DNA of 64,000 nucleotides. It comes from Neobacillus piezotolerans (GTDB lineage: Bacteria > Bacillota > Bacilli > Bacillales > Cytobacillaceae). The stretch is taken from positions 1 through 64,000 of the forward strand of contig NZ_QNQT01000012.1 of assembly GCF_003362805.1 (NCBI RefSeq). The letters run 5' to 3'. Shown piece by piece: positions 1 through 64,000 of this stretch. The first letter of the stretch is position 1. Every line of letters begins with the position of its first letter. A program made the position numbers and the translations under genes. The notes under the pieces were generated by a model. The model searched no databases. It saw only the letters and a program-made list of their open reading frames with translations, and was not told the DNA's origin.

Positions 1-64
1 TCCAGAAAATAAAGAGCATTGTCAAAACAAAAGAACCAATAGTCACGAACACTTCAGTGCCCAT
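1..64 (-). CDS. N-terminus of a membrane protein, cut by window edge
   Basis: An ATG at 64 on the minus strand is preceded by an AGAGAGG-type ribosome binding site and opens a reading frame of 21 codons that runs off the left end. The residues seen (MGTEVFVTIGSFVLTMLF and on) form one hydrophobic helix, as at the start of ArsB/NhaD or SLC13-type permeases. The family cannot be fixed from 21 residues; the permease suggestion is inference only. Confidence 0.45.
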   Translation of the reverse strand, partial: MGTEVFVTIGSFVLTMLFIFW

Positions 65-571
65 TCTTTATACAATCCTCTCTTTTTTAGAGGTACAATG
101 CTATTTTAAATTTTCCCTCCCTCTTTTATTTCCCTATCTAGGATGTACTGTATGTATACGCAGCTTCGGACAGCCTTGTACTAAACGATTGAACCAATTC
201 TCTTAAAATCAACTCCTATCATCCAAGTACATATACCTATCAATGACAGTTGCCTCCCTTCCATAGACGCTGCAGTCCCGTTTTTTGTAACGCGTTTGTC
301 ACACTTGTAATATTTATATTAGTTTTAAAAATTCACTCCATTTCTTAGCATCGTTTCAAGCCTCCCTGTGCCCTCTTTTTTACCGTAAAGGGAAACCCTC
401 GACCTGCTGCCGGGAACGTTAAATTCATGAAAGTAATTATGCCAACGGCTTTATTTACTATCACGAATCCCATCCTTAAATCAAAATTAGTAACATTTCC
501 TTAATAGCCCTGTAATGGATATAGATGGTTAAAACGCTAGAATGGAATAGTACACGATTTAGAAAGTGGGG
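65..571. other. Intergenic region, no gene recognised
   Basis: About 500 bases between the divergent partial permease and the methyltransferase. It is AT-rich with no open frame that has a good ribosome binding site and no hairpin with a T-run that I can support. It presumably carries both promoters and a long leader for the minus-strand gene. I do not recognise a riboswitch in it. Confidence 0.4.
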
Positions 572-1306
572 ATGATGGTGGGAAAAGCAATTTGCAGCGT
601 CAAAGATCTTCTTTCCATGTTAGATGAGCTATTAAAGGAGGAATCGACGTTCAGTTGGGACGAATTTTATAGCAAACGTGACCGGAACGTCCCTTTTTTC
701 AGGAACTTTCCTGACGAAAACCTCGTGGGCTATTTTAAAAAAGGGCTTTTAACCTCCGGAATTGCGCTTGAGCTTGGCTGTGGACCGGGACGCAACGCAT
801 TTTTTCTTGCCCAACAGGGCTGGAAAGTTGACGCGGTTGATGCGTCGCATGAAGCATTGGAATGGGGAATGGAAAGGGCCAGGAACCAAAAGATCGATGT
901 GAACTTCATCCAAAGCAATATCTTCGAATTAGATGTGGCGGATGGAAATTATGATCTAGTTTATGATTCGGGCTGCTTTCATCACATTCCACCGCACCGG
1001 AGGATGAGCTACCTCGAGCTTATTGATAAAGCATTGAAGCCTGGAGGGTACTTCGGACTTACGTGCTTTGTTGAAGGGGGAGAACTTGGCGGCTCCTCCA
1101 TATCGGATCTAGAAGTTTACAAACTTCGGACAATGCAGGGCGGCCTTGGCTTCACAGAAGAAAAACTGAGGCATATTTTCCGAGATTATGAGGTTATCGA
1201 AATAAGAAGAATGAGACAGGCGACTGAGGATGAACGGGTTTTTGGGGTAAACGGGCTTTTGATCGCGCTTTTCAGGAAAAGGAATGCAGCTCATCCAACT
1301 ATTTGA
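572..1306 (+). CDS. Class I SAM-dependent methyltransferase
   Basis: A protein of about 244 residues with the Rossmann methyltransferase signature. Motif I is ELGCGPGRN near residues 67-75, the acidic end of strand beta-2 is VDAVDAS near 88-92, and a post-motif YDLVYDSGCFHHIP follows near 128-140. This predicts S-adenosylmethionine binding and methyl transfer to a small molecule, but the substrate is not evident. The start is ambiguous: GTG 566, ATG 572 and ATG 575 lie side by side with a weak purine stretch. It stands alone, followed by a hairpin and then the cobalamin riboswitch of the next operon, so it is probably unrelated to it. Confidence 0.8.
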   Translation: MMVGKAICSVKDLLSMLDELLKEESTFSWDEFYSKRDRNVPFFRNFPDENLVGYFKKGLLTSGIALELGCGPGRNAFFLAQQGWKVDAVDASHEALEWGMERARNQKIDVNFIQSNIFELDVADGNYDLVYDSGCFHHIPPHRRMSYLELIDKALKPGGYFGLTCFVEGGELGGSSISDLEVYKLRTMQGGLGFTEEKLRHIFRDYEVIEIRRMRQATEDERVFGVNGLLIALFRKRNAAHPTI

Positions 1307-1310
1307 AGAT

Positions 1311-1355
1311 GATGAAGACGTTTTGAACGTATTTTCCCTTCGAAATGTCTTCATC
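1311..1355. other. Long hairpin after the methyltransferase gene
   Basis: The arms GATGAAGAC and GTCTTCATC pair perfectly and the stem extends through GTTTTGAA/TTCGAAAT with two G-T pairs, giving about 17 base pairs around an 11-base loop. It starts five bases after the stop codon. No T-run follows, so it is not a standard intrinsic terminator; it may protect the transcript end. Confidence 0.45.
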
Positions 1356-1509
1356 GAGGATATGAAGGCAGTTTCTTCCCTGGTTAAAATTCGTATTATA
1401 AAAGTTAAGGAGTTTTTACTTGCCAACTATAATTGAATCCGATAGCATAGAGACTATATTCAACATATTGATAAAAAATTAAATAACTTAACTATATATT
1501 GTATTGCCT

Positions 1510-1685
1510 TGAGATTGGATGCCGTTAGGCTTAATAGGGAATCCGGTTATATTCCGGAACTGCCCCCGCAACTGTAAATGCAGACGAAATGGACGAACCA
1601 CTTTACAACGTGCTTTTAAAAGGTGCCTGTAAGGGAAGGGTCCAAAGTAGAACGACGCATGAGTCAGGAGACCTGTCCATCTTCA
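1510..1685 (+). promoter_or_regulatory. Cobalamin (B12) riboswitch
   Basis: The conserved aptamer blocks appear in order: GATGCC near 1518, AGGGAATCCGGT near 1536-1547, CCGGAACTGCCCCCGCAACT near 1554-1573 (the B12 box region), and GAGTCAGGAGACCTG near 1661-1675. It lies directly upstream of the ribonucleotide reductase operon and ends before an intrinsic terminator at 1782-1813. Binding of adenosylcobalamin is expected to favour termination, shutting off the B12-independent reductase when B12 is available. Such control of class I reductases has been described in other bacteria. Confidence 0.93.
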
Positions 1686-1781
1686 AGCTGTTTCACTTCC
1701 TCGGGGATTGGGAAGATGAAACGATGGCAATCAGAAGGCAGGGTTTCCGTCGTTTCCCCTCTCTTTTGATGTGATCGTTTC

Positions 1782-1813
1782 ATCCGCTCAATTTCATGGG
1801 CGGATTTTTTTAT
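1782..1813 (+). terminator. Riboswitch expression-platform terminator
   Basis: ATCCGC and GCGGAT pair around a 12-base loop and are followed by TTTTTTTATT. It sits between the cobalamin aptamer and the ribosome binding site at 1825-1830, as expected for transcriptional attenuation. Confidence 0.85.
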
Positions 1814-1836
1814 TCTAATTTTTTGGAGGGATAGGG

Positions 1837-4125
1837 TTGAGCAAACAGATGAAGGAAGGATATTCTGGCATCCTTGAAATCGTGGAAGCCGTAGCCGAGG
1901 AATACGGATTGGATTGCTCGCAGTTATTAAAAAAGCTGGAGGAAATGGATGTTTCAGAACAGGAAGCGACCCAGCAGTCGCTGTTGTACGCATTGAACAA
2001 TATCGCAATCGATGTGCCGGACTGGACATTCGCCGCCGCCCGTTTTTACCTTGATCAATTGTATCGTGAAGCGGCAGAAAACCGTGGGTATAATCACCAG
2101 ATAAAATACGGCGACTTTTACAGTCTAATAACAAAACTCACTGAAATGAACATCTATTCACCCGCACTATTAAACGCTTATTCGAAGCAGGAAATTGAAG
2201 AGCTTGCAAACGTAATAGCACCTGAAAGAGATCGGCTTTTCACTTACATAGGATTGTTTTTATTTGCCGACCGCTATCTAGCGAGAGATTACGGCCGCAG
2301 CCTGTACGAGCTCCCGCAGGAACGTTTTATGGTCATTGCCATGACACTGATGATGAAAGAAGGAAAGGCGAAAAGGCTCGAACTTGTCAAGGAAGCCTAT
2401 TGGGCGATGAGCAATCTGTATATGACCGTCGCCACCCCAACCCTCTCAAATGCCGGAAAAAATTACGGTCAGCTGTCTTCCTGTTTTATCGATACTGTTG
2501 AGGACTCACTTGATGGCATCTACCTGAACAACTGGGATATCGCCCGCTTGAGCAAGGATGGAGGCGGAATCGGCATTTATTTTGGAAAGGTTCGGGCCCT
2601 TGGTTCCGATATTAAAGGCTTCAAAGGCATGTCTTCGGGCGTTGTCCCGTGGATTAGGCTAATCAATGATACAGCTGTTAGCGTTGACCAGCTTGGACAA
2701 CGGCAAGGCGCGATTGCTATTTACTTAGATATTTTCCATAAGGATATCATGAATGGATTCCTCGATTTAAAAACGAACAATGGGGATGAAAGAAGGAAAG
2801 CCCATGATATCTTTACCGGCGTCGCCATTCCTGACCTTTTCATGGAAAAGCTGATGGAGACGGATGAAAACGGCAGAAGCATCGGCGAATGGCATACCTT
2901 CTGCCCCCACCAGGTGAAGCAGCTCATGGGCTGGCGGGATCAGGAAGGGCGTCCGCTTGGTCTAGAAGACTTTTATGACGAAAGAGACAGACGGCTTTTC
3001 ACCGAAAAATATTACGAAGCGGCGAACAATCCGCTGCTCCCCCGAAAAACATACCGTGCGATGGATATTATGGCGAGGATTATGGTCGCACAGCTTGAAA
3101 CAGGCACCCCTTATATGTTTTACAGGGATGAAGTGAACAGGCAAAACCCAAACAAGCACCTCTCCGGGGAAGGCAGAACTTCTGTATATTGCAGCAATTT
3201 ATGCACGGAAATTGCCCAGAATATGTCTCCTACAACGATTGTAAATGAATACATGAACGAAGATGGGGACATGGTGATTGTCCGAAGGCCAGGTGATTTT
3301 GTCGTCTGTAACCTCTCATCGGTCAATCTATCAAAAGCCGTACCGTTGGAAATCCTTGATAGGCTTATTCCAATTCAGGTGAGAATGCTTGATAATGCAA
3401 TCGATTTAAATACAATCCCTGTCGGGCAAGCCCAGCTAACGAACAAAAAATTCCGGGCCGTTGGTCTTGGAACATTCGGATGGCACCATCTTCTCGCTAT
3501 TAGGGGAATCCACTGGGAAAGCGGGGAAGCTGTTGACTATGCGGATAAACTTTATGAAGACATCGCCTACCACACAATATACGCATCAATGGAACTTGCT
3601 AAGGAAAAAGGCTACTACAGCAAGTTCCCGGGATCCGAGTGGGAAACAGGTAAATATTTTGAACGCCGGAACTACTCGTCCAAGCGCTGGTCCGAGCTTA
3701 AAGAGGAAGTCCGGAAAAATGGCATCCGCAACGGCTGGCTGATGGCGGTTGCCCCGAACTCATCGACTGCCAAAATCGGCGGCTCGACAGATGGAATCGA
3801 CCCTCTTTATTCCGTTGAATACGCGGAGGAAAAAAAGAATTTCAAATTCAAGGTCACCGCTCCCGATCTGAACCATATTACCTATAGCTTTTACAGGCGG
3901 GCCAGGCATGAACTGGACCAGGCATGGAGCATTAGGCAAAATGCGAAAAGGCAGCGCCATATTGACCAGTCGATTAGCTTCAATCTGTACGTAAGGCATG
4001 ATATTAAGGCAAAAGATTTGCTGAACCTGCATATGGAGGCGTGGAAACAAGGCCTAAAGACCACCTATTATGTACGGAGCACGTCACAGGAGGAAATCCA
4101 GGAATGCGAAGCGTGCCATAGCTAA
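1837..4125 (+). CDS. nrdA: Class I ribonucleoside-diphosphate reductase, alpha (catalytic) subunit
   Basis: This 762-residue cytosolic enzyme reduces ribonucleoside diphosphates to deoxy forms. The redox cysteines are Cys216 (SSCFIDT) and Cys491 (VVCNLSSVNL), the thiyl radical cysteine is Cys456 within NLCTE (Asn454, Glu458), and the C-terminal shuttle pair is Cys757/Cys760 in ECEACHS. No ATP-cone signature is visible in the N-terminal 150 residues, and the CxxC tail is closer to NrdE than to E. coli NrdA, so Ia versus Ib assignment is open. The start is TTG 1837, six bases after GGAGGG; ATG 1849 has no such site. It is transcribed behind the cobalamin riboswitch with the beta subunit 16 bases downstream. 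The need for such control implies a B12-dependent reductase elsewhere in the genome. Confidence 0.95.
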   Translation: MSKQMKEGYSGILEIVEAVAEEYGLDCSQLLKKLEEMDVSEQEATQQSLLYALNNIAIDVPDWTFAAARFYLDQLYREAAENRGYNHQIKYGDFYSLITKLTEMNIYSPALLNAYSKQEIEELANVIAPERDRLFTYIGLFLFADRYLARDYGRSLYELPQERFMVIAMTLMMKEGKAKRLELVKEAYWAMSNLYMTVATPTLSNAGKNYGQLSSCFIDTVEDSLDGIYLNNWDIARLSKDGGGIGIYFGKVRALGSDIKGFKGMSSGVVPWIRLINDTAVSVDQLGQRQGAIAIYLDIFHKDIMNGFLDLKTNNGDERRKAHDIFTGVAIPDLFMEKLMETDENGRSIGEWHTFCPHQVKQLMGWRDQEGRPLGLEDFYDERDRRLFTEKYYEAANNPLLPRKTYRAMDIMARIMVAQLETGTPYMFYRDEVNRQNPNKHLSGEGRTSVYCSNLCTEIAQNMSPTTIVNEYMNEDGDMVIVRRPGDFVVCNLSSVNLSKAVPLEILDRLIPIQVRMLDNAIDLNTIPVGQAQLTNKKFRAVGLGTFGWHHLLAIRGIHWESGEAVDYADKLYEDIAYHTIYASMELAKEKGYYSKFPGSEWETGKYFERRNYSSKRWSELKEEVRKNGIRNGWLMAVAPNSSTAKIGGSTDGIDPLYSVEYAEEKKNFKFKVTAPDLNHITYSFYRRARHELDQAWSIRQNAKRQRHIDQSISFNLYVRHDIKAKDLLNLHMEAWKQGLKTTYYVRSTSQEEIQECEACHS

Positions 4126-4141
4126 TGACGAAAGGAGAACC

Positions 4142-5191
4142 ATGATGGAAATTTATTCACCCTTACAAAAGAGCAAACTATTAAACCACGATGAACCCAA
4201 CCGCTCAACAGGAATCATTAACGGACATTCATCTGGGCTGCTGAACTGGAATGATATTGCCTATCCGCAAATGTATGATTTGTACCAAACTCTCCTGTCC
4301 AACTTTTGGAAGGCCCAGGAAATCAACATGCAAGATGACATTAAGCAATGGGATTCACTTTCGGCTATCGAAAAGGAAATATTCCTCCGGGTTAATACGC
4401 AGCTTGCTTCGCTCGACAGCCTGCAAACCCCGACGATGAGCCAAGTGATGGATTATGTAACAGATTCAAGCTTTAAAGCGATTTTTGCGGTCATTTCCCA
4501 GCAGGAAGCCGTTCATAATGAATCGTATTCTTATATTTTGAGTTCATTGGTGCCTCTGAGTGAGCAGAATAGAAGGTTCAATGAAGCAAAGGCGGATCCG
4601 ATTGTCCAAAAAAGGAACCAGCTGATTCTGAATGCTTATGAACAATTCCGGCAAACCCCTTCGCCGCAGCATCTATTTGAGCTTGGGGTCAATTCGATCA
4701 TTTTGGAGGGAATCTATTTTTACGCGGGGTTCGCATTCTTTTATAATCTAGCGCGACAGCAAAAAATGCTGAAAACAAGCACGATGATCAGCTATATCCA
4801 GCGTGATGAAATGCAGCATGCCTATTTTATTTCCCAATTCATCCGGATTCTCCTCGCCGAAAATCCACAACTTAATACAGAAAAGAATGTACAGTATATT
4901 TACGGGTCAATCAGTAAAGCGGTTGAGCTTGAAAAGAAGTGGGCAGGCGCAATCCTAAAGGATATTAACGGGATTAATCTTGCTGAATTCGAAGGCTATG
5001 TCGAGTATTTGGCCAATAAACGGCTTCGCCAGCTTGGATTAAAAAACCTCTATGAGGACATAGACAATCCGATGCCTTGGATACATGTATTCAGTGATGA
5101 AATGATAAACGAAACCAAATCTGATTTTTTCGAACAAAAATCACGCACATATACGAAGGTTACCCAATCAAATGGCTTTGACGAATTGTGA
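4142..5191 (+). CDS. nrdB: Class I ribonucleotide reductase, beta (radical) subunit
   Basis: A 349-residue ferritin-like protein that houses the dinuclear metal centre and tyrosyl radical. All ligands can be aligned: Asp92 (SLDSLQ), Glu122 and His125 (QEAVH), Glu189 (ILEGIYF), Glu223 and His226 (RDEMQH), with the radical Tyr129 in HNESY. The start ATG 4142 follows AAAGGAG; upstream in-frame ATGs lie inside the alpha gene. The metal could be iron or manganese, which the sequence does not decide. The last 20 bases overlap the flavodoxin gene, which suggests coupled translation. Confidence 0.95.
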   Translation: MMEIYSPLQKSKLLNHDEPNRSTGIINGHSSGLLNWNDIAYPQMYDLYQTLLSNFWKAQEINMQDDIKQWDSLSAIEKEIFLRVNTQLASLDSLQTPTMSQVMDYVTDSSFKAIFAVISQQEAVHNESYSYILSSLVPLSEQNRRFNEAKADPIVQKRNQLILNAYEQFRQTPSPQHLFELGVNSIILEGIYFYAGFAFFYNLARQQKMLKTSTMISYIQRDEMQHAYFISQFIRILLAENPQLNTEKNVQYIYGSISKAVELEKKWAGAILKDINGINLAEFEGYVEYLANKRLRQLGLKNLYEDIDNPMPWIHVFSDEMINETKSDFFEQKSRTYTKVTQSNGFDEL

Positions 5192-5630
5192 TACCAGAAT
5201 TGGGATTGTCTACACTTCTGTAAGCGGAAATACAAAAGATTTAGCGGAGTGTTTGAAAACCGGTTTTCTACAATGCGGCCTTTCCCCTATCCTTGGTGAA
5301 GCTAGAGGGTTCCCATTTGAAAAACTGAAAGACTTCGATGCTATCATAATCGCCACCTACACCTGGGGAAATGGTGAAATTCCCGGCAGTATGCGGCCGG
5401 TTTATGAGGCATTTGAACAACAGAATTTAAAAAACATCGTTACAGGGATTGCTGGGACCGGCGACAGATTTTACCCAAACTTTTGCGGAGCGGTGGATGT
5501 TTTCAGGGATATGCTGTATGTACGGACAACACTTGCAGCGTCATTGAAGGTTGAACTTGCGCCCCAGGATTCAGATTTCCCCCGTTGCATTCGATTTGTT
5601 GAGAGCATTCTTAAACGGCTAGGGCAATAA
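5172..5630 (+). CDS. Flavodoxin, possible activator of the ribonucleotide reductase
   Basis: A 152-residue protein with the FMN phosphate-binding loop YTSVSGNTKDLA at residues 14-25 and a second flavin loop around TYTWGNGEIP near residue 63-72. It overlaps the beta subunit gene by 20 bases and is the third gene of the B12-controlled operon. In class Ib systems the flavoprotein NrdI supplies oxidant to assemble the manganese-tyrosyl cofactor. This protein is closer to a plain flavodoxin, so an NrdI-like or electron-donor role is inferred from context. Confidence 0.85.
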   Translation: MALTNCDTRIGIVYTSVSGNTKDLAECLKTGFLQCGLSPILGEARGFPFEKLKDFDAIIIATYTWGNGEIPGSMRPVYEAFEQQNLKNIVTGIAGTGDRFYPNFCGAVDVFRDMLYVRTTLAASLKVELAPQDSDFPRCIRFVESILKRLGQ

Positions 5631-5719
5631 TCAATATGCTTCTCATTATAAGGGCTTAAACATATTCCCCCGCCCACTCAAATATGATGAATAGTGAAAT
5701 GGAATATGGGGGGGAGAGC

Positions 5720-6625
5720 ATGCAAAATCAGCCGCAATTACCCGGACATGTGAGCAGCGGCCAATTCAGCCAAATGCTGGTGCCGCCAGAATCATTTGCT
5801 GCCAGGCCGGAGTCGCTTACAGAGCAAATGTTTGTTGAACGCTCGATAACGGAAAACAGGTTTTGGCTCAGGATTATGAAAGAACACGCTTTGTTCCTTG
5901 GAGAAGGATTTAGCCGCAATGATACACAGCTCATTCAACAGGCAGACCGGTTCCATACGTATTTCGAACAGCAGGAACGCAAGGCATATCAAGTCCCAAA
6001 TAACGTATCACTTGTAAGGAAGTTGAACGAAGAAAGTATTGAATTAGTCAATGGTTTCCGGAATTTCAAAAGAAATCTTCTCATCCTAATCATCAATTGC
6101 AAGGTAAGTGGCTTTAACTTTCCTCTGCTCGTTGACCATATCGCACGTGAAGCTGAATATTTTATGAGGACGCTTCAAAAGTTCAATGATGGAATACTGG
6201 ACCCTATCCAGGACGCGATTATCAGCGAGAATGTCTTTTGGCTAAAAATAATGATGGAACATTCACGCTTTATCTCTGCATTGCTTGATCAATCCGAACG
6301 GAATCTCGTCAATGCTGCGCGGAAATTCGGGGATGACTTCGAAGTTTTGCTTAACCAGGCACGTGATGTTGAGTCTATGTTATACCGAAAACAGCCCACT
6401 TATCCAATCATTGGAAAATTGAATAAAGACAGCGAAAGTGCGACAACGGAATTAAGGGCGTTCAAGAAAGCGGGATTGGACTTTATCCAGGCTTGCCAAA
6501 TCCGCAATGTCATTAACCCATTATTGGCGGACCACGTTCTCCGCGAAGCCGACCACTTCCTCTTTATGATTCATATATTGGAGCAAAGGCTGAATGCCAA
6601 AAAAATGGCCGAACAGCAAATGTGA
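5720..6625 (+). CDS. DUF2935 family protein, internally duplicated
   Basis: A 301-residue soluble helical protein built of two similar halves. Each half starts with a block of the type ENxFWLxIMxEH (near residues 44-55 and 178-190) and ends with LxDHxxREAxxF (near 136-149 and 268-280). The repeated Glu and His residues on predicted helices resemble a four-helix bundle with a possible metal site, but no activity is established. The start ATG 5720 follows GGGGGGGAGAG; earlier ATGs at 5684 and 5687 lack a site. It stands alone and is followed by a strong terminator. Confidence 0.8.
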   Translation: MQNQPQLPGHVSSGQFSQMLVPPESFAARPESLTEQMFVERSITENRFWLRIMKEHALFLGEGFSRNDTQLIQQADRFHTYFEQQERKAYQVPNNVSLVRKLNEESIELVNGFRNFKRNLLILIINCKVSGFNFPLLVDHIAREAEYFMRTLQKFNDGILDPIQDAIISENVFWLKIMMEHSRFISALLDQSERNLVNAARKFGDDFEVLLNQARDVESMLYRKQPTYPIIGKLNKDSESATTELRAFKKAGLDFIQACQIRNVINPLLADHVLREADHFLFMIHILEQRLNAKKMAEQQM

Positions 6626-6632
6626 ATAATCG

Positions 6633-6662
6633 GAAAAAGCCAACAAATTCTGTTGGCTTTTT
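6633..6662 (+). terminator. Intrinsic terminator after DUF2935 gene
   Basis: AAAAAGCCAACA and TGTTGGCTTTTT pair around AATTC, with a T-run at the 3' side. Confidence 0.9.
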
Positions 6663-6810
6663 CTCTGCATTGAATTCCCCTTTATTTTCCCCGGGTAAAC
6701 TTTCTTGACCATGCCTTATTTAGTTAAAAACACACAAAACTCTTGCCCTAGACCCACACGACTCCTGGATGTTATGGTTATTTAGGAGTTTAAATTGGGG
6801 GATGGATTCG

Positions 6811-7680
6811 ATGGAAGAACAGAAGTATAAAGATTTAAAATTAGGGGAACGTGGTGCGATTATCAGCATCGCGGCCTATATCATACTCTCCTGTTTGAAG
6901 CTGCTCATTGGGTATATGAGCGATTCCGAAGCGCTGAAAGCGGATGGTTTAAATAATACGACGGATATCATTGCATCAATCGCAGTTCTGATTGGGCTTA
7001 AAATTTCCCAAAAGCCGGCGGATGAAAATCATAAATATGGCCACTGGAAAAGTGAGACGATCGCATCAATGGTAGCTTCCTTTATTATGGGTGCCGTGGG
7101 CTTCAAGGTTTTTAGTGACGGATTCACCTCCATGTTTGAAAGCGGCAAAGAGTCCCCGGATATTATTGCGGCTTTCACTGCTCTTATCTCCGCAATCGCT
7201 ATGTATTTTGTTTACCGGTACAATAGCAGGCTTGCCTTGAAAATTAATAGCAGCTCCGTGATGGCCGCCGCTAAAGACAATCTCTCGGATGCCTGGGCCA
7301 GTATTGGAACTGCAATAGGAATTTTCGGTTCCCAACTGAACATGCCCTGGCTGGATACGGTTACAGCAATGGTTGTGGGGCTATTGATTTGTAAGACAGC
7401 CTGGGATATTTTCAGACAAGCCTCCCATGAACTGTCAGATGGTTTTGATGAAATGAAGCTCGAAACCTATAAGGAGATTATTTTAAATATTAAAGATGTA
7501 AAGGGAATAAAGGAAATTAAGGGCCGGAATTACGGCAATAACGAAGTCATTGATTGCGTGATTCTTGTAAATTCAGCTCTTGGAATCAAAGAGGCCCATG
7601 ATATCGCAACCCTTGTTGAAAAAATAATGATGGAAGAGCACGGCGTTTACGATGTCCATGTGCATGTTGAACCACTTTGA
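6811..7680 (+). CDS. Cation diffusion facilitator (likely Mn efflux type)
   Basis: A protein of about 289 residues with several membrane helices and a C-terminal cytoplasmic domain ending in HVHVEPL, typical of CDF metal/proton antiporters. Membrane motifs include ADGLNNTTDIIAS in helix 2 and AAKDNLSDAWAS in helix 5, the Asn/Asp arrangement seen in manganese exporters such as MneP/MneS of B. subtilis rather than the HxxxD of zinc exporters. ATG 6811 lies nine bases after GGGGG; ATG 6802 is an alternative with AGGAG 13 bases upstream. It is monocistronic, between two terminators. Metal specificity is inferred. Confidence 0.88.
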   Translation: MEEQKYKDLKLGERGAIISIAAYIILSCLKLLIGYMSDSEALKADGLNNTTDIIASIAVLIGLKISQKPADENHKYGHWKSETIASMVASFIMGAVGFKVFSDGFTSMFESGKESPDIIAAFTALISAIAMYFVYRYNSRLALKINSSSVMAAAKDNLSDAWASIGTAIGIFGSQLNMPWLDTVTAMVVGLLICKTAWDIFRQASHELSDGFDEMKLETYKEIILNIKDVKGIKEIKGRNYGNNEVIDCVILVNSALGIKEAHDIATLVEKIMMEEHGVYDVHVHVEPL

Positions 7681-7707
7681 AGTCATGTCTATTATTTGTT
7701 CCATAGA

Positions 7708-7737
7708 AAAATGCTCAGGACCCTTCCTGAGCATTTT
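7708..7737. terminator. Bidirectional terminator between CDF gene and arsC
   Basis: AAAATGCTCAGG and CCTGAGCATTTT form a perfect 12-bp stem around ACCCTT. Both strands give A/T flanks, so it can end the CDF transcript and the convergent ars transcript. Confidence 0.85.
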
Positions 7738-7747
7738 CCTTTCCTAT

Positions 7748-8170
7748 TCATTTGCCCGTTTCGGCGAATCTCTTGATTCTCTCCCCGATTTCATCTCTGA
7801 CGCGCGTGAAAAATGCCCATTTTTCCGCAACCGTCCCTTCAGCCTTTGCAGGATCATCAAATCCCCAGTGCACCTTGTTTACATGTGGGGGAGTAACTGG
7901 GCAATTGTCAGCCGCATGGCCGCAAAGTGTTACAATCAAGTCCGCATTGTTCAGTATCTCATGGTCAATGGTATCCGATGTTTGTTTTGAAATGTCAATT
8001 CCGGCTTCCTCCATTGCTTTCACGGCATTCGGGTTTAGGCCATGTGCTTCAAGGCCGGCACTTTTTACTTCCCACTCATCGCTATCCAAATATTTTATGG
8101 CCCAGCCTTCCGCCATTTGGCTGCGGCACGAATTCCCTGTACACAAGAAATAAATCGTCTTTTTAGCCAT
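7748..8170 (-). CDS. arsC: Arsenate reductase, thioredoxin-coupled
   Basis: A 140-residue member of the low-molecular-weight phosphatase-like ArsC family that reduces arsenate to arsenite. The anion-binding loop [15 protein letters not shown] carries the nucleophile Cys10 and Cys15, and the disulfide cascade residues are Cys83 and Cys90 in [11 protein letters not shown]. The start ATG at 8170 lies behind AGGCAGGTG; a GTG three codons earlier falls inside that site. It is the last gene of an arsR-acr3-arsC unit on the minus strand, 29 bases after acr3. Confidence 0.95.
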
Positions 8171-8199
8171 ATCGTACACCTGCCTTTTTATAAATGAAT

Positions 8200-9252
8200 T
8201 TAAACCGTTTCTGCTTTAAAATACTTCCGTTTGAACCAATAGGCGACATTTACAAGGGCAATCATCACTGGTACTTCTACAAGCGGCCCAATGACTGCAG
8301 CGAATGCAATGCCGGAATGGATGCCGAATACTCCCACCGCAACCGCGATTGCAAGTTCAAAGTTATTCGACCCAGCGGTAAAAGCCAGTGTAGTCGTCAC
8401 GGGATAGCTGGCCCCTATCTTTCTCCCCATAAAGAAGGAGACGAAGAACATAACTATAAAATATATTAATAACGGTATTGCTATTCGTACAACATCAAGA
8501 GGAAGGGTTACAATTTTATCCCCTTTGAGCGAAAACATCACAATGATTGTAAACAACAAAGCAAGCAAGGTTACCGGACTTATTTTCGGGATAAAAACTT
8601 TCTCGTACCACTGGCGGCCTTTCACTTTCACAAGGATTAACCGCGTCAACATCCCCGAAATAAACGGAATTCCAAGATAAATGAATACTGATTTTGCCAC
8701 TTCCGCCATCGTGATATCAACAATTGCCCCCTCCAGGCCAATCCATTTGGGGAGAACGGTCACAAAGAAGTAAGCATAAACGGAGAAGAATAACAGCTGG
8801 AACACAGAGTTAAACGCAACCAATGCCGCTGCGTATTCTGCATCTCCTTTCGCCAGGTCGTTCCAAACAATGACCATTGCAATACATCTAGCGAGTCCAA
8901 TGATGATAAGGCCTATCATGTATTCAGGCTTATCAGGCAAGAAAATGATAGCCAATACAAACATAAGCGCGGGGCCAATAATCCAATTTTGAACGAGCGA
9001 AAGCCCAAGTACTTTCACATCCTTGAACACACGGCCCATTTCCTCATATCTTACTTTCGCAAGCGGCGGATACATCATCATAATCAATCCGACCGCTAGC
9101 GGAAGGGATGTTGTGCCGATCTGCATACTGTTAAGTCCTTCCACAAAACCCGGATAGACATTTCCAAGAAGGATGCCAAGTGCCATGGCGAAGAAAATCC
9201 ACAGCGTAAGGTATCGATCAAGGAAGGATAACCGCTTTTTTTCAGATCTCAT
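8200..9252 (-). CDS. arsB: Arsenite efflux transporter, ACR3 family
   Basis: A 350-residue protein with about ten membrane helices that exports arsenite. Family marks are the N-terminal [17 protein letters not shown] stretch, the central conserved cysteine in [19 protein letters not shown], and the late segment [17 protein letters not shown]. The start at 9252 has TAGGAGA upstream; an open frame continues further but lies inside arsR. It is 19 bases downstream of arsR and shares its promoter. The protein is ACR3-type although Bacillus naming often uses arsB. Confidence 0.95.
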
Positions 9253-9271
9253 TCCATAATCTCCTATCTGT

Positions 9272-9619
9272 TCAGCAGCCGCAACGCATTGTTGGGCTGC
9301 TTTTAATGATATGTTCCATTTTTTCCGTCTGTTCTGGAACAAATTCCAGGACACTTTCCATAAGAGGATATGCATTGCTGTTTTTATTGAGTGAATAATA
9401 AATCCACTGGCCTTTCCGTTCCTCTTTTACAAGGCCGGCATCCTTTAGCTTCCTTAAGTGCTGGCTGATAGATGGCTGGCTCATGTCGAAAACCTCCAAA
9501 AGTTCGCATACGCACAGATCACGTATATTCAATAGAGCCATGATGGTTAGCCGTGTCTTGTCCCCAAGAAGCTTTAGGACAAGAGAAGTTTGTTCAATTT
9601 CGATTTTGGTATTCAGCAT
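9272..9619 (-). CDS. arsR: ArsR-family repressor of the arsR-acr3-arsC unit
   Basis: A 115-residue winged-helix protein. The DNA-recognition helix region reads [19 protein letters not shown], and the arsenite-binding motif is LCVCEL with Cys36 and Cys38. A further MRCGC tail (Cys113, Cys115) may add ligands. Translation should start at ATG 9619, eight bases after GGAGG; an upstream in-frame start lies in that site. The gene is first in the minus-strand ars unit, and a candidate operator lies in its own promoter. Confidence 0.93.
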
Positions 9620-9644
9620 CACGTCATCCTCCATTCACCTAATT

Positions 9645-9673
9645 AGAATATAATTATTTACTTATATACACAA
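9645..9673 (-). promoter_or_regulatory. Promoter and candidate operator of arsR-acr3-arsC
   Basis: On the minus strand TTGTGT (9673-9668) and TATTCT (9650-9645) are spaced by 17 bases. The spacer holds ATATAA and TTATAT arms at 9648-9667, a 6-bp perfect dyad where ArsR may bind. A perfect dyad CACAATT/AATTGTG lies just upstream at 9669-9685. Assignment of the operator is inference. Confidence 0.5.
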
Positions 9674-9806
9674 TTGAAAATTGTGACTTTAACATATATT
9701 TAACATTTCATTTGTCTTTTGCTATGAATCCATGGGTTAACGACATGAAAATAATCCCCTTAATGATTTTCGTAACGAGTTGGAGTTTTGGATTGTGTCG
9801 AAAATT

Positions 9807-9824
9807 AATCAAAAAAAATTGATT
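9807..9824. promoter_or_regulatory. ArsR-type operator O1 (upstream of -35)
   Basis: AATCAA and TTGATT arms with a 6-base centre form a perfect dyad. The same element recurs at 9867, 10247 and 10269, always in front of genes of the second ars-like unit. Confidence 0.7.
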
Positions 9825-9831
9825 TTATTTG

Positions 9832-9860
9832 TTGCAATCAGGAAATGATGGGATTATAAT
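9832..9860 (+). promoter_or_regulatory. Promoter of the second arsR unit
   Basis: TTGCAA (9832-9837) and TATAAT (9855-9860) are separated by exactly 17 bases. It is bracketed by operators O1 and O2, so repressor bound at both would block it. Confidence 0.8.
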
Positions 9861-9866
9861 ACAATT

Positions 9867-9884
9867 AATCAAAAATATTTGATG
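9867..9884. promoter_or_regulatory. ArsR-type operator O2 (at the transcription start)
   Basis: AATCAA and TTGATG arms with a 6-base centre, beginning seven bases after the -10 box and ending at the ribosome binding site of the second arsR gene. Confidence 0.7.
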
Positions 9885-9899
9885 AAAAGGAGATGCCAA

Positions 9900-10226
9900 A
9901 TGGAAAAGACAATTCCGCTGACCGATGTTTCCCTGCAGGATACTTTTGCAGCTTACGAGCAAAAATTCAAAGCACTCGCCGACCAAAAAAGGCTGCAGAT
10001 TTTAAACTTGCTTTGCCAGCAGGAATCAATCTGTGTTTGCGATTTAGCGGACATGATCGACATGCAGCAATCAAAGCTATCATACCACTTGAAGATTCTG
10101 CTTGACGCCGATTTGATCTTGAAGGAAACGAAAGGCACCTGGAGCTATTACACCATAAACCAAAAGGAAATCAATCACTTGCTGTCACCTGAGTTATGCT
10201 GCCTGTTCAGGCCTACGTGCTGTTAG
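9900..10226 (+). CDS. Second ArsR-family metalloid/metal repressor
   Basis: A 108-residue winged-helix protein with the ArsR metal motif SICVCDL (Cys45, Cys47) in the recognition-helix region, followed by QQSKLSYHLKILLDADLI. The C-terminus carries two further Cys pairs, Cys100-Cys101 and Cys107-Cys108, which is unusual and could form a trivalent arsenic or antimony site. ATG 9900 lies behind AAAAGGAGA. It is the first gene of a plus-strand unit with a small protein, a permease and a cysteine-rich peptide. It is only distantly similar to the neighbouring ArsR, so the two are not a recent duplication. Confidence 0.9.
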   Translation: MEKTIPLTDVSLQDTFAAYEQKFKALADQKRLQILNLLCQQESICVCDLADMIDMQQSKLSYHLKILLDADLILKETKGTWSYYTINQKEINHLLSPELCCLFRPTCC

Positions 10227-10246
10227 GCCTTCAGGCCCGGATTATA

Positions 10247-10264
10247 AATCAAGTTTTTTTGATA
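10247..10264. promoter_or_regulatory. ArsR-type operator O3
   Basis: AATCAA and TTGATA arms around GTTTTT, 20 bases after the stop codon of the second arsR gene. Together with O4 it could allow separate control of the permease part of the unit. Confidence 0.6.
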
Positions 10265-10268
10265 ATTA

Positions 10269-10286
10269 AATCAACTTTATTTGATT
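10269..10286. promoter_or_regulatory. ArsR-type operator O4
   Basis: AATCAA and TTGATT arms around CTTTAT form a perfect dyad that ends directly at the AAGGAGG site of the next gene. Its start is 22 bases from O3. Confidence 0.65.
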
Positions 10287-10301
10287 AAGGAGGAATATAC
10301 A

Positions 10302-10478
10302 ATGACAATGTACGATATTGAACTGATGGTTGAAGTAAAACATCGGGAAATTGAAGAGAACGCAAAGGACGCCTGGAAATATTCCGTTCTGAAGGAAGAA
10401 AAAGACCTTTTCCGATTTTTTAAAAAGAAAAAACCGCAAGCAAAGATTCACGATACCCCATGCTTGTGCGAGGCATAG
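10302..10478 (+). CDS. Small charged protein with C-terminal CxC
   Basis: A 58-residue protein, rich in Lys and Glu, with no membrane segment. It starts at ATG 10302 seven bases after AGGAGG. Its tail reads DTPCLCEA, with Cys54 and Cys56 forming a CxC pair similar to the metal motif in ArsR proteins. I recognise no family. Its place between the second arsR and the permease, with 11 bases to the permease gene, suggests it works with the permease, perhaps as a metalloid-binding accessory. That role is inference. Confidence 0.75.
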   Translation: MTMYDIELMVEVKHREIEENAKDAWKYSVLKEEKDLFRFFKKKKPQAKIHDTPCLCEA

Positions 10479-10489
10479 GAGGCTAAGTA

Positions 10490-11353
10490 ATGATGGACTT
10501 TTTAAAAAGTTTTCTTGGAATCGCGGCCGAACTGACCATCCTTTTTATTATAATCAGCTTTGTCATCAGCCTCCTTCAAGGCTATATTCCATATGAGAAA
10601 ATTGAAAGGGAGCTGACTGGAAGCAATAAATTCAGTGCAAGCATCATCGCCATTGTTTTCGCTTTTATCACACCATTTTGCTCTTGTTCCACTATCCCGG
10701 TTGTTGTCAACATGCTGAAGAATAGGATTCCATTTTCAATCACAATGGTCTTCCTATTCGCCTCGCCAGTCCTGGATCCAACAATCCTGACAATCATGGG
10801 AGTCGTCATGGGATGGAAAGTAACGGTTCTTTACACATTAATCACTTCTATGTTTTCAATTTTAATCGGTTATACGCTCGATAAACTCGGGTTTGAACGA
10901 TATGTGAAAAATGTTGTGATGAAGGGATATGAGCAATCAAACGAGAAATTCAACTGGAAGTACGCGGTGGGCGAAACACTTTCCCTTATGAAAAGTGTCT
11001 ACCCTTATTTGCTGATTGGGGCTCTTATCGGGGCGGCGATTCATGGGTTGGTTCCAACACACTTTATCACTGAATGGTTTGGACAGGACAATTGGTGGTT
11101 AATACCAATCGCGGCCATCGTGGGCATTCCTTTGTATATTCGTTTATCAAGCATGATCCCAATCTCCCAGATCTTGATTGCAAAAGGTATGGCACTTGGC
11201 CCTGTTATGGCGCTCATGATTTCTTCCGCCGGTGCAAGCCTTCCGGAGGTTGTTCTTTTAAAGTCGATCTTCCGCAAACAGCTTGTCATCGCGTTTATTC
11301 TTTCTGTCATTACAATGAGCACCGTCTCAGGTTTTATATTCTTCTTGGTTTGA
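10490..11353 (+). CDS. ArsP/YraQ-type permease
   Basis: A 287-residue integral membrane protein of the permease family formerly called DUF318. The signature TPFCSCSTIPV (Cys64 and Cys66) in an early helix is the motif known from ArsP, which exports trivalent organoarsenicals. A second half contains SSAGASLPEVVLLKSIF. ATG 10490 follows GGAGG. It is preceded by ArsR and by operators O3/O4, which supports a role in arsenic or related metalloid export. The true substrate (methylarsenite, another thiol-binding species) cannot be read from sequence. Confidence 0.85.
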   Translation: MMDFLKSFLGIAAELTILFIIISFVISLLQGYIPYEKIERELTGSNKFSASIIAIVFAFITPFCSCSTIPVVVNMLKNRIPFSITMVFLFASPVLDPTILTIMGVVMGWKVTVLYTLITSMFSILIGYTLDKLGFERYVKNVVMKGYEQSNEKFNWKYAVGETLSLMKSVYPYLLIGALIGAAIHGLVPTHFITEWFGQDNWWLIPIAAIVGIPLYIRLSSMIPISQILIAKGMALGPVMALMISSAGASLPEVVLLKSIFRKQLVIAFILSVITMSTVSGFIFFLV

Positions 11354-11403
11354 TACGACCTTTATATCAAAAATTATTAATTTATACAAGGAGGTGAACA
11401 GGA

Positions 11404-11544
11404 ATGCTTGATTTCATTAAGAAATTCCTAGGACAGAACCCAGATGCCGATTGCTGTTCTATAGAAATTACAGAGGTTGAAGATGATCAAAGCAAAGGTG
11501 AGCTCTGCTGTAACAGCCAATCCAATAAAAAATGCTGCAAGTAA
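11404..11544 (+). CDS. Cysteine-rich 46-residue protein with three CC pairs
   Basis: This short frame has a near-perfect GGAGGTG site eight bases before ATG 11404 and ends at TAA 11544, immediately before a terminator. It has an amphipathic start (MLDFIKKFLGQNP), an acidic middle, and three adjacent Cys pairs at 17-18, 35-36 and 44-45, so 13 percent of its residues are Cys. No family is recognised. Vicinal cysteines bind trivalent arsenic and soft metals well, so a scavenger or chaperone that hands substrate to the permease is a reasonable inference. Confidence 0.78.
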   Translation: MLDFIKKFLGQNPDADCCSIEITEVEDDQSKGELCCNSQSNKKCCK

Positions 11545-11556
11545 GGAATTCATTTT

Positions 11557-11585
11557 GGTACCTATATGTTTTATAGGTGCCTTTT
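11557..11585 (+). terminator. Terminator of the second ars-like unit
   Basis: GGTACCTATA pairs with TATAGGTGCC (one G-T pair) and is followed by TTTTCC. Confidence 0.8.
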
Positions 11586-11611
11586 CCTTTTCATTTCGAA
11601 ATAACCCTTCA

Positions 11612-12316
11612 TTATTCGCAGGCTTTTTCCATTGATGAATTGTGTTGCTTTCGCTCCCTGAGTATTACCTCTTTGTTTTTATCAACTGTTATCACCATAT
11701 CTGCCATCCCTATAAAAAGGCCATTATCCACTACGCCTGGGATCATATTCAAGTTATTCTCCAATTCATTTGGCGCCAATATTTTTGGACAAGCGCAGTC
11801 GAGTATATAGTTCCCGTTGTCTGTAATAAAAGGGGCGCCATTAGCCATTCTTAATTCAGGATGGATTCCGAGCTTTTGAATATGCCTTTTCGTCGCCTTC
11901 ATCACAAAAGGGACAATTTCGACCGGTAATGGAAAAGAGCCAAGCTGGTCGACCAATTTTGTGGAATCCGCTACAATGATTAATTTCTTTGCAGCTTTGG
12001 CAACTATTTTTTCCCTTAATAGCGCACCACCGCCGCCTTTGATTAAATCTAAGCTGCCGCTGACTTCATCAGCGCCATCAATAGCTATATCAATTTGATC
12101 TATTTCATCAAATGATGTTAATGGGATGTTCAGTTCTTTTGCTAATTTTTCTGTTTGTACTGATGTTGGAATTCCTTTAATTGATAACCCCTGCTGAACA
12201 AGCTTTCCAAGTAAACTCAAGGTGTAAAAAACCGTGGAGCCTGTTCCCAATCCAACTACCATATCCTTCTTTACAAATTCAACTGCTTTTTCTCCTACAG
12301 CTTGTTTTTCATTCAA
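11612..12316 (-). CDS. rpiA: Ribose-5-phosphate isomerase A
   Basis: A 234-residue cytosolic enzyme that interconverts ribose 5-phosphate and ribulose 5-phosphate in the pentose phosphate pathway. Signature segments are VGLGTGSTV near residue 22, IDGADEV near 80-86, and the KGGGGALLREKI stretch near 93-104 with its catalytic Lys and Glu. The start is TTG 12316, behind GGGGAAGTG; no in-frame ATG lies nearby. It follows the quinone-stress operon but is separated from it by a strong terminator. Confidence 0.94.
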   Translation of the reverse strand: MNEKQAVGEKAVEFVKKDMVVGLGTGSTVFYTLSLLGKLVQQGLSIKGIPTSVQTEKLAKELNIPLTSFDEIDQIDIAIDGADEVSGSLDLIKGGGGALLREKIVAKAAKKLIIVADSTKLVDQLGSFPLPVEIVPFVMKATKRHIQKLGIHPELRMANGAPFITDNGNYILDCACPKILAPNELENNLNMIPGVVDNGLFIGMADMVITVDKNKEVILRERKQHNSSMEKACE

Positions 12317-12353
12317 AACTTACACTTCCCCATTAATAAATTCAATAGCAAAA

Positions 12354-12382
12354 GAGCTAATCAAACAAAATTTGATTAGCTC
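12354..12382 (-). terminator. Terminator of the quinone-stress operon
   Basis: A perfect 12-bp inverted repeat (GAGCTAATCAAA and its complement) around five bases, followed on the minus strand by TTTT. It lies between the wrbA-like gene and rpiA. Confidence 0.85.
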
Positions 12383-12391
12383 CATACAACA

Positions 12392-13063
12392 TTATTGATT
12401 TGCTTTTTTTACCCACTCCGCAACCATAACGGTGCGTTTTGCCTGGTGTTTAACAGCTGGCTCTGCCTGGGCAGCATCTTTCATTTTCCCATCTTCGCCG
12501 ACTGAGACACTAGTTCCATATGGATTGCCGCCGGCGCCGAATAATACTGGATCCGTATAGCCTGGAGGTACGATAATTGCTCCCCAGTGCATCATCGACG
12601 TATAGAGCGAAAGGATTGTTGCTTCCTGCCCGCCATGAGCATTTTGGGCCGATGTCATCGCACTGACAACTTTGTTAACCGTTTTGCCGGTTGCCCATAA
12701 TCCTCCTTGAGTATCAAGAAACTGCTTCATTTGGGAAGGCATATTGCCAAATCTTGTCGGAACGCTGAAGATGATTGCATCGGCCCATTCAAGATCGTCA
12801 GATGTTACAACCGGAATATCCTTCATTGCTTCCGTCGTGCGCTTCCACACTTCATTTCCCTGTACGACGGATTCAGGGGCCAATTCCTGAACTTTCAATA
12901 CCCTTACGTCGGCGCCGGCTTCTCTGGCGCCTTCCTCGGCCCACTTCGCAAGCTGTAGGTTTGTGCCACCCATGCTGTAAAAAATGACTGCTAGTTTGAC
13001 ATTTGACAATTTTTCTTCCTCCCTATTTTTTGATTTTCCAAATAATCTGGATAAAAATCCCAT
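12392..13063 (-). CDS. wrbA: NAD(P)H:quinone oxidoreductase, WrbA type
   Basis: A 223-residue flavodoxin-like enzyme that reduces quinones by two electrons and avoids semiquinones. The FMN loop is FYSMGGTNLQLA near 29-40, and family segments are SVPTRFGNMPSQMKQFLD near 99-117 and the PGYTDPVLFGAGGNPYG loop near 165-182. It has a 22-residue basic extension before the usual start of the fold, encoded behind AGGGTGAT. It is the last gene of an operon with a ring-cleaving dioxygenase, a flavin reductase and a hydrolase, which points to detoxification of quinones. Confidence 0.93.
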   Translation of the reverse strand: MGFLSRLFGKSKNREEEKLSNVKLAVIFYSMGGTNLQLAKWAEEGAREAGADVRVLKVQELAPESVVQGNEVWKRTTEAMKDIPVVTSDDLEWADAIIFSVPTRFGNMPSQMKQFLDTQGGLWATGKTVNKVVSAMTSAQNAHGGQEATILSLYTSMMHWGAIIVPPGYTDPVLFGAGGNPYGTSVSVGEDGKMKDAAQAEPAVKHQAKRTVMVAEWVKKANQ

Positions 13064-13090
13064 CTTCGCATCACCCTTTATTATATTACC

Positions 13091-13714
13091 CTAATTATTT
13101 CTTTTCATTCCAATACCCTTTCGAAACCAATCAGCAGCCGCCTCGACTTCTGATAAAGTCAGTTGATGCCCATGATTTTCCCAATGAACCTCAACCTTTG
13201 CATTCGCCTTTTCCAATAACGACTGGAGTTCAGCTGATTCGGTTGGTGAACAGATGGGATCGTTTGTCCCTGCCGCAATGAATACCGACTTTCCTGACAA
13301 ATCAGGCAGTTCGATGCCACGCAACGGTACCATTGGATGATGGAGGATCGCTCCCTTCAACGCATGCTGGAAATGGAATAATAAACTTGCGGCTATATTG
13401 GCTCCATTGGAGTAGCCTATCGCAACGATGTTGCCACGGTCAAACCCATAGTTTTTGGCGGCCTCATCAAGAAATTCATTCAGTTCCTTGGTTCGGAAAA
13501 TAAGGTCCTCTTCATCGAAAACACCTTCCGCCAATCTCCTGAAGAAACGCGGCATTCCATTTTCCAAAACATTTCCGCGGACACTCAATACAGAAGCCTC
13601 ATCGTCAATTCTTCCCGCAAGCGGAAGCAAGTCCAATTCATTTCCCCCTGTGCCATGAAGCAAGAGCAAAGTCGGTCTCGTTGCATCTGTCCCTTTGTTA
13701 AAAATATGTTTCAT
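13091..13714 (-). CDS. mhqD: Alpha/beta hydrolase, MhqD-like carboxylesterase
   Basis: A 207-residue serine hydrolase. The oxyanion segment is LLLHGTGGNELD near 17-28, the nucleophile elbow is IGYSNGAN near 103-110, and the acid and base are in AAGTNDPI and ENHGHQL. ATG 13714 follows GGAGGGAG. It resembles MhqD of B. subtilis, which is induced with the dioxygenase MhqO by methylhydroquinone and catechol under the repressor MhqR. The natural substrate is not known. It lies between the flavin reductase and the WrbA-type reductase. Confidence 0.85.
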   Translation of the reverse strand: MKHIFNKGTDATRPTLLLLHGTGGNELDLLPLAGRIDDEASVLSVRGNVLENGMPRFFRRLAEGVFDEEDLIFRTKELNEFLDEAAKNYGFDRGNIVAIGYSNGANIAASLLFHFQHALKGAILHHPMVPLRGIELPDLSGKSVFIAAGTNDPICSPTESAELQSLLEKANAKVEVHWENHGHQLTLSEVEAAADWFRKGIGMKRNN

Positions 13715-13824
13715 TTTTTCTCCCTCCAAAACGAACCTCCACAAGTGGCATGGTTTCTATAAATTCTTTTTTCTTAAAAAGTATACCCTGCTTGGTTAAT
13801 TCCAATCCGGGCTGAGAAATGAGC

Positions 13825-14433
13825 CTATTCAGGCCGCTCAATCGAAAAGATCTCACCGACTTTGGCATAATTTGTCCCTGCCAACCGGCTGACAGCGGCC
13901 AAGCCCTTTGGATCAATTCTTCCGTTTTCATAAATGTCATGTTCAATATGAAATTGAACAACTCTCCCTATGATCAGGTCGCATCCTGCCGAATTTCCAT
14001 CACCCAGTTCCAAGGATCGCTCCAATTTACATTCCATCCTAATCTTGGCTTCCTTAACTCCAGGTACTGAAACTCTGACACTATCAACCGGAGTTAAATT
14101 TGCCGCCTCAATCTCACTTTGATCAGGGGGGAAGCTTGCCGCTGTAAGATTTATTTGTTCAACATTTTGGTCATCAACGATATGAACGACAAACTCCTTG
14201 GATTCAATGATGTTCCTAGCAGTATCCTTTTGTCTTCCGCCTTGCCTTTGAATCGACAGGGATATCATCGGGGGATTGGAAGAAACAATGTTAAAGTAAC
14301 TGAAGGGGGCGCCATTAAGGACCCCCTCATTTGATAAGGTAGTAACGAAAGCAATCGGCCTGGGTATGATACTCCCGATCAGGAACTTGTAATTGTCTCT
14401 TTCTGTATTTTTGGATGGATCTATAGAAAGCAA
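13825..14433 (-). CDS. Flavin reductase family protein (FMN-binding split barrel)
   Basis: A protein of about 202 residues with the split-barrel flavin reductase features: GSIIPRPIAFVTTLS near 20-34, GAPFSYFNIVSSNPPMI near 41-57, and a C-terminal SRLAGTNYAKVGEIF. It likely binds FMN and supplies reduced flavin or reduces a small oxidised compound. TTG 14433 is chosen because AAGGGTGAT lies six bases before it; GTG 14442 overlaps that site. It follows the MhqO-like gene by about 20 bases and is part of the same quinone-stress operon. Confidence 0.85.
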   Translation of the reverse strand: MLSIDPSKNTERDNYKFLIGSIIPRPIAFVTTLSNEGVLNGAPFSYFNIVSSNPPMISLSIQRQGGRQKDTARNIIESKEFVVHIVDDQNVEQINLTAASFPPDQSEIEAANLTPVDSVRVSVPGVKEAKIRMECKLERSLELGDGNSAGCDLIIGRVVQFHIEHDIYENGRIDPKGLAAVSRLAGTNYAKVGEIFSIERPE

Positions 14434-14455
14434 TCGTATCACCCTTTTTCTTTAA

Positions 14456-15394
14456 TCAGTCTAAATTCCTGACTTCAAACGGCAGCAGCTTCCGTTCAAT
14501 TCGTTCCCTTAACTGTTCGTACCGCGAAGGAAGCATCAATTTTCCGCCCATTGTTTCCTGCGACTCATCATGGGCAAATCCGGGAGGGTCCGTCGCGATT
14601 TCAAAAAGGATTTCGCCATGTTCCCTGAAATAGATGGCATTGAAATAATTCCTGTCCTGTACAGGCGTTACGCCGTACCCATTTGAAGCAACGTATTTTT
14701 GCCAGTCCAATTGATCCTCATCATCGATAGCCCTCCAAGCAATGTGGTGGACAGTCCCTACGCCCATTTGGCCCCGTCCAGTTGGAATTGCTTTTAAATC
14801 GATGACATTTCCGATTTCGCCTGAAGAACGGAAGCGGATGAAGTCATCTGCACTGGCAACGAATTCAAGCCCCATAACTCTTTCAAGCAAGTCTGCTGTT
14901 TTATCAGGCTGAGCGGAAAAGAGAGTTGCCCCTCCAAATCCCTTAATGGCCACTTCCGGAGTAACCTCGCCGAAAGTCCATTCGTTTAGTTCTCCTTGTT
15001 CCCTTTCAACAATCTCAAGGCGCAAGCCATGGGTGTCCTCGAATTGCAGATACTTCTCGCCGAATCGCTCTGTTTTCGTAAATGGAATTTGAAACTTTTC
15101 AAGCCTCTTTTCCCAGAACTCCATGGCTCCTGAAGGGACTGCGTAAGAAGTTACCCCTACCTGTCCATCGCCAATTCTTCCTTGGTATGCACCTGCCCAT
15201 GGGAAGAAGGTAATAATCGTTCCTGGCTGACCGCCGTTATTCCCGAAATAAAGGTGATACGTACCGGGATCATCAAAATTGACGGTTTGCTTAACTAGAC
15301 GCAAGCCCAGTACTCCTGCATAGAAATCAACGTTTTCCTGAGGATGGCCTACTATAGCTGTAATATGATGGATTCCCATTGTTTTTTTGCTCAT
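14456..15394 (-). CDS. mhqO: Ring-cleaving dioxygenase, MhqO-like (VOC family)
   Basis: A 312-residue protein of two vicinal oxygen chelate modules. Metal ligand candidates are the His in MGIHHITAI near residue 9, HHIAWRA in the second half, and Glu in EILFEIATDPPGF. The family opens hydroquinone or catechol rings with a non-haem metal. It is the first gene of the operon, preceded by a consensus promoter and a dyad like the B. subtilis MhqR box. ATG 15394 follows GGAG; a GTG three codons earlier is closer to the site than usual. Confidence 0.9.
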   Translation of the reverse strand: MSKKTMGIHHITAIVGHPQENVDFYAGVLGLRLVKQTVNFDDPGTYHLYFGNNGGQPGTIITFFPWAGAYQGRIGDGQVGVTSYAVPSGAMEFWEKRLEKFQIPFTKTERFGEKYLQFEDTHGLRLEIVEREQGELNEWTFGEVTPEVAIKGFGGATLFSAQPDKTADLLERVMGLEFVASADDFIRFRSSGEIGNVIDLKAIPTGRGQMGVGTVHHIAWRAIDDEDQLDWQKYVASNGYGVTPVQDRNYFNAIYFREHGEILFEIATDPPGFAHDESQETMGGKLMLPSRYEQLRERIERKLLPFEVRNLD

Positions 15395-15465
15395 TTTTTT
15401 CACTCCTAAGGCTAACTATTTGATATTACATTGGGATAAAGCAAATCAAATACCTTTAATTTAAA

Positions 15466-15483
15466 TATCTTTAATTCGAGATA
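15466..15483. promoter_or_regulatory. Candidate MhqR-type operator
   Basis: TATCT and AGATA arms with the centre TTAATTCG, abutting the -10 box of the quinone operon. From memory B. subtilis MhqR binds a dyad with TATCTCGAA-type arms, which this resembles on the minus strand. No MhqR gene is in the window. Confidence 0.55.
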
Positions 15484-15512
15484 ATAATATCACCTGATTT
15501 TTAGTATGTCAA
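15484..15512 (-). promoter_or_regulatory. Promoter of the quinone-stress operon
   Basis: On the minus strand a perfect TTGACA (15512-15507) and TATTAT (15489-15484) are separated by 17 bases. Confidence 0.85.
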
Positions 15513-15647
15513 CACCTTATCATTGAATACAGGACTGACGGAACCAGACACTCTTCCATTTAGGGTTGGAAAATGTGGGAATCAAACTCTTAGATATTCA
15601 TTCATCTACTGCAGGCGAAAAGAATCTTGCTGTGGATCAGAAATATA

Positions 15648-15678
15648 AAGGGTACCTTCCAGTCCGGAAGGTACCCTT
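15648..15678 (-). terminator. Terminator after the YugP-like gene
   Basis: AAGGGTACCTTCC and GGAAGGTACCCTT form a perfect 13-bp stem around five bases; TTTATATTT follows on the minus strand. Confidence 0.85.
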
Positions 15679-15689
15679 CACACAATGCT

Positions 15690-16376
15690 TTAATCTTCAT
15701 CGCTGCTATTCGTAAACATCCATAAATATTCGGCTAGTTGCAAGACAGATACAAGCGTCGCGGCCACATAAGTTAAAGCAGCGGCATTCAGTACCTTACC
15801 TGCCGATCTTTCTTCATTGTTTTTAATGAAGCCCAACTTAATCATGAAATCCTTTGCCCGCTTACTTGCGTTAAATTCAACAGGTAGAGTAATTACCTGA
15901 AAAGCAACAGCCGCACTAAACGCAATTATTCCCAACAACAATAACCCCGACAGTTTAAAAAAGAATCCACCAAGCAACAAAAAAGGTGCGACGCCTGAAG
16001 AGAAATTCACTACCGGAAATAGTTTGTGCCTTGCGACAAGCATCGGGTAGTTGGTTTTATCCTGAATGGCATGTCCGATTTCATGGCAGGCAACAGACTG
16101 GGCCGCCACAGAATTCCCAAAATATACAGGCTCCGATAATCGTACTACTTTAGATATCGGATCATAATGGTCAGTTAATGAACCCTTCACACATTCAATA
16201 CGTATATGCTGCAAGCCATTTTCGTCCAGCATCCGCCTTGCTGCCTCAGCCCCGGTCAAACCAGATGTTGCAGGAACATTCATATATTTGTTGAAAGTCC
16301 CTTTCACCCTGAATTGTGCCCAAAGGCTCAAACCGAAAGCCAGTAAAATTAGGATTGTCCATGGTGTAAAAAACAA
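15690..16376 (-). CDS. YugP-like membrane zinc metallopeptidase
   Basis: A 228-residue membrane protein with one N-terminal helix (residues 4-20), the zinc-binding HEIGH motif at 98-102, and three further hydrophobic segments near 120-160 and 200-220. It belongs to the YugP family of integral membrane peptidases whose substrate is unknown. The start is TTG 16376 with AGGAGAG upstream; the ATG within that region is in another frame. It is monocistronic. Confidence 0.88.
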   Translation of the reverse strand: MFFTPWTILILLAFGLSLWAQFRVKGTFNKYMNVPATSGLTGAEAARRMLDENGLQHIRIECVKGSLTDHYDPISKVVRLSEPVYFGNSVAAQSVACHEIGHAIQDKTNYPMLVARHKLFPVVNFSSGVAPFLLLGGFFFKLSGLLLLGIIAFSAAVAFQVITLPVEFNASKRAKDFMIKLGFIKNNEERSAGKVLNAAALTYVAATLVSVLQLAEYLWMFTNSSDED

Positions 16377-16490
16377 TGTTCATCTCTCCTTTAAGCATTT
16401 AGAACTGGTATATATACGGAGAACGACAGAAAAGGTTTCATAAAAATATTCTTTTAAAATAACAAAATGTCTTTTAAAAGGACTCAAATA

Positions 16491-16521
16491 GAAAAAAAGA
16501 TCCTAAGCCAATGGCTTAGGA
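16491..16521 (-). terminator. Terminator of the AI-2E family gene
   Basis: TCCTAAGCC and GGCTTAGGA pair around AAT and are followed on the minus strand by TCTTTTTTTC. The stop codon lies inside the stem. Confidence 0.85.
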
Positions 16522-17619
16522 CCCCACTTTTGCGATACTTTCCCTTTTTCTTGCCCTTAAGAATCTCACGAGGTTCAGGATGATTGTCTTTGTTACGGCA
16601 TAGGTTGGGACAGCAAGCACCATCCCCAACACCCCTGCCAGATTGCCAGCGGCCAATAATATAATGATAATCGTCGCCGGGTGTGTATCCAATGTCTTTC
16701 CCAAAATCATCGGGGAGAGGAGATTTCCCTCAATTTGCTGTGCGATCAGGATTACAACAATCACCAGTAAAGCTTTGGTTGGGGAATCAAAAAAAGCTAC
16801 CAGGACAGCCGGGGTTCCCCCTATGATTGGCCCCACATAGGGGATAATGTTTGTAAAAGCCACGATTAATGCCATGATTAGGGCATAGCGCAAATCGATG
16901 ATCATATAGCCGATAAATGCCAATGTCCCCACCGACAAGGCCACAATCACCTGTCCCTGGATATACGCCGACAGGGTTTCACCCGTCTCACGGAGAATCT
17001 TTAACCCTTCGTCCCGATAATCAATCGGAATAAACTTCGATACTGCTCTCGGGAAATTTTGCCCATCCTTAAACATGTAAAACAATAAAAACGGAACCGT
17101 TACTAGTATAATTACAATATTGGTAAGGATGCCAAAAAATCCCTTTAGCCCGTTTGTCAGGGTGTTTGGGAGTGTATTGGCAAATTCAATCAGCCGCTCC
17201 TTGCCTGTCTCAATCATTTTCTGCTGCTCTTTCTTAAAGCTTTCGAACTCGGACGACTGGACAACATCATAAATATAATCGCTGGTCTTGGCGGCAATGA
17301 CGGGAAGGTCATTAGCCAGCTCCGTTGCTTGCTTTGAAACAGCGGGAACCAAATTACTGATCACCAAAACGAGCAGTCCGGCAAACACGGCATATATGAT
17401 TAAAATGGATGCTGTCCTTGGAAGCTTCTTGCGTTCCAGAAAATTGACGACTGGATTCAGCAGGAAATAAAGGAAACCTGTAATCAATATGGGAAAGAAC
17501 ACGGTCGAAAAAAAGATCCCTATCGGTTTGAAAATAAACGAGATTTTCGTAGCAACAAAAATAATCGTCATAATAAGCAAAATTTGAATCAGCCAAAATT
17601 GCAATTTAGATTTAGACAA
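16516..17619 (-). CDS. AI-2E family transporter (YueF-like)
   Basis: A 367-residue integral membrane protein with two helices at 10-32 and 36-58, a soluble helical region near 90-160, and five or six helices after residue 160. The conserved late segments IIPYVGPIIGGTPAVLVAF and QQIEGNLLSPMILG are diagnostic of the family that includes TqsA and YueF. Members export small molecules or sodium; the name from autoinducer-2 does not fix the substrate. TTG 17619 with GAGGT upstream is the likely start. It is monocistronic. Confidence 0.9.
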   Translation of the reverse strand: MSKSKLQFWLIQILLIMTIIFVATKISFIFKPIGIFFSTVFFPILITGFLYFLLNPVVNFLERKKLPRTASILIIYAVFAGLLVLVISNLVPAVSKQATELANDLPVIAAKTSDYIYDVVQSSEFESFKKEQQKMIETGKERLIEFANTLPNTLTNGLKGFFGILTNIVIILVTVPFLLFYMFKDGQNFPRAVSKFIPIDYRDEGLKILRETGETLSAYIQGQVIVALSVGTLAFIGYMIIDLRYALIMALIVAFTNIIPYVGPIIGGTPAVLVAFFDSPTKALLVIVVILIAQQIEGNLLSPMILGKTLDTHPATIIIILLAAGNLAGVLGMVLAVPTYAVTKTIILNLVRFLRARKRESIAKVGS

Positions 17620-17720
17620 AGTATGTACCTCTTACATTCAATTTTGGTAAAAGTATATCAAACTCCAGGGCAGATACTCAAGATTAATTGTTCGATGGAA
17701 TAATTCCTGCTCTGCATGGC

Positions 17721-17996
17721 CTAATAGAGGGTACAAACCTTTAAACAATTTTCAAATCTTCCCGCTATGAATTCCGCATCGTTCCCCACCCCAAGCAGCA
17801 GAGCGGAACCTCTTGTATACTGCCAGTGCAAACCAATGAAGTAAAGAACTTGTAATACCCCTTTGATGTATAGGCAGCCCCTTTTCATAAAAACATGTGG
17901 AATGTGAATCCAGCTATAGTCCGACTTAAATCCCGTCGACCAAATGACATTGCTTAACCACTCTAATAGTATATTCCATAATTGCCCTATATTCAA
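17721..17996 (-). pseudogene. Remnant of a CzcO-like flavin monooxygenase
   Basis: The translated frame of 91 residues contains VIWSTGFKSDYSWIHIP, YFIGLHWQYTRGSALL and GVGNDAEFIAGR, which match the C-terminal third of NAD(P)/FAD-dependent monooxygenases of the CzcO/FMO type (usually 350 residues or more). The N-terminal FAD and NADPH sites are absent and no ribosome binding site precedes the frame. The middle (KRGCLYIKGVLQ) looks corrupted relative to the family. It is most simply a decaying fragment. Confidence 0.75.
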
Positions 17997-18077
17997 ATAT
18001 TCATTTGAATGTTAAAACAAGAAATTCCGGTTTTGTTTCTCCGCATTTGTGTTCAACAATCAACCCATTAATCAAAA

Positions 18078-18103
18078 GAAAAGGCAGCATTTCACATGCT
18101 GCC
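18078..18103 (-). terminator. Terminator of spoVR
   Basis: GGCAGCAT and ATGCTGCC pair around TTCAC, with TTTTCTTTTG following on the minus strand. Confidence 0.85.
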
Positions 18104-18113
18104 CCCATCCCCG

Positions 18114-19529
18114 CTATAAATATTTTCGATGCACACCCTTCCCGTCATACGTGAACAGCATGCCCCTCTCTTCAATCATCGTTTCAATATGGACTGTCCT
18201 GCCCCAAAGCTGATAAATGTATGGAAGCACCTTTTCCAGATACTTCACATCGAGTTCGATTCCTTCAAACCAGTGTTTCAAGTAAAGCTCGCCGTTTTTC
18301 ATATAATCCCCGTCGTTGACTGTAATGTACGGGAAGCCGCCATTGACGCGCATGCTGACTAGCCGGTCGCGGACCTTCTCCCACTCCTTGTCGACAATCT
18401 TGTACTCCTTCCCCTGCTTCTGGAACAAATACATATCTTCACTCATGACAAGGTCCTTGGTCAGATAATTCCTCAGGAATGAAATGTCCGAATCCATCTC
18501 CCTTACTTCGAACATTTTCTCCCGGCCGGTACCAGGCTTGACTCCGCGGCGTTTCATTTCATCGGTCGGATTATTGTAGCGCTCTTCAATGTCTTCAAAA
18601 ATCTTGATGCCCAAATAATACGGGTTGATTCCCGTTTTCGAAGGCTGGACGACCCCGGCGTTCAGCTTGGCGAATTCAATGGCTTCCGAGCTTGTCAAAT
18701 CCATCTCGCGGATAATCCGCTGGTGCCAGTAGGATGCCCAGCCTTCGTTCATGATTTTCGTCTCAAGCTGAGGCCAGAAATAAAGCATTTCCTCCCTCAT
18801 CATCGTCAGGATGTCGCGCTGCCAAGGCTCAAGCTCCCTGCTGTACGTTTCAATGAATAGGAGTAGATCCTTTTCGGGCTTCGGAGGGAATTTCCTGGCC
18901 CTGTTTTTATTTTTCTGTTTATTTGATGGCTTGTCATCAAGCTTCCAAAGATCATCATAAGGGCTTGGCGGCCGATCCTGGCTTTCCTCTTCTTCCTCAT
19001 CTTCCATTGACCAGGAAAGCTTCGGCCGCATAAGGGACGGGTCGATGTGTTCATCGATAGCCAGGACGGCATCGAGGAATGTTTCCACTTCTTTTTTTCC
19101 ATGCGTGATTTCGTAATTGCGGACTCGTTCCGCGGTAGCAGCCATGCTTTCTACCATATCCCGCTTTGTATTTTGGAAACGGACATTGTTCTTGAAGAAA
19201 TCGCAGTGGGCCAGGACATGGGCAACAATCAATTTATTCTGGATCAAGCTGTTGCTGTCGAGAAGGAAGGCGTAACAGGGATCTGAATTAATGACCAGTT
19301 CATAAATCTTGCTGAGGCCAAGGTCATACTGAAGCTTCATCTTGTAAAACTGTTTCCCAAAGCTCCAGTGTGAAAAACGGGTCGGCATTCCGTAGGCGCC
19401 AAACGTATAGATGATATCGGCCGGGCAAATTTCGTACCGCATCGGATAAAAGTCAAGGCCGAAGCCGCTAGCGATTTCCGTAATTTCGCCAATCGCTCGC
19501 TCCAGCTCTTTCCTGTCCTCGCTGTTCAT
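18114..19529 (-). CDS. spoVR: SpoVR family protein
   Basis: A 471-residue soluble protein of the SpoVR family, about the length of the B. subtilis homologue that is needed for normal spore cortex formation. Recognisable segments are [24 protein letters not shown]-like [12 protein letters not shown], and [12 protein letters not shown], with many conserved His and Glu in the first 330 residues. A Lys/Pro-rich acidic linker lies around 190-240. ATG 19529 follows AAAAGGGGGAA. A CATACATT box at 19559-19566 on the minus strand resembles a sigma-E -10 element. Its biochemical activity is not established. Confidence 0.94.
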
Positions 19530-19558
19530 ATGGCTATTCCCCCTTTTCCTCTTACAAC

Positions 19559-19566
19559 AATGTATG
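19559..19566 (-). promoter_or_regulatory. Candidate sigma-E -10 box of spoVR
   Basis: CATACATT on the minus strand, 30 bases before the start codon, matches the -10 of mother-cell sigma-E promoters. The -35 match is poor, so this is tentative. Confidence 0.4.
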
Positions 19567-19610
19567 AACATACTGGGGGGATAGTTGTATTCTTTTTAAA
19601 AAAATCCCAG

Positions 19611-19645
19611 AAAAAAAGTGTGAAAGCAAATGCTTTACACACTTT
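19611..19645 (-). terminator. Terminator of the MFS exporter gene
   Basis: AAAGTGTG.AAAGCA pairs with TGCTTT.CACACTTT with one offset base, and TTTTTTTC follows on the minus strand. Confidence 0.8.
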
Positions 19646-19653
19646 GGCAGGCG

Positions 19654-21180
19654 TTACATAGAGGCACGCTTTTCCCTGTTTACTTCTACCCGCGCATTCC
19701 CCATAAAAAAGATTGTTATGGCGGCAACCGCAATGGGAATCATTGTAAGCAGGAATATAAACGTTATCGAGTCCGACATGGCGTTCACGATGATTTCAAG
19801 GATGTTGCCGGGAATTCTCGCCCTTCCTTCCCCGCTGAAAATCTCCCGGGGGTCGTTCATGTTCATCATCGGATTGCCAGTACCGGCACCCGGAAACGCA
19901 GAAAACGCCTTTTCTAGCTTATTGGTAAAAACATGTGTTTGAATGGTGCCGAAAATCGTGACTCCCAGTGTCATGCCGAACGAACGGAGAAACGAGTTCG
20001 TTGAGTTGGCCGATCCCCGGTATTGGAAGGCCAGGTTATTGATGGAGGCGGCCGGAAGAAGCGAAAAGGAAAATCCTGTTCCAAACCCGACAATCACCAT
20101 ATAAATCGTTAAAAGAATTCTTGAAGTGTCGGGAGTCATCGTGCTTAACAAAAACATGCCTGCAGCATAAGCGATGATGGAGACAAACATTAGGTTCTTA
20201 AAGCTTGTTTTCGTTTGGAATATCCCGCCGATTATGCTTCCCGCGACTGACCCGAGCATCATCGGAGTCAGGATGAAACCGGCGTTAGTGGCCGACCCTC
20301 CATACACAGCCTGCACAAAGATTGGAATGAATACTGCAAGGATAATGAACGTGCCCCCGTACAGGAAAGCAAGGATTTGCGAAGTGGCGAACAGGCGGTT
20401 TTTGAACATCCAAAAAGAAATGATTGGCTCTTCAGCTTTACGCTCAATAAGAAAGAAGGCGATAATAAATACGGCAAAGACCGTGAACAAGCCAATAATT
20501 TGACCTGAATCCCAACCATACTCCTTTCCGCCCAACTCCAATGCGAACATGAGCGCCACAACGGCCACAACAAGCGTAATGGCCCCCCACCAATCTACCG
20601 TTTGCTGGTTATGCTCAAGTGACTCCTTGTAATAAAAAGAGATTAAAGCCAGTGAAACGAGCCCGATAGGAAGGTTAATATAGAAAACCCAATGCCAGCC
20701 GATTGAATCGGTAATGAATGCGCCAAGCAGCGGCCCTAGGACGCTGGATAAACCGAAAACCGCGCCTAACAGCCCGGTCATCTTCCCCCGGTTTTCCGGA
20801 GGGAAAATATCAAAGACGATCGTAAAGGATATCGGAAGAAGCGCTCCCCCTCCAATTCCCTGAATCGCGCGAAAAATAATCAACTGGTCCATTGTTTGGG
20901 CCAGACCGCATAAGCTTGATCCGATTAGGAATACTACTAATCCAAATATAAAAAACCTTTTCCTGCCATACATATCGGACAATTTCCCGTATATCGGCAT
21001 CCCCGCCATTACGGCTACCATATAGGAGGCAGTTACCCACACAAACTTGTCAAACCCGCCGAGGTTTGAGACAATTGTCCCCATTGCAGTTGCGACAATC
21101 GTATTATCCATCGCGGCCATTAAAATTCCGAGCAATAACCCCGTAACAACCAGTTTAAGATTATTTTCCTTAACCACCAT
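19654..21180 (-). CDS. MFS drug exporter, DHA2 (EmrB/QacA) type
   Basis: A 508-residue protein with about 14 membrane helices. Motif C-like and motif A features are visible: MDNTIVATAMGTI near 25-37 (motif D1), GKLSDMYGRKR in the first cytoplasmic loop, and GPLLGAFITD in helix 5. DHA2 transporters export drugs and other hydrophobic compounds with protons. ATG 21180 follows GGGGAGG by nine bases. No regulator adjoins it, so the substrate is unknown. Confidence 0.92.
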   Translation of the reverse strand: MVVKENNLKLVVTGLLLGILMAAMDNTIVATAMGTIVSNLGGFDKFVWVTASYMVAVMAGMPIYGKLSDMYGRKRFFIFGLVVFLIGSSLCGLAQTMDQLIIFRAIQGIGGGALLPISFTIVFDIFPPENRGKMTGLLGAVFGLSSVLGPLLGAFITDSIGWHWVFYINLPIGLVSLALISFYYKESLEHNQQTVDWWGAITLVVAVVALMFALELGGKEYGWDSGQIIGLFTVFAVFIIAFFLIERKAEEPIISFWMFKNRLFATSQILAFLYGGTFIILAVFIPIFVQAVYGGSATNAGFILTPMMLGSVAGSIIGGIFQTKTSFKNLMFVSIIAYAAGMFLLSTMTPDTSRILLTIYMVIVGFGTGFSFSLLPAASINNLAFQYRGSANSTNSFLRSFGMTLGVTIFGTIQTHVFTNKLEKAFSAFPGAGTGNPMMNMNDPREIFSGEGRARIPGNILEIIVNAMSDSITFIFLLTMIPIAVAAITIFFMGNARVEVNREKRASM

Positions 21181-21695
21181 GCGTGTTCCGCCTCCCCTCA
21201 TACTTTTACCTTCTAGCACTCTTCAGCTTAAGCTTATTATGGAAATAAAGACCATGAAAAATTAACTGACTTCATGAATATAATTGAAGTTCCAATCTTC
21301 TGTCAAAGTTTTTTCAACGGTTCTTTTGAAAGGGGAATTTATTACGGAATAGGGAGTGGAAGCAATCCATTTTACATACAATGGATATGCTGGAGGATGC
21401 CTCAAGATGAGTCATAGTGGTTTTTAGATGATCAGTCCTTACCGAGGCAGGTGAATTTCCGACCGATATAAAACGGTCTTTGCAAAGATTCTCAACACCG
21501 TCTCAGATGGATTCCCAACGTAAAAAGGAAGTTCTAAAGACAGCTTCAGGAGGTTTTAAAACGTAAAACGGTCTTTATAGATGTTCTAAAGACCGTTCCA
21601 GCTGATTTTCAACATGAAACGGTCATAACTGCAATTTTCTATAGGTCAATAAGGAGCAACAGCATACATCGGCCATATCCTATCCTGGCGCCTTC
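21181..21695. other. Long intergenic region with degenerate repeats
   Basis: About 515 bases between two minus-strand genes. Its middle, 21432-21636, is made of imperfect tandem copies described separately. The remainder, including 21220-21430, shows no gene. Confidence 0.6.
21432..21636. repeat. Degenerate tandem repeat, about 43-57 bp units
   Basis: Four diverged copies start near 21432, 21489, 21532 and 21584. Shared elements are TTCTAAAGAC or TTCTCAACAC at the start, a CAG-containing middle, and AACGTAAAACGGTC or ACATGAAACGGTC at the end. AACGGTCTTT occurs twice and its complement AAAGACCGTT once, so parts can pair. There is no open frame and no cas gene nearby. Confidence 0.7.
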
Positions 21696-22010
21696 TTATC
21701 TTTCCGGCTCTACCTTCAACGTAAGAAGTTTAGCCGCAGTTAAACTATGTGTAATGATTACCCTGACATAAAAAGATTTGCCCTTCTCCTCAACTTTGAA
21801 GCGGAACGTATCGGCAACATCCGATTGATTCACTTTAGACCGGCCAAGGTACTCATACTCCCTGATTGGGTCGCCCGGATAGTCGGCGTTGACAATCGCC
21901 ATAGCCATCCTTCCATATTTTTCATAGTGTGGTTGTTGCGCTTCAATTTGATCCGGCTGTATCGCCATGAATGCCAGGACGGCAATAAGTACTGCAACCA
22001 ATTTTTTCAT
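21696..22010 (-). CDS. Secreted DUF3889 family protein
   Basis: A 104-residue protein with a signal peptide (MKKLVAVLIAVLAFMA, likely cleaved after IEA near residue 24) and a mature domain starting YGRMAMAIVNADYPGDPI, typical of the small DUF3889 family of Bacillus. ATG 22010 has AGGAAAGGG upstream. The family has no known function. It is monocistronic and divergent from the yhdB-like gene. Confidence 0.75.
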   Translation of the reverse strand: MKKLVAVLIAVLAFMAIQPDQIEAQQPHYEKYGRMAMAIVNADYPGDPIREYEYLGRSKVNQSDVADTFRFKVEEKGKSFYVRVIITHSLTAAKLLTLKVEPER

Positions 22011-22201
22011 TTTCAGCAGCCCTTTCCTCTTTTCTCAATGTGTAGTGTGGCTCGGAGAAAAAATTCCTATGCATCAAGTTGTGATTCTTATCCTGGCAGT
22101 TGTTACAAAGCCTTGCAAACAGCCATCTCCAACATTTTCAGCGTAAACTTTCTCTTAGAACTCCATACACTAATTTCAACTCCTAGCAGGGAGGAGAAAA
22201 A

Positions 22202-22456
22202 ATGAATAAACTGGATTACGACAGGGCGCTGTATTATATCCACCGCTCCCAATGGGACAATCTTCTGATCCTTATGGTTCGGACACGGGACCATTTTCTT
22301 GCAAAAAAAATCGAGCAATTTCTCCATGCGTACCATTTCGAGCATGACTATTCAGTACTTGAGAAAAAGCTCTATTCCTTGCTCCGCTATATCGACCATG
22401 CGGCTGAAATGCCCAAAGGCACACCGCAAGAGCTGCCGGCTTACAGCTTTTCCTGA
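22202..22456 (+). CDS. yhdB: YhdB-like small conserved protein
   Basis: An 84-residue soluble protein rich in Tyr, His and Leu, beginning MNKLDYDRALYYIHRSQW, behind GGGAGGAG. Sequence and position next to a yhcYZ-like pair match B. subtilis yhdB, which also lies beside yhcYZ. No function is known. A strong terminator follows. Confidence 0.75.
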   Translation: MNKLDYDRALYYIHRSQWDNLLILMVRTRDHFLAKKIEQFLHAYHFEHDYSVLEKKLYSLLRYIDHAAEMPKGTPQELPAYSFS

Positions 22457-22490
22457 CACGTTCAGGCGAATTCCACCATCATTAATGAAA

Positions 22491-22517
22491 AGCACGGCCT
22501 CCCCGGCCGTGCTCTTT
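22491..22517. terminator. Terminator between yhdB-like and yhcZ-like genes
   Basis: AGCACGGCC and GGCCGTGCT pair around TCCCC, followed by CTTTTT on the plus strand. Confidence 0.9.
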
Positions 22518-22560
22518 TTACATAAAGTGCTTCGGATAGCATCGATTTCACTCAAAACAC

Positions 22561-23205
22561 TTACTCGCTGACCAGCCCGTTCTTGACTGCGTAGAGGGCC
22601 GCCTGGGTCCTGTCTGCCAGCTCAAGCTTTGCGAGGATGCTTGAAACATGGGTCTTGACCGTTTTTTCTGTAATAAAAAGGGAAGAAGAAATTTCTTTGT
22701 TGCTCTTTCCGCTTGCGATTTCTTTTAGGACTTCCATTTCCCTTTTTGTCAGCTCACTTAGCAGTTTCCTCGCATCCCTTTTGCTTCCCGAAAGTTGTGA
22801 TAGCAGCTGGGACGTCGCTTTTGGATGGAGCTGATTCTCTCCCGCGCAAAGCCTTCGAATTGAAGCTGCGAGCTCATCGGGTTCGATGTCCTTCAGCTGA
22901 TAGCCTGTCGCGCCCGCCTCAATGGCAGGAATTACATGGTTTTGATCGGAAAAGCTTGTCAGGATCATGATTTTCATTTCGGGCTGGCTTTCTTTTATTT
23001 TTTCAGTCGCGCTGATTCCATCCATCACCGGCATATCCAGGTCCATCAAAATGATGTCCGGATTCAATTCGGCCGCCATGGCCACGGCTTCCTGCCCGTT
23101 TTTTGCTTCCCCGGCGATTTCGAAATCCTCCTGGGTTTTTAAGAAAAAAGCAAGCCCCCTTCGAACGATATTATGGTCATCGGCAATTAAGATTCGAATC
23201 CCCAT
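22561..23205 (-). CDS. yhcZ: LuxR-family response regulator, YhcZ-like
   Basis: A 214-residue two-domain regulator. The receiver domain has the acidic pair in IADDHN near residue 8-12, phosphoacceptor Asp55 in ILMDLDMP and Lys in YQLKD near 105. The C-terminal helix-turn-helix is of the LuxR/GerE type (LTKREMEVLKEIASGKSNKE, then SSLFITEKTVKTHVSSILAK). ATG 23205 follows GGGGAGAGG; an earlier in-frame start is inside that site. It is encoded 14 bases after its kinase and closely resembles B. subtilis YhcZ. Confidence 0.93.
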   Translation of the reverse strand: MGIRILIADDHNIVRRGLAFFLKTQEDFEIAGEAKNGQEAVAMAAELNPDIILMDLDMPVMDGISATEKIKESQPEMKIMILTSFSDQNHVIPAIEAGATGYQLKDIEPDELAASIRRLCAGENQLHPKATSQLLSQLSGSKRDARKLLSELTKREMEVLKEIASGKSNKEISSSLFITEKTVKTHVSSILAKLELADRTQAALYAVKNGLVSE

Positions 23206-23219
23206 TTCCTCTCCCCTTT

Positions 23220-24338
23220 TCAAACCGGAATTTGGGCTGCCAGCTCTGTTCCCTGCCCTACCGCGCTTACGATACGCAATTGGCCTCCTAGCGCTTCCAC
23301 CCGATCCTTCATGCTCTTTAGCCCGAGTGATGGCAGCTCATTCCCCTCTAAATAATGGAATCCACAGCCCGGGTCACTAATTTCAAGCGTAAGACATTTT
23401 TGTTTAACGGTTATTTTTATTGAGATTTTTGTTTGCCCTGAATGCTTTTTGCAATTCGCCATTGATTCCTGGCCGATCCGCCAAATGGCTTCTTCAATTT
23501 TCCCCGGGAGGTTCAGGACCCCTTTCACCTGGATGTCCAGTTCCAGTCCAAGCATTTGGGCATATCCACGGAGCGCGCTGACGATTCCGTTCTCTAGTCC
23601 CTGGGGACGCAATTGCCAAATCAGGGCCCTCATTTCATTCAATGCTTCCTGCGTAAGCTCCTGTATGTACGCAAAAGTCTCCCTCACCTCATCGGATTTT
23701 GCCATGGAAGCCCCGCCTTTTGCCGTCAGGCTGACCGAGAACAGCAGCTGGTTTACGGAATCGTGCAAATCCCTTGCAAGCCTGTTCCGTTCCGCGGTGA
23801 GGGCAAGTTCCCGTTCCTGCCGGGCAAGCTCAATCCGCTTCAATGATGTACCAATCTGAAGCGCAACCGATTCAAGGAGCGCCAATTCCTCTTGGTCAAA
23901 ATGCAATTTGTTCGGGGAGCCGACATTCAAAATTCCAAATCTTTCATCCCCGGCCCGTAAAGGAACCGTTGCGTGATGCGTGAGTTCCCCGGTGTCACCA
24001 AGATTATTTATGATTGCATCTTCAAGCCTTTTGCATTCCATGATGTTTGTTGCTTTCGAAAGCCTGCCATTCCTGTACTTTTCAATACACCAGCATTCCC
24101 CCGCGCACATTGGGGCAAAATTCGAGCGGGATAGCGCTTCGGGGAGATTCTTCTTTGCAGCGAGCCTATAGGTACCATCCCCGCCAATCAAAAAGATCCA
24201 GCCGGATTTAAGCCCCGTTACGCCAAGCAATTTTTCCAAAACATCCGATAGGATTTCATCTGTTTCCGTACCTTTATTCAACAGCTCGGCAATTTCCTTT
24301 AAAATGCCAAGCTCCTGCAATCTTGACTCCGCCTCCAT
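23220..24338 (-). CDS. yhcY: GAF-domain histidine kinase, YhcY-like
   Basis: A 372-residue cytosolic kinase: N-terminal GAF domain (about 20-170), a short coiled segment, the HisKA_3 motif ERNRLARDLHDSVNQLLFS with His192, and an HATPase domain with DPGCGFH and LGLKSMKDRV. No membrane segment is present. The GAF domain carries Cys78, Cys82, Cys84 and Cys102 (MCAGECWC, MECKRL). Related AirS/YhcS of Staphylococcus uses such cysteines for a redox-active Fe-S cluster, so oxygen or redox sensing is likely. ATG 24338 is chosen because GGGGGAA lies before it; the frame is open further upstream. Confidence 0.92.
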   Translation of the reverse strand: MEAESRLQELGILKEIAELLNKGTETDEILSDVLEKLLGVTGLKSGWIFLIGGDGTYRLAAKKNLPEALSRSNFAPMCAGECWCIEKYRNGRLSKATNIMECKRLEDAIINNLGDTGELTHHATVPLRAGDERFGILNVGSPNKLHFDQEELALLESVALQIGTSLKRIELARQERELALTAERNRLARDLHDSVNQLLFSVSLTAKGGASMAKSDEVRETFAYIQELTQEALNEMRALIWQLRPQGLENGIVSALRGYAQMLGLELDIQVKGVLNLPGKIEEAIWRIGQESMANCKKHSGQTKISIKITVKQKCLTLEISDPGCGFHYLEGNELPSLGLKSMKDRVEALGGQLRIVSAVGQGTELAAQIPV

Positions 24339-24509
24339 CCGATTTCCCCCGCCACCGTTTTCTTTCATTATACATTTTTGAGAATAGTTTGCATTGGCCA
24401 ATTGTCCGGGTAAGGCTACGACAAAAGTCGGAAGCTTTTTAAAGCATGGGGGTACAACTAAACAAGGACGAAAAACCCGGCAAGCCATTCAGGCCGCCGG
24501 GTGAGTCCA

Positions 24510-26234
24510 TTACAGTTTTGTATTGACGATATCCATGAACTCTGACTCGATCTGCTTAAGTTTTTTCCTGCTTGCTTCGAGGCTCTTGTCATTGACGCCG
24601 AAATAAAACTTGATTTTCGGTTCGGTGCCGGATGGCCTTAGGCAAACCCACGATCCATCCTCAAAGAAATATTTCAGGACATTTGATTTAGGCAGGGCGA
24701 TTTTTTCCATGCCCGCTGAAGAAATCCGGACACTTTCAAGGTAATCCTCCGAAGAAATCACTGACATACTCGCAATGGTTGAAGGTGGATTGGAGCGGAA
24801 GCCAGCCATCATTTTGGCGATTAATTCGGCTCCATCCTTCCCTTTCATCGTCATTGACTGCAATCCTTCCTGGAAATAGCCATACTTCTCAAAAACATTC
24901 ATCAGGCCGTCATACAGGCTTAAGCCTTTTTCCTTGTAATGCGCGCACACCTCCGCCGACATGAGGGCCGCCTGGACGGCATCCTTGTCGCGGGCGAAAT
25001 CGCCAATCAGGTAGCCATAGCTTTCCTCATAACCGAACAGGAATGTCCGGTCTCCGGCATTTTCAAATTCATTGATTTTCTCTGCAATGAATTTGAACCC
25101 TGTCAGGACATCAATTGTCTCCAATCCATAGGCGTCGGCAATTTTCCGGCCTATTTCGGATGTGACAATCGTTTTCAGGACGACCCCGTTTTTAGGAAGG
25201 GTCCCTTTTGCTTTTTTCTGTTCAAGGATATAATCCAAAAGCACAGCCCCGGTCTGATTTCCAGTTAGAACCTCGTATTCGCCATCGTTGTTCTTCACTG
25301 CGATGCCAAGCCTGTCCGCGTCCGGGTCTGTGGCGATCAGGATATCCGCATCCACCGCTTTTCCATCGCGGATGGCCAGTTCGAATGCCGCATGCTCCTC
25401 AGGATTTGGACTTTTGACCGTTGAAAAGTTTGGATCCGGAAGTTCCTGTTCACGGACGACGTGGACATTTTTATAGCCGAGCGCACCCAAAGCTGCCCTG
25501 ACTGGCTTGTTGGCCGTCCCATGGAGCGGAGTGAAAACAATCTCGATTGGCGATTCCTCCGCAATCTTCGGATTTTCCGAAATTGTTGCCAGCTTGGTGA
25601 TATAGGCGCTGTCGATGTCGCTTCCAATTGTCTCAATCAGACCTGCGCGGCGCAGTTCTTCTTCACTTGCCACTTCAATTTGAAGTTCATTGTCAACTTC
25701 ATTTACCTTCGCGATGACTTCATCCGCACTCTCCGGCGGCAGCTGGCCGCCATCCTCCCCGTATACCTTGTAGCCATTATACTCTGGTGGATTATGGCTT
25801 GCTGTTATCACAATGCCTGCCGCCGCGTTCAAGTACCGGACAGCAAATGAAAGCTCAGGCGTTGGGCGCAGCTCATCAAATACATACGCTTTGATGCCTC
25901 TTGTCGCCAGCGTCCTCGCCGCCTCCATGGCGAATTCGGGTGACTTATGGCGGGAATCATAGGCAATGGCCACCCCGCGCCTTTTCGCTTCATCGCCCTT
26001 CCCCTCTATATAGGAAGCAAGTCCGCTGGATGCCTTTCGAATGGTATAGACATTCATTCGATTTGTGCCGGCACCTATTTCCCCACGCATTCCTCCAGTA
26101 CCAAACTCAAGGTTTTTATAAAAAGAATCCTCCAGCAGCTTGTCATTTTGCTTCATTGACTCCAATTCTGCCTTTAACTCTAAATCCATCTCTGTAAACT
26201 CTATCCATTTTGCTGCTTTTTGTTTCCAGTCCAT
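24510..26234 (-). CDS. pgcA: Phosphoglucomutase / phosphomannomutase (PgcA)
   Basis: A 574-residue alpha-D-phosphohexomutase that interconverts glucose 6-phosphate and glucose 1-phosphate for UDP-glucose, wall polymer and glycolipid synthesis. The phosphoserine loop [11 protein letters not shown] has Ser146, the metal loop is [10 protein letters not shown], the sugar-binding loop is FGYEESYGY and the phosphate-binding loop is [15 protein letters not shown] 26234 follows GGAGGAATT. It lies upstream of the yhcYZ-like pair as in B. subtilis. Confidence 0.95.
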
Positions 26235-26422
26235 TGCAAATTCCTCCGCTTCTCAATAGCTATCTTTTCATTTTCACCTAACCGAAAAGGCCGCTATTCT
26301 TATACAAACTCTATTCTATCGGGTTGCCTCCCGATTTTCCACAATCGTCAATTTTCGACCTTGTCACAGGATTGTACAAAATTAAATTTTTCCCTTAATA
26401 TATTGAAAAGAGGTGAAGAATA

Positions 26423-26854
26423 ATGAAAAAGGACAACCGGGAGAATGTTTTATTTTTTGCATGGGCCGTCTCCATACTGGCGATGTTCGGCAGCCTGTAC
26501 TTCTCGGAAATCAGGAAGTATGAACCGTGCGAACTCTGCTGGTACCAGCGCATCCTCATGTACCCGCTGGCCCTCCAGCTTGGCATTGCCATCGTAAAAA
26601 AGGATTACCGGTTTGCCTTATACAGCGGGTGGATGTCAGCGATCGGCATATTGGTTTCCGCCTATCATTATTCCCTGCAGAAGCTTCCTTTCATGGCTGA
26701 AGCTGCCCCTGCGTGCGGAAGGGTGCCATGCACGGGCCAATACATTAACTGGCTTGGTTTCATTACCATTCCATTCCTCGCCCTAACGGCGTTTACACTT
26801 ATTTTTCTATGCAGCATAATCATTTTAAAAAGAAACAAGGGGGAACAAGCATAA
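26423..26854 (+). CDS. bdbC: DsbB-type disulfide oxidoreductase, BdbC-like
   Basis: A 143-residue membrane protein with four helices. Two redox cysteine pairs face outward: Cys36/Cys39 in PCELCWYQR and Cys98/Cys103 in ACGRVPC. Such proteins pass electrons from an extracellular thiol oxidase to quinone and so re-oxidise it. ATG 26423 has AGGTG upstream. Its stop codon shares a base with the start of the thioredoxin-like gene, so the two form a coupled pair like BdbC/BdbD or BdbB/BdbA. Confidence 0.93.
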   Translation: MKKDNRENVLFFAWAVSILAMFGSLYFSEIRKYEPCELCWYQRILMYPLALQLGIAIVKKDYRFALYSGWMSAIGILVSAYHYSLQKLPFMAEAAPACGRVPCTGQYINWLGFITIPFLALTAFTLIFLCSIIILKRNKGEQA

Positions 26855-27327
26855 TGAAGAAAGTTCTCATCTTTCTCGGGGTCGTTGTCTTACTCTTTAT
26901 TGGCACGGCTTATTTGACAAATAAACAGAATGAAGAAAAAGCTAGCGGGAAAAATCCGTATGGCGATAAGCAGCTTTACCCGGAAACAATCGCCCAGTTG
27001 GACGACCCAAACTACCAAAACATTATCACGCTTGATAATCTTGAAAAGAAGCTAGCCAACCAAGAGGATTTGACCGTTTATTTTTATAGCCCAACATGCC
27101 CGCACTGTAAAAAAGTGACACCAATCCTGATGCCGCTCGCGAAGAAATTGGGCGTAGATATCTTACAGCTGAATGTGCTTGAATACGATTCGGCATGGGA
27201 TGAATTCGCTATCGAAGGCACCCCGACGCTGGTACGGTTTGAAAATGGCAAAGAAACAGCAAGAATTGTCGGAGAACAGGATAAGGGGCGTTTTCAGGAA
27301 TGGTTGGAGGAAAATGCCAAGGAATAA
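26854..27327 (+). CDS. Membrane-anchored thioredoxin-like protein
   Basis: A 157-residue protein with an N-terminal signal anchor (residues 3-22) and a thioredoxin domain facing outward. The active site is SPTCPHCKK (Cys82, Cys85) and the cis-proline loop is EGTPTLVRF. It is likely the thiol partner of the adjacent DsbB-type protein, helping form disulfides in exported proteins. ATG 26854 overlaps the preceding TAA and is preceded by AAGGGGGAA. Confidence 0.9.
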   Translation: MKKVLIFLGVVVLLFIGTAYLTNKQNEEKASGKNPYGDKQLYPETIAQLDDPNYQNIITLDNLEKKLANQEDLTVYFYSPTCPHCKKVTPILMPLAKKLGVDILQLNVLEYDSAWDEFAIEGTPTLVRFENGKETARIVGEQDKGRFQEWLEENAKE

Positions 27328-27340
27328 CGGCTTAAAGAAC

Positions 27341-27371
27341 AAAAACGCCTGCTGGCTAGCAGGCGTTTTTG
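27341..27371 (+). terminator. Terminator after the thioredoxin-like gene
   Basis: AAAAACGCCTGCT and AGCAGGCGTTTTT pair around a very short loop, with a T-run. Confidence 0.9.
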
Positions 27372-27385
27372 TCATGAATGGTAAA

Positions 27386-27781
27386 TCAAACGAGAAGCTG
27401 ATTGGCCGCGGGTGCAAACACACTAAAAATGGAATCGGCGCATTTTCGCCCTGGCAGGAAGGAATCGAACCCAAACGGAAAAAAAAGGCCATAGTAACGG
27501 AGATTTTCGGCATTTTTCAAAAAAAGCGCCCTGTGATGGTCAATGGGTTTGGGTGATTCAAGGATGGAAATCAGTGTTTGCAGGCTTGCCATGACATAGA
27601 AGGCATCACGTAACGTTCCGTAGGCGTCCTGGCTGCTTTCATTATGTAGCACTCCAAGCCTTTCAAATTCTTTAATTTCCCGATCGGAAAAATACCTTGG
27701 CATTATGCCTGAGTAAAAATACTTGATCAAATCACCGATTTCTTCCTCCTGGCCAGGCGTCGAGGCAAAAACGATTTTCAC
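27386..27781 (-). CDS. yhcU: YhcU-like conserved protein (DUF5365)
   Basis: A 131-residue soluble protein beginning MKIVFASTPGQEEEI, with GTG 27781 as start behind AAGGTGGTC. It resembles YhcU of B. subtilis, which has the same length and also lies beside the pseudouridine synthase yhcT. No motif suggests an activity. Confidence 0.75.
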   Translation of the reverse strand: MKIVFASTPGQEEEIGDLIKYFYSGIMPRYFSDREIKEFERLGVLHNESSQDAYGTLRDAFYVMASLQTLISILESPKPIDHHRALFLKNAENLRYYGLFFPFGFDSFLPGRKCADSIFSVFAPAANQLLV

Positions 27782-27911
27782 GGAAAGACCACCTTTGTTA
27801 CAATTGTAATACTGACGTAATATATCCTAAGAATAGCACATTCAGAACTGTAAATAGGATGGTAATTTCATCCACATACATCCAAAAGTGGGAACAGAAA
27901 GGAGCGTACAT

Positions 27912-28832
27912 ATGCTGCATACCAAAAGAGCGGGAAATTACCTTGAATTGGCAATTCCCGATGCCTGGGATGGAATAAAAACCGCGCAGATTTTCAAGGA
28001 AAAATGGGGGGTTCCGAAAAAAATCGCCCACAATTTCAGGATGGAAGGCAAAGTTCTTTTGAAGGGTACAAAAGTGGATTGGGAAACACCATTGCCTAAG
28101 GGAACTAAAATCCATATCTTGCTATTCGGGGACGAGCTTCCAGAAATTCAGCCCTTTTTCATGGAATTGGGCATTCTTTATGAGGACAGCCATTTGCTGA
28201 TTATCAATAAGCCGCCCTATATCAATACCCATCCAAACTCCCCCGGGGACAACGAAACGCTTGTCAATGGGGTTTCCGCCTACCTCCAGGCTTCGGGGGA
28301 CGGCGGATCCATCCAGCAAATCCATCGCCTTGACCGTGATACATCCGGGGCTATCCTATTCGCCAAGCATCCTCTAGCTGGCGCCATTCTTGACAGGATG
28401 CTGGAGGAACGGGCGATCAAAAGGACTTATATCGCTGGAGTCCAGGGAACCGGCCTGAAGAGAATGGGGACGATCAAAGAACCGATTGGAAGGGACCGCC
28501 ACCATGCAACCCGGAGGAGAGTATCAAAAACAGGCCAGGTAGCCGTAACCCATTATAAAGTTTTAAAAGCTGACCATGAAAAAGGGTTGACATTGGTTTC
28601 CTGCTGGCTTGAGACAGGCAGGACCCACCAAATCCGGGTCCATTTCAGCCATATGGGGCACCCATTGGCCGGGGACTTACTTTATGGGGGCAAACCAATT
28701 TTTAAACGGCAGGCCCTCCACTCGGCAAAGGTGGAATTTAACCATCCCATTACACTTGAAAAAATTGTTGTGTATGCTCCGTTCCCGGACGAGCTGGCGA
28801 TGTTCAAAGGCATTGATTTGGAGAAGATTTAA
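27912..28832 (+). CDS. yhcT: RluD-type 23S rRNA or tRNA pseudouridine synthase, YhcT-like
   Basis: A 306-residue enzyme that isomerises uridine to pseudouridine in RNA. A short S4-like N-terminal region precedes the catalytic domain; the catalytic Asp141 is in IHRLDRDTSGA, and LETGRTHQIRVHFSHMGHP closes the active site. ATG 27912 follows AAAGGAG; GTG 27888 in frame has no site. It is divergent from yhcU. The target uridine is not known. Confidence 0.92.
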   Translation: MLHTKRAGNYLELAIPDAWDGIKTAQIFKEKWGVPKKIAHNFRMEGKVLLKGTKVDWETPLPKGTKIHILLFGDELPEIQPFFMELGILYEDSHLLIINKPPYINTHPNSPGDNETLVNGVSAYLQASGDGGSIQQIHRLDRDTSGAILFAKHPLAGAILDRMLEERAIKRTYIAGVQGTGLKRMGTIKEPIGRDRHHATRRRVSKTGQVAVTHYKVLKADHEKGLTLVSCWLETGRTHQIRVHFSHMGHPLAGDLLYGGKPIFKRQALHSAKVEFNHPITLEKIVVYAPFPDELAMFKGIDLEKI

Positions 28833-28862
28833 GCGATAATCAGGTTCTTCTAATTTCCCACA

Positions 28863-28891
28863 CAAAAAAAGGCCTCCCATATAGGGAGGCC
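28863..28891 (-). terminator. Terminator of the YeaQ-like gene
   Basis: GGCCTCCC and GGGAGGCC pair around ATATA; TTTTTTTG follows on the minus strand. Confidence 0.88.
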
Positions 28892-28901
28892 CCGCTGATT
28901 A

Positions 28902-29159
28902 TTAATGATTTGACCTTCGGAAGCTTTTCATAATCAGGCTTAGCAGGAAAACAAGGATTACTGCTCCAATTATGGCCGGAATTATTGCAAAGTCCGCTAC
29001 TACAGGACCCCAGTCACCGAAAATCGCTGTACCCAACCATGCGCCTACGAAACCTGCAATAATATTACCTATAATTCCGCCCGGAACATCCCTGCCTACG
29101 ATCATCCCTGCTAGCCAACCGATGATTCCTCCAATAATTAATGCCCAAAGAAAACTCAT
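28902..29159 (-). CDS. GlsB/YeaQ/YmgE family small membrane protein
   Basis: An 85-residue membrane protein with three glycine-rich helices (GGIIGWLAGMIVGRDVPGG, then GNIIAGFVGAWLGTAIFG, then a hydrophobic segment), matching the transglycosylase-associated family of general stress proteins. Function is not known. ATG 29159 follows GGAG. A possible 42-codon frame ends just before its ribosome binding site. Confidence 0.88.
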   Translation of the reverse strand: MSFLWALIIGGIIGWLAGMIVGRDVPGGIIGNIIAGFVGAWLGTAIFGDWGPVVADFAIIPAIIGAVILVFLLSLIMKSFRRSNH

Positions 29160-29165
29160 TTAAAT

Positions 29166-29294
29166 TCACTCCTTGAAAAGTAGTTGTTTTGTATAGTGCG
29201 CCTTTGTATTCCGGCTGCTGCAGCCACAAACAGCTTTGGTGTAACATCTGGGACGCCTTCGCCCGCTGTTGTTTTTCCTAACTGTTTGTACCAT
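29166..29294 (-). CDS. Possible 42-residue basic, Cys-containing peptide
   Basis: A short frame starts at ATG 29294, seven bases after GGGGG, and ends at TGA 29168-29166, inside the leader of the YeaQ-like gene, with which it may be cotranscribed. The product is strongly basic with the segment GRRRPRCYTKAVCGCSSRN. No family is recognised. It may be a leader peptide or chance. Confidence 0.3.
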   Translation of the reverse strand: MVQTVRKNNSGRRRPRCYTKAVCGCSSRNTKAHYTKQLLFKE

Positions 29295-29370
29295 TAAAAT
29301 ACCCCCATTTTATTAAAATAAACACAATCAATTTTTCTCCATATCAAGGGGCAATATAACAGTTCCTACT

Positions 29371-29399
29371 AAAAAAAGCCGCCGAGGGCTCGGCAGGCT
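29371..29399 (-). terminator. Terminator of the aldo/keto reductase gene
   Basis: GCCGCCGAG pairs with CTCGGCAGGC with small bulges; GGCTTTTTTTAG follows on the minus strand. Confidence 0.75.
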
Positions 29400-29422
29400 A
29401 GAAATCATGCAGTGTACGGCAA

Positions 29423-30250
29423 TTAAAAAGCGAAATTGTCCGGATCCGCCCCAAAGCGCGTGCCCGCATCCAGTTTGTTAATTAAATCCATGTCATTCAT
29501 TAAAAGTTCAAAATCGAATATATCTGCGTTCTCCTTTAGTCTGGAAGGTGTTATAGACTTTGGAATGACTGCTACGCCATTTTGCAAATGCCAGCGAAGT
29601 ATGACTTGCGCGGGCGATTTTCCATATTTTTCAGCGATAGCCGTAAGGATTGGGTCAGCGAGGATTCTTCCTCTCGCAAGGGGTGACCAAGCCTGGACAA
29701 GAATATCATTTTTTTCACAAAACTGCCTAAGTTCCTTTTGGGCAAGTACGGGGTGAAGTTCAACCTGATTGACAGCCGGCTTTAGCTTGCTTTGCCCCAT
29801 TACATCCTCAAGATGGTGGATATTGAAATTGCTGACTCCGATAGCACGTACTTTGCCTTCCTCATAAATCTTTTCAAGTGCTCTCCAAGTATCCATATAT
29901 TTTCCCTTTACCGGCCAGTGAACCAGGTATAAGTCAATATACTCAAGCCCCAGTCTCCTGAGGCTCGTTTCAAAAGCCTTCATAGTTGAATCGTAACCTT
30001 GGTCGCTGTTCCATACTTTTGTCGTGATAAAAATGTCTTCGCGCGGCAATCCGCTTTCGCGTATAGCCCGGCCGACTCCCTCTTCATTCTGATAAAGCGC
30101 CGCCGTATCAATCAGCCTGTAACCCAGTCTGAGCGCTTCGGCAACAACCCCTTCAACTTGGGCTCCTTCCTCTACCTTATAAACGCCAAGCCCAAAATAC
30201 GGTATGACAACTCCATTGTGCAGCTTTGCAGTTTCGTTTATTGAATCCAT
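29423..30250 (-). CDS. Aldo/keto reductase (YvgN-like)
   Basis: A 275-residue NADPH-dependent reductase of aldehydes and ketones. The catalytic tetrad is visible as Asp48, Tyr53, Lys78 and His111, in LIDTAALYQNE, ITTKVW and LVHWPVKG; the cofactor site is VIPKSITPSRLKEN. B. subtilis YvgN is of this type and reduces methylglyoxal. ATG 30250 follows GGAGGGTGAT. It is monocistronic. Confidence 0.93.
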   Translation of the reverse strand: MDSINETAKLHNGVVIPYFGLGVYKVEEGAQVEGVVAEALRLGYRLIDTAALYQNEEGVGRAIRESGLPREDIFITTKVWNSDQGYDSTMKAFETSLRRLGLEYIDLYLVHWPVKGKYMDTWRALEKIYEEGKVRAIGVSNFNIHHLEDVMGQSKLKPAVNQVELHPVLAQKELRQFCEKNDILVQAWSPLARGRILADPILTAIAEKYGKSPAQVILRWHLQNGVAVIPKSITPSRLKENADIFDFELLMNDMDLINKLDAGTRFGADPDNFAF

Positions 30251-30534
30251 TTAATCACCCTCCTTGTACCTTATACAGATTTTACATTCAATGTCCGGGA
30301 GTTGCACACTATATAGAAGGAACTTTTCCCTGCCTGGATAGTTTTATTGCTTAAATGGAGGATATATTTAAAGAAGGAATTGCTTTACTAAATTGAAAAA
30401 CTCAAATGTTTTCTACCGGAAATGTTAAGTTTTTGTAAATAAAACGTAAAGTACTTTTCAATTGCTTCATATTTAATTTACAATAATTCAGCTTGGCACA
30501 ATTATGAAAACGCAATAATAAACGGGGGTAATCC

Positions 30535-31155
30535 ATGATGGCTTTTAAAAAGAATGACAAGTTCACAGCCCTTCTTAGTGAAATTGCCGCGAACCTAAAA
30601 GAAAGCACCAATTATTTTACAGACTATAAGCTGAAAAACGTTAGCGACCTAAAGACTTTTTCGGAAAGTATGAAAGAGTATGAATCCAAAGGCGATACGT
30701 ATATCCATTCTGTCATCAAGGAACTGAATGATGCTTTCATTACGCCAATTGAAAGGGAAGACATCCTTCATCTATCCAACAGCATGGATGATGTTCTTGA
30801 CGGTCTGGAGCATTGCGCTGCACTTTTCGAAATGTATTCCATAACGGATGCAGATGATTATATGCTGCAATTTACTTCGGCTATCCAGAGCAGTGTCATT
30901 GAAATTGAGAAGGCCATAACCCTTCTTGCGGCAAAAAAACTGCTTCAAATCCGTGAGCATGCAATCGCCATTAAAGATTATGAGTCTAAATGCGATGGAA
31001 TCTTAAGGCAGTCAATCAAGCATTTATTCTCCGTTGAAAAGGATCCAATCCGCATTATCCAATACAAAGAGATTTACGAAACACTGGAAGACATCGCGGA
31101 CAGCTGCCAGGGCGTTGCGAACACTCTCGAAACCATTATCATGAAAAATGCCTAA
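30535..31155 (+). CDS. DUF47 / PhoU-like protein, YkaA-like
   Basis: A 206-residue all-helical soluble protein of the DUF47 family, related to PhoU. Typical segments are KGDTYIHSVIKELNDAFITP, REDILHLSNSMDDVLDGLEH and YKEIYETLEDIADSCQGVAN, rich in metal-binding acidic residues. Such proteins are encoded with Pit transporters and are thought to control phosphate uptake. ATG 30535 follows GGGGG; the Pit gene begins 11 bases after it. Confidence 0.92.
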   Translation: MMAFKKNDKFTALLSEIAANLKESTNYFTDYKLKNVSDLKTFSESMKEYESKGDTYIHSVIKELNDAFITPIEREDILHLSNSMDDVLDGLEHCAALFEMYSITDADDYMLQFTSAIQSSVIEIEKAITLLAAKKLLQIREHAIAIKDYESKCDGILRQSIKHLFSVEKDPIRIIQYKEIYETLEDIADSCQGVANTLETIIMKNA

Positions 31156-31166
31156 GGAGCTAAACG

Positions 31167-32174
31167 ATGGATTATATATTTATCTTAACCATAGCTATTG
31201 TAATTTTGGCTCTTGCGTTTGATTTCATTAACGGTTTTCATGATACGGCAAATGCAATCGCCACTTCGGTGTCGACCAAGGCATTAAGGCCGCGGCATGC
31301 GATCATCCTGGCTGCCGTCATGAACTTCGTCGGCGCGATGACCTTCACCGGGGTCGCAAAAACAATTACAAAGGATATTGTGGACCCATTCACCCTTCAG
31401 AATGGTACTGTCGTGATTATGGCAGCCCTCCTGTCGGGAATTACATGGAACCTTCTCACCTGGTATTTTGGAATCCCGAGCAGCTCTTCTCACACATTAA
31501 TCGGTTCGATCGCGGGGGCGGCAATTGCCTCTTCCGGGTTCAGTATAATTGAATACAAGGGTTTCCTGAAAATTCTCCAAGCCTTGATTTTCTCACCGAT
31601 TCTGGCTTTTGTCGTAGGTTATATTGTTTATTCGATTTTTAAATTCGTTTTTAAGGATGCGAACCTGACCAAAACCAACCGGAACTTCAGGATGATCCAG
31701 ATTGGGACGGCAGCGCTTCAGTCCTATACCCATGGAACCAACGATGCCCAGAAGGCAATGGGTATCATAACGATGGCCCTGATTGCTAATGGATACGTCC
31801 AATCTTCGGATATCCCGTTCTGGGTACAGTTAGCCTGCGCAACTGCGATGGGCCTTGGAACATCAATCGGCGGCTGGAAAATCATCAAGACTGTCGGCGG
31901 GAAAATTATGAAAATCAGGCCAATCAATGGAGTCGCTGCCGACCTGACCGGCGCTATGATTATCTTTGGGGCAACCTATATCCATTTACCTGTCAGTACG
32001 ACACACGTTATCTCTTCCGGTATCCTCGGTGTGGGGGCTTCCCATCGCCTAAAAGGGGTAAAATGGGGGACGGCCCAAACGATGCTCCTAACATGGGTCA
32101 TCACTTTGCCAATATCAGCGGCCATTGCGGCAACTTTCTTTTACATCCTTAATGCACTTTTGCCTAACTTCTAA
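31167..32174 (+). CDS. pit: Low-affinity inorganic phosphate transporter, Pit family
   Basis: A 335-residue membrane protein with about ten helices. Both PiT signature repeats are present: FDFINGFHDTANAIATSVST near 14-33 and the second half GTNDAQKAMGII. It imports phosphate, usually as a metal-phosphate complex with protons. The gene follows the DUF47 gene in the same operon and is closed by a terminator. Confidence 0.95.
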   Translation: MDYIFILTIAIVILALAFDFINGFHDTANAIATSVSTKALRPRHAIILAAVMNFVGAMTFTGVAKTITKDIVDPFTLQNGTVVIMAALLSGITWNLLTWYFGIPSSSSHTLIGSIAGAAIASSGFSIIEYKGFLKILQALIFSPILAFVVGYIVYSIFKFVFKDANLTKTNRNFRMIQIGTAALQSYTHGTNDAQKAMGIITMALIANGYVQSSDIPFWVQLACATAMGLGTSIGGWKIIKTVGGKIMKIRPINGVAADLTGAMIIFGATYIHLPVSTTHVISSGILGVGASHRLKGVKWGTAQTMLLTWVITLPISAAIAATFFYILNALLPNF

Positions 32175-32182
32175 TATAGTAA

Positions 32183-32213
32183 AAAGGGGCCTTCCAACTG
32201 GTAAAGGCCCCTT
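32183..32213. terminator. Bidirectional terminator after pit
   Basis: AAAGGGGCCTT and AAGGCCCCTTT pair around ten bases; T-runs lie on both outgoing sides. It also ends the convergent aminopeptidase transcript. Confidence 0.85.
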
Positions 32214-32230
32214 TCCTTATTGATAAATCG

Positions 32231-33160
32231 CTAACTTAAATGCAGCTTTTTGCCATCTATTTTTACAATCGGTTCGGTAATGACACAGTCTATGTGGACT
32301 CCCGCTTCATTCATACCGCCGAACGGTTTGTTGCTGCCAAAGGCGATATGGACCGTACCATATACCTTTTCATCTTCCAGGACATTGCCGGTCAACCTTG
32401 CCTTTTTATTGGTGCCAATCCCGAATTCCGCGATAATCCTGCCGTTCCCGTCACCCAGAATTTCGAGCAAGCGCTTTCCTTCTTCTCCGGCCGCGTCCGT
32501 CAATCTACCATTTTCTACCGTTAATAAAACAGGTTCGCTCACGACACCAATACCCGCAATAGATCCGTCGACCAATATTGTTCCATTCGCAGAATCCTCG
32601 ATAGGAGCGATATAACTCTCCCCTGACGGAAGATTCCCTGACTCCCCCTTATTTCGAAAGACGCCTGTGCTTGGAATACCCTGGCGCCCTTTAATGGAAA
32701 AAGTCAAACTGGAATTGCCTTTCGAAATGGTTACAGATTCTCCCTCATGAAGTAGCTGGCAGTATTCATTGGTAAGCCTTTCGACTTCCGAATAGTCCGC
32801 TGTGATGGCACCTTCCTGCAGCATGTCCATTGTTATTCCAGGCATTGTCGCCACCCGAGCCCCAGCGGACGACGCTTCCTTCCTTGCTTTTGTATGAGTA
32901 AGGGAGTGATGTGTAATGCAAAGGACTACGTCCGCTGCTTTCATTGCATCTGCAACGGCCTGCGGGGGTTCCTCGCCGGACTTTTTTCGTGTCATCATCT
33001 TCATCAGCATCGTTTCATTTCCCAGTGAAGCCGCCGCTTCATAAAAAACATTTGCAACTTCGTTTGAATCAGGATCCGAAACAACTATTATTTGTTCATT
33101 TTCCTGAATGCTTAAATTTGATTTCAAAATTGATTTGGCTGTTTCAAGTAAATCCGACAA
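32231..33160 (-). CDS. M29-like aminopeptidase family protein
   Basis: A 309-residue protein related to thermophilic aminopeptidases (M29) and to the 2,5-dihydroxypyridine dioxygenase NicX fold. Candidate metal ligands are in ILVDGSIAGIG, EFGIGTNKKARLTGN, DEKVYGTVHIAFGSN and NEAGVHIDCVI. It is shorter than classical M29 enzymes (about 400), as is usual for this subgroup. It follows the iclR gene by 18 bases and probably belongs to the same peptide-type catabolic regulon. The reaction (peptide cleavage or other hydrolysis) is uncertain. Confidence 0.75.
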   Translation of the reverse strand: MSDLLETAKSILKSNLSIQENEQIIVVSDPDSNEVANVFYEAAASLGNETMLMKMMTRKKSGEEPPQAVADAMKAADVVLCITHHSLTHTKARKEASSAGARVATMPGITMDMLQEGAITADYSEVERLTNEYCQLLHEGESVTISKGNSSLTFSIKGRQGIPSTGVFRNKGESGNLPSGESYIAPIEDSANGTILVDGSIAGIGVVSEPVLLTVENGRLTDAAGEEGKRLLEILGDGNGRIIAEFGIGTNKKARLTGNVLEDEKVYGTVHIAFGSNKPFGGMNEAGVHIDCVITEPIVKIDGKKLHLS

Positions 33161-33178
33161 TTTCCCATCCTCCTGCCT

Positions 33179-33940
33179 CTAAACTTTTAATTTCAGTTGA
33201 TACCTTTCTATGACACTGCGAACCTCATCCCTTGCAGCCATTAGCAATGGAAGGTATTCGTTCACTTTATCATCCGTCATCCTGTAAACTGGGCCAGAAA
33301 CGGTAATGGAACCAATGATTTCTCCCCGGTCAAACAGTGGAACGGCGACAGCAATAACATCAGAAGTGTATTCCCCTTGGCTTTTCGCCCATCCTCGTTC
33401 CCTGATATGTTCAAGTTCCGCTTTAAGCTCATCGGGGTTTGTCATCGTCGTTTTCGTATATTTCACCAAATCGGAATGGATGACTTCTTCAATGAAATCC
33501 TGAGGCATATAGGACAAAATGGTCCGATAGGAAGCGCCAACATATAAAGGGGCCCTGCTTCCCGCGGTGACAGAAAATTTCACCTTGTTTTCCGGTTCCA
33601 CCACATCAAGTGTAACGGCCTCATTCCTGTCTAAGACTGTCAAAAAAATTGATTCACCGGTTTTGTCCCGAAGCCGTTCCAGGATCGGACGAATTAAATT
33701 CGTTACATTAAGGCTCTCATACATAATCATGCCTAACTCCCATGTTGCATAGCCAAGGGAATATTTTTTTGTTTCCTTATCCTTTGAAATAAACCTATTT
33801 TTCTCTAACGTTTCAAGGATGCGGTAAATATTCGTATGGTTCAGGCCCATTTCATTGGCGAGTTCCCGCCCTCCCCAAACTGGCCGCTCTTTTGTAAACA
33901 TCCTCAAGACTTTCAATGCCAAATCCAATGTTTTTAGCAC
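33179..33940 (-). CDS. IclR-family transcriptional regulator
   Basis: A 253-residue regulator: an N-terminal winged helix (residues 1-65, recognition region GGRELANEMGLNHTNIYRIL) and a C-terminal ligand-binding GAF-like domain (80-250) with SVTAGSRAPLYVGASYRTIL and TSDVIAVAVPLFDRG. GTG 33940 follows GGGGGAGG. It is the only regulator in the transport and hydrolase block, so the four repeated palindromes at 40234-40425 are its most likely binding sites. The inducer is unknown. Confidence 0.92.
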   Translation of the reverse strand: MLKTLDLALKVLRMFTKERPVWGGRELANEMGLNHTNIYRILETLEKNRFISKDKETKKYSLGYATWELGMIMYESLNVTNLIRPILERLRDKTGESIFLTVLDRNEAVTLDVVEPENKVKFSVTAGSRAPLYVGASYRTILSYMPQDFIEEVIHSDLVKYTKTTMTNPDELKAELEHIRERGWAKSQGEYTSDVIAVAVPLFDRGEIIGSITVSGPVYRMTDDKVNEYLPLLMAARDEVRSVIERYQLKLKV

Positions 33941-34025
33941 ATAGTTCCTCCCCCTTCAAAACCATTCGGCAATTCCCATTACATCTCTAATTCTGGTAAA
34001 AAGCAATCGTTTTTTCAATAATAAA

Positions 34026-34076
34026 CAGTTATCCCGCCAATCTCCAAGGGAGGGAATGGTTTGGACAGGATAACTG
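34026..34076 (-). terminator. Terminator of the importer-DUF1177-M20 operon
   Basis: CAGTTATCC and GGATAACTG pair at the base of a long stem that also contains CTCC/GGAG; TTTATTATT follows on the minus strand. Confidence 0.65.
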
Positions 34077-34120
34077 CATGGAAATACAAGCCAGTATTAT
34101 TATAACTCGGCTGCTTTACC

Positions 34121-35392
34121 CTATTTATTTTCATAAAGAAAATCGATAACCGCGGCGGCGTACACTTTCGCGCAGCGGACGATGTCTTCCACTTGTACCT
34201 TCTCATTGTAACCATGGATGCTTGGGAGATAGGCTGGCCCGTATTGCAGCACAGGGATATCATACTCCCTGAAGTGGCGCGCGTCGCTGCTAGCCCATTG
34301 CATGACTCCGTACGCATTTTCCCCAGTAACGAATGTAATGTTATCAACAATGGAGCGGCAGACTGGATCCTCGGCGGATGTGTGGTTTGCATTGCTCCTG
34401 AAGCCGAATTGACGGATTTCATAACGGATGCCAAGCCCATCAAGTTCTTTTTTCAGGTAAGCGGTAACCTCATCCTGTGTGACGCCGAATGGAAGGCGGC
34501 AGTCAACCTGGACCTTACAGCTCTCTGGAATGACATTGGATTTTGTACCGCCCTGGATTGTGCCAACATTGACCGTAATTCGCTCGAGTACAGGCTGGAA
34601 CTTCTCCCGGTCCTCTTCCACTTCTCGCATATACCGTTGGGAAACTTCGATTAAGCCTTTTACCTCTTCAGGAATGGTGATTTTCATATCCCATAATGAC
34701 CTGATTTTTTCAATCGCCTCGATCGCATCGACAATGGCATTGCCGCCCGCGACCGGGGATAAACTGCCGTGTCCAGGTGTGCCGAAGACTTCCAGCTCAA
34801 ACCAGTAGGAGCCCTTTTGCCCGATGGTCGGATTCAGAGGGGAAGATGGTTCCGCAATCAGGCAGCCATCACCTTTTACTAATCCCTTTTCAAGCAGCCA
34901 CGGAACACCAAATTCCCCACCTGTTTCTTCATCAGGAACGATTGCCAATGTCAGCTTTCCTGGCAGGTCGATATTTAAACGTTTTAATAACGCAAAGGCG
35001 AATATGATGCCCCCCAGTCCGGCTTTCATATCACTCGCTCCCCTTCCAAGGAGCCAGCCATCCACTACTTCACCAGAGAATGGATCAAAGTCCCACTTTG
35101 AACGATCTCCGGCTGGAACAACATCAGTATGGCCGCAATAAATCAAATGCTTCCCTTCTTCGATTCCGATGCTGGAAATTAAATTGAACATTTTGTCTGC
35201 CGATTCATGCCATTCTGTTTTAAGACCATATTTGCCTAAATATCCTTCGATAAATTTAGAAATTTCCGTTGAGTCACCCGGGGGGTTTTCACTCGGGATT
35301 TTTATCAAAGAACCGCAAAGCTCGATCAATTCATCCTTCCTGGATTCTACCTCATCGATTAATTGCTGCTTCAACGTAGTCAAATCGCTCAT
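34121..35392 (-). CDS. M20 family deacylase/peptidase (ArgE/DapE type)
   Basis: A 423-residue two-zinc hydrolase. Metal and catalytic residues are His88 and Asp90 in YCGHTDVVP, Asp121 in GRGASDMKAG, the general base Glu155 and Glu156 in PDEETGG, and a late His in PSIHGYNE. The inserted lid domain carries GTPGHGSLS. Family members remove an acyl group from amino acids or cleave dipeptides. The start overlaps the DUF1177 stop by four bases (ATGA), so translation is coupled. It is the last gene of a six-gene minus-strand operon with the importer. Confidence 0.92.
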   Translation of the reverse strand: MSDLTTLKQQLIDEVESRKDELIELCGSLIKIPSENPPGDSTEISKFIEGYLGKYGLKTEWHESADKMFNLISSIGIEEGKHLIYCGHTDVVPAGDRSKWDFDPFSGEVVDGWLLGRGASDMKAGLGGIIFAFALLKRLNIDLPGKLTLAIVPDEETGGEFGVPWLLEKGLVKGDGCLIAEPSSPLNPTIGQKGSYWFELEVFGTPGHGSLSPVAGGNAIVDAIEAIEKIRSLWDMKITIPEEVKGLIEVSQRYMREVEEDREKFQPVLERITVNVGTIQGGTKSNVIPESCKVQVDCRLPFGVTQDEVTAYLKKELDGLGIRYEIRQFGFRSNANHTSAEDPVCRSIVDNITFVTGENAYGVMQWASSDARHFREYDIPVLQYGPAYLPSIHGYNEKVQVEDIVRCAKVYAAAVIDFLYENK

Positions 35393-36339
35393 CCCAATGC
35401 CACCTGATTTCCTTTAGTTTGCAAGTGATCCATTTTTCCGTACAATGCCTCCAGACGTGAAAACTCTTCCGCATCATAGAATGAGCATTTGTTTTCGCCA
35501 TAAAGCTTGGCAACTTCAATGACAAAACGGACTGCCTGCTCAACATCCGCTGGATGGGTCGCGCCTGTTCCGCAGCCAGCAACCGCTGTTTCGGTTGTAA
35601 TGGCCACGCCGACCACCGGGCTCTTGGTCGCGACTGCGGGCTGAAGGATGCTATTTACGTGATAGACGCCATTTCCGTAAGGGGTGATGTCCTGGGTTGT
35701 AATCGGCAATGTTACCGGCAGGATCCCGGCTGATTGGGTATAAATATGAAGCAGGTCGCTGCTTATTTTCAAAATGTATCCTTCTTTAACTGTAGGAGTA
35801 ATCGCAAAGCCTTTATGGTTTGTGATTATATTTCCTTTGGTAGTATCAATCGATAGGATGGCATCCATTTCTTCTGTCACTTCATATTGATTCATTGTCA
35901 GGATATCTACTGGTGAATCCATGAATGGAACCGGGTCATGCGGCAGTGTTGGCGCAGTCGGGCAAATATGGGTGGTCAGGATAATATCTCCCTTAAGCTT
36001 GTCTCCTTTTCCCGCCATATCAAGAATTTTTCCCGCGGCGGCTATACAGGACAAGGCGCCGTCCCCATCAGAAACAAATCCCTTTACTTCAGGGCGCGCG
36101 CCGATTCCTCCAAGGCGGCCTATGATCCCTAAAGTTGGAGCTGTACCCCCTTTTGACTTCCCGTCTACTCCAGCGATCACAATTTTAACAAAATCGGTTG
36201 ACCCGGCTTTTCCCTCGACGGTTTGGACGGTAATATCCGCTTCAGGGGAAATTCCTTCAATGTATGCTTTAATATCGTTTCCTGTTACATTGATGTTGTC
36301 CATTACTTCCAAAACTTCAATAACATGCTTCAATGACAT
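35389..36339 (-). CDS. DUF1177 family protein
   Basis: A 316-residue soluble protein, ATG 36339 behind GGAGGAATT. Notable conserved-looking blocks are LGIIGRLGGIGARPEVKGFV, LTTHICPTAPTLPHDPVPFM and TETAVAGCGTGATHPAD. The His-, Cys- and Asp-rich loops suggest a metal or substrate site, and the family is typically found beside Dpp-type importers. No reaction has been assigned to my knowledge. It lies between the importer ATPase and the M20 deacylase. Confidence 0.8.
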   Translation of the reverse strand: MSLKHVIEVLEVMDNINVTGNDIKAYIEGISPEADITVQTVEGKAGSTDFVKIVIAGVDGKSKGGTAPTLGIIGRLGGIGARPEVKGFVSDGDGALSCIAAAGKILDMAGKGDKLKGDIILTTHICPTAPTLPHDPVPFMDSPVDILTMNQYEVTEEMDAILSIDTTKGNIITNHKGFAITPTVKEGYILKISSDLLHIYTQSAGILPVTLPITTQDITPYGNGVYHVNSILQPAVATKSPVVGVAITTETAVAGCGTGATHPADVEQAVRFVIEVAKLYGENKCSFYDAEEFSRLEALYGKMDHLQTKGNQVALG

Positions 36340-36357
36340 AGTTGAATTCCTCCAAAA

Positions 36358-37332
36358 TTATGATTGGTATAGATGGCAGGCAACCTGCTGCCGTGCATCC
36401 TGCTGTTCCAATTCGGGCACGGCAGTTTTGCAAATTTCCATCGCGAATGGGCACCTCTTGTGGAAATGGCAGCCCGGCGGCGGATTAACAGGGCTTGGCA
36501 CATCGCCCTTAAGGATAATTCTTTCTTTTTTCTCATAAGGGCTTTCTGTCGGTACTGCAGACAGCAAGGCTTTTGTATATGGATGGAGCGGATTTTCATA
36601 AATTTCCTTATATGTGCCAATCTCGACAATCTTGCCAAGGTACATTACCGCGATCCTGTCGCACATATATCTCACCACATTCAAATCGTGGGAGATAAAA
36701 ATGTAGGTCAAGCCGAACTCTTCCTGTAAATCCTTGAGAAGATTAATTACCTGTGCCTGAACGGATACATCGAGGGCGGAAACAGGTTCATCGCATATGA
36801 TTACATCAGGGTTCAAAGCCAGAGCGCGGGCAATATTGATGCGCTGGCGCTGGCCGCCTGAAAATTCGTGCGGATACCGGTCTGCGTGGTAGCTGCTTAA
36901 GCCCACTACTTCAAGGAGCTCCATGACCCGTTCATTCCTGGATTTCCTGTCTCCGACACGATGGATTTCCAATGGCTCTGATAACAGCTGCCGGATCGTT
37001 TTCCGCGGGTCTAGCGAAGCATATGGGTTTTGGAAAACCATTTGAATCGATTTTCTTGAATCACGCAGGTCTTTTTCAGCCAGGTTAGCCAAATCCTGGC
37101 CTTTAAAAAGAACCTTCCCGTCAGTCGGGCGTATCAGCTGGTTGATCAATCTCGCCATTGTCGACTTCCCGCATCCTGATTCCCCGACAATTCCGAGCGT
37201 TTCGCCAGGATAGACATCAAAGCTGACACCGTCAACAGCTTTCACGCTTTGTGTTGATTTCTTAAAAGGAAGCGGATTGCTGATGGGGAAATGCTTCTTG
37301 ATATTTTCTACCTTTAAAATTGCATCAGCCAT
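36358..37332 (-). CDS. Peptide-type ABC importer ATPase (DppF/OppF)
   Basis: A 324-residue nucleotide-binding subunit. Walker A is GESGCGKST, the signature is LSGGQ-like FSGGQRQRI, Walker B is VIICDEPVSALD and the switch His is in FISHD. The C-terminal oligopeptide ABC extension carries PGCHFHKRCPFAMEIC, whose cysteines hold an Fe-S cluster in related ATPases. It overlaps the other ATPase gene by eight bases. Confidence 0.95.
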   Translation of the reverse strand: MADAILKVENIKKHFPISNPLPFKKSTQSVKAVDGVSFDVYPGETLGIVGESGCGKSTMARLINQLIRPTDGKVLFKGQDLANLAEKDLRDSRKSIQMVFQNPYASLDPRKTIRQLLSEPLEIHRVGDRKSRNERVMELLEVVGLSSYHADRYPHEFSGGQRQRINIARALALNPDVIICDEPVSALDVSVQAQVINLLKDLQEEFGLTYIFISHDLNVVRYMCDRIAVMYLGKIVEIGTYKEIYENPLHPYTKALLSAVPTESPYEKKERIILKGDVPSPVNPPPGCHFHKRCPFAMEICKTAVPELEQQDARQQVACHLYQS

Positions 37333-38338
37333 GGTATGCCTTCTCCTTTCTCTTCAGCCCTTCGTCACTGGTTTGGAAATGACAGGAAGCAAAGTGGCTG
37401 TCTTCAACCTCAACGAGCTTCGGCCTTACCGTATGGCAAATCTCCTGGGCGTAGGGGCATCTGGCGGCAAAATGGCAGCCAGGGATTTCCTGCCTCAAAT
37501 CAGGAGGCGTCCCCGGAATGGCTGAAAGCTTATCGCCCTCGCCAACTTCGCTTGTAATTTGTGAATCAAGCAACCCCCAAGTATAAGGGTGTAGGGGATT
37601 ATCGAATATATCTTTAACACTTCCGGATTCAACCGTATTGCCGGCATACATGACAATGACCTTGTCGCACATTTCCCATACGACTCCCAAATCATGGGTA
37701 ATCATAATGATGGAGGTGCCGATTGTCTCCTGGAGGTTTCTCATCAAATCCAAAATTTGCGCCTGAACCGTTACGTCCAAGGCAGTTGTCGGTTCATCAG
37801 CAATTAACAATTTAGGATTGCAGGCAAGGGCGATTGCAATCATGACCCTCTGCCTCATTCCTCCAGAAAATTCATGGGGATACATATCGATCCGTTTTTC
37901 TGCTTCAGGGATTCCAACAAGCTTTAACATGTTGATTGCTTCCTGTTTCGCTTCTTTTTTCGATACCTTACGATGGGCCCTGATCACCTCAATGATCTGG
38001 TTCCCTACTGTATAGACAGGATTCAGGCTTGTAATTGGATCCTGGAATATCATCGAGATTTCATTGCCTCTTACAGAACGCATTTCTTTTTCCGTCAGGG
38101 ATAATAAATCCTTGCCTTCAAAAAGGATTTTCCCTCCTGCAATTTTTCCAGGCGGGCTTGGGATCAAGCGGAGCAGGGCAGTTGCAGTAACACTCTTCCC
38201 CGAACCGGATTCTCCTACGATGCCCAGCGTCTCTTTTCTATTTAAAGCAAAGCTGACTCCATTCACTGCTTTTACAATGGAAGAAGAGGAACGGAAGTGC
38301 ACCTCCAAATCTTCGACTTTTACTAAATAATCCGACAT
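37325..38338 (-). CDS. Peptide-type ABC importer ATPase (DppD/OppD)
   Basis: A 337-residue ATPase. Walker A is GESGSGKSV, signature FSGGMRQRV, Walker B LLIADEPTTALD, switch His in MITHD, and the C-terminal PGCHFAARCPYAQEIC Cys cluster. ATG 38338 follows GGAGGTG; GTG three codons before overlaps that site. It pairs with the preceding-described ATPase as a heterodimer. Confidence 0.95.
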   Translation of the reverse strand: MSDYLVKVEDLEVHFRSSSSIVKAVNGVSFALNRKETLGIVGESGSGKSVTATALLRLIPSPPGKIAGGKILFEGKDLLSLTEKEMRSVRGNEISMIFQDPITSLNPVYTVGNQIIEVIRAHRKVSKKEAKQEAINMLKLVGIPEAEKRIDMYPHEFSGGMRQRVMIAIALACNPKLLIADEPTTALDVTVQAQILDLMRNLQETIGTSIIMITHDLGVVWEMCDKVIVMYAGNTVESGSVKDIFDNPLHPYTWGLLDSQITSEVGEGDKLSAIPGTPPDLRQEIPGCHFAARCPYAQEICHTVRPKLVEVEDSHFASCHFQTSDEGLKRKEKAYHG

Positions 38339-38356
38339 GTCTTTCACCTCCGGCTA

Positions 38357-39250
38357 TTAAACTTTCATTTTTGGATCGAGCGCGTCACGCAATCCATCAC
38401 CAAACAAATTTATGCCGAGAACAGTCAGCAGAATGGCAAGTCCCGAGAATGTTGCCATATGAGGGCTTAAAACCAAAAAGTCCTTTCCGTCTTTCAGGAT
38501 GCTTCCCCAGGAAGCGGTTGGAGGCTGAACCCCAAGTCCAAGAAAACTAAGAGCCGCTTCAGATACTATTGCCCCGGCAACGCTCATTGTCCCATATACA
38601 ATCAAGGGAGCGAGGCAGTTGGGCAGAACGTGCTGGAACAGAATCCGTGAATGGGTCGCTCCGAGCGATCTTGTCACTTCGATGAATTCCTCTTCTTTTA
38701 CGCTTAAAACTTGTCCACGGACGATCCTTCCAAAGCCGGGGACATTGGCGATTCCTATGGCAATAATGACATTTATCAGCCCCTGCCCAAGGACCGTCAT
38801 CAAGGTAATCGCAAGGAGAATAAATGGAAACGCAAATAATCCATCCATCGTCCTCATAATGATTGAATCAAGCCTGCCTCCGAAATAGCCGGACAATAGT
38901 CCAAGTAGGGTTCCGAAAAAAGCTCCGAAAACTACAGCCGAAACACCGACTATCAAAGAAATTCTTGCTCCATATATAAGGCGGCTCAACAAATCCCTGC
39001 CATAGTTATCCGTTCCAAGCAGATGCCCCTTTGAACCAGGTACAGCGAGGGAATTGGCGACATCCATCTTATTGGGATGGTATGGGGCGAGGAGCGGAGC
39101 GAAAATAGCAACGAAAACCATCACGGCGATAATTGTCAGCCCCATGGCAGCCAGCCGGTTTCTTATCAGCTTTTTAAAAATTCCCGCTTCCTTTTTAACA
39201 TGGATTTGGTTTGGCTGAGCCGGTGAAACTGAACTTTGTATTCCAGCCAT
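38357..39250 (-). CDS. Peptide-type ABC importer permease (DppC/OppC)
   Basis: A 297-residue membrane subunit with an N-terminal cytoplasmic segment, one helix near 32-55 and five more. The ATPase-coupling loop EVTRSLGATHSRILFQHVLP is clear. It starts directly after the stop codon of the partner permease, with AAAGGAGG in the end of that gene. Confidence 0.94.
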   Translation of the reverse strand: MAGIQSSVSPAQPNQIHVKKEAGIFKKLIRNRLAAMGLTIIAVMVFVAIFAPLLAPYHPNKMDVANSLAVPGSKGHLLGTDNYGRDLLSRLIYGARISLIVGVSAVVFGAFFGTLLGLLSGYFGGRLDSIIMRTMDGLFAFPFILLAITLMTVLGQGLINVIIAIGIANVPGFGRIVRGQVLSVKEEEFIEVTRSLGATHSRILFQHVLPNCLAPLIVYGTMSVAGAIVSEAALSFLGLGVQPPTASWGSILKDGKDFLVLSPHMATFSGLAILLTVLGINLFGDGLRDALDPKMKV

Positions 39251-40216
39251 TTATTTGCTGCCTCCTTTACCTGAAGAGTAATTTACTCTCGGATTCACAA
39301 CTTTGTACATGATATCCACGAGCAGGTTCACAAGCACAAAGATTACCGCTATAAAAAGGACGGTTCCCTGAACGACAACAAAGTCCCTTTTATCGATCGC
39401 ATCAACAATCAAACGCCCCATTCCCGGCCAGCTGAAGATCGTTTCTGTCAGCACCGCCCCACCAAGCAGGGCCGATATTTGCATGCCGAGGACGGTTAAC
39501 AGCGGAGTCAGCGCATTTTTAAAGGCATGCTTGCAAATAACAATGAATTCACTTAACCCTTTGGAACGGGCTGTTTTAATATAGTCATGCGAAATGACTT
39601 CAAGCATGCTGGAGCGGGTAATCCGCGCGAACGTGGCCATCGGGATTGTCGCTAGCGTAATGCTCGGCAAAACAAGGTGCTTTAAAAATGGGATGATGCC
39701 TTCGCTCATATCCCCCATTCCTGTTGCAGGAAACCAGCCAAGGTTGACACTGAAATAAAGGACAAGCATAACCCCTAGCCAAAAGATGGGCATCGAAACC
39801 CCTATTAAGGAAACGAGCATAACAGCATAGTCCAAGAACGAGTTTTGCCTAGAAGCAGAAATGATGCCCGCTGGAACGCCTATTAGGAAAGCAATGATCA
39901 GGGCGCTGATGGCAAGAATAAGGGTGTTTGGAAAGCGTTCGAGGATTAATTGGACAACCGGCTCATTGTAGGTGAGGGAAACCCCAAAATTACCAGTTAA
40001 CAAATCACCTAAATATTGAAAAAATTGAACATATAAAGGTTCATTCAATCCCAGGCTTTCCCTCATTGCTTTAATATCTTCCACACTCGCCTGGGGCCCG
40101 AGCATGACTGCCGCGGGATCTCCGGGAATCATCCGAGTGATGATAAAGACTATTACTGCCACGACAAAAATAGTGGGTACAAAGTCAATGAATCTTCTAA
40201 TTATATATTTCCCCAT
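39251..40216 (-). CDS. Peptide-type ABC importer permease (DppB/OppB)
   Basis: A 321-residue membrane subunit with six helices and a large outer loop; it has the coupling loop IKTARSKGLSEFIVICKHAF and the family segment GAVLTETIFSWPGMG. ATG 40216 follows GGAGG. It is the first gene of the six-gene minus-strand operon, downstream of a promoter and an operator pair. Confidence 0.95.
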   Translation of the reverse strand: MGKYIIRRFIDFVPTIFVVAVIVFIITRMIPGDPAAVMLGPQASVEDIKAMRESLGLNEPLYVQFFQYLGDLLTGNFGVSLTYNEPVVQLILERFPNTLILAISALIIAFLIGVPAGIISASRQNSFLDYAVMLVSLIGVSMPIFWLGVMLVLYFSVNLGWFPATGMGDMSEGIIPFLKHLVLPSITLATIPMATFARITRSSMLEVISHDYIKTARSKGLSEFIVICKHAFKNALTPLLTVLGMQISALLGGAVLTETIFSWPGMGRLIVDAIDKRDFVVVQGTVLFIAVIFVLVNLLVDIMYKVVNPRVNYSSGKGGSK

Positions 40217-40233
40217 AAGCAGCCTCCTATTAT

Positions 40234-40246
40234 TTCACTATTTGAA
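40234..40246. promoter_or_regulatory. Candidate IclR operator, copy 1
   Basis: The 13-bp dyad TTCACTATTTGAA, 20 bases from copy 2, in the leader of the minus-strand importer operon. Confidence 0.7.
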
Positions 40247-40253
40247 ACAGTGA

Positions 40254-40266
40254 TTCATTAAATGAA
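40254..40266. promoter_or_regulatory. Candidate IclR operator, copy 2
   Basis: The 13-bp dyad TTCATTAAATGAA, ten bases downstream of the -10 box of the importer operon on the minus strand. Confidence 0.7.
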
Positions 40267-40275
40267 TTAAAAATA

Positions 40276-40304
40276 AGTTTAGCACCGTGATAATTAATTG
40301 TAAA
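40276..40304 (-). promoter_or_regulatory. Promoter of the importer operon
   Basis: On the minus strand TTTACA (40304-40299) and TAAACT (40281-40276) are spaced by 17 bases. Operator copies 2 and 1 lie downstream. Confidence 0.65.
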
Positions 40305-40353
40305 TATTGAATTGCTTTAAAAGAAAATGTTTTTAAAATATTTTAAATACTTG

Positions 40354-40382
40354 TTTACACCAATTTTTTATTGTGATAAATT
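40354..40382 (+). promoter_or_regulatory. Promoter of the binding-protein gene
   Basis: TTTACA (40354-40359) and TAAATT (40377-40382) are spaced by 17 bases, mirroring the divergent promoter. Operator copies 3 and 4 lie downstream. Confidence 0.65.
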
Positions 40383-40392
40383 TGTTTTTAAA

Positions 40393-40405
40393 TTCATTAT
40401 CTGAA
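40393..40405. promoter_or_regulatory. Candidate IclR operator, copy 3
   Basis: The 13-bp dyad TTCATTATCTGAA, just after the predicted start of transcription toward the binding-protein gene. Confidence 0.7.
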
Positions 40406-40412
40406 TTGATGA

Positions 40413-40425
40413 TTCACTATTCGAA
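40413..40425. promoter_or_regulatory. Candidate IclR operator, copy 4
   Basis: The 13-bp dyad TTCACTATTCGAA, starting exactly 20 bases after copy 3 and 34 bases before the start codon. Confidence 0.7.
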
Positions 40426-40446
40426 ACAACAGGAAGGAGCTTATCG

Positions 40447-42060
40447 ATGAAAAAAAGGTTTAGCAGTCGTCTTTTCTTTTTGGTCCTCACTGTAGCCATT
40501 CTTGCTTTGAGTGCCTGCTCTTCAGGTAGCAGTACGGCCACTACGTCCTCTTCAGGCGGCGAAAAAAACGCTGCCTCGGGAAAACCGCAGGATGGGGGCA
40601 CATTACGGATCGGCCTTTCAGCCAATCCGAAAACGCTGGACCCAATTAAATATACAGGCCTATATGAATCACAGGTCATGCTTCAAATTGGGGATACACT
40701 TGTTGTTTACAATAAGGAACTAAGTGAATTTGTTCCTTCACTGGCGACAGAATGGTCAGTTTCCGATGATATGAAAGTATATAATTTCAAACTCCGTGAC
40801 GACGTATACTTCCAACCTGGCAAATATCAGGACGGAAGAAAAATGACAGCCGAGGATGTAAAGTACAGCCTTGAACGTTCCGCGAAAGAATCCGCCATGA
40901 ACCGCCTCCGTGGCGTCGAAAGCGTTGAAGTAGTAGGGGAAAACGAGGTCGCAATCCATTTGAGCGAGCCAAATGCGGCGCTGCTGGCAATGCTGACTGA
41001 CGGGGGGAACCTAATTGTCCCTAAAGAAGAAGTAGAAGGCTGGGGAGATTCTTTTGGGAGCCATTTAGTAGGAACCGGTCCTTTCCAAATCAAGGATTGG
41101 AAAAAAGATTCCCAAGTAAAGCTAGTAAGGCATGAAAAGTATTGGGGTGAAAAGCCGCATTTGGACGGCGTGAATTTCAGCATCATTCCTGAACCAAATA
41201 CGATGACAAACTCGCTCCGTTCCGGCGACCTTGATATTGGAATGGACATTAAAGGCCAAAACCGGGAGTTGGTTAAGGTGGATGCCAACCTGGAATTGCA
41301 GTCCACCCCTTCTCTTGCCATTACCTACCTGGATTTAAACAATAAAAAAGGCCCAACAGCTGACCCTAAAGTACGGGAAGCTATTTACAAGGCAACGAAT
41401 GTAGAGGAAATTGTAAAAGGAGTCAATAAATGGGGCGGAGCGGAAAAATCCTATATGCCGCTTCCAAAAGGTTCATGGGGTTACAGCAAAGACCTTGAAA
41501 AACTTACTCCGACATACGATCCAAAAGCAGCGAAAAAGCTTTTAGCTGAAGCAGGCTATCCAGAAGGGTTCAAAACGGAACTCTACTTGGCCGAAGGACG
41601 GGTTCCATACGGAACGATTTTCCAAAATCAAATGAAGGAAAACCTCAATATCGATGTTGAACTGAAAGTTGTTGAATGGGGAACTTACAGTGACACTGTT
41701 GCGAAAGGAAACGCGCCGATGTCAATTGGCGGATGGACATGGTACCCAGATCCATATTTCTTCCTGTACCAATTGTTCCACACTGACCAGATTGGCGCTC
41801 TCGGAAACGGAAAAGGCTACTCGAATCCCGAAGTCGATTCTCTTTTGAACCGTGCAACCTCTGAAACAGTCGACCAGAACGAACGCGCGAAGCTTTACCA
41901 ACAGGCCCTTGAAATTATTATGAAGGAAGTACCAAGGGTTGAGCTTGAGACAATGGACGCTACAGCAGGCGTAAACAAAAAAGTACATGGCTTCGAAGTC
42001 TCACCTGATTCCTCCATTAAAATTGTCTCTCCTAACGGAACCAACGTTTGGTTGGAATAA
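40447..42060 (+). CDS. Substrate-binding lipoprotein of the peptide-type importer
   Basis: A 537-residue SBP family 5 lipoprotein. The signal peptide ends in the lipobox LSAC with lipidated Cys24, followed by a Ser/Thr/Gly linker; the mature domain starts near GGTLRIGLSANPKTLDP. Typical segments are LRDDVYFQPGK, DVKYSLER and GTGPFQIKDWKK. It captures substrate outside the membrane for the divergently encoded permeases. Family 5 proteins bind peptides, opines, nickel complexes and others, so the ligand is open. ATG 40447 follows GGAAGGAG. Confidence 0.94.
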   Translation: MKKRFSSRLFFLVLTVAILALSACSSGSSTATTSSSGGEKNAASGKPQDGGTLRIGLSANPKTLDPIKYTGLYESQVMLQIGDTLVVYNKELSEFVPSLATEWSVSDDMKVYNFKLRDDVYFQPGKYQDGRKMTAEDVKYSLERSAKESAMNRLRGVESVEVVGENEVAIHLSEPNAALLAMLTDGGNLIVPKEEVEGWGDSFGSHLVGTGPFQIKDWKKDSQVKLVRHEKYWGEKPHLDGVNFSIIPEPNTMTNSLRSGDLDIGMDIKGQNRELVKVDANLELQSTPSLAITYLDLNNKKGPTADPKVREAIYKATNVEEIVKGVNKWGGAEKSYMPLPKGSWGYSKDLEKLTPTYDPKAAKKLLAEAGYPEGFKTELYLAEGRVPYGTIFQNQMKENLNIDVELKVVEWGTYSDTVAKGNAPMSIGGWTWYPDPYFFLYQLFHTDQIGALGNGKGYSNPEVDSLLNRATSETVDQNERAKLYQQALEIIMKEVPRVELETMDATAGVNKKVHGFEVSPDSSIKIVSPNGTNVWLE

Positions 42061-42062
42061 AG

Positions 42063-42210
42063 AAAAGCGGAAACGCCCGTTTAGCGCCGTATGGACTGGA
42101 GGGCTCCGATGGAGATAAAGGAAACACGATGAGCGAATGCGAATCGATGTTGACTTATCGTAGCGAGGGGACCGAAGTACACTAGGCGCTGGGCGGTGGA
42201 GCTAGACAAA
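42063..42210. repeat. Intergenic repeat element with pairing ends
   Basis: A roughly 148-bp non-coding element between the binding-protein stop codon and its terminator. The left end AGCGGAAACGCCC can pair with the right end GGGCGGTGGAGCT, with a central GC-rich body containing CGATGGAGATAAAGG and GAGGGGACCGAAGTA. It has the look of dispersed intergenic repeats known in Bacillaceae genomes (recognised from memory). Only one copy is in this window. Confidence 0.6.
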
Positions 42211-42231
42211 TTTTAATCATTTTTTATTCGG

Positions 42232-42261
42232 AAAAGTAGAGAGGGAAATCTCTCTGCTTTT
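42232..42261 (+). terminator. Terminator after the binding-protein gene
   Basis: AAAAGTAGAGAG and CTCTCTGCTTTT pair (one G-T) around GGAAAT, followed by CTTTATTTT. It may lower expression of the downstream amidohydrolases relative to the binding protein. Confidence 0.8.
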
Positions 42262-42292
42262 CTTTATTTTAAACGGAAAGAAGGCATAATCC

Positions 42293-43381
42293 ATGTCAAT
42301 GACCGCCATTGTTAACGCCAATGTTTATAACAGACTTACTGGTGAGTTTACAAAAAAGACCGTCCTGATTGAAGATCAATCAATCTCTTCAATCCTCCCT
42401 CCCTCCTCCCCTTTGCCGGATTGCGAAAAAATTGATGCTTCCAACCTATATATGACCCCTGGCTTCATCGACACCTGCTCGCAAATTGGCTTGAAGGAAA
42501 CCGGCGTCCGCTGGGAAGGCAATGATGGATACGAGCCTAATGTTGAAAATGGATTCAACCTGGAAGTAGTCGACGGCATTTATCCATTTGATCAGGCATT
42601 TGATGATGCGGTTTCTTCAGGAGTAACCGCGGCCCATATCGTTTCCTCCCCCGAAGCCATTGTCGGGGCAAAAACTTCGGTTATCCATACCCATGGGGCA
42701 ACAGTGGATGAAATGGTATTGAAAAAAAACTTCGGCTTCTCCTTCTCCATGGGAGATGTGCCAAAATATGCTTTTTGGGGCAGGACAAAAACTCCGCTCA
42801 CCCGCATGGGGATTGCGAAAAAAATCCGTGAATCATTAAAAGCCCTCCGGCTACAATACAATTTGGAGGAAACGCCTATTTTCATCCGCTCCCACCGAGC
42901 TGATGATATCGCCACCGCCTTTCGGATTGCCGGAGAATTCGGCCTCCATGTTAACCTTGTGCATGGGACGGAATTACCGCTTGTAGCGGGAGTGCCATCA
43001 GGCGCTTCCTATTCTGTTGTTGCCGGGCCATGCTTTCAGCCAATGGACAGAGGTGAACTAAAGAACCTCGACCCATCGCTGTTTCGTTCTCTTTTTGAAA
43101 AACAGGTTCCCTATACTTTTTCAACAGACCATCCAACCAGTTCGGTTACCCATCTGCAGCTTGAAGGCGCTTTGGCCCTAAAGGCCGGAGTACCCGAAAA
43201 AACCATTTTAAACGGCCTGACTTTTGATGCCGCCAGGCTTTTGAAAATTGACCATAAAACCGGAAGCATTGAAGAAGGGTTATTAGCTGATATCGCCCTT
43301 TGGAATAAGCATCCCCTTGATTTAACAGCCCGGGCTGTGCGTACGTTTATAAAAGGCAAAGAAGTTTACAGGTGGGAGTGA
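42293..43381 (+). CDS. Amidohydrolase paralogue lacking the HxH metal motif
   Basis: A 362-residue protein of the COG1228-type amidohydrolase fold. The strand-1 site reads TPGFIDTCSQIG, with Cys62 and Gln64 where HxH is expected. Other sites resemble those of the neighbour: FIRSHRADDIATA, NLVHGTEL and FSTDHPT. It is therefore either a metal-poor or differently chelating enzyme, or a non-catalytic partner of the next protein. ATG 42293 follows AGAAGG. It ends six bases before the start of the intact paralogue. Confidence 0.85.
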   Translation: MSMTAIVNANVYNRLTGEFTKKTVLIEDQSISSILPPSSPLPDCEKIDASNLYMTPGFIDTCSQIGLKETGVRWEGNDGYEPNVENGFNLEVVDGIYPFDQAFDDAVSSGVTAAHIVSSPEAIVGAKTSVIHTHGATVDEMVLKKNFGFSFSMGDVPKYAFWGRTKTPLTRMGIAKKIRESLKALRLQYNLEETPIFIRSHRADDIATAFRIAGEFGLHVNLVHGTELPLVAGVPSGASYSVVAGPCFQPMDRGELKNLDPSLFRSLFEKQVPYTFSTDHPTSSVTHLQLEGALALKAGVPEKTILNGLTFDAARLLKIDHKTGSIEEGLLADIALWNKHPLDLTARAVRTFIKGKEVYRWE

Positions 43382-43386
43382 TATCG

Positions 43387-44541
43387 ATGCTTACAATTTT
43401 TCGTGGTGCTGAAATTTACACAATGAATAATGGCAATACCGTTCTGTCCAACGCCGATTTATGGATTAAGGACGGAAAGATTATAAAGGCCGGGACAAAT
43501 ACGGACATTCCTTCCGATGCCAGGATAGAAAATGTCGCCGGGATGGTTATCACCCCCGGCTTGATTGACATCCATACCCATGTCGGCATTTGGGGTGAAA
43601 TTGACGAACATGTCAATGATGCCTGTGAATATTCCGAGCCATTTACACCCTTAATGGATGCGATCGATGGCATCAATACAAACCATTTCTCATTCCAGCT
43701 GGCGAGGAAAGGCGGCGTAACCACCATACAAACCGGAACGGGCAGCGCCAACCCGATTGGCGGGGTCTGGAGCATTCTCAAAACAGGCGGTTCCTCGCTT
43801 GAAGACATGCTGATTGTCAAAAGGAGCGGGTTGAAGGGCGCGCTTGGGGAAAATCCGAAAAATGTGTTTGGACAATCCTATAATAAAACTCCTCTCACTA
43901 GGATGGGGGTTGCGCAAATCATCCGTGATGGCTTCCAGCAAGCTGTTAACCTTTCAGCCGGGGAACGGACAACCCATATGGCTGAACGGACGGAACTCAG
44001 CCCATTTATTGAGGTTTTGGAAGGGAAAATGCCGCTCCACCTTCATTGCCACCGCGCTGATGATATTGCCACCGCTATACGGATTGCAAAGGAGTTCAAT
44101 ATCCAGTTGTCACTTGAGCATTGCACAGAAGGCCATCTAATGCTAGATGCGATAAAGGAAAGCGGCGCCAGCGTCACGCTTGGGCCATTTATGCTTCCTT
44201 CTACAAAATACGAAACGAGGAATTCAACGCCAGCCGCACCAAAACTGTTCCATGATGCGGGAATTCCCTTTGCCATCATGACGGATCATCCGTTCATTCC
44301 AATTCACTATTTAATCCTGTGCGCGGCCGAGGCGGTTAAATTCGGGCTAAATGAAATGGACGCGCTGAGAAGCATCACAAGTGAAGCGGCGCGGCGCGTT
44401 GGCATCCAGGACCGCGTCGGTTCCATCGAAGCCGGAAAGGATGCCGACTTTGTCATCTGGTCTCGCCACCCATTCGACAGCCGCTCAAATATTTTGGCCA
44501 CTTATATCAACGGCAATGAAGCCTATGTTAAAAAGGGGTGA
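43387..44541 (+). CDS. Amidohydrolase (COG1228 type), intact metal site
   Basis: A 384-residue metal-dependent hydrolase. The HxH is His63/His65 in LIDIHTHVG, further ligands are His220/His222 in LHLHCHRADD and His245 in SLEHCTEGH, and the catalytic Asp300 is in IMTDHPF. The segment GALGENPKNVFG is typical of the group near imidazolonepropionase and Xaa-Pro dipeptidase-like members. ATG 43387 follows GGGAGTG, which overlaps the stop of the preceding gene. It probably hydrolyses an amide or cyclic amide imported by the ABC system. Substrate unknown. Confidence 0.9.
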   Translation: MLTIFRGAEIYTMNNGNTVLSNADLWIKDGKIIKAGTNTDIPSDARIENVAGMVITPGLIDIHTHVGIWGEIDEHVNDACEYSEPFTPLMDAIDGINTNHFSFQLARKGGVTTIQTGTGSANPIGGVWSILKTGGSSLEDMLIVKRSGLKGALGENPKNVFGQSYNKTPLTRMGVAQIIRDGFQQAVNLSAGERTTHMAERTELSPFIEVLEGKMPLHLHCHRADDIATAIRIAKEFNIQLSLEHCTEGHLMLDAIKESGASVTLGPFMLPSTKYETRNSTPAAPKLFHDAGIPFAIMTDHPFIPIHYLILCAAEAVKFGLNEMDALRSITSEAARRVGIQDRVGSIEAGKDADFVIWSRHPFDSRSNILATYINGNEAYVKKG

Positions 44542-44546
44542 CTGTG

Positions 44547-45218
44547 ATGCCGAAAATGGTCGGAGTAATTACAATCGGGCAGACGCCAAGGGTCGATATG
44601 ATCCAGGATATCAGGAAGCACCTTCCGGAAGGGACCAGAATTTTGGAAAAGGGGGTCCTTGATGGAAAAACAGTCAAAGAAATTCAGGAACTTTTGCCGG
44701 AAGAAGGACATACAGTCCTCATTTCCCGAATGCGGAACGGGGAAAGCGCGACAATGGCAAAAGAAAAGGTCATTCCCATCATCCAAGGATTGGTAGATGA
44801 ACTGCATAGGGAAGGAGTTTCCCTCATTATCCTGGCATGCACAGGCAAATTCCCATTATTCAAAAGTGAAATCCCGATTATTTATCCGGACCATTTACTT
44901 AATTTTGCTGTTAAAGGATTGCTGAGAGAGGGGCCGCTAGCTGTAATTGTTCCCCTCCCGGAGCAGGGCGGCGCGATTATCGATAAATGGAAAGAGGCCG
45001 GCTTTCATGCCATCCACGCCGACAGCTCTCCTTATGAATTCAGTAAAGAAAACATGATAGAGGCTGTAAGGAGGCTTGACCGCTTTCCCGCCATGGCTAT
45101 TGTCCTTGATTGCATGGGCTATACCGAGGAGATGAAATCCATTGCCCAGGCCCATACCACAAAGCCCGTCATCCTGTCCCGGAGCGTCATATTCGGTCTA
45201 GCCGGGGAACTCATTTAA
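44547..45218 (+). CDS. AroM family protein
   Basis: A 223-residue cytosolic protein of the AroM family, opening VGVITIGQTPRVDMIQDI. Two cysteines in equivalent half-sites, Cys98 in IILACTGKF and Cys189 in VLDCMGYTEE, are placed like the catalytic pair of Asp/Glu/hydantoin racemases. The E. coli gene named aroM lies beside shikimate genes but has no known activity. Here it closes an operon with two amidohydrolases. A racemase-like or lyase role on the product of those enzymes is inference. ATG 44547 follows AAAGGGGTGA. Confidence 0.88.
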   Translation: MPKMVGVITIGQTPRVDMIQDIRKHLPEGTRILEKGVLDGKTVKEIQELLPEEGHTVLISRMRNGESATMAKEKVIPIIQGLVDELHREGVSLIILACTGKFPLFKSEIPIIYPDHLLNFAVKGLLREGPLAVIVPLPEQGGAIIDKWKEAGFHAIHADSSPYEFSKENMIEAVRRLDRFPAMAIVLDCMGYTEEMKSIAQAHTTKPVILSRSVIFGLAGELI

Positions 45219-45224
45219 ACAAAG

Positions 45225-45258
45225 AAAAGGCATCTTCATTTGTTGAAGATGCCCTCTT
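45225..45258. terminator. Bidirectional terminator between aroM-like gene and aspA
   Basis: GGCATCTTCA and TGAAGATGCC pair around five bases; A- and T-rich flanks serve both convergent transcripts. Confidence 0.88.
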
Positions 45259-45265
45259 TTCGTTA

Positions 45266-46708
45266 TTAAGCCTCAACCAATACCTTCTTTTTCAAAAGCT
45301 CTTTCCCTGCAATTCCAGGGTCCGTCATTTCAAATGGATGAAGGATGGCGTCAAGTTCAGCCTCGGTTAATACCTGTTTTTCGATACAAAGCTCACGGAC
45401 CGATTTGCCAGTCTCTATGGCTTCCTTCGCAATGGCGGCGGCGGTTTCGTATCCGACATGCGGGTTGATAGCGGTAATGATGCCAACACTGTTATTGACA
45501 TACTCCTCGAGCCTTTCCCGATTGGCCTCAATCCCCTCAAGGCAATACTTGCGGAATACATCAAAGACATTCGTCATAATCTTAATCGATTGCAGGAGAT
45601 TGAAGACAAGAACAGGTTCCATCACATTCAACTCGAATTGGCCCGCTTCCGATGCTAGACAGATCGTATGGTCGTTCCCGATAACCTGGAATGCCACCTG
45701 GTTCAGAACCTCAGCCATTACCGGATTTACTTTGCCTGGCATGATGGACGAGCCCGGTTGGCGCGGCGGCAGCTTGATTTCCCCAAGGCCCGCCCTCGGT
45801 CCGGACGCCATCATCCTCAGGTCATTCGCAACCTTTGACATATTCATCATGCATACTTTTAGCGCGGCCGATACTTCAAGATAGCAATCCGTGTTTTGTG
45901 TCGCATCTACGAGATGTTCAGCCTTTTCAAGTGGAAGACCGCTGTTTTGGGCAAGGTAGCCGACAACTTTTTCAATATAGGCAGGATCGGCATTCAAGCC
46001 GGTCCCAACTGCTGTCGCCCCCATATTAACTTCGTAAAGATGCCGCCGTGAATTCCTGACTCTTTCAATATCCCGCCAGAGCACACGCGCATATGCCTGG
46101 AATTCCTGTCCAAGCCTGATTGGAACGGCGTCCTGCAAATGCGTCCTGCCCATTTTGATAACATCGTCAAATTCCTTCGCTTTTTCAACAAATGTTCCCT
46201 GAAGCGATTCCATATTTTCCAAGAGGCCTTCAAGTGAAGAGAGTACGGCAATATGGATTGCGGTTGGAAACGCATCATTTGTCGACTGCGCCATATTTAC
46301 ATGCGTATTCGGGCTAATATAGTGATAGCTGCCCTTTGGCTTCCCAAGCAGTTCAAGGGCCCGGTTGGCAATTACCTCGTTCGCATTCATGTTTACCGAT
46401 GTACCCGCGCCTCCCTGGATTGGGTCGACGATAAACTGGTCATGCCATTTCCCTTCAACTACTTCATCCGAGGCAGCAATGATTGCGCTGGCAATTTCGC
46501 CATCCAGCTGGCCTGTATCCCTGCTGGCCATGGCCGCCGATTTTTTTACGACTGCCATCGATTTAATTAGGCTTGAATCGATTGTATAGCCAGTGATCGG
46601 GAAATTTTCTACCGCCCGCATCGTTTGAACCCCGTAATAGGCTTCAATTGGCACTTCCTTTTCCCCAAGGAAGTCTTTTTCGATACGGTATTCTTTCTTC
46701 ATGTCCAT
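45266..46708 (-). CDS. aspA: Aspartate ammonia-lyase
   Basis: A 480-residue member of the fumarase/aspartase superfamily that converts L-aspartate to fumarate and ammonia. Signature segments are GGAGTSVNMNANEVIANRAL, MGRTHLQDAVP and the catalytic loop GSSIMPGKVNPV. AspA is favoured over fumarase by QGGAGTSVNMN context and the SPNTHVNMAQSTND stretch; the distinction rests on family resemblance. ATG 46708 follows AAAGGGGCG. It is monocistronic and converges on the amidohydrolase operon, so it may or may not be part of that pathway. Confidence 0.92.
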   Translation of the reverse strand: MDMKKEYRIEKDFLGEKEVPIEAYYGVQTMRAVENFPITGYTIDSSLIKSMAVVKKSAAMASRDTGQLDGEIASAIIAASDEVVEGKWHDQFIVDPIQGGAGTSVNMNANEVIANRALELLGKPKGSYHYISPNTHVNMAQSTNDAFPTAIHIAVLSSLEGLLENMESLQGTFVEKAKEFDDVIKMGRTHLQDAVPIRLGQEFQAYARVLWRDIERVRNSRRHLYEVNMGATAVGTGLNADPAYIEKVVGYLAQNSGLPLEKAEHLVDATQNTDCYLEVSAALKVCMMNMSKVANDLRMMASGPRAGLGEIKLPPRQPGSSIMPGKVNPVMAEVLNQVAFQVIGNDHTICLASEAGQFELNVMEPVLVFNLLQSIKIMTNVFDVFRKYCLEGIEANRERLEEYVNNSVGIITAINPHVGYETAAAIAKEAIETGKSVRELCIEKQVLTEAELDAILHPFEMTDPGIAGKELLKKKVLVEA

Positions 46709-46977
46709 TATTTACGCCCCTTTATTAGTCCCTTCCCATCATAAATCCCTAAACACATCTATTATACCTTAAATAAGGTTAGAAAATCAGGAACATTCAA
46801 TGACATTTAGCCCCTTTTTAAAGGGCTGCATGCATGTTATTTTTTTAATTAACTTGTTTCGTGGAAAAGCGAATTTGTGAAGTTTTTTTGTACTTTCTGA
46901 CTAATCCCCCTTTTTCCCGGATTAAAATCGTCGATGGAAGGGAAGCGTTTTAAAAAAAGCCCAAGTTGGAGGTTTTC

Positions 46978-47592
46978 ATGTCACAAGAAAATACTAAAAA
47001 GAATTATATCATTCCCGCGCCAGTGAACCAGGAATTTTTCGAACAGCCCACCCTGTTGCTCGCCCGTTCCCTGCTGGGATGCATTTTGGCAAAGGAGACG
47101 CGTGATGGCCTTGCAGGCGGGTATATCGTTGAAACAGAAGCTTATATTGGCCCTGGCGACAAAGCGGCCCATAGTTACCTCAACAGGCGGACAAAAAGAA
47201 CAGAAGTGATGTTTGGCGAATCCGGATTGGCCTATACGTATGTGATGCATACGCACTGCCTCGTCAATGTAGTGAGCGGGGGAATAGGCAAGCCTGAGGC
47301 GGTCCTCATTAGGGCTGTCGAACCTGTTTACGGGGAAGGGCTCATGCATGAACGAAGGGGCGTTGACCAAACCATTAAACTGACAAGCGGACCAGGGAAG
47401 CTGACAAAGGCTCTTGGCATCACGATGGAGGACTATGGAAGAAGATTGACGGAACCGCCGCTTTTCATCGCAAAAGGAATTGGTCCCGAATCCATTTCCA
47501 CAGGGACAAGAATCGGGATCGGCAACTCTGGTGAAGCAAAGGACTATCCATGGCGGTTTTGGATTACGGGAAATCCATTTGTTTCAAAATAG
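46978..47592 (+). CDS. DNA-3-methyladenine glycosylase (AAG/Mpg family)
   Basis: A 204-residue base-excision repair enzyme that removes alkylated purines. The fold markers are LLARSLLGCILAKET near 24-38, the catalytic Glu in VETEAYIGPGDKAAHSY, and YTYVMHTHCLVNVVSG. ATG 46978 follows GGAGG by five bases. It is convergent with the cdd operon and monocistronic. Confidence 0.93.
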   Translation: MSQENTKKNYIIPAPVNQEFFEQPTLLLARSLLGCILAKETRDGLAGGYIVETEAYIGPGDKAAHSYLNRRTKRTEVMFGESGLAYTYVMHTHCLVNVVSGGIGKPEAVLIRAVEPVYGEGLMHERRGVDQTIKLTSGPGKLTKALGITMEDYGRRLTEPPLFIAKGIGPESISTGTRIGIGNSGEAKDYPWRFWITGNPFVSK

Positions 47593-47606
47593 TCTTTAAT
47601 AATTGA

Positions 47607-47635
47607 AAAGCCGGCAAGACTACGCTGCCGGCTTT
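47607..47635. terminator. Bidirectional terminator after the glycosylase gene
   Basis: AAAGCCGGCA and TGCCGGCTTT pair around nine bases and have A/T flanks on both sides; serves also the end of cdd. Confidence 0.85.
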
Positions 47636-47644
47636 GTTATTATG

Positions 47645-48230
<586 letters not shown>

Positions 48231-48254
48231 TTTATCCCTCATTATTATTACAAA

Positions 48255-48929
48255 TTAGTAAGAACTGTCGGAAGTTTCCCCTTTTACGATTGCGATTCCT
48301 GAGCTTGCGCCAATTCTCGTTGCTCCCGCCTCAATCAGCTTAAGGGCGACTTCCCTGCCCCTGACGCCTCCGGACGCCTTGACGCCGATTTCAGGCCCGA
48401 CCACGGAACGCATGAGCCGGATATCCGCTTCATTCGCCCCTCCGGTGGAAAATCCGGTTGAGGTTTTTACGAAGTCCGCTCCTGCCTTCACCGCAAGCCC
48501 ACAGGCCTTTTCTTTTTCTTCATCGGTCAGAAGCGCTGTCTCGATAATGACCTTCGTAAGCGCCTTTCCTTTTGCCGCTTCGACAACCGCCTGGATATCG
48601 CGCTCGACCAATTCATAGTCTTTATCTTTCAAAGCGCCTATGTTGATAACCATATCCACTTCGGTGGCGCCGTTTTCGATCGCGTTCTTTGTTTCGAAGG
48701 CTTTCGTTTCAGGGGTGTTTGCCCCGAGCGGGAAACCAATAACCGTACATACTTTCACTTCCGGTGTACCAGCGAGCAGCTCTGCCGCTGTTTTTACCCA
48801 GGTAGGATTTACACATACCGAGGCGAATTTATATTCCTTTGCTTCCTCAGCGAGCTTTGTAATTTCCGCTTTCGTTGCATTTGCTTTCAATAATGTATGA
48901 TCAATCATGCCTGCAATGTTTTGAGACAT
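48255..48929 (-). CDS. deoC: Deoxyribose-phosphate aldolase
   Basis: A 224-residue class I aldolase that cleaves 2-deoxyribose 5-phosphate to acetaldehyde and glyceraldehyde 3-phosphate. The Schiff-base Lys is in [12 protein letters not shown], a second Lys in [10 protein letters not shown], and Asp in [12 protein letters not shown] 48929 is six bases after GGAGGA; ATG 48935 touches that site. It heads the deoC-xapX-cdd operon next to its regulator. Confidence 0.95.
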
Positions 48930-48974
48930 ATCCATTCCTCCTTTTTTCCACTTTAACTATAACAAAACAACCGA

Positions 48975-49004
48975 ACATTTGTAAAATCAAACTTGAACAA
49001 ATGT
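48975..49004. promoter_or_regulatory. Candidate DeoR operator
   Basis: ACATTTGT and ACAAATGT form a perfect 8-bp inverted repeat with 14 bases between, in the gap between deoR and deoC. It fits a multimeric SorC-type regulator that responds to deoxyribose 5-phosphate. Confidence 0.55.
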
Positions 49005-49012
49005 AACACGTT

Positions 49013-49963
49013 TTATTCCTGGTCTACTTTATCAAGCAGGAATTGGGCGGTAAAGTGGTCGGTAACAAGTACATTTGCGTAGTGCCCTTTCAATGCTCCA
49101 TGGATTCCTTCAACTTTATTTTGCCCTCCGGCCACCAGAATGGAGTGCTCCTTCTTCTTCAATTCCTCAAGCTCAATCCCAAGCGTGCGGTCATTCAGGC
49201 TTTCATTACAGATATTTCCGTCCCGGTCAAAAAATCTAGAGCAAATATCCCCGGCCGCCCTCCCGTACAGGGAATCCAAATCACTTTCCGAGAAATAGCC
49301 AAGCTGGAAAAGAAGTGATTCCTCCTTGACAGGGCCAATCGTGAACAGCGCGATGTTCGCCTGCTTGCCAAGGTCAAGGATCCTTTTGATATGCCTGTCA
49401 GCCTCCATTGCCTGCTTCACCACGGGATGGTCGACTATTGCCGGAAGCGGAAGATAATGTGGAGCCGTATTGAACGCTTTCCCGAACAAATAGAGGATTT
49501 CGGAAGCATACGTATTCGTCTCGGAATGGCTCACCCCGCCTTTTAGCTGTACTACGTTTACATTGTTTACCGCTTTTTGTTTCAATTCGACCGCCGCATG
49601 GTAAATCGTCGTTCCCCAAGTAACTCCGATAATATCGCCGTCCGCGACGATCTCATGGAGATAACCGGCCGCCGCTTCGCCAAGAAATGTTTTAATGATT
49701 GTCCCTTCATACTGTGGAACAGAGACCACAATCGCTTTTTTCAGGCCGAATTTTCTCTCCAGCGCTTCAGCCAGGCTTTCCACGTTTTCCATCGGGTCCT
49801 TAATCGTTATTTGGACAATGCCCTCCGACTTTGCAGCCTGCAGAAGCCTTGAGACTGTCGGCCTGGAAACACCAAGCACTTTTGCGATATCATGTTGATT
49901 GTAGTCAAGAAGATAATAAAGCTTGGCCGCTTCTATTATTTTGGACAATTTCTCTTTTTCCAC
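49013..49963 (-). CDS. deoR: Deoxyribonucleoside regulator, SorC family (DeoR)
   Basis: A 316-residue repressor with an N-terminal helix-turn-helix (DIAKVLGVSRPTVSRLLQAA) and a sugar-phosphate-isomerase-like effector domain with GDIIGVTWGTTIYH and LVAGGQNKVEGIHGAL. It matches DeoR of B. subtilis along its length and lies upstream of deoC as there. GTG 49963 is chosen for AGGTG six bases before it; ATG 49978 is an alternative. Confidence 0.93.
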   Translation of the reverse strand: MEKEKLSKIIEAAKLYYLLDYNQHDIAKVLGVSRPTVSRLLQAAKSEGIVQITIKDPMENVESLAEALERKFGLKKAIVVSVPQYEGTIIKTFLGEAAAGYLHEIVADGDIIGVTWGTTIYHAAVELKQKAVNNVNVVQLKGGVSHSETNTYASEILYLFGKAFNTAPHYLPLPAIVDHPVVKQAMEADRHIKRILDLGKQANIALFTIGPVKEESLLFQLGYFSESDLDSLYGRAAGDICSRFFDRDGNICNESLNDRTLGIELEELKKKEHSILVAGGQNKVEGIHGALKGHYANVLVTDHFTAQFLLDKVDQE

Positions 49964-50167
49964 ACATATCACCTGCATCCTGTATCATGCCTCCATTTTA
50001 CCAAAAAAACAATCATTTGACAGGCAGTTCTTCCTCTGCGGTTTGGCGTGCTGCCGTGATGGATATGGAAGTTGGGGGAATTGAGAAAAGTGTCTAATAG
50101 TTAGCTAATGCAAAAAGTAAAATCATAAAAGGCAGGAACTTGGAGAGTTGAAGAGGAGGTAGGGACT

Positions 50168-52348
50168 GTGGGACGGCTGGGAAGATTTGCGGGCAAATAT
50201 AAATATTCGATGCTGGCGGTCTGGGTGGCGGCGATTGTTTTTTTCGCCATTTTCGCATTTAAGCTGCCATCAGTTTTAAGCGGCAACGGCTTTGAATACG
50301 ATGGTGAATATAAACAGACGAGGAACATTCTCGAAAAGGATTTTGGCCAGCCTGAATCGACCATCATTCTCCTTTTTGAGAAAAGCCAGGATGTTCCTGA
50401 TGAAAAATGGCATGCATTTATTGAAGATACGTTTACCAGGCTTGAAAACTACAAGCCCGCTTCAGGGCTGATCTCCCCGTTTAAAATGGATGGAATGATG
50501 AAAGGGAATTACGCGTATGGAATCGTTACATTTGACAAGGATGCCGGAAGCCTTGCAGATGAGATACGCGAGCTTGAGCCATTCCTTAAGGATAAGAATG
50601 GGCTGAGTGTAAAAATGACCGGGGAACCGGTTATCGTAAGGGACCTCAATGAGGCTAGCCAAAAGGATCTGGCCCGGGCCGAAATGATTGGCCTGCCAAT
50701 CGCCCTTGTTGTCCTTATCCTTGCTTTTGGCGGGCTCATCGCTGCTTCGGTTCCATTGATTATTGGTATCGTTTCTATTTTGATGACCATGGGGATTGTT
50801 TACTTCTTCAGCCATATTACGGATTTATCAATTTTTATTTTAAATATTGTTCCGATGATCGGGCTCGCGTTGAGCATCGACTTTGCGCTGTTAATCATTA
50901 ATCGCTATAAGGAAGAGCTGAGGACGAAATCGGTCTCGGAAAGTATTGAGGTGACTATCGCAACAGCGGGCCGGTCGATTGTTTTTTCCGCGTTATGCGT
51001 CTTTATCGGCCTTTCGGGATTACTTTTTATCCAGATAGATATTTTCCAGAATGTCGCCCTTGGCGGGATGATTGTCGTTTTCGTATCGGCGCTTTGCGCA
51101 ATTACCTTCCTGCCTGCATTCCTTTCCCTCCTTGGCCGAAAAATCAACAAATTTACAATAATAAAGCCGAAGAAAAATCGAAAGAGCGGCTGGCATTCAT
51201 TTGCGGATTCGGTTATGAAGTATCCGGTTGTGATGATGATTGCCGCCCTTGTAATCTTGCTTACGGCACTCATCCCTGTAAAAGATATGCATTTGACGAT
51301 ACCCGGGACAAATTCGCTTCCGAAAAATTACGAATCACGCGCGGCTTACGAGACGTTCCAGAAAGAATTCCAGCCTGAAGGAAAACGCGATTACCAAACC
51401 ATAACGGTCATCCTTGAATCCGAAGGCAATATGGCGGAAGAAATGAATCTGTATGCGGTAAGCAAAGCAATTGACAAATTCGGGGGCAGCAAGCTGGTCG
51501 ATTCAGTGGAGTCCATCTTTACGGCCGCTGGCGTATCCACCGCAAAGGAGTATGCACAGGCAAAAATGCTTTCGGCTGCCGACCCTGCCAGGCTTGCCAA
51601 GCTTGAACAGTTGGAAGGGCACTTTATTAAAGGCGACAAAATGCTTGTAAAAGTATATTTAAAAACCGGCCAGCACTCGGATAAAGCCCGGAAATGGGTA
51701 CGGGATTGGGCGGAAAAGGAATACGGGTTGAAAGCTTATTTTGGAGGTAGCATTAAGTTCGAACAGGAAAACTTCGATGAAATTTTTCAAAAGGCGCCTT
51801 ATGGCCTGATTCTCATTGTGATTTCAACGTTCTTCATCCTGATGTTCGCATTCAGGTCAATCCTGATACCATTGAAAGCCATTTTAATGAATATGCTCAG
51901 CCTTGGGGCAACCTTCGGCATCGTCGTTTATATTTTCCAGGAGGGCCATTTGGGGGCTGACCCGGCCGATATCGCATTGATACTTCCGGTGTTTGTTTTC
52001 TCGCTCGTCTTTGGCCTATCCATGGACTATGAAGTATTCCTGATTTCCCGTATCCAGGAATACTATCTTGAAACGGGGGACAATAGCAAGGCGACAATCC
52101 TCGGCCTAACGACTACAAGCAAAATTATCACATCCGCCGCGGCGATTATGATTGTCGTTACAGGCGCTTTTGCTTTCACGGGCGTTATGCCGGTAAAACA
52201 GCTTGGGGTCGGGATTGCGATTGCCATCTTTATCGACGCCACCCTCATCCGGATGGTATTGGTGCCATCGCTCATGAAACTGCTCGGCGACTGGAACTGG
52301 TGGTTCTTTGGCAGAGGAAAGAAGGCTCCGATTCGCGAAAAGGCATAG
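50168..52348 (+). CDS. MMPL/RND family transporter (YdgH-like)
   Basis: A 726-residue membrane protein of two repeated MMPL halves. Each half has an extracytoplasmic domain followed by five membrane helices (about 170-350 and 530-710); the first helix is at 14-33. Family segments are GLALSIDFALLIINRYKEE and GLSMDYEVFLISRIQEYY, with the Asp and Tyr that carry protons. Such proteins export lipids or hydrophobic compounds. GTG 50168 follows AGAGGAGG. Substrate unknown. Confidence 0.92.
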   Translation: MGRLGRFAGKYKYSMLAVWVAAIVFFAIFAFKLPSVLSGNGFEYDGEYKQTRNILEKDFGQPESTIILLFEKSQDVPDEKWHAFIEDTFTRLENYKPASGLISPFKMDGMMKGNYAYGIVTFDKDAGSLADEIRELEPFLKDKNGLSVKMTGEPVIVRDLNEASQKDLARAEMIGLPIALVVLILAFGGLIAASVPLIIGIVSILMTMGIVYFFSHITDLSIFILNIVPMIGLALSIDFALLIINRYKEELRTKSVSESIEVTIATAGRSIVFSALCVFIGLSGLLFIQIDIFQNVALGGMIVVFVSALCAITFLPAFLSLLGRKINKFTIIKPKKNRKSGWHSFADSVMKYPVVMMIAALVILLTALIPVKDMHLTIPGTNSLPKNYESRAAYETFQKEFQPEGKRDYQTITVILESEGNMAEEMNLYAVSKAIDKFGGSKLVDSVESIFTAAGVSTAKEYAQAKMLSAADPARLAKLEQLEGHFIKGDKMLVKVYLKTGQHSDKARKWVRDWAEKEYGLKAYFGGSIKFEQENFDEIFQKAPYGLILIVISTFFILMFAFRSILIPLKAILMNMLSLGATFGIVVYIFQEGHLGADPADIALILPVFVFSLVFGLSMDYEVFLISRIQEYYLETGDNSKATILGLTTTSKIITSAAAIMIVVTGAFAFTGVMPVKQLGVGIAIAIFIDATLIRMVLVPSLMKLLGDWNWWFFGRGKKAPIREKA

Positions 52349-52372
52349 CCTCGCTTAGAACGAAACCAAGCA

Positions 52373-52410
52373 AAAGGTGCCAGGCCCATATCCAGGGTCT
52401 GGCACCTTTT
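52373..52410. terminator. Bidirectional terminator after the MMPL gene
   Basis: AAAGGTGCCAGGCCC and GGGTCTGGCACCTTT pair with one G-T pair around seven bases, with T-run on the plus strand and A-run on the other side. Confidence 0.9.
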
Positions 52411-52414
52411 TGAA

Positions 52415-52756
52415 TTAAATATCCTTCGCATACTCCGGTGACGGAACTTTTGTTAAAACCACATACAGGCTGACGGGCTCGCTGCCGCTGTTTTTAAATG
52501 CGAACATTTCCTCCCCGCCGCAATGGACCACATCATTTGCCACAGCCTCATGCTCCACTCCATCTATCGTAAACGTTCCAGAACCGCCCTTAACTAGGAG
52601 AAACACTTCCGTCCCGGGATGCTTATGGGGCGGAAGCTGCTGCCCAGGGGTGAAGTTCAAGACAAAAGCAGTGCTCTCACCTTTTTTAAAAATAACCCTC
52701 TTTGTAAATTTTTCGCTGCTATATTCCATGAATTGTGACAATGAATGTTTGTCCAT
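52415..52756 (-). CDS. Single-domain cupin protein
   Basis: A 113-residue beta-barrel protein. The first cupin motif is PPHKHPGTEVFLLVKGSG-like (two His and one Glu as metal ligands), the second ends in DVVHCGGEEMFAF. It likely binds a divalent metal; function unknown. ATG 52756 follows GGAGG by eight bases. It is monocistronic. Confidence 0.88.
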   Translation of the reverse strand: MDKHSLSQFMEYSSEKFTKRVIFKKGESTAFVLNFTPGQQLPPHKHPGTEVFLLVKGGSGTFTIDGVEHEAVANDVVHCGGEEMFAFKNSGSEPVSLYVVLTKVPSPEYAKDI

Positions 52757-53074
52757 GCCATAAGCCTCCTAAAGTTTTTGTTGTTCTGATTCAATCATAA
52801 ATGAAAATCATTTTCAATTAAGTGAGGTGAATCACGCTTTAAGAAAAAAATATTCGCAAACACTTCCAAACGGCGGAACAAAAGGTTTTGAAAGTTATAT
52901 GTAGTGAAAGCTCAAGGAACAAATTCATTTCAATGGCTGAAGTCAATTATGAACGTTGCATTCCACTTGTGGTGCCGAAGGAAGGATGGCCGTTGCTGTT
53001 GGGGCTCTAAATCGTCTTTTAGTGACCGAAGGAAGAGATGAGCACAGCTGTTTGGGCACTAAATTTCCTTCAAA
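52757..53074. other. Intergenic region with a diverged direct repeat
   Basis: About 320 bases upstream of the cupin gene and downstream of the oxidoreductase operon. Apart from the repeat at 52972-53070 and the cupin promoter it shows no gene. Confidence 0.5.
52972..53070. repeat. Two diverged 50-bp direct repeats
   Basis: GTGCCGAAGGAAGGATGG at 52972 and GTGACCGAAGGAAGAGATGA at 53022 start two copies that both continue through GCTGTT(T/G)GGG to CTAAAT. The offset is 50 bases. It is non-coding and resembles dispersed intergenic repeats of Bacillaceae. Confidence 0.55.
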
Positions 53075-53107
53075 AAAGCCGGAGCCGCTCTCCGCGGATC
53101 CGGCTTT
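53075..53107 (-). terminator. Terminator of the 2-oxoacid oxidoreductase operon
   Basis: AAAGCCGGA and TCCGGCTTT pair at the base and CCGC/GCGG inside; TTTTTTG follows on the minus strand. Confidence 0.85.
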
Positions 53108-53113
53108 CTCTGG

Positions 53114-53665
53114 TTATTTAATGGAGGCTTCCTGGACTATGGCGGCTCCTTTTGCCAAGGCAAGCCTGTTCAGGTCGATTAAATGGTGTTTATCCGCTGA
53201 GAGGACTTTTCTCAACGATTCAATAAGCGAATCATACGAAAGGATACCCGTTGCCTCGATAAACGCGCCAAGCAGCACCATATTGGCCACTCTGCCGTTC
53301 CCCAGCCCGTTTGCAATGCCGGTCGCGTCGATTTCCAAAGACCGGATATCGGTCCGCCCGCTCTTGCCCGCGACAAGCGAACTATTCGTTATCAGAAGCC
53401 CGCCCGTCCTTACCTTCGGCTCAAACTTTTCATACGAAGGAAGGTTTAGGACAATCGCCGCGGAAGGTGAGCTTACAAGGGGGGAGCCAACCGGTTCATC
53501 GCTGATCACGACAGCGCAGTTCGCAGTCCCGCCACGCTGCTCCGGGCCATACGAAGGGAGCCAGGATACATATTTTCCTTCATGCAAACCGGAATGGGCA
53601 AGCAATTGGCCCATCGACATAATCCCCTGCCCGCCAAATCCCGCAATGATAATTTCTTCAAGCAT
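53114..53665 (-). CDS. 2-oxoacid:ferredoxin oxidoreductase, gamma subunit
   Basis: A 183-residue subunit that opens with IIIAGFGGQGIMSMGQLLA and has SYGPEQRGGTANCAVVIS, both diagnostic of the gamma domain of these enzymes. It completes the alpha-beta-gamma-delta complex that oxidatively decarboxylates 2-oxoacids with CoA and reduces ferredoxin. ATG 53665 lies nine bases after GGAGG; a TTG two codons earlier is too close. The upstream beta stop overlaps this region, so translation is coupled. Confidence 0.92.
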   Translation of the reverse strand: MLEEIIIAGFGGQGIMSMGQLLAHSGLHEGKYVSWLPSYGPEQRGGTANCAVVISDEPVGSPLVSSPSAAIVLNLPSYEKFEPKVRTGGLLITNSSLVAGKSGRTDIRSLEIDATGIANGLGNGRVANMVLLGAFIEATGILSYDSLIESLRKVLSADKHHLIDLNRLALAKGAAIVQEASIK

Positions 53666-53667
53666 GT

Positions 53668-54411
53668 TCAATTCCCTCCCTTGTAAATGCCAAGAGGGTA
53701 AACCGGGATCATGCTATCCTTAACCCAGTCAAGCGATTCATGTGGGTCCAGGCCCCAGTTTGTCGGGCACGTGGACAGGACTTCGACCATCGAGAATCCA
53801 AGCCCTTTCTTTTGAGTATCAAATGCCCGCCTGATCGCTTTTTTGGCTTTGATTATATTCGGGACGTCATGGGAAGAAACCCGTTCAATGTAAGCGGCGC
53901 CGTCCAATGTCGCAATCATTTCACTCACCCGGATTGGCGACCCTTGAAGGCGTGGATCACGGCCGAATGGGCTTGTTGCCGTTTTTTGCCCAATAAGCGT
54001 TGTCGGGGCCATTTGCCCACCCGTCATTCCGTAAATGGCATTGTTCACAAAAATTACGGTGATGTTCTCGCCGCGCGCGGCTGCGTGGATGACTTCGCTG
54101 ATTCCAATCGAAGCAAGGTCGCCATCCCCCTGGTACGTAAACACAAACCGGTCTGGCAGCACCCTCTTGATTCCAGTAGCCACCGCGGGCGCCCTGCCAT
54201 GCGCGGCCTGGGTCATATCGCAATTGAAATATTCATAGGAAAGAACGGAACAGCCAACGGATGCCACCCCCACGGTATCTTCAAGGATCCCCATTTCCTC
54301 CAGCACTTCCCCGACCATCCTGTGGATAATTCCGTGGGTGCATCCCGGGCAGTAATGAGTCGGGTTTTCAGTCAGCCCCGTTGTCTTTTCAAAGACAGTC
54401 TTCATGCTCAT
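53668..54411 (-). CDS. 2-oxoacid:ferredoxin oxidoreductase, beta (TPP-binding) subunit
   Basis: A 247-residue subunit. Thiamine diphosphate and Mg binding is by GDGDLASIG near 95-103 with [11 protein letters not shown] near 123-133; cluster cysteines are in CPGCTHG (21-24) and GVASVGCS (54). ATG 54411 overlaps the alpha stop codon by four bases, with GGAGGG before it. Confidence 0.93.
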
Positions 54412-55472
54412 ACGGCAACCCTCCCTGCCAGCTCGGCGATTTTCGCGAAAATCTCTTCTTGGGTCGGGACAACCCCTCCGGTCCGCCCATAAAACTCCAC
54501 AGGAGCGCGCCCTTCAACAGCGAGGCGGACATCCTCTACCATTTGCCCAGCGCTCATTTCGACAGACAAGAAAGCTTTCACGCAGTCCCTTGTTTCATGG
54601 AAAGGCTGGACCGGGAAAGGCCATAAGGAAATCGGGCGGATCAGCCCAACCTTGATTCCCTGCCGCCGCGCTTTATTAACTGCATTCATTGCAATCCTGG
54701 CCACCGTGCCAAAGGCAGCCACAATAAATTCGGCGTCATCTGTTAAGTACTCCTCGTACCGGACCTCATTTTCCCTGATGACAGCAAATTTTTTCTGGAG
54801 CCTGATATTGCGCGCCTCAAGGGCATGGGCGTCAAGGTCAAGCGATGAGATGACCCTCCGATCCCCGTCCCCCCGGGTACCTGTCGTCGCCCACTCCTTG
54901 GGAACATCCGTCCGTTCCGACCGTTCGCCAAATTCAACTGGTTCCATCATTTGTCCAAGCATCCCGTCGCCCAATACAATTACCGGGGTCCGGTACCGTT
55001 CTGCCATATCGAAGGCATCCTGTGTCAGGTCTACTATTTCCTGGAGACTTGACGGCGCAAGGACAGGTGTATAATAATCTCCATGTCCGCCTCCCTTTGT
55101 CACCTGAAAATAATCGGATTGGGCTGGCTGGATATTGCCAAGCCCAGGCCCGCCACGTACAACATTCACAACAACCGCGGGGAGCTCCGCCCCAACAAGA
55201 TAAGAGATTCCCTCTTGTTTAAGGCTGAATCCCGGGCTTGACGACGAAGTCATTACCCTAACTCCAGTACACGCGGCGCCGTACACCATATTGATTGCCG
55301 CCACTTCGCTTTCAGCCTGAAGGAACAGGCCGCCTACTTCCGGAAGCCGCCTTGCCATATAGGCAACAAGTTCGCTCTGGGGGGTAATCGGGTATCCGAA
55401 GAAATATTTGCAACCGGCATGGACAGCCGCCTCCGCAATAACTTCATTGCCTTTCATAAGTACTTTTCCCAT
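54408..55472 (-). CDS. vorB: 2-oxoacid:ferredoxin oxidoreductase, alpha subunit (VorB type)
   Basis: A 354-residue subunit with [49 protein letters not shown] and [20 protein letters not shown]. These features fit the VorB-type alpha subunit of 2-oxoisovalerate:ferredoxin oxidoreductase, but 2-oxoglutarate is a possible substrate too. ATG 55472 follows AGGGGAATA. It follows the ferredoxin-like delta gene by 64 bases. Confidence 0.92.
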
Positions 55473-55536
55473 AGTTATTCCCCTTTCCTAGCACATAGGA
55501 AAATGATTATGCTTCTATAAATCTGTACTTGCCACC

Positions 55537-55767
55537 CTATACGGTCCGCTTCTTCTTTTCCGGACGATAGACGGTTATGACCCCATCCGGGCAAATTTGG
55601 CCGCATTTCGCGCAGCTAATGCATTTTTCCTGCTCTATAACTGTTGCGGGGCGATAGCCTTTTCCATTCAGGTAATCTGCCAGGAAGATAATTGTTTCCG
55701 GGCAAACCTGCACACAAAGGCTGCAGGATTTACAATACGCCTCATTAAAAACGACTCTTCTTTCCAT
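55537..55767 (-). CDS. 2[4Fe-4S] ferredoxin, delta subunit of the oxidoreductase
   Basis: A 76-residue protein with two cluster motifs, CKSCSLCVQVCP near 12-23 and CISCAKCGQICP near 49-60. It carries electrons from the thiamine site to soluble ferredoxin. It is the first enzyme gene after the P-loop ATPase, ten bases apart, with GGAGGATG before the start. Confidence 0.93.
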   Translation of the reverse strand: MERRVVFNEAYCKSCSLCVQVCPETIIFLADYLNGKGYRPATVIEQEKCISCAKCGQICPDGVITVYRPEKKKRTV

Positions 55768-55779
55768 TTCGCATCCTCC

Positions 55780-56451
55780 TCATTCCCATGGCAATTTCAT
55801 AAACCGGTCAATGATAAAAATGTCTTCCCTCCCGCCAAAAACACCGATTCCATCCATGTTCCTTGAAACTGCTGTCGCAACAACCGGAATCCCAAGTTGA
55901 TCCGCTGCCATACGGGCAAGGAACTCCCCATTTAAAATAGTTTCAGGCGTGGTTTCGCTGCCGAGATTCGTGTTGTTTATAATGCCCGTGACCGGAAGCC
56001 TCGCTGCTTTCTCAATTCCTTTTATTGACTCGATAATTCCATCCAAGGTACTCACATATGGTCTGTTCGCGTTAAGAACGAACATCAACTTCGCCCCAAT
56101 ATCCTTCCATTCATGATAATATTGGCCAAGCACAGTCGCGCCGTCCTTTTCACCACCGGCATCAATGATGATCTTGTAGGATGGATCATGGATTACCCGG
56201 TAGATTTCCCCGGATACCACCGGGAGGTCAGAGGAAGCAAGCCTTGCTGACGGACCAATCAATTCGATTCCGTTTTCGTTTAAAATGGCGGCGGCGTCCC
56301 TGGACCTGAAATATGGATTGATTACATCCAAATCGGCAATCGCAACCTTTTTATGCACCTTGCGTTCCTGAAGGGCCAGGTTTAGGGCAAGCTCTGTCTT
56401 TCCGCTTCCAAAATGCCCTGCCAAAATCGTAATCCTCGTTTCGTTTCTCAT
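55780..56451 (-). CDS. P-loop ATPase (MinD/CobQ-like) leading the oxidoreductase operon
   Basis: A 223-residue soluble ATPase. The Walker A is AGHFGSGKTELALN at 11-24, the switch is ADLDVINPYFRSRD, and IIDAGGEKDG follows. The fold is of the deviant SIMIBI class that includes MinD and CODH maturation factor CooC. It begins the operon, 24 bases after a cre site, and is tightly linked to the ferredoxin gene. A role in cluster insertion or cofactor maturation of the enzyme is plausible but not established. Confidence 0.85.
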   Translation of the reverse strand: MRNETRITILAGHFGSGKTELALNLALQERKVHKKVAIADLDVINPYFRSRDAAAILNENGIELIGPSARLASSDLPVVSGEIYRVIHDPSYKIIIDAGGEKDGATVLGQYYHEWKDIGAKLMFVLNANRPYVSTLDGIIESIKGIEKAARLPVTGIINNTNLGSETTPETILNGEFLARMAADQLGIPVVATAVSRNMDGIGVFGGREDIFIIDRFMKLPWE

Positions 56452-56474
56452 TGTCGTTCCAACTTTCTCGATTT

Positions 56475-56490
56475 TTGTAAACGCTTACAA
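56475..56490. promoter_or_regulatory. CcpA catabolite-responsive element (cre)
   Basis: TTGTAAACGCTTACAA is a perfect palindrome and matches the cre consensus WTGNAANCGNWNNCAW. It lies 24 bases upstream of the oxidoreductase operon start codon, so CcpA likely represses the operon during growth on preferred sugars. Confidence 0.85.
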
Positions 56491-56582
56491 AATATCTCCG
56501 GGAAATCCAGCCACTGCCATTATAAAACATGCTATTGCATTCTGGCTTTGACCTTTGTCACACCAGCGAAGGCGCTTTTCAA

Positions 56583-56616
56583 AAAGAAAACGGGCCCTTC
56601 CGCAAAAGGTCCCGCT
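56583..56616 (-). terminator. Terminator of the 106-residue hypothetical gene
   Basis: ACGGG.CCTT pairs with AAGG.CCCGC around TTGCGG; TTTTCTTTTTG follows on the minus strand. Confidence 0.75.
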
Positions 56617-56643
56617 TTCTATTTTTAATATGCAGACAATTAG

Positions 56644-56964
56644 TTAACTCATGAAAGAAAGGATTACTTTTTGCGGAATATCAAAAGATGTTTCCGACTT
56701 TTTTCTCAACTGTCCGCATGATGGCATTTCAAAAGAAAACTCAACGACTTCCCCAGGAATGATGCCGTCTTCCTTCAATTTTTCGAACACTCGCTGCATG
56801 GCGTCATCAGTTAGAATTTTTTCATTCGTTCCGATTTCCTGGAAGCATTCGACACAGGTTTCGACGATGTTTTCATCAATCCGTTCCTCTGCGAAGACAA
56901 GCTTGCCGCCAGCCAAATTCTCAACTTCCCTATTTTCCAGTTCAATGATTGTGGTAATATTCAT
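56644..56964 (-). CDS. Hypothetical acidic protein
   Basis: A 106-residue soluble, acidic protein with no family I recognise. It has three Cys (ETCVECFQEIG near 36-41 and MPSCGQL near 80). ATG 56964 follows GGAGGTG by six bases. It lies alone, divergent from nothing obvious, between the oxidoreductase operon and a signalling gene. Confidence 0.7.
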   Translation of the reverse strand: MNITTIIELENREVENLAGGKLVFAEERIDENIVETCVECFQEIGTNEKILTDDAMQRVFEKLKEDGIIPGEVVEFSFEMPSCGQLRKKSETSFDIPQKVILSFMS

Positions 56965-57163
56965 TTCCTGCACCTCCGCTATTTGTATAGGTCCATTATA
57001 AAAAAACTCCTGGATGTTGTTTTCCTTTCATCACGAAATTCGCATAATCTTCATATGTTTGTGGCGAATTTCTGTCATTTTTGTAAAGCGATTCAAAATG
57101 CCTCCCATCCTACTTGATTTTCAATATTATTAGGCCGAAAAACAAAGTAGATATAAATGAAAA

Positions 57164-57194
57164 AAGGAAGGCCCTTTTCCACTGGGCCTTCCTT
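57164..57194 (-). terminator. Terminator of the GGDEF-EAL gene
   Basis: AAGGAAGGCCC and GGGCCTTCCTT form a perfect 11-bp stem; TTTTTTCATTT follows on the minus strand. Confidence 0.88.
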
Positions 57195-57196
57195 AA

Positions 57197-58675
57197 TCAA
57201 ACTGGCAGGAAGCTACTTTCAATAAAAGAGAATGCCTTGTCCGCCTCCAACGGCTTGCTTATGAAATATCCCTGAGTATAATTACATGTACTCGTCCCAA
57301 GGAACTTCATCTGTTCACGCGTCTCGACACCTTCGGCTACCACCTTCAGCCTAAGGCTGTGCGCAAGATTTATGATAGCGGAAGCAATTGAGGCATCCGT
57401 ATTATCACGTTCAAGATTCATTATGAAAGAACGGTCTATTTTTAGTACATCGATCGGAAAATGCTTTAAATAGCTCAACGATGAAAAACCCGTTCCGAAA
57501 TCGTCAATCGCTATCGTAACCCCAAGCGACTTTAGGTTGGACAACACTTCGGCCGCCCTTTCAGGATTATGCATGACTGTTCCTTCCGTAAGTTCCAACT
57601 CTAGTGCATATGGCGGAAGGCCAGTTTCCTCAAGGATTCCGGCAATCAATTTTTCGAGATTTTGCTTACGGAATTGATGCGGGGACAGATTCACACTGAT
57701 CGATAAATGTTCATAGCCGAGATTATGCCACTCCCGGCATTGCCTGCAGGCTTCCCGGAGGACCCATTCCCCCAGCGGTACGATTAGACCCGTTTCTTCG
57801 GCTATAGTGATGAACTCACCAGGATAAAGGATCTTTCCTTCCCGGTTCCAGCGTACTAGCGCTTCAAATCCATAAATTTCATTTGATTGCAGGTTAAGCT
57901 TTGGCTGGTAATGGAGCACAAAGCTCCTTGTTTCAAGTGCCTGCCTCAGTTTTATTTCTTTTGTCATCCTTTCGACGGCCTTCGCATCCATCGATGGCTC
58001 ATAAAGCCGATAGCCGTTCCGCCCATTCTCTTTTGATTTGTACATCGCCAAATCCGCATTCCTAAGGAGCATATTCATTTCGCAGCCGCCCCGTGGACTG
58101 ATGCTGATTCCAATGCTTGTCGTCATCATGATTTTGCTCCCATTAATTTGGAAGGGCTGTTTCATGATTTGGATGATTTTTTCGCTTGCGACGAAAGTCT
58201 CTTCATCGGCTTCCACGTCAGGCATGAGCACGACAAATTCATCGCCGCCGAACCGGGCGACAATATTGCCCTGTGAGCAAACCGCGTGAAGCCTTGCAGC
58301 TACTTCTTTTAGCAGTTTATCCCCCGCATGGTGCCCCATGCTGTCATTGATTACTTTAAAATGATCCAAATCAAGGAGCAGGATTCCAAGTTTCCTCTGG
58401 GCGGCCCTTTGGAAATACTCTTTTATAAAGGACTCGATGTACCATCTGTTCGGAAGGCCTGTCAAGGCGTCATGAAAGGCCATATGCTTAATGGCTTCCT
58501 CTGACTTTTTCCTGTCACGTATATCCCGGCAAAGCGCCAGGAATTTTTGCTTTTCACCAATTTGGATAAGCCGGAAATTAATATCCACTGGGATTTCCCT
58601 TCCATCAACGGCGGCCATCCTGTCCTCGAAATGCAGGGAATGATTGTTTTCCATCCCCTTCAGCATTTCTTCCAT
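57197..58675 (-). pseudogene. PAS-GGDEF-EAL part of a frameshifted c-di-GMP protein
   Basis: This is the 3' part of one gene split by a frameshift near 58672. It encodes the end of a second PAS domain, a GGDEF domain with GGDEF at RFGGDEFVVL and LDHFKVINDSMGHHAGD, and an EAL domain with EALVRW, ENLTEGT-like LELTEGT, and DDFGTGFSSLSYL. Both c-di-GMP synthesis and hydrolysis motifs look intact. The apparent ATG start inside a PAS fold would leave a broken domain, so I read it as a fragment, a reversible phase variant, or a sequencing error. Confidence 0.75.
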
Positions 58676-59319
58676 TTTTGAGGAAGGATTCCAAAGATAT
58701 GCCTGGCATTCATGGCGAGCAATTTATCCTGTTCATATCCCAGCAATTCGGCAGCCGCGGAGTTGACATTTACAAATTCCCCGTTTAGCCCGATCAGAAA
58801 GAAACAGTCCGCGGCCTGGTCGACCACGTTCCTGAACTTTTCCTCACTCTCCCTGAGTTTTTGCTCCATCGCTACCCGATCGGTAATATCCAGGCCGAAT
58901 CCAAGTAAAAAGTCCTCATTTTCCGCCCGAATGATTGTTTTTCCGGTATACATGACTCTTTCTTCACCCCGGAAGCCAACTGGGACTTCCTTTGAAATCA
59001 ATTTTCGCTGCCGCCAAATCTCCAAGTCATCGGCCCTGTTAATTTCGGCAATGTGCCGCGGAAAAAAATCAAAGACCGTTTTTCCAATCAACTCATCAAG
59101 TTCCATTCCCTGGACCCTCAGTACTTCCGCGTTACCGAACAACGTCCTGCCGGCCCTGTCTTCCAGGAAAATATTGAGTGGCAGGGCATTGAGGATATTC
59201 AGTTTAATCGACTCGCTCATCCGGAGTTTTTGAGCAAGTTCCTTTTCCTTAGCCTCTAATTCTTGCACACGCTTAAGATGTTCCAAATAATCCGCCTTGA
59301 TTTTCTCAATCGTCTCCAT
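58660..59319 (-). pseudogene. PAS-PAS part of the same frameshifted gene
   Basis: The 5' part encodes a coiled coil (residues 5-40), one full PAS domain, and most of a second (FRNVVDQAADCFFLIGLNG, FVNVNSAAAELLGYEQDKLL). It stops at TGA shortly after a run of five A at 58673-58677. One more A in that run would join it in frame to the GGDEF-EAL part, giving about 710 residues. ATG 59319 follows GGGAAGGAT; the frame is open further upstream without a site. Confidence 0.75.
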
Positions 59320-59564
59320 CCCTGCTATCCTTCCCAGTCCATATATAACCCGGCTTCTCCCTAATTCCCTACCTATTTCCACATTGAAGTGCCAGGGTCG
59401 GATTATATTGCCGATCCCATTTCAAACAAAAGAAAAGGCCACTGAAGATTCCATACCAATATTTTATAATGGCGTCCGCCGCGAGAGAGTATTGTTGGTA
59501 AAAAATTCATAAATTTGTCGTTTCTTTTTGGCTGTTTAGTGCATTTGTTGCATACCTTGCCATG

Positions 59565-59599
59565 AAAAAAGCCGGTCCGGGATTCCTGCCGGCCGGCTT
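59565..59599 (-). terminator. Terminator of the HtrA-like gene
   Basis: AAGCCGG and CCGGCTT pair at the base with CCGG/CCGG pairing inside; TTTTTTC follows on the minus strand. Confidence 0.8.
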
Positions 59600-59614
59600 A
59601 AGATCAATAGGGCA

Positions 59615-60763
59615 TTATCTGGCAGTCCCTAATTCGACTGTCACTTTTTGTTTTTGGCCTCCTCTGTAAATTGTTACCGATACGCGCTCCCCCTCTTTCG
59701 CATCTTTAAACAGGAAGCTGCGCAAGTCAATGACTGTCCGGATTTTTTTCCCTTCAATAGCGGTAATTACATCGTATTTCTTTATTCCCGCCCTCTCAGC
59801 CGGTGAATCCGGGCTAACTTCCATGACAACTACGCCTTTTGTTACATGATTAGGAAGATTAAGCGGGTCCTTCCAATACTGGGAAGGGATATCCTGCAGC
59901 GACACTGGCGCGACCCCTATGAATGGGCGGCGCACCTCTCCATACTTTTCGAGGCTTTCAATGACAGGGGCTGCGGCATGGACCGGGATAGCAAAACCGA
60001 TTCCCTCTACCTCTTCCAAGGCTATTTTGGCCGAGTTGATGCCAATCAGCTGGCCGTTGATGTCAATCAAAGCTCCGCCGCTGTTTCCCGGGTTTATGGC
60101 CGCATCCGTTTGAATAACTTCTGTCTGCCAGTCGACTTCCCCATTTTGGTCAATGTCCACAGGCATCGTCCTCGCCACGGAGCTAATGACCCCTTTCGTT
60201 ACAGTGCCTTCAAGGAAGCCAAGCGGGTTCCCGATTGCTATGGCGGAAGCGCCTGGCTGTAAATCTTCTGAATCCCCTATTTCAATTACATCATTTACCC
60301 CTTCCCCGTCAACGGTGATAACCGCCAAATCTGTCATCGGGTCGGAGCCCAGCAATTTTGCCTTCAGCTTTTTGCCGTCTGGAAGGGTTGCCTCAAGCTG
60401 GGTTGCTTTATCAACAACATGGTGATTCGTAATAATGAAAGCCTTCGAATCTTCTTTTTTATAGATTACTCCGGAACCAGACCCTGCCTTTGAAGGCAAC
60501 GAGCCATCAAACATGCTTCCTCCCTGATAATTGGTGATGCTGACAACCGCACCCTTCGCCTTTTTGACCGCCGCTGTCACTTCCGTTTCACGGTTATCAT
60601 CATCGGCATGGACCGTGGACGATAACTCAACAGGTGAATCCGTATTTGTGAAATTCCCAGGTAAAATTTTTACAATAAGCAAAATAAACATAATCCCGGC
60701 TGCCATTCCCGCCAGTCCGGGGAATAACCATCTTTTCCATGATTCCCCGCCCTTGAATTCCAT
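59615..60763 (-). CDS. HtrA/DegP-family serine protease
   Basis: A 382-residue membrane-anchored protease: a short cytoplasmic start, one helix (13-34), an outer protease domain with His115 (TNHHVVD), Asp145 (DPMTDLAV) and Ser228 (NPGNSGGAL), and a C-terminal PDZ domain (GVVVMEVSPDSPAERAGIKK). It degrades or refolds exported proteins under stress. ATG 60763 follows GGGGAGCG. It is related to HtrA/HtrB/YyxA of B. subtilis; no two-component gene adjoins it. Confidence 0.94.
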   Translation of the reverse strand: MEFKGGESWKRWLFPGLAGMAAGIMFILLIVKILPGNFTNTDSPVELSSTVHADDDNRETEVTAAVKKAKGAVVSITNYQGGSMFDGSLPSKAGSGSGVIYKKEDSKAFIITNHHVVDKATQLEATLPDGKKLKAKLLGSDPMTDLAVITVDGEGVNDVIEIGDSEDLQPGASAIAIGNPLGFLEGTVTKGVISSVARTMPVDIDQNGEVDWQTEVIQTDAAINPGNSGGALIDINGQLIGINSAKIALEEVEGIGFAIPVHAAAPVIESLEKYGEVRRPFIGVAPVSLQDIPSQYWKDPLNLPNHVTKGVVVMEVSPDSPAERAGIKKYDVITAIEGKKIRTVIDLRSFLFKDAKEGERVSVTIYRGGQKQKVTVELGTAR

Positions 60764-60974
60764 ACAATCGCTCCCCTCTAAAGTTGGTAAACCGCCGCCA
60801 TCCGCGGCAGTGGGTTTATCTTTCTGTTTTCCTCTCTTGCATGGGGGACAAACTGATAGTTTCTTCCATACCGGGACCTTGTGTTTTTTATTTTATTTAA
60901 ATATAATTTTAGAAAAGCATTTTTTTAAAATTACAAAAGCTTTCATTATTTTTTAACATTGGGAGATGGGGATT

Positions 60975-62255
60975 TTGACAAATCAAGCATTGCTTGCCAT
61001 CGGAATTTTCCTGGTTGCATACGCATTTATCGTAACCGAGAAAATCCATAGGACAATCATCGCGATGGCCGGGGGCATCGCCATGGTCCTCCTAGGCATA
61101 CTGAATCAGGAAACAGCGCTTCACCACATCGACTTTAACACCCTTGGGCTGCTGACAGGAATGATGATCATCGTCGCCATTACAGCTGAAACCGGCTTGT
61201 TCCGCTATCTGGCAATCTGGGCGGCGAAAAAAGTAAAGGGCGACCCATTGAAGCTCCTACTTGTATTAGGGCTGATTACAGCTGTGGCTTCTGCGTTTTT
61301 AGACAATGTCACGACGGTCCTTCTTATCGTACCTGTCACGTTCAGCATCACAAGGCAGCTGAAAGTGAACCCGATGCCCTACCTCATTACACAAATTATC
61401 GCCTCCAATATCGGAGGCACCGCGACGCTTATTGGCGACCCGCCGAACATTATGCTTGGAAGCGCCGTCAAGGAGCTGACATTTTCAGCGTTCATTGTCA
61501 ACCTGGCGCCGATTTCGTTTGTCATATTGATTGTGAATCTCGCCATTCTCGCCCTCCTTTATCGAAAGTCACTAAAGACAACGGAAGAGCTGAAAGCCGG
61601 CATTATGAACCTCGATGAAAAAGCGGAAATTACCGATACTGTCCTACTGAAAAAGTCGCTATTCGCCCTTGGAGCAACAATTTTGGGCTTTTTCCTTCAC
61701 CAGTTCATCCATGTGGAAAACGCGACAATTGCTTTGGCAGGCGCTTTCCTGCTTCTGCTTTTGACAGGCGAGCATTATCTTGAGGACTCGATGAAAAAAG
61801 TCGAGTGGCTAACCATCTTTTTCTTTATCGGGCTGTTCGTCCTCGTTGGGGGCTTGATGGAAACAGGCGTTATATCACTCTTGGCCGAGAAATCAATGGA
61901 TGTGACCGGCGGAGATGTAACTGCGACGGCGCTTCTGATTTTATGGGTGAGTGCCATCGCTTCCGCGTTCATCGACAATATCCCGTTTGTCGCGACAATG
62001 ATCCCGATGATTAAGGACATGGGCTCAATGGGTATCACCAACCTCGAACCGCTTTGGTGGAGCCTAGCTCTTGGCGCATGCCTTGGCGGGAACGGGACCT
62101 TGATCGGCGCGAGCGCCAATGTGATTGTAGCGGGCATGGCCGCGAAAGAAAAACACCCTATTTCTTTTATGAAATTCCTGGTTATCGCATTCCCGCTTAT
62201 GCTGTTGAGCATCGCTATTTGCACGGTGTATGTTTATGTAAGGTATCTTTTATAG
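60975..62255 (+). CDS. ArsB/NhaD-superfamily permease
   Basis: A 426-residue membrane protein with about 11-12 helices. Two inverted halves carry SAFLDNVTTVLLIVPVT with GTATLIGDPPNIMLG, and SAFIDNIPFVATMIPM with GGNGTLIGASANVIVAG; these are the ion-transporter signature loops. It may export sodium, arsenite or an organic acid; it is not in an ars context. TTG 60975 is chosen since GGGAG lies eight bases before it; ATG 60966 is directly adjacent to that site. Confidence 0.88.
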   Translation: MTNQALLAIGIFLVAYAFIVTEKIHRTIIAMAGGIAMVLLGILNQETALHHIDFNTLGLLTGMMIIVAITAETGLFRYLAIWAAKKVKGDPLKLLLVLGLITAVASAFLDNVTTVLLIVPVTFSITRQLKVNPMPYLITQIIASNIGGTATLIGDPPNIMLGSAVKELTFSAFIVNLAPISFVILIVNLAILALLYRKSLKTTEELKAGIMNLDEKAEITDTVLLKKSLFALGATILGFFLHQFIHVENATIALAGAFLLLLLTGEHYLEDSMKKVEWLTIFFFIGLFVLVGGLMETGVISLLAEKSMDVTGGDVTATALLILWVSAIASAFIDNIPFVATMIPMIKDMGSMGITNLEPLWWSLALGACLGGNGTLIGASANVIVAGMAAKEKHPISFMKFLVIAFPLMLLSIAICTVYVYVRYLL

Positions 62256-62271
62256 ATGGAGGGAAACCGCG

Positions 62272-62550
62272 ATGGAACTGGTTTACACGTACGATCAAAA
62301 ACGTCTGGATATCCGGGAGAAGCGAGATGGAGAGGATTTTGAATTTACAATTATATTTACCGACCAGGCTCTTGAAAAGCAATTTAATGCCGTCCGCGAC
62401 TACTTTTACGGAAATGACGATCTCACGGATGCATATTTTTATAAGAGCATCGACAAACAGGCGACAGTCTCCCTGAAGCAAGAATACTATACTGAATTCC
62501 TTCTCCAGCTTTTTAAAAACAAGTTGATTTTATCGCTGTTGTGGAAGTAG
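62272..62550 (+). CDS. Hypothetical protein downstream of the permease
   Basis: A 92-residue soluble protein, rich in Tyr, Phe and charged residues, starting at ATG 62272 behind GGAGGG, 16 bases after the permease stop. It is presumably cotranscribed with the permease. No family is recognised. Confidence 0.75.
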   Translation: MELVYTYDQKRLDIREKRDGEDFEFTIIFTDQALEKQFNAVRDYFYGNDDLTDAYFYKSIDKQATVSLKQEYYTEFLLQLFKNKLILSLLWK

Positions 62551-62553
62551 CAA

Positions 62554-62594
62554 GAAGCCGGGCGCTGCAATTTTAGCGCCCGGCTTCCTTTTTT
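62554..62594. terminator. Terminator shared by convergent small genes
   Basis: GAAGCCGGGCGCT and AGCGCCCGGCTTC form a perfect 13-bp stem around eight bases, followed by CTTTTTT on the plus strand. The stop codon of the minus-strand FbpA-like gene lies inside it. Confidence 0.9.
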
Positions 62595-62740
62595 AATAGA
62601 AGCATATATTCATTTTCAAGTGTTTTTAGAGGCGCGTCGTATAAATGCCTTTCATCCGATGTTTTGTATACGTTCCTTGAAAGCAATTCTTCGATCAATT
62701 TTTCTTTCCTCTTTTCGACCATTTCTGTTAACCTTGCCAC
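62573..62740 (-). CDS. FbpA-like small basic protein under SAM riboswitch control
   Basis: A 55-residue protein from GTG 62740, eight bases after GGAG, to TAA 62575-62573. The pattern EKRKEKLIEELLSRNVYK followed by ERHLYDAPLKTLENEY fits the Fur-regulated basic protein A (FbpA) family: a charged helix ending in VYK and then an L..LE.EY helix. The family's role is unclear in general; some members act with small RNAs in iron sparing. Its control by two tandem S-box leaders links this copy to methionine or SAM status. Function is inference. Confidence 0.65.
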   Translation of the reverse strand: MARLTEMVEKRKEKLIEELLSRNVYKTSDERHLYDAPLKTLENEYMLLLKKEAGR

Positions 62741-62767
62741 TTTCCTTCTCCTTTCCGTTGGATTTTA

Positions 62768-62798
62768 CTAAAAACACCTCTCCCATTAAGGAAGAGGT
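62768..62798 (-). terminator. Terminator of the proximal SAM riboswitch
   Basis: On the minus strand ACCTCTTCC pairs with GGGAGAGGT around TTAAT, followed by GTTTTTAG. It precedes the FbpA-like gene by about 28 bases. Confidence 0.8.
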
Positions 62799-62818
62799 TG
62801 CTTGTTGGTATGCGTTGC

Positions 62819-62921
62819 TCTCCTTATCTCTCAGGGATGCCCCTGCTGGAATTGGCACAGTGCCCAAGGGCCTGCTGCCGAGGCTTCAAAGGGCCATTCC
62901 CTCCACCTCTCTTGATAAGAA
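62819..62921 (-). promoter_or_regulatory. SAM-I (S-box) riboswitch, proximal copy
   Basis: On the minus strand the aptamer blocks appear in order: CTTATCAAGAGAGGTGGAGG, GAATGGCCCTTTGAAGCC, TCGGCAGCAGGCC, GTGCCAATTCC and GAGATAAGG, which closes P1. SAM binding should favour the terminator at 62768-62798 and shut off the FbpA-like gene. Confidence 0.92.
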
Positions 62922-62938
62922 CGTTATTCAGTTTTTGG

Positions 62939-62968
62939 AGTATATCCCTCTCCGCAGCCCGATGTAAA
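62939..62968 (-). promoter_or_regulatory. Promoter of the proximal SAM riboswitch
   Basis: On the minus strand TTTACA (62968-62963) and TATACT (62944-62939) are spaced by 18 bases, ending shortly before the aptamer. Confidence 0.6.
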
Positions 62969-63036
62969 AAGTATAAGCGCCCGTTCAGCATAATATAGGC
63001 CTAAGCTGTCCCGCCGCTGGGTGCTGGAGATAAACA

Positions 63037-63066
63037 AAAAAACCCTTCTCGATAAAAAGAGGGCGG
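63037..63066 (-). terminator. Terminator of the distal SAM riboswitch
   Basis: On the minus strand CCCTCTTTTTATC and GAGAAGGG can form an imperfect stem, followed by TTTTTTTG. No gene lies between it and the proximal promoter. Confidence 0.6.
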
Positions 63067-63078
63067 CATCCGTTCTCT

Positions 63079-63181
63079 TCCTATCTTTCGGGCAAATGCC
63101 CGCAGGAATTGGCACAGTACCTAAGATGGCCTGTTGCCGAGGCTTCAAAGGGCCGTTCCCTCCACCTCTCTTGATAAGAAA
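63079..63181 (-). promoter_or_regulatory. SAM-I (S-box) riboswitch, distal copy
   Basis: On the minus strand CTTATCAAGAGAGGTGGAGG, GAACGGCCCTTTGAAGCC, TCGGCAACAGGCC, GTGCCAATTCC and AAGATAGG occur in the S-box order. It is highly similar to the proximal copy 260 bases downstream, which suggests a duplication. Confidence 0.92.
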
Positions 63182-63198
63182 TATATGCGATTTCATCT

Positions 63199-63227
63199 AC
63201 CTTAACGCATTGCTTCGGGAAAGTCAA
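63199..63227 (-). promoter_or_regulatory. Promoter of the distal SAM riboswitch
   Basis: On the minus strand TTGACT (63227-63222) and TAAGGT (63204-63199) are spaced by 17 bases, placing the start just before the aptamer. Confidence 0.5.
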
Positions 63228-63278
63228 TTGCATTTTCCAAATCGGGGCGAAAGATGCGCCTTCGCCCTTCGTCCTGGA

Positions 63279-63578
63279 TTAATGATGGTGGTGTCCGCCT
63301 TTGGTTGGGTTTGTAATTAAAAATTCCTCACGCGGGACGTAGAAATACTGAATCCAGACCCCGTCCAAATATTCCTCCCTCGAATCGAGGATAATGTCGA
63401 TATCCTTGTCGGTTTTTACAACCTCATCATGTTCCTTCGGAGTATCGAGCACCAGGTCATAGTGGGCATGGTCTCCATGCATATGTGTAATGATCACTCG
63501 GAACAGTTGGCCATCCCCGGCAGTTTTAAGCATTTCCTTCATGACTTTCGCGGCATTGCGGTTAATCTTCACTTTCAT
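63279..63578 (-). CDS. IscA/HesB-like protein without cysteines, His-rich tail
   Basis: A 99-residue protein beginning MKVKINRNAAKVMKEMLK, which fits the Fe-S biogenesis (HesB/IscA-like) domain family of Bacillus, but it has no Cys. It has instead several His (THMHGDHAHYD near 32-42) and ends GGHHHH. Metal binding is likely; cluster assembly as in IscA is doubtful. ATG 63578 follows AAAAGGAG. It lies 31 bases after the gene at the window edge and is probably in the same operon. Confidence 0.6.
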   Translation of the reverse strand: MKVKINRNAAKVMKEMLKTAGDGQLFRVIITHMHGDHAHYDLVLDTPKEHDEVVKTDKDIDIILDSREEYLDGVWIQYFYVPREEFLITNPTKGGHHHH

Positions 63579-63609
63579 GTCCAGCAGCTCCTTTTATGCG
63601 GAATTTTAA

Positions 63610-64000
63610 TTATGATAGCTCTTCAGTTTCAAACAATGTTGGATTCCAACCTGTATTCAACGATTGCTTTGACGCCCATAGATTGCCAAGCAGCCTCGGG
63701 ACCATTTGGTTTGACGGCAGCTGATTGTGCTCCTCAAAATATACGTAATAGAGCAGGTAGAGGAACGCATTCGTTTTAAGATGGATATCGTTAAAATATG
63801 GTCCATTCTCGGTTACCGTCGCGAATGATCTCGTTTCAGTCCCGGCAATATACCGTGTTTCTTTCCCTTCGAATGTATTCCTCAAAAAATGGATGTTTCC
63901 AATTACCGTTGGATCGTCCTCGCCGTCCGTATTCGCAAGCCTTGCCTGCAGTTCCGGAGGATACTCATTTAGACTTCTCACCCTTACACTCGTATGGGCG
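63610..64000 (-). CDS. Unrecognised protein, 5' part outside the window
   Basis: The frame is open from the right window edge to its stop at 63610, giving at least 130 residues. A GTG at 63981 has no ribosome binding site, so the true start probably lies beyond 64000. Segments include RYIAGTETRSFATV, ENGPYFNDIHLKTNAFLYLL and an acidic end FETEELS. I do not recognise the family. It precedes the IscA/HesB-like gene. Confidence 0.7.
   Translation of the reverse strand, partial: AHTSVRVRSLNEYPPELQARLANTDGEDDPTVIGNIHFLRNTFEGKETRYIAGTETRSFATVTENGPYFNDIHLKTNAFLYLLYYVYFEEHNQLPSNQMVPRLLGNLWASKQSLNTGWNPTLFETEELS

Follow-up and report, generated by a model that had tools for sequence, protein, structure and literature searches.

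How does an arsenical exporter get hold of its substrate when free thiols all over the cell capture it? An arsenic locus of Neobacillus piezotolerans, lying in a 64,000-nt stretch of DNA that we analysed as a whole (the window), makes this question testable. As the initial annotation had described, four genes run there in one direction, all on the plus strand (9900–11544), and they encode an ArsR repressor, a 58-aa cysteine-containing protein, an ArsP_1 permease and a 46-aa micropeptide with CC pairs (Table 1). We assign a probability of roughly 0.6 to the reading that they form an ArsR-controlled exporter of trivalent arsenicals, in which the peptide would hold the arsenical on its vicinal thiols and pass it to the C-S-C motif of the permease; this reading builds on gene identities, conservation, adjacency, co-occurrence and a common palindrome, all established from sequence. 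The locus had originally been put forward as a possibly new metalloid export module. An export unit controlled by an ArsR that carries additional cysteine pairs is indeed likely, but neither the permease type (ArsP_1) nor its association with an ArsR is new, because an arsP with a second arsR has already been reported in Exiguobacterium (accessible part of PMC7374977). A divergent operon of the minus strand, arsR-acr3-arsC (9634–7748), had escaped the initial annotation, and the palindrome copies and the hairpin after the CC peptide were likewise absent from it. Promoter-like matches number 5 in this stretch versus 6.3 in shuffles, a number not above chance.

Table 1. Coordinates of the arsenic genes and signals in the window.
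Feature	Position	Strand	Remarks
arsC, arsenate reductase (thioredoxin type)	7748..8167	-	TIGR02691 224.8 bits, cut-off 174.3; longer frame starts at 8179
ACR3 arsenite exporter, divergent operon	8200..9255	-	TIGR00832 462.5 bits, cut-off 282.8
Second arsR, divergent arsenic operon	9272..9634	-	97.9 bits, cut-off 55
Operator-like palindrome ATCAA-N6-TTGAT, 1 of 4	9808..9823	none	
Promoter-like TTGCAA-17-TATAAT	9832..9860	+	between operators 1 and 2; consensus match only, 10/12
Operator-like palindrome, 2 of 4	9868..9883	none	
arsR	9900..10226	+	winged-helix repressor, 108 aa; CVC motif plus CC-x5-CC at C-terminus
Operator-like palindrome, 3 of 4	10248..10263	none	between arsR and 58-aa gene
Operator-like palindrome, 4 of 4	10270..10285	none	
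58-aa small Cys protein, 'AWK' family	10302..10478	+	
ArsP_1 permease	10490..11353	+	287 aa, TPFCSCS motif
CC micropeptide	11404..11544	+	46 aa, three CC pairs
T-tailed terminator-like hairpin, 3′ of CC peptide	11557..11581	+	consensus match only

The permease scores 181.2 bits against the Pfam model ArsP_1 (PF03773), far over the curated cut-off of 32.3. The FCSCS motif ascribed to it from the start is there: C64 and C66 are the only cysteines in its 287 residues, and TPFCSCS is invariant in 26 and in 40 aligned relatives. A TPF directly ahead of C(S/T)C is the mark of ArsP cluster 2 in the accessible part of PMC4435449, and the permease carries it. SaoE and SO_0444 share a superfamily with the permease (E 1.4e-25 and 7.2e-24), which is nevertheless a member of neither: an identity as SaoE, SO_0444 or a Cu/Zn exporter was rejected, the NCBIfam scores of 90.3 bits of 325 and 84.6 of 300 lying below the cut-offs. 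Efflux of trivalent organoarsenicals is its most likely predicted activity. The permease is present in 101 of the 299 sampled genomes of the order, and the unit is a concrete candidate for an organic-arsenical permease in Bacillaceae; according to the accessible part of a 2025 review, arsP, arsJ and arsK were undetected in Bacillus ars operons, and the matter of organic-arsenical permeases in the genus was left open (PMC12607644).

Downstream of the permease, the ORF of the CC micropeptide is preceded by AAGGAGGTGAACAGG and does encode the 46 residues with three CC pairs that had been read from it. Its motif is CC-x-[VIL]-x-[VIF]-x-EV. It evolves under purifying selection (pooled pN/pS 0.23, 11 pairs) and recurs beside the permease in many genera, and is thus no chance ORF. 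Peptides of this family vary in length and carry 1 to 4 CC pairs, with almost all of their cysteines paired (350/366) and with CC-x-V-x-I-E-E-V units in tandem in loci L303 and L289 and in Cupriavidus. Their N-terminal segment is basic (mean charge +2.45), and the signal for an amphipathic N-terminal helix that could anchor them at the membrane is weak (mean z 0.45). The 58-aa protein belongs to a family of its own ('AWK'), with an IExxAxxAWK core and a Cys tail, that is also under purifying selection (pooled pN/pS 0.26, 7 pairs) and, like the CC peptide, is met again beside the permease in many genera; it had been said to end in CLC, which is near the end but not at it, the terminus being PCLCEA. 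The initial annotation knew of no described function for either small protein, and neither has a named family, with no match over cut-off in Pfam or NCBIfam and none at E 0.1 in PHROGs for either. The 46-aa peptide finds no Pfam or NCBIfam family at E 1, hence no ArsD family match, and no solved relative at E 1, and neither protein was found described in a literature search. In Bacillus sp. FJAT-27245, the sole case flagged among 36 family matches, the CC peptide contains an in-frame TGA, and a tRNA-Sec over the Rfam cut-off occurs in 8/8 genomes of the genus. Selenocysteine was considered here and rejected: because hairpin-like sequence resembling a terminator (judged by eye) follows the TGA and sister copies are intact, we read this peptide as a shortened copy.

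The link between peptide and permease was traced in the best 80 of 150 loci found, with locus family models seeded with peptides adjoining permeases; whole-genome peptide searches ignored position, but their profile was likewise made of permease-adjoining peptides. In 73 of these 80 best loci the permease has a CC peptide close by, and 7 of the 80 permeases have none within the stretch examined. Where it is arranged on the 3′ side, its start falls 6–55 nt past the permease stop in 49/59 loci (among the best 80 of 150). Among 299 genomes of the order, both genes are present in 85, the peptide only in 3, the permease only in 16 and neither in 195 (Fisher p 8e-54, kinship ignored); as the genomes are related, such p-values overstate independence. 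Twelve of the 16 permease-only genomes do show a peptide on inspection, judged by eye. A search starting from the peptide gave 83 match rows outside the family, of which 80 were examined, the other 3 being second pieces or matches in covered genomes, and a permease lies within 1.5 kb at 68 of these 80 places. Among 12 peptides that are separated from any permease, 10 have the palindrome described below at most 300 nt upstream. By these three counts (73/80 of the best 80 of 150 loci, 68/80 and 10/12), the family stands beside the permease clade or under its palindrome, while the permease tree implies 12 or more changes of its place between the 3′ side, the divergent side and absence. Lack of conservation beside the permease had been named beforehand as grounds for abandoning the proposed module; the CC peptide came through this test, the 58-aa protein only in part, its family occurring in 38 of the best 80 of 150 loci. 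On this comparative evidence, the 46-residue CC peptide is a conserved micropeptide family tied to the permease clade, and its membership in the putative export unit is well supported. That distant bacteria keep it beside the pump, or controlled by the same arsenic-type switch, suggests that it handles the arsenical for the pump.

The repressor matches HTH_metalloreg (NF033788, 92.5 bits, cut-off 55) and HTH_5 (57.7, cut-off 22). The two additional cysteine pairs attributed to its end are Cys100-Cys101-x5-Cys107-Cys108 (positions counted by hand), and Cys45-Val-Cys47 is present as well. Cys100, 101 and 107 provide the site of type 2 AfArsR, a Cys-Cys pair followed by one more Cys at a distance of six residues from the second; the type 1 site of R773 (Cys32-Cys34-Cys37) has no full equivalent, since the CVC is present but the residue three after its second Cys is Ala (by eye). 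Among the 64 ArsR proteins in the best 80 of 150 loci, a C-terminal CC is found in 63 and at least three C-terminal Cys in 53, the exact spacing not being tallied. The palindrome ATCAA-N6-TTGAT has 4 exact copies in the window versus 0.23 expected (the largest number in 100 shuffles was 3) and, across all 4.53 Mb of the genome, 7 sites where a control pattern has 1; with one mismatch allowed, 10 palindromes in the window versus 5.1 expected are no longer far above chance. The three other genome sites comprise two inside coding frames and one some 200 nt upstream of a 199-aa ORF, for which no arsenic link was seen. In 64/64 ArsR loci (among the best 80 of 150), the palindrome stands before arsR and again before the permease, against a background of 6 per 657 kb, and we infer that ArsR regulates the unit through it.

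The CC peptide also comes after the permease on plasmids of Staphylococcus, Corynebacterium, Arthrobacter and Cupriavidus; Staphylococcus plasmid pLEW6932 carries arsDA and, divergent from these, arsR-permease-CC peptide. Among the carriers of pump and CC peptide are many bacteria from soil or associated with animals. Across 16 plasmid records, the permeases accompanied by the peptide have no Cys beyond C-S-C (9/9), and the CC peptide is absent beside the other 7, of which 4 possess an extra mid-protein Cys and 3 directly adjoin a gene annotated as thioredoxin family (the sequence of one was read). A mid-permease Cys is found in Ruegeria, Pseudoalteromonas and two haloarchaea. Because permeases with the peptide lack an extra Cys and those without it have either such a Cys or a thioredoxin-family neighbour, the thiol seems to be supplied to the permease one way or another. 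A wider proposal, which we hold tentatively and at somewhat less than even odds, is that of a new arsenic carrier, a genetically encoded micropeptide whose CC-x-[VI]-x-I-E-E-V unit can be repeated and which would load an arsenical permease without known ATPase, the thiol being supplied in three ways according to lineage: by a separate peptide, by a mid-permease Cys and perhaps by a small thioredoxin-like partner.

In the working model of the unit, ArsR would sit on the palindromes ahead of its own gene and ahead of the permease genes until a trivalent arsenical binds its C-terminal cysteines, with their AfArsR-like spacing, and releases it. In the cytoplasm, the CC micropeptide may bind the arsenical between vicinal thiols, sparing other proteins, and hand it to the C-S-C motif of the permease. 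The compound that the permease would expel is most likely methylarsenite or an aromatic trivalent arsenical, and arsenite or antimonite are possible as well. An optional second carrier could be the 58-aa protein, whose Cys tail is similar but whose N-terminus differs.

The exact substrate may be an organoarsenical, arsenite or antimonite. An export unit for inorganic As(III), Sb(III) or a thiophilic ion (Bi, Cu, Zn, Hg), and not for organoarsenicals, is somewhat unlikely, with evidence on either side. For it, ArsC is a neighbour in 37 of the best 80 of 150 loci; the three or four C-terminal Cys in 53/64 ArsR of the same loci fit inorganic As(III) sensing; and more remote ArsP_1 relatives bear the names of Cu/Zn or SaoE exporters. 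ArsI is a neighbour in 7 of these best 80 of 150 loci, which speaks for our main reading, as does ArsC. Genome-wide enrichment with the permease was found neither for ArsI (13/54 ArsI genomes versus 18 expected) nor for ArsN1a (6/25 genomes over cut-off versus 8 expected), all counted by hand, so that these genes show no genome-level link to it. The 12 ArsN-like neighbours in the best 80 of 150 loci overstate ArsN, since of the 8 tested against the ArsN1a cut-off, L116, L151, L173 and L181 pass and L122, L147, L149 and L178 fail. ArsM is found in 0/80 of these best 80 of 150 loci and is not over cut-off in 8/8 genomes of the genus, and an organic substrate would therefore come from outside; ArsM and ArsN1a occur together beside one permease, in locus L094, outside the 80. 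Against an inorganic substrate, the divergent operon already supplies ACR3 for As(III), and some of the plasmid homologues come from isolates of poultry litter and of chickens, settings in which aromatic arsenicals have been fed. Moreover, Campylobacter ArsP exports trivalent organoarsenicals, not arsenite, according to the accessible part of PMC6205960.

The peptide might also have a different task. As a thiol-redox partner it would reduce the arsenical instead of carrying it, such as by turning a pentavalent organoarsenical into the trivalent one exported by the permease, or it would keep the permease thiols reduced, a role that small thioredoxin-like proteins may have next to other ArsP_1 permeases, and the thioredoxin-family neighbours of the three peptide-less plasmid permeases speak for this, as do thioredoxin-type genes reported in ars operons (accessible part of PMC2963123); vicinal CC pairs, tandem in some loci, would however be unusual for a reductase, and no redox family in Pfam or NCBIfam matches the peptide, which makes such a task improbable. 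It is quite improbable that the peptide is regulatory, with an ArsD-like repressor role or as an arsenical sponge tuning ArsR/MarR induction, and has no part in transport. Its palindrome places it in the regulon, including the 10/12 copies apart from the permease, and it is kept with either ArsR or MarR regulators, but because these are two unrelated classes (64 ArsR, 9 MarR and 7 neither beside the permease in the best 80 of 150 loci), yet 85/88 peptide genomes have the permease, the peptide tracks the permease more than one regulator. This tight link, the short distance from the permease stop and the basic N-terminal segment would suit a structural or assembly subunit that binds the permease for folding or activity, with Cys pairs holding a structural metal such as zinc; we give this a very small chance, as the variable length, the 1 to 4 CC pairs and their tandem arrangement in some loci argue against one fixed site. 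That the small ORFs are no real genes or are carried along neutrally is suggested by their size and lack of annotation only, and for the CC peptide we regard it as refuted by purifying selection, adjacency, co-occurrence and the common palindrome. The reading of the peptide as a carrier that loads the permease can be approached directly, the peptide being small enough for synthesis and direct titration, and if it works, it would provide a ready-made binding tag for trivalent arsenicals.

Several known systems can be set beside this unit. Its ArsR is like AfArsR in having a C-terminal Cys-Cys and then a Cys six residues on (100/101/107 here versus 95/96/102 in AfArsR; accessible part of PMC13236881), and 10/64 ArsR relatives (best 80 of 150 loci) keep only the pair, like SpArsR; unlike both, CVC near the DNA-binding helix is present in 57/64 and a fourth C-terminal Cys in 26/64 of these relatives (same best 80 of 150 loci). 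The permease resembles ArsP of the Campylobacter jejuni type in its Pfam family, in TPF with C(S/T)C and in adjoining arsR, a likeness drawn via family model and motif; it is unlike ArsP in its length of about 287 aa, its own clade and its CC micropeptide partner, which is not mentioned for ArsP in the accessible parts of PMC4435449, PMC6205960 and PMC2963123. The Exiguobacterium arsP cluster, likened by description, has arsP with its own second arsR as here; in the accessible part of PMC7374977, this arsP responds to As(III) and As(V) with an induction weaker than that of other transporters, and small proteins by it are not mentioned. A small Cys-rich hypothetical protein suspected of a role in arsenic resistance in Exiguobacterium (PMC9671657) is set apart by its description, lying by acr3 and being assigned to the DnaJ Cys-rich superfamily. 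Exiguobacterium loci L124, L135 and L143 have permease, ArsR and CC peptide. Like the metallochaperone ArsD, which is about 120 aa long and in plasmid R773 has three vicinal Cys pairs, the CC peptide would, to judge from the genes, be a small cytosolic Cys-pair protein serving an arsenic exporter; unlike ArsD, it has 46 aa, matches no family model and is partnered with a permease without known ATPase.

The four co-directional genes that the initial annotation had placed here, for an ArsR regulator, a 58-residue protein ('AWK' family), an ArsP-type permease and a 46-residue peptide with CC pairs (the CC peptide), are all present, in one direction. Neither small protein matches a Pfam or NCBIfam family over the cut-off or a PHROG at E 0.1, and no relative of the permease profile (E 0.01) or of the peptide profile (E 1) was found among solved structures. 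The homologue and neighbourhood search proposed with that annotation identifies the CC peptide as a real, conserved gene. Among the 80 named loci (the neighbourhoods of the best 80 of 150 permease relatives, obtained by scanning named genomes with the permease), it stands beside the permease in 73: 3′ of it on the same strand in 59, with 6–55 nt from the permease stop to the peptide in 49 of these, and upstream on the divergent side in 14; none was found in seven. The membership also claimed for the 58-residue protein holds in part, its family being present in 38 of the 80 named loci. The regulator beside the permease is an ArsR with a CC tail in 64 loci, a MarR-type protein with CC pairs in nine and neither in seven. 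On the permease tree, the place of the peptide (3′, divergent or none) requires a minimum of 12 changes, the regulator class three and the presence of the 58-residue family 10; the peptide is thus mostly retained despite its shifting place. Pooling 11 close pairs gives a pN/pS of 0.23 in the peptide and 0.08 in the permease; seven of these pairs have the 58-residue family, whose pooled value is 0.26. In 71 distinct peptides, each with one to four CC pairs, these pairs hold 350 of the 366 cysteines, and 70 of the peptides contain a CC directly before x-[VILM]-x-[VILF].

Location of the features discussed (L-numbers denote fetched loci of relatives)
Feature	Position	Strand	Remark
arsR	9900-10226	+	HTH_metalloreg family match
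58-residue protein gene	10302-10478	+	product C-terminus PCLCEA
Permease gene	10490-11353	+	Pfam ArsP_1, 181 bits (cut-off 32.3)
CC peptide gene	11404-11544	+	same direction as permease
Terminator-like hairpin	11557-11581		3′ of CC peptide gene
arsR-acr3-arsC operon	upstream of unit	opposite	
ATCAA-N6-TTGAT	9808, 9868, 10248, 10270		inside unit
Dioxygenase-like gene	14456-15403	-	near unit
Third small family	L116:4589-4795	-	example, among others
Third small family	L118:7028-7360	+	example
Third small family	L177:7028-7234	+	example
Third small family	L320:4334-4528	+	example
Small protein upstream of permease	L181:5749-5958	+	tail CCEIKIQEVCC
Peptidase-like gene	L110, from about 6907		between permease and peptide
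Peptidase-like gene	L206, near 6170		directly after peptide
Fused CC peptide, Tumebacillus	L176:6875-7234	+	
Separate gene, Priestia filamentosa plasmid	L319:2857-3156	-	ends CCQ
CC peptide with in-frame TGA	L105:6914-7027	+	last CC pair lost
MarR-type loci	L151, L161, L168, L172, L173, L176, L177, L179, L181		palindrome upstream of MarR gene

Peptide and permease also co-occur when their place is disregarded. With one sequence as query, the peptide was found in 36 of the 193 genomes of the family (E 0.01), and the permease in 80 (E 1e-30). Across 299 genomes of the order, peptide profile A3 matched in 88 (E 0.01) and the permease profile in 101 (E 1e-75); 85 genomes have both, three the peptide only, 16 the permease only and 195 neither. 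All 16 were fetched and inspected by eye, and 12 show a CC peptide, either adjoining the permease or divergent from it, which brings the permease genomes with a peptide to 97 of 101. Among the other four, two come from a genus (g35) in which seven further sampled genomes keep a peptide apart from a permease. In genome G409, one contig carries both parts, with the permease at 1.96 Mb and the peptide, preceded by two exact palindromes, at 1.47 Mb. The MarR locus of Bacillus horikoshii FJAT-14233 (L172) is without peptide. Among 80 places fetched outside the family, the permease lies within 1.5 kb of the peptide in 68, mostly 15–100 nt upstream. A class-level search found the peptide in 27 of 299 genomes (E 0.001); its 26 loci, which include repeats of one genome and three loci from the order, have a permease within the 1.5-kb flank in 24 cases, a MarR gene in 17 and an ArsN-like gene, by likeness with no cut-off applied, in 11.

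The window has four copies of the operator-like palindrome ATCAA-N6-TTGAT, where 0.23 would be expected, and the complete genome of 4.53 Mb has seven, compared with one for a control pattern. All 64 named ArsR loci carry the palindrome both upstream of arsR and between arsR and permease, and in 11 of them a copy also follows the permease; elsewhere in these loci there are six sites in 657 kb. Three Staphylococcaceae plasmids (L320, L330 and L333) likewise have it upstream of their permease. The strongest point is that 10 of 12 peptides apart from any permease have one to three exact palindromes within 300 nt upstream (one of the two exceptions, L231, lies at a contig end), and therefore a relocated peptide seems to remain under the same control. 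Part of the clade has, in place of ArsR, MarR-type regulators that bear CC near both ends and are candidates for a new arsenical-sensing MarR. As read by eye, the nine named loci of this type instead share TTGCA-N3-TGCAA at the promoter, over the −35 region (exact in seven, one mismatch in two). We infer that ArsR or MarR binds these palindromes.

Permease relatives at E 1e-40 occur in 45 plasmid records, in part from outside the Bacillota; 16 of these records were opened. A CC peptide follows the permease in nine: Paenibacillus, Priestia filamentosa, P. megaterium, Staphylococcus sp. 693-2 (poultry litter), S. warneri, Mammaliicoccus lentus (chickens), Corynebacterium L2-79-05 (poultry litter), Arthrobacter, whose CCGAQI escapes the strict motif scan and was recognised on inspection, and Cupriavidus, with three tandem units. 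The strict scan found no CC peptide in the other seven. The nine permeases with a peptide have only the two cysteines of the C-S-C motif, whereas four of the seven without (Ruegeria, Pseudoalteromonas, Natrinema and Halocatena) have extra cysteines at residues 159–171, forming a CC in the two haloarchaeal ones. Small as the sample is, this difference suggests that the thiol is supplied in trans or in cis. In the other three (Arenibacter, Neotabrizicola and Comamonas), the adjoining gene is annotated as thioredoxin family. There are, however, counter-cases: the permeases of the 16 permease-only genomes have just two cysteines, and four of these genomes show no peptide nearby.

Several neighbouring features deserve mention. 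A third small family ('MTVNHASxLKKxYFLxY...', mostly 65–110 aa), over the cut-off for no Pfam or NCBIfam family, recurs in arsenic loci (12 of the 80 named) and on three Staphylococcaceae plasmids, and is missing from the window's unit. Small proteins upstream of the permease in L181, L085 and L086 have CC-peptide-like motifs in their tails, and a carrier tail may be common to the two small protein families. The CC peptide of Tumebacillus occurs in fusion with a further stretch that, by eye, resembles the carboxymuconolactone-decarboxylase family, and the P. filamentosa plasmid has, beside a like locus, a stand-alone gene with the annotation of that family. The L110 and L206 genes look like ones for an M28-type peptidase, and the protein IHHITAIVGHPQENVDFYAG... 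near the unit, like its counterpart upstream of the permease locus L063, resembles a ring-cleaving dioxygenase. An in-frame TGA interrupts one peptide (L105) and, near its start, one permease (L052, G092); sister genomes have intact copies. The window's genus may make selenoproteins, since tRNA-Sec is over the Rfam cut-off in all eight of its genomes (G000, G017-G023). The records titled Chryseobacterium sp. ISL-80 and Pseudomonas sp. ISL-84 (L108, L117) have Bacillus-like loci and are probably mislabelled.

We consider an organic arsenical as the substrate somewhat better than an even bet. The substrates of Campylobacter ArsP are trivalent organoarsenicals, arsenite not being exported (PMC6205960); ACR3 is already present in the host; and genes of organoarsenical context lie near some permeases: ArsI in seven of the 80 named loci (two tested, both over the cut-off), ArsM with ArsN1a in locus L094, and a gene annotated as arsenite methyltransferase in Natrinema. 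Against this, neither ArsI nor ArsN1a is enriched together with the permease at genome level, ArsM is missing from the 80 named loci, no ArsM passes the cut-off in the window's genus, and most ArsR tails have three or four cysteines. As to mechanism, the vicinal thiols of the peptide would capture the arsenical, which would then move to C64/C66 of the permease by thiol exchange. Such a carrier role is most directly hinted at by the almost exclusive pairing of the cysteines, by the tandem CC units that certain loci have, by the peptide's association with a single permease clade, and by the additional cysteines in four of seven plasmid permeases without a peptide; alternatively, the peptide's role could be redox, regulatory or structural.

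Neither small protein was found described in the available portions of the full-text literature searched (PMC6205960, PMC4435449, PMC12607644, PMC13236881, PMC11868830, PMC7374977, PMC9671657, PMC11653729, PMC2963123), subscription papers, including the ArsP paper of 2015, lying outside this set. As far as the accessible parts of these sources go, arsP with a second arsR, weakly arsenic-induced, has been noticed in Exiguobacterium (PMC7374977), where a short hypothetical protein rich in Cys beside acr3 has also been flagged (PMC9671657); and a 2025 review reports arsP as undetected in Bacillus ars operons and leaves organoarsenical permeases as a question (PMC12607644). The regulator itself can be compared with known sensors. 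Its tail, ELCCLFRPTCC, has a CC pair kept in 63 of 64 relatives (the end of the exception, L171, is read in another frame); CVC is present in 57, and C-terminal cysteines number four in 26, three in 27 and two in 10. According to the accessible text of two papers (PMC13236881, PMC11868830), Cys 95/96/102 form the As(III) site of AfArsR, a spacing equal to that of residues 100/101/107 here, and SpArsR, with the Cys pair only, responds to methylarsenite and not to arsenite. By analogy with both, the ArsR of this unit should respond to trivalent arsenicals, whether inorganic, organic or both.
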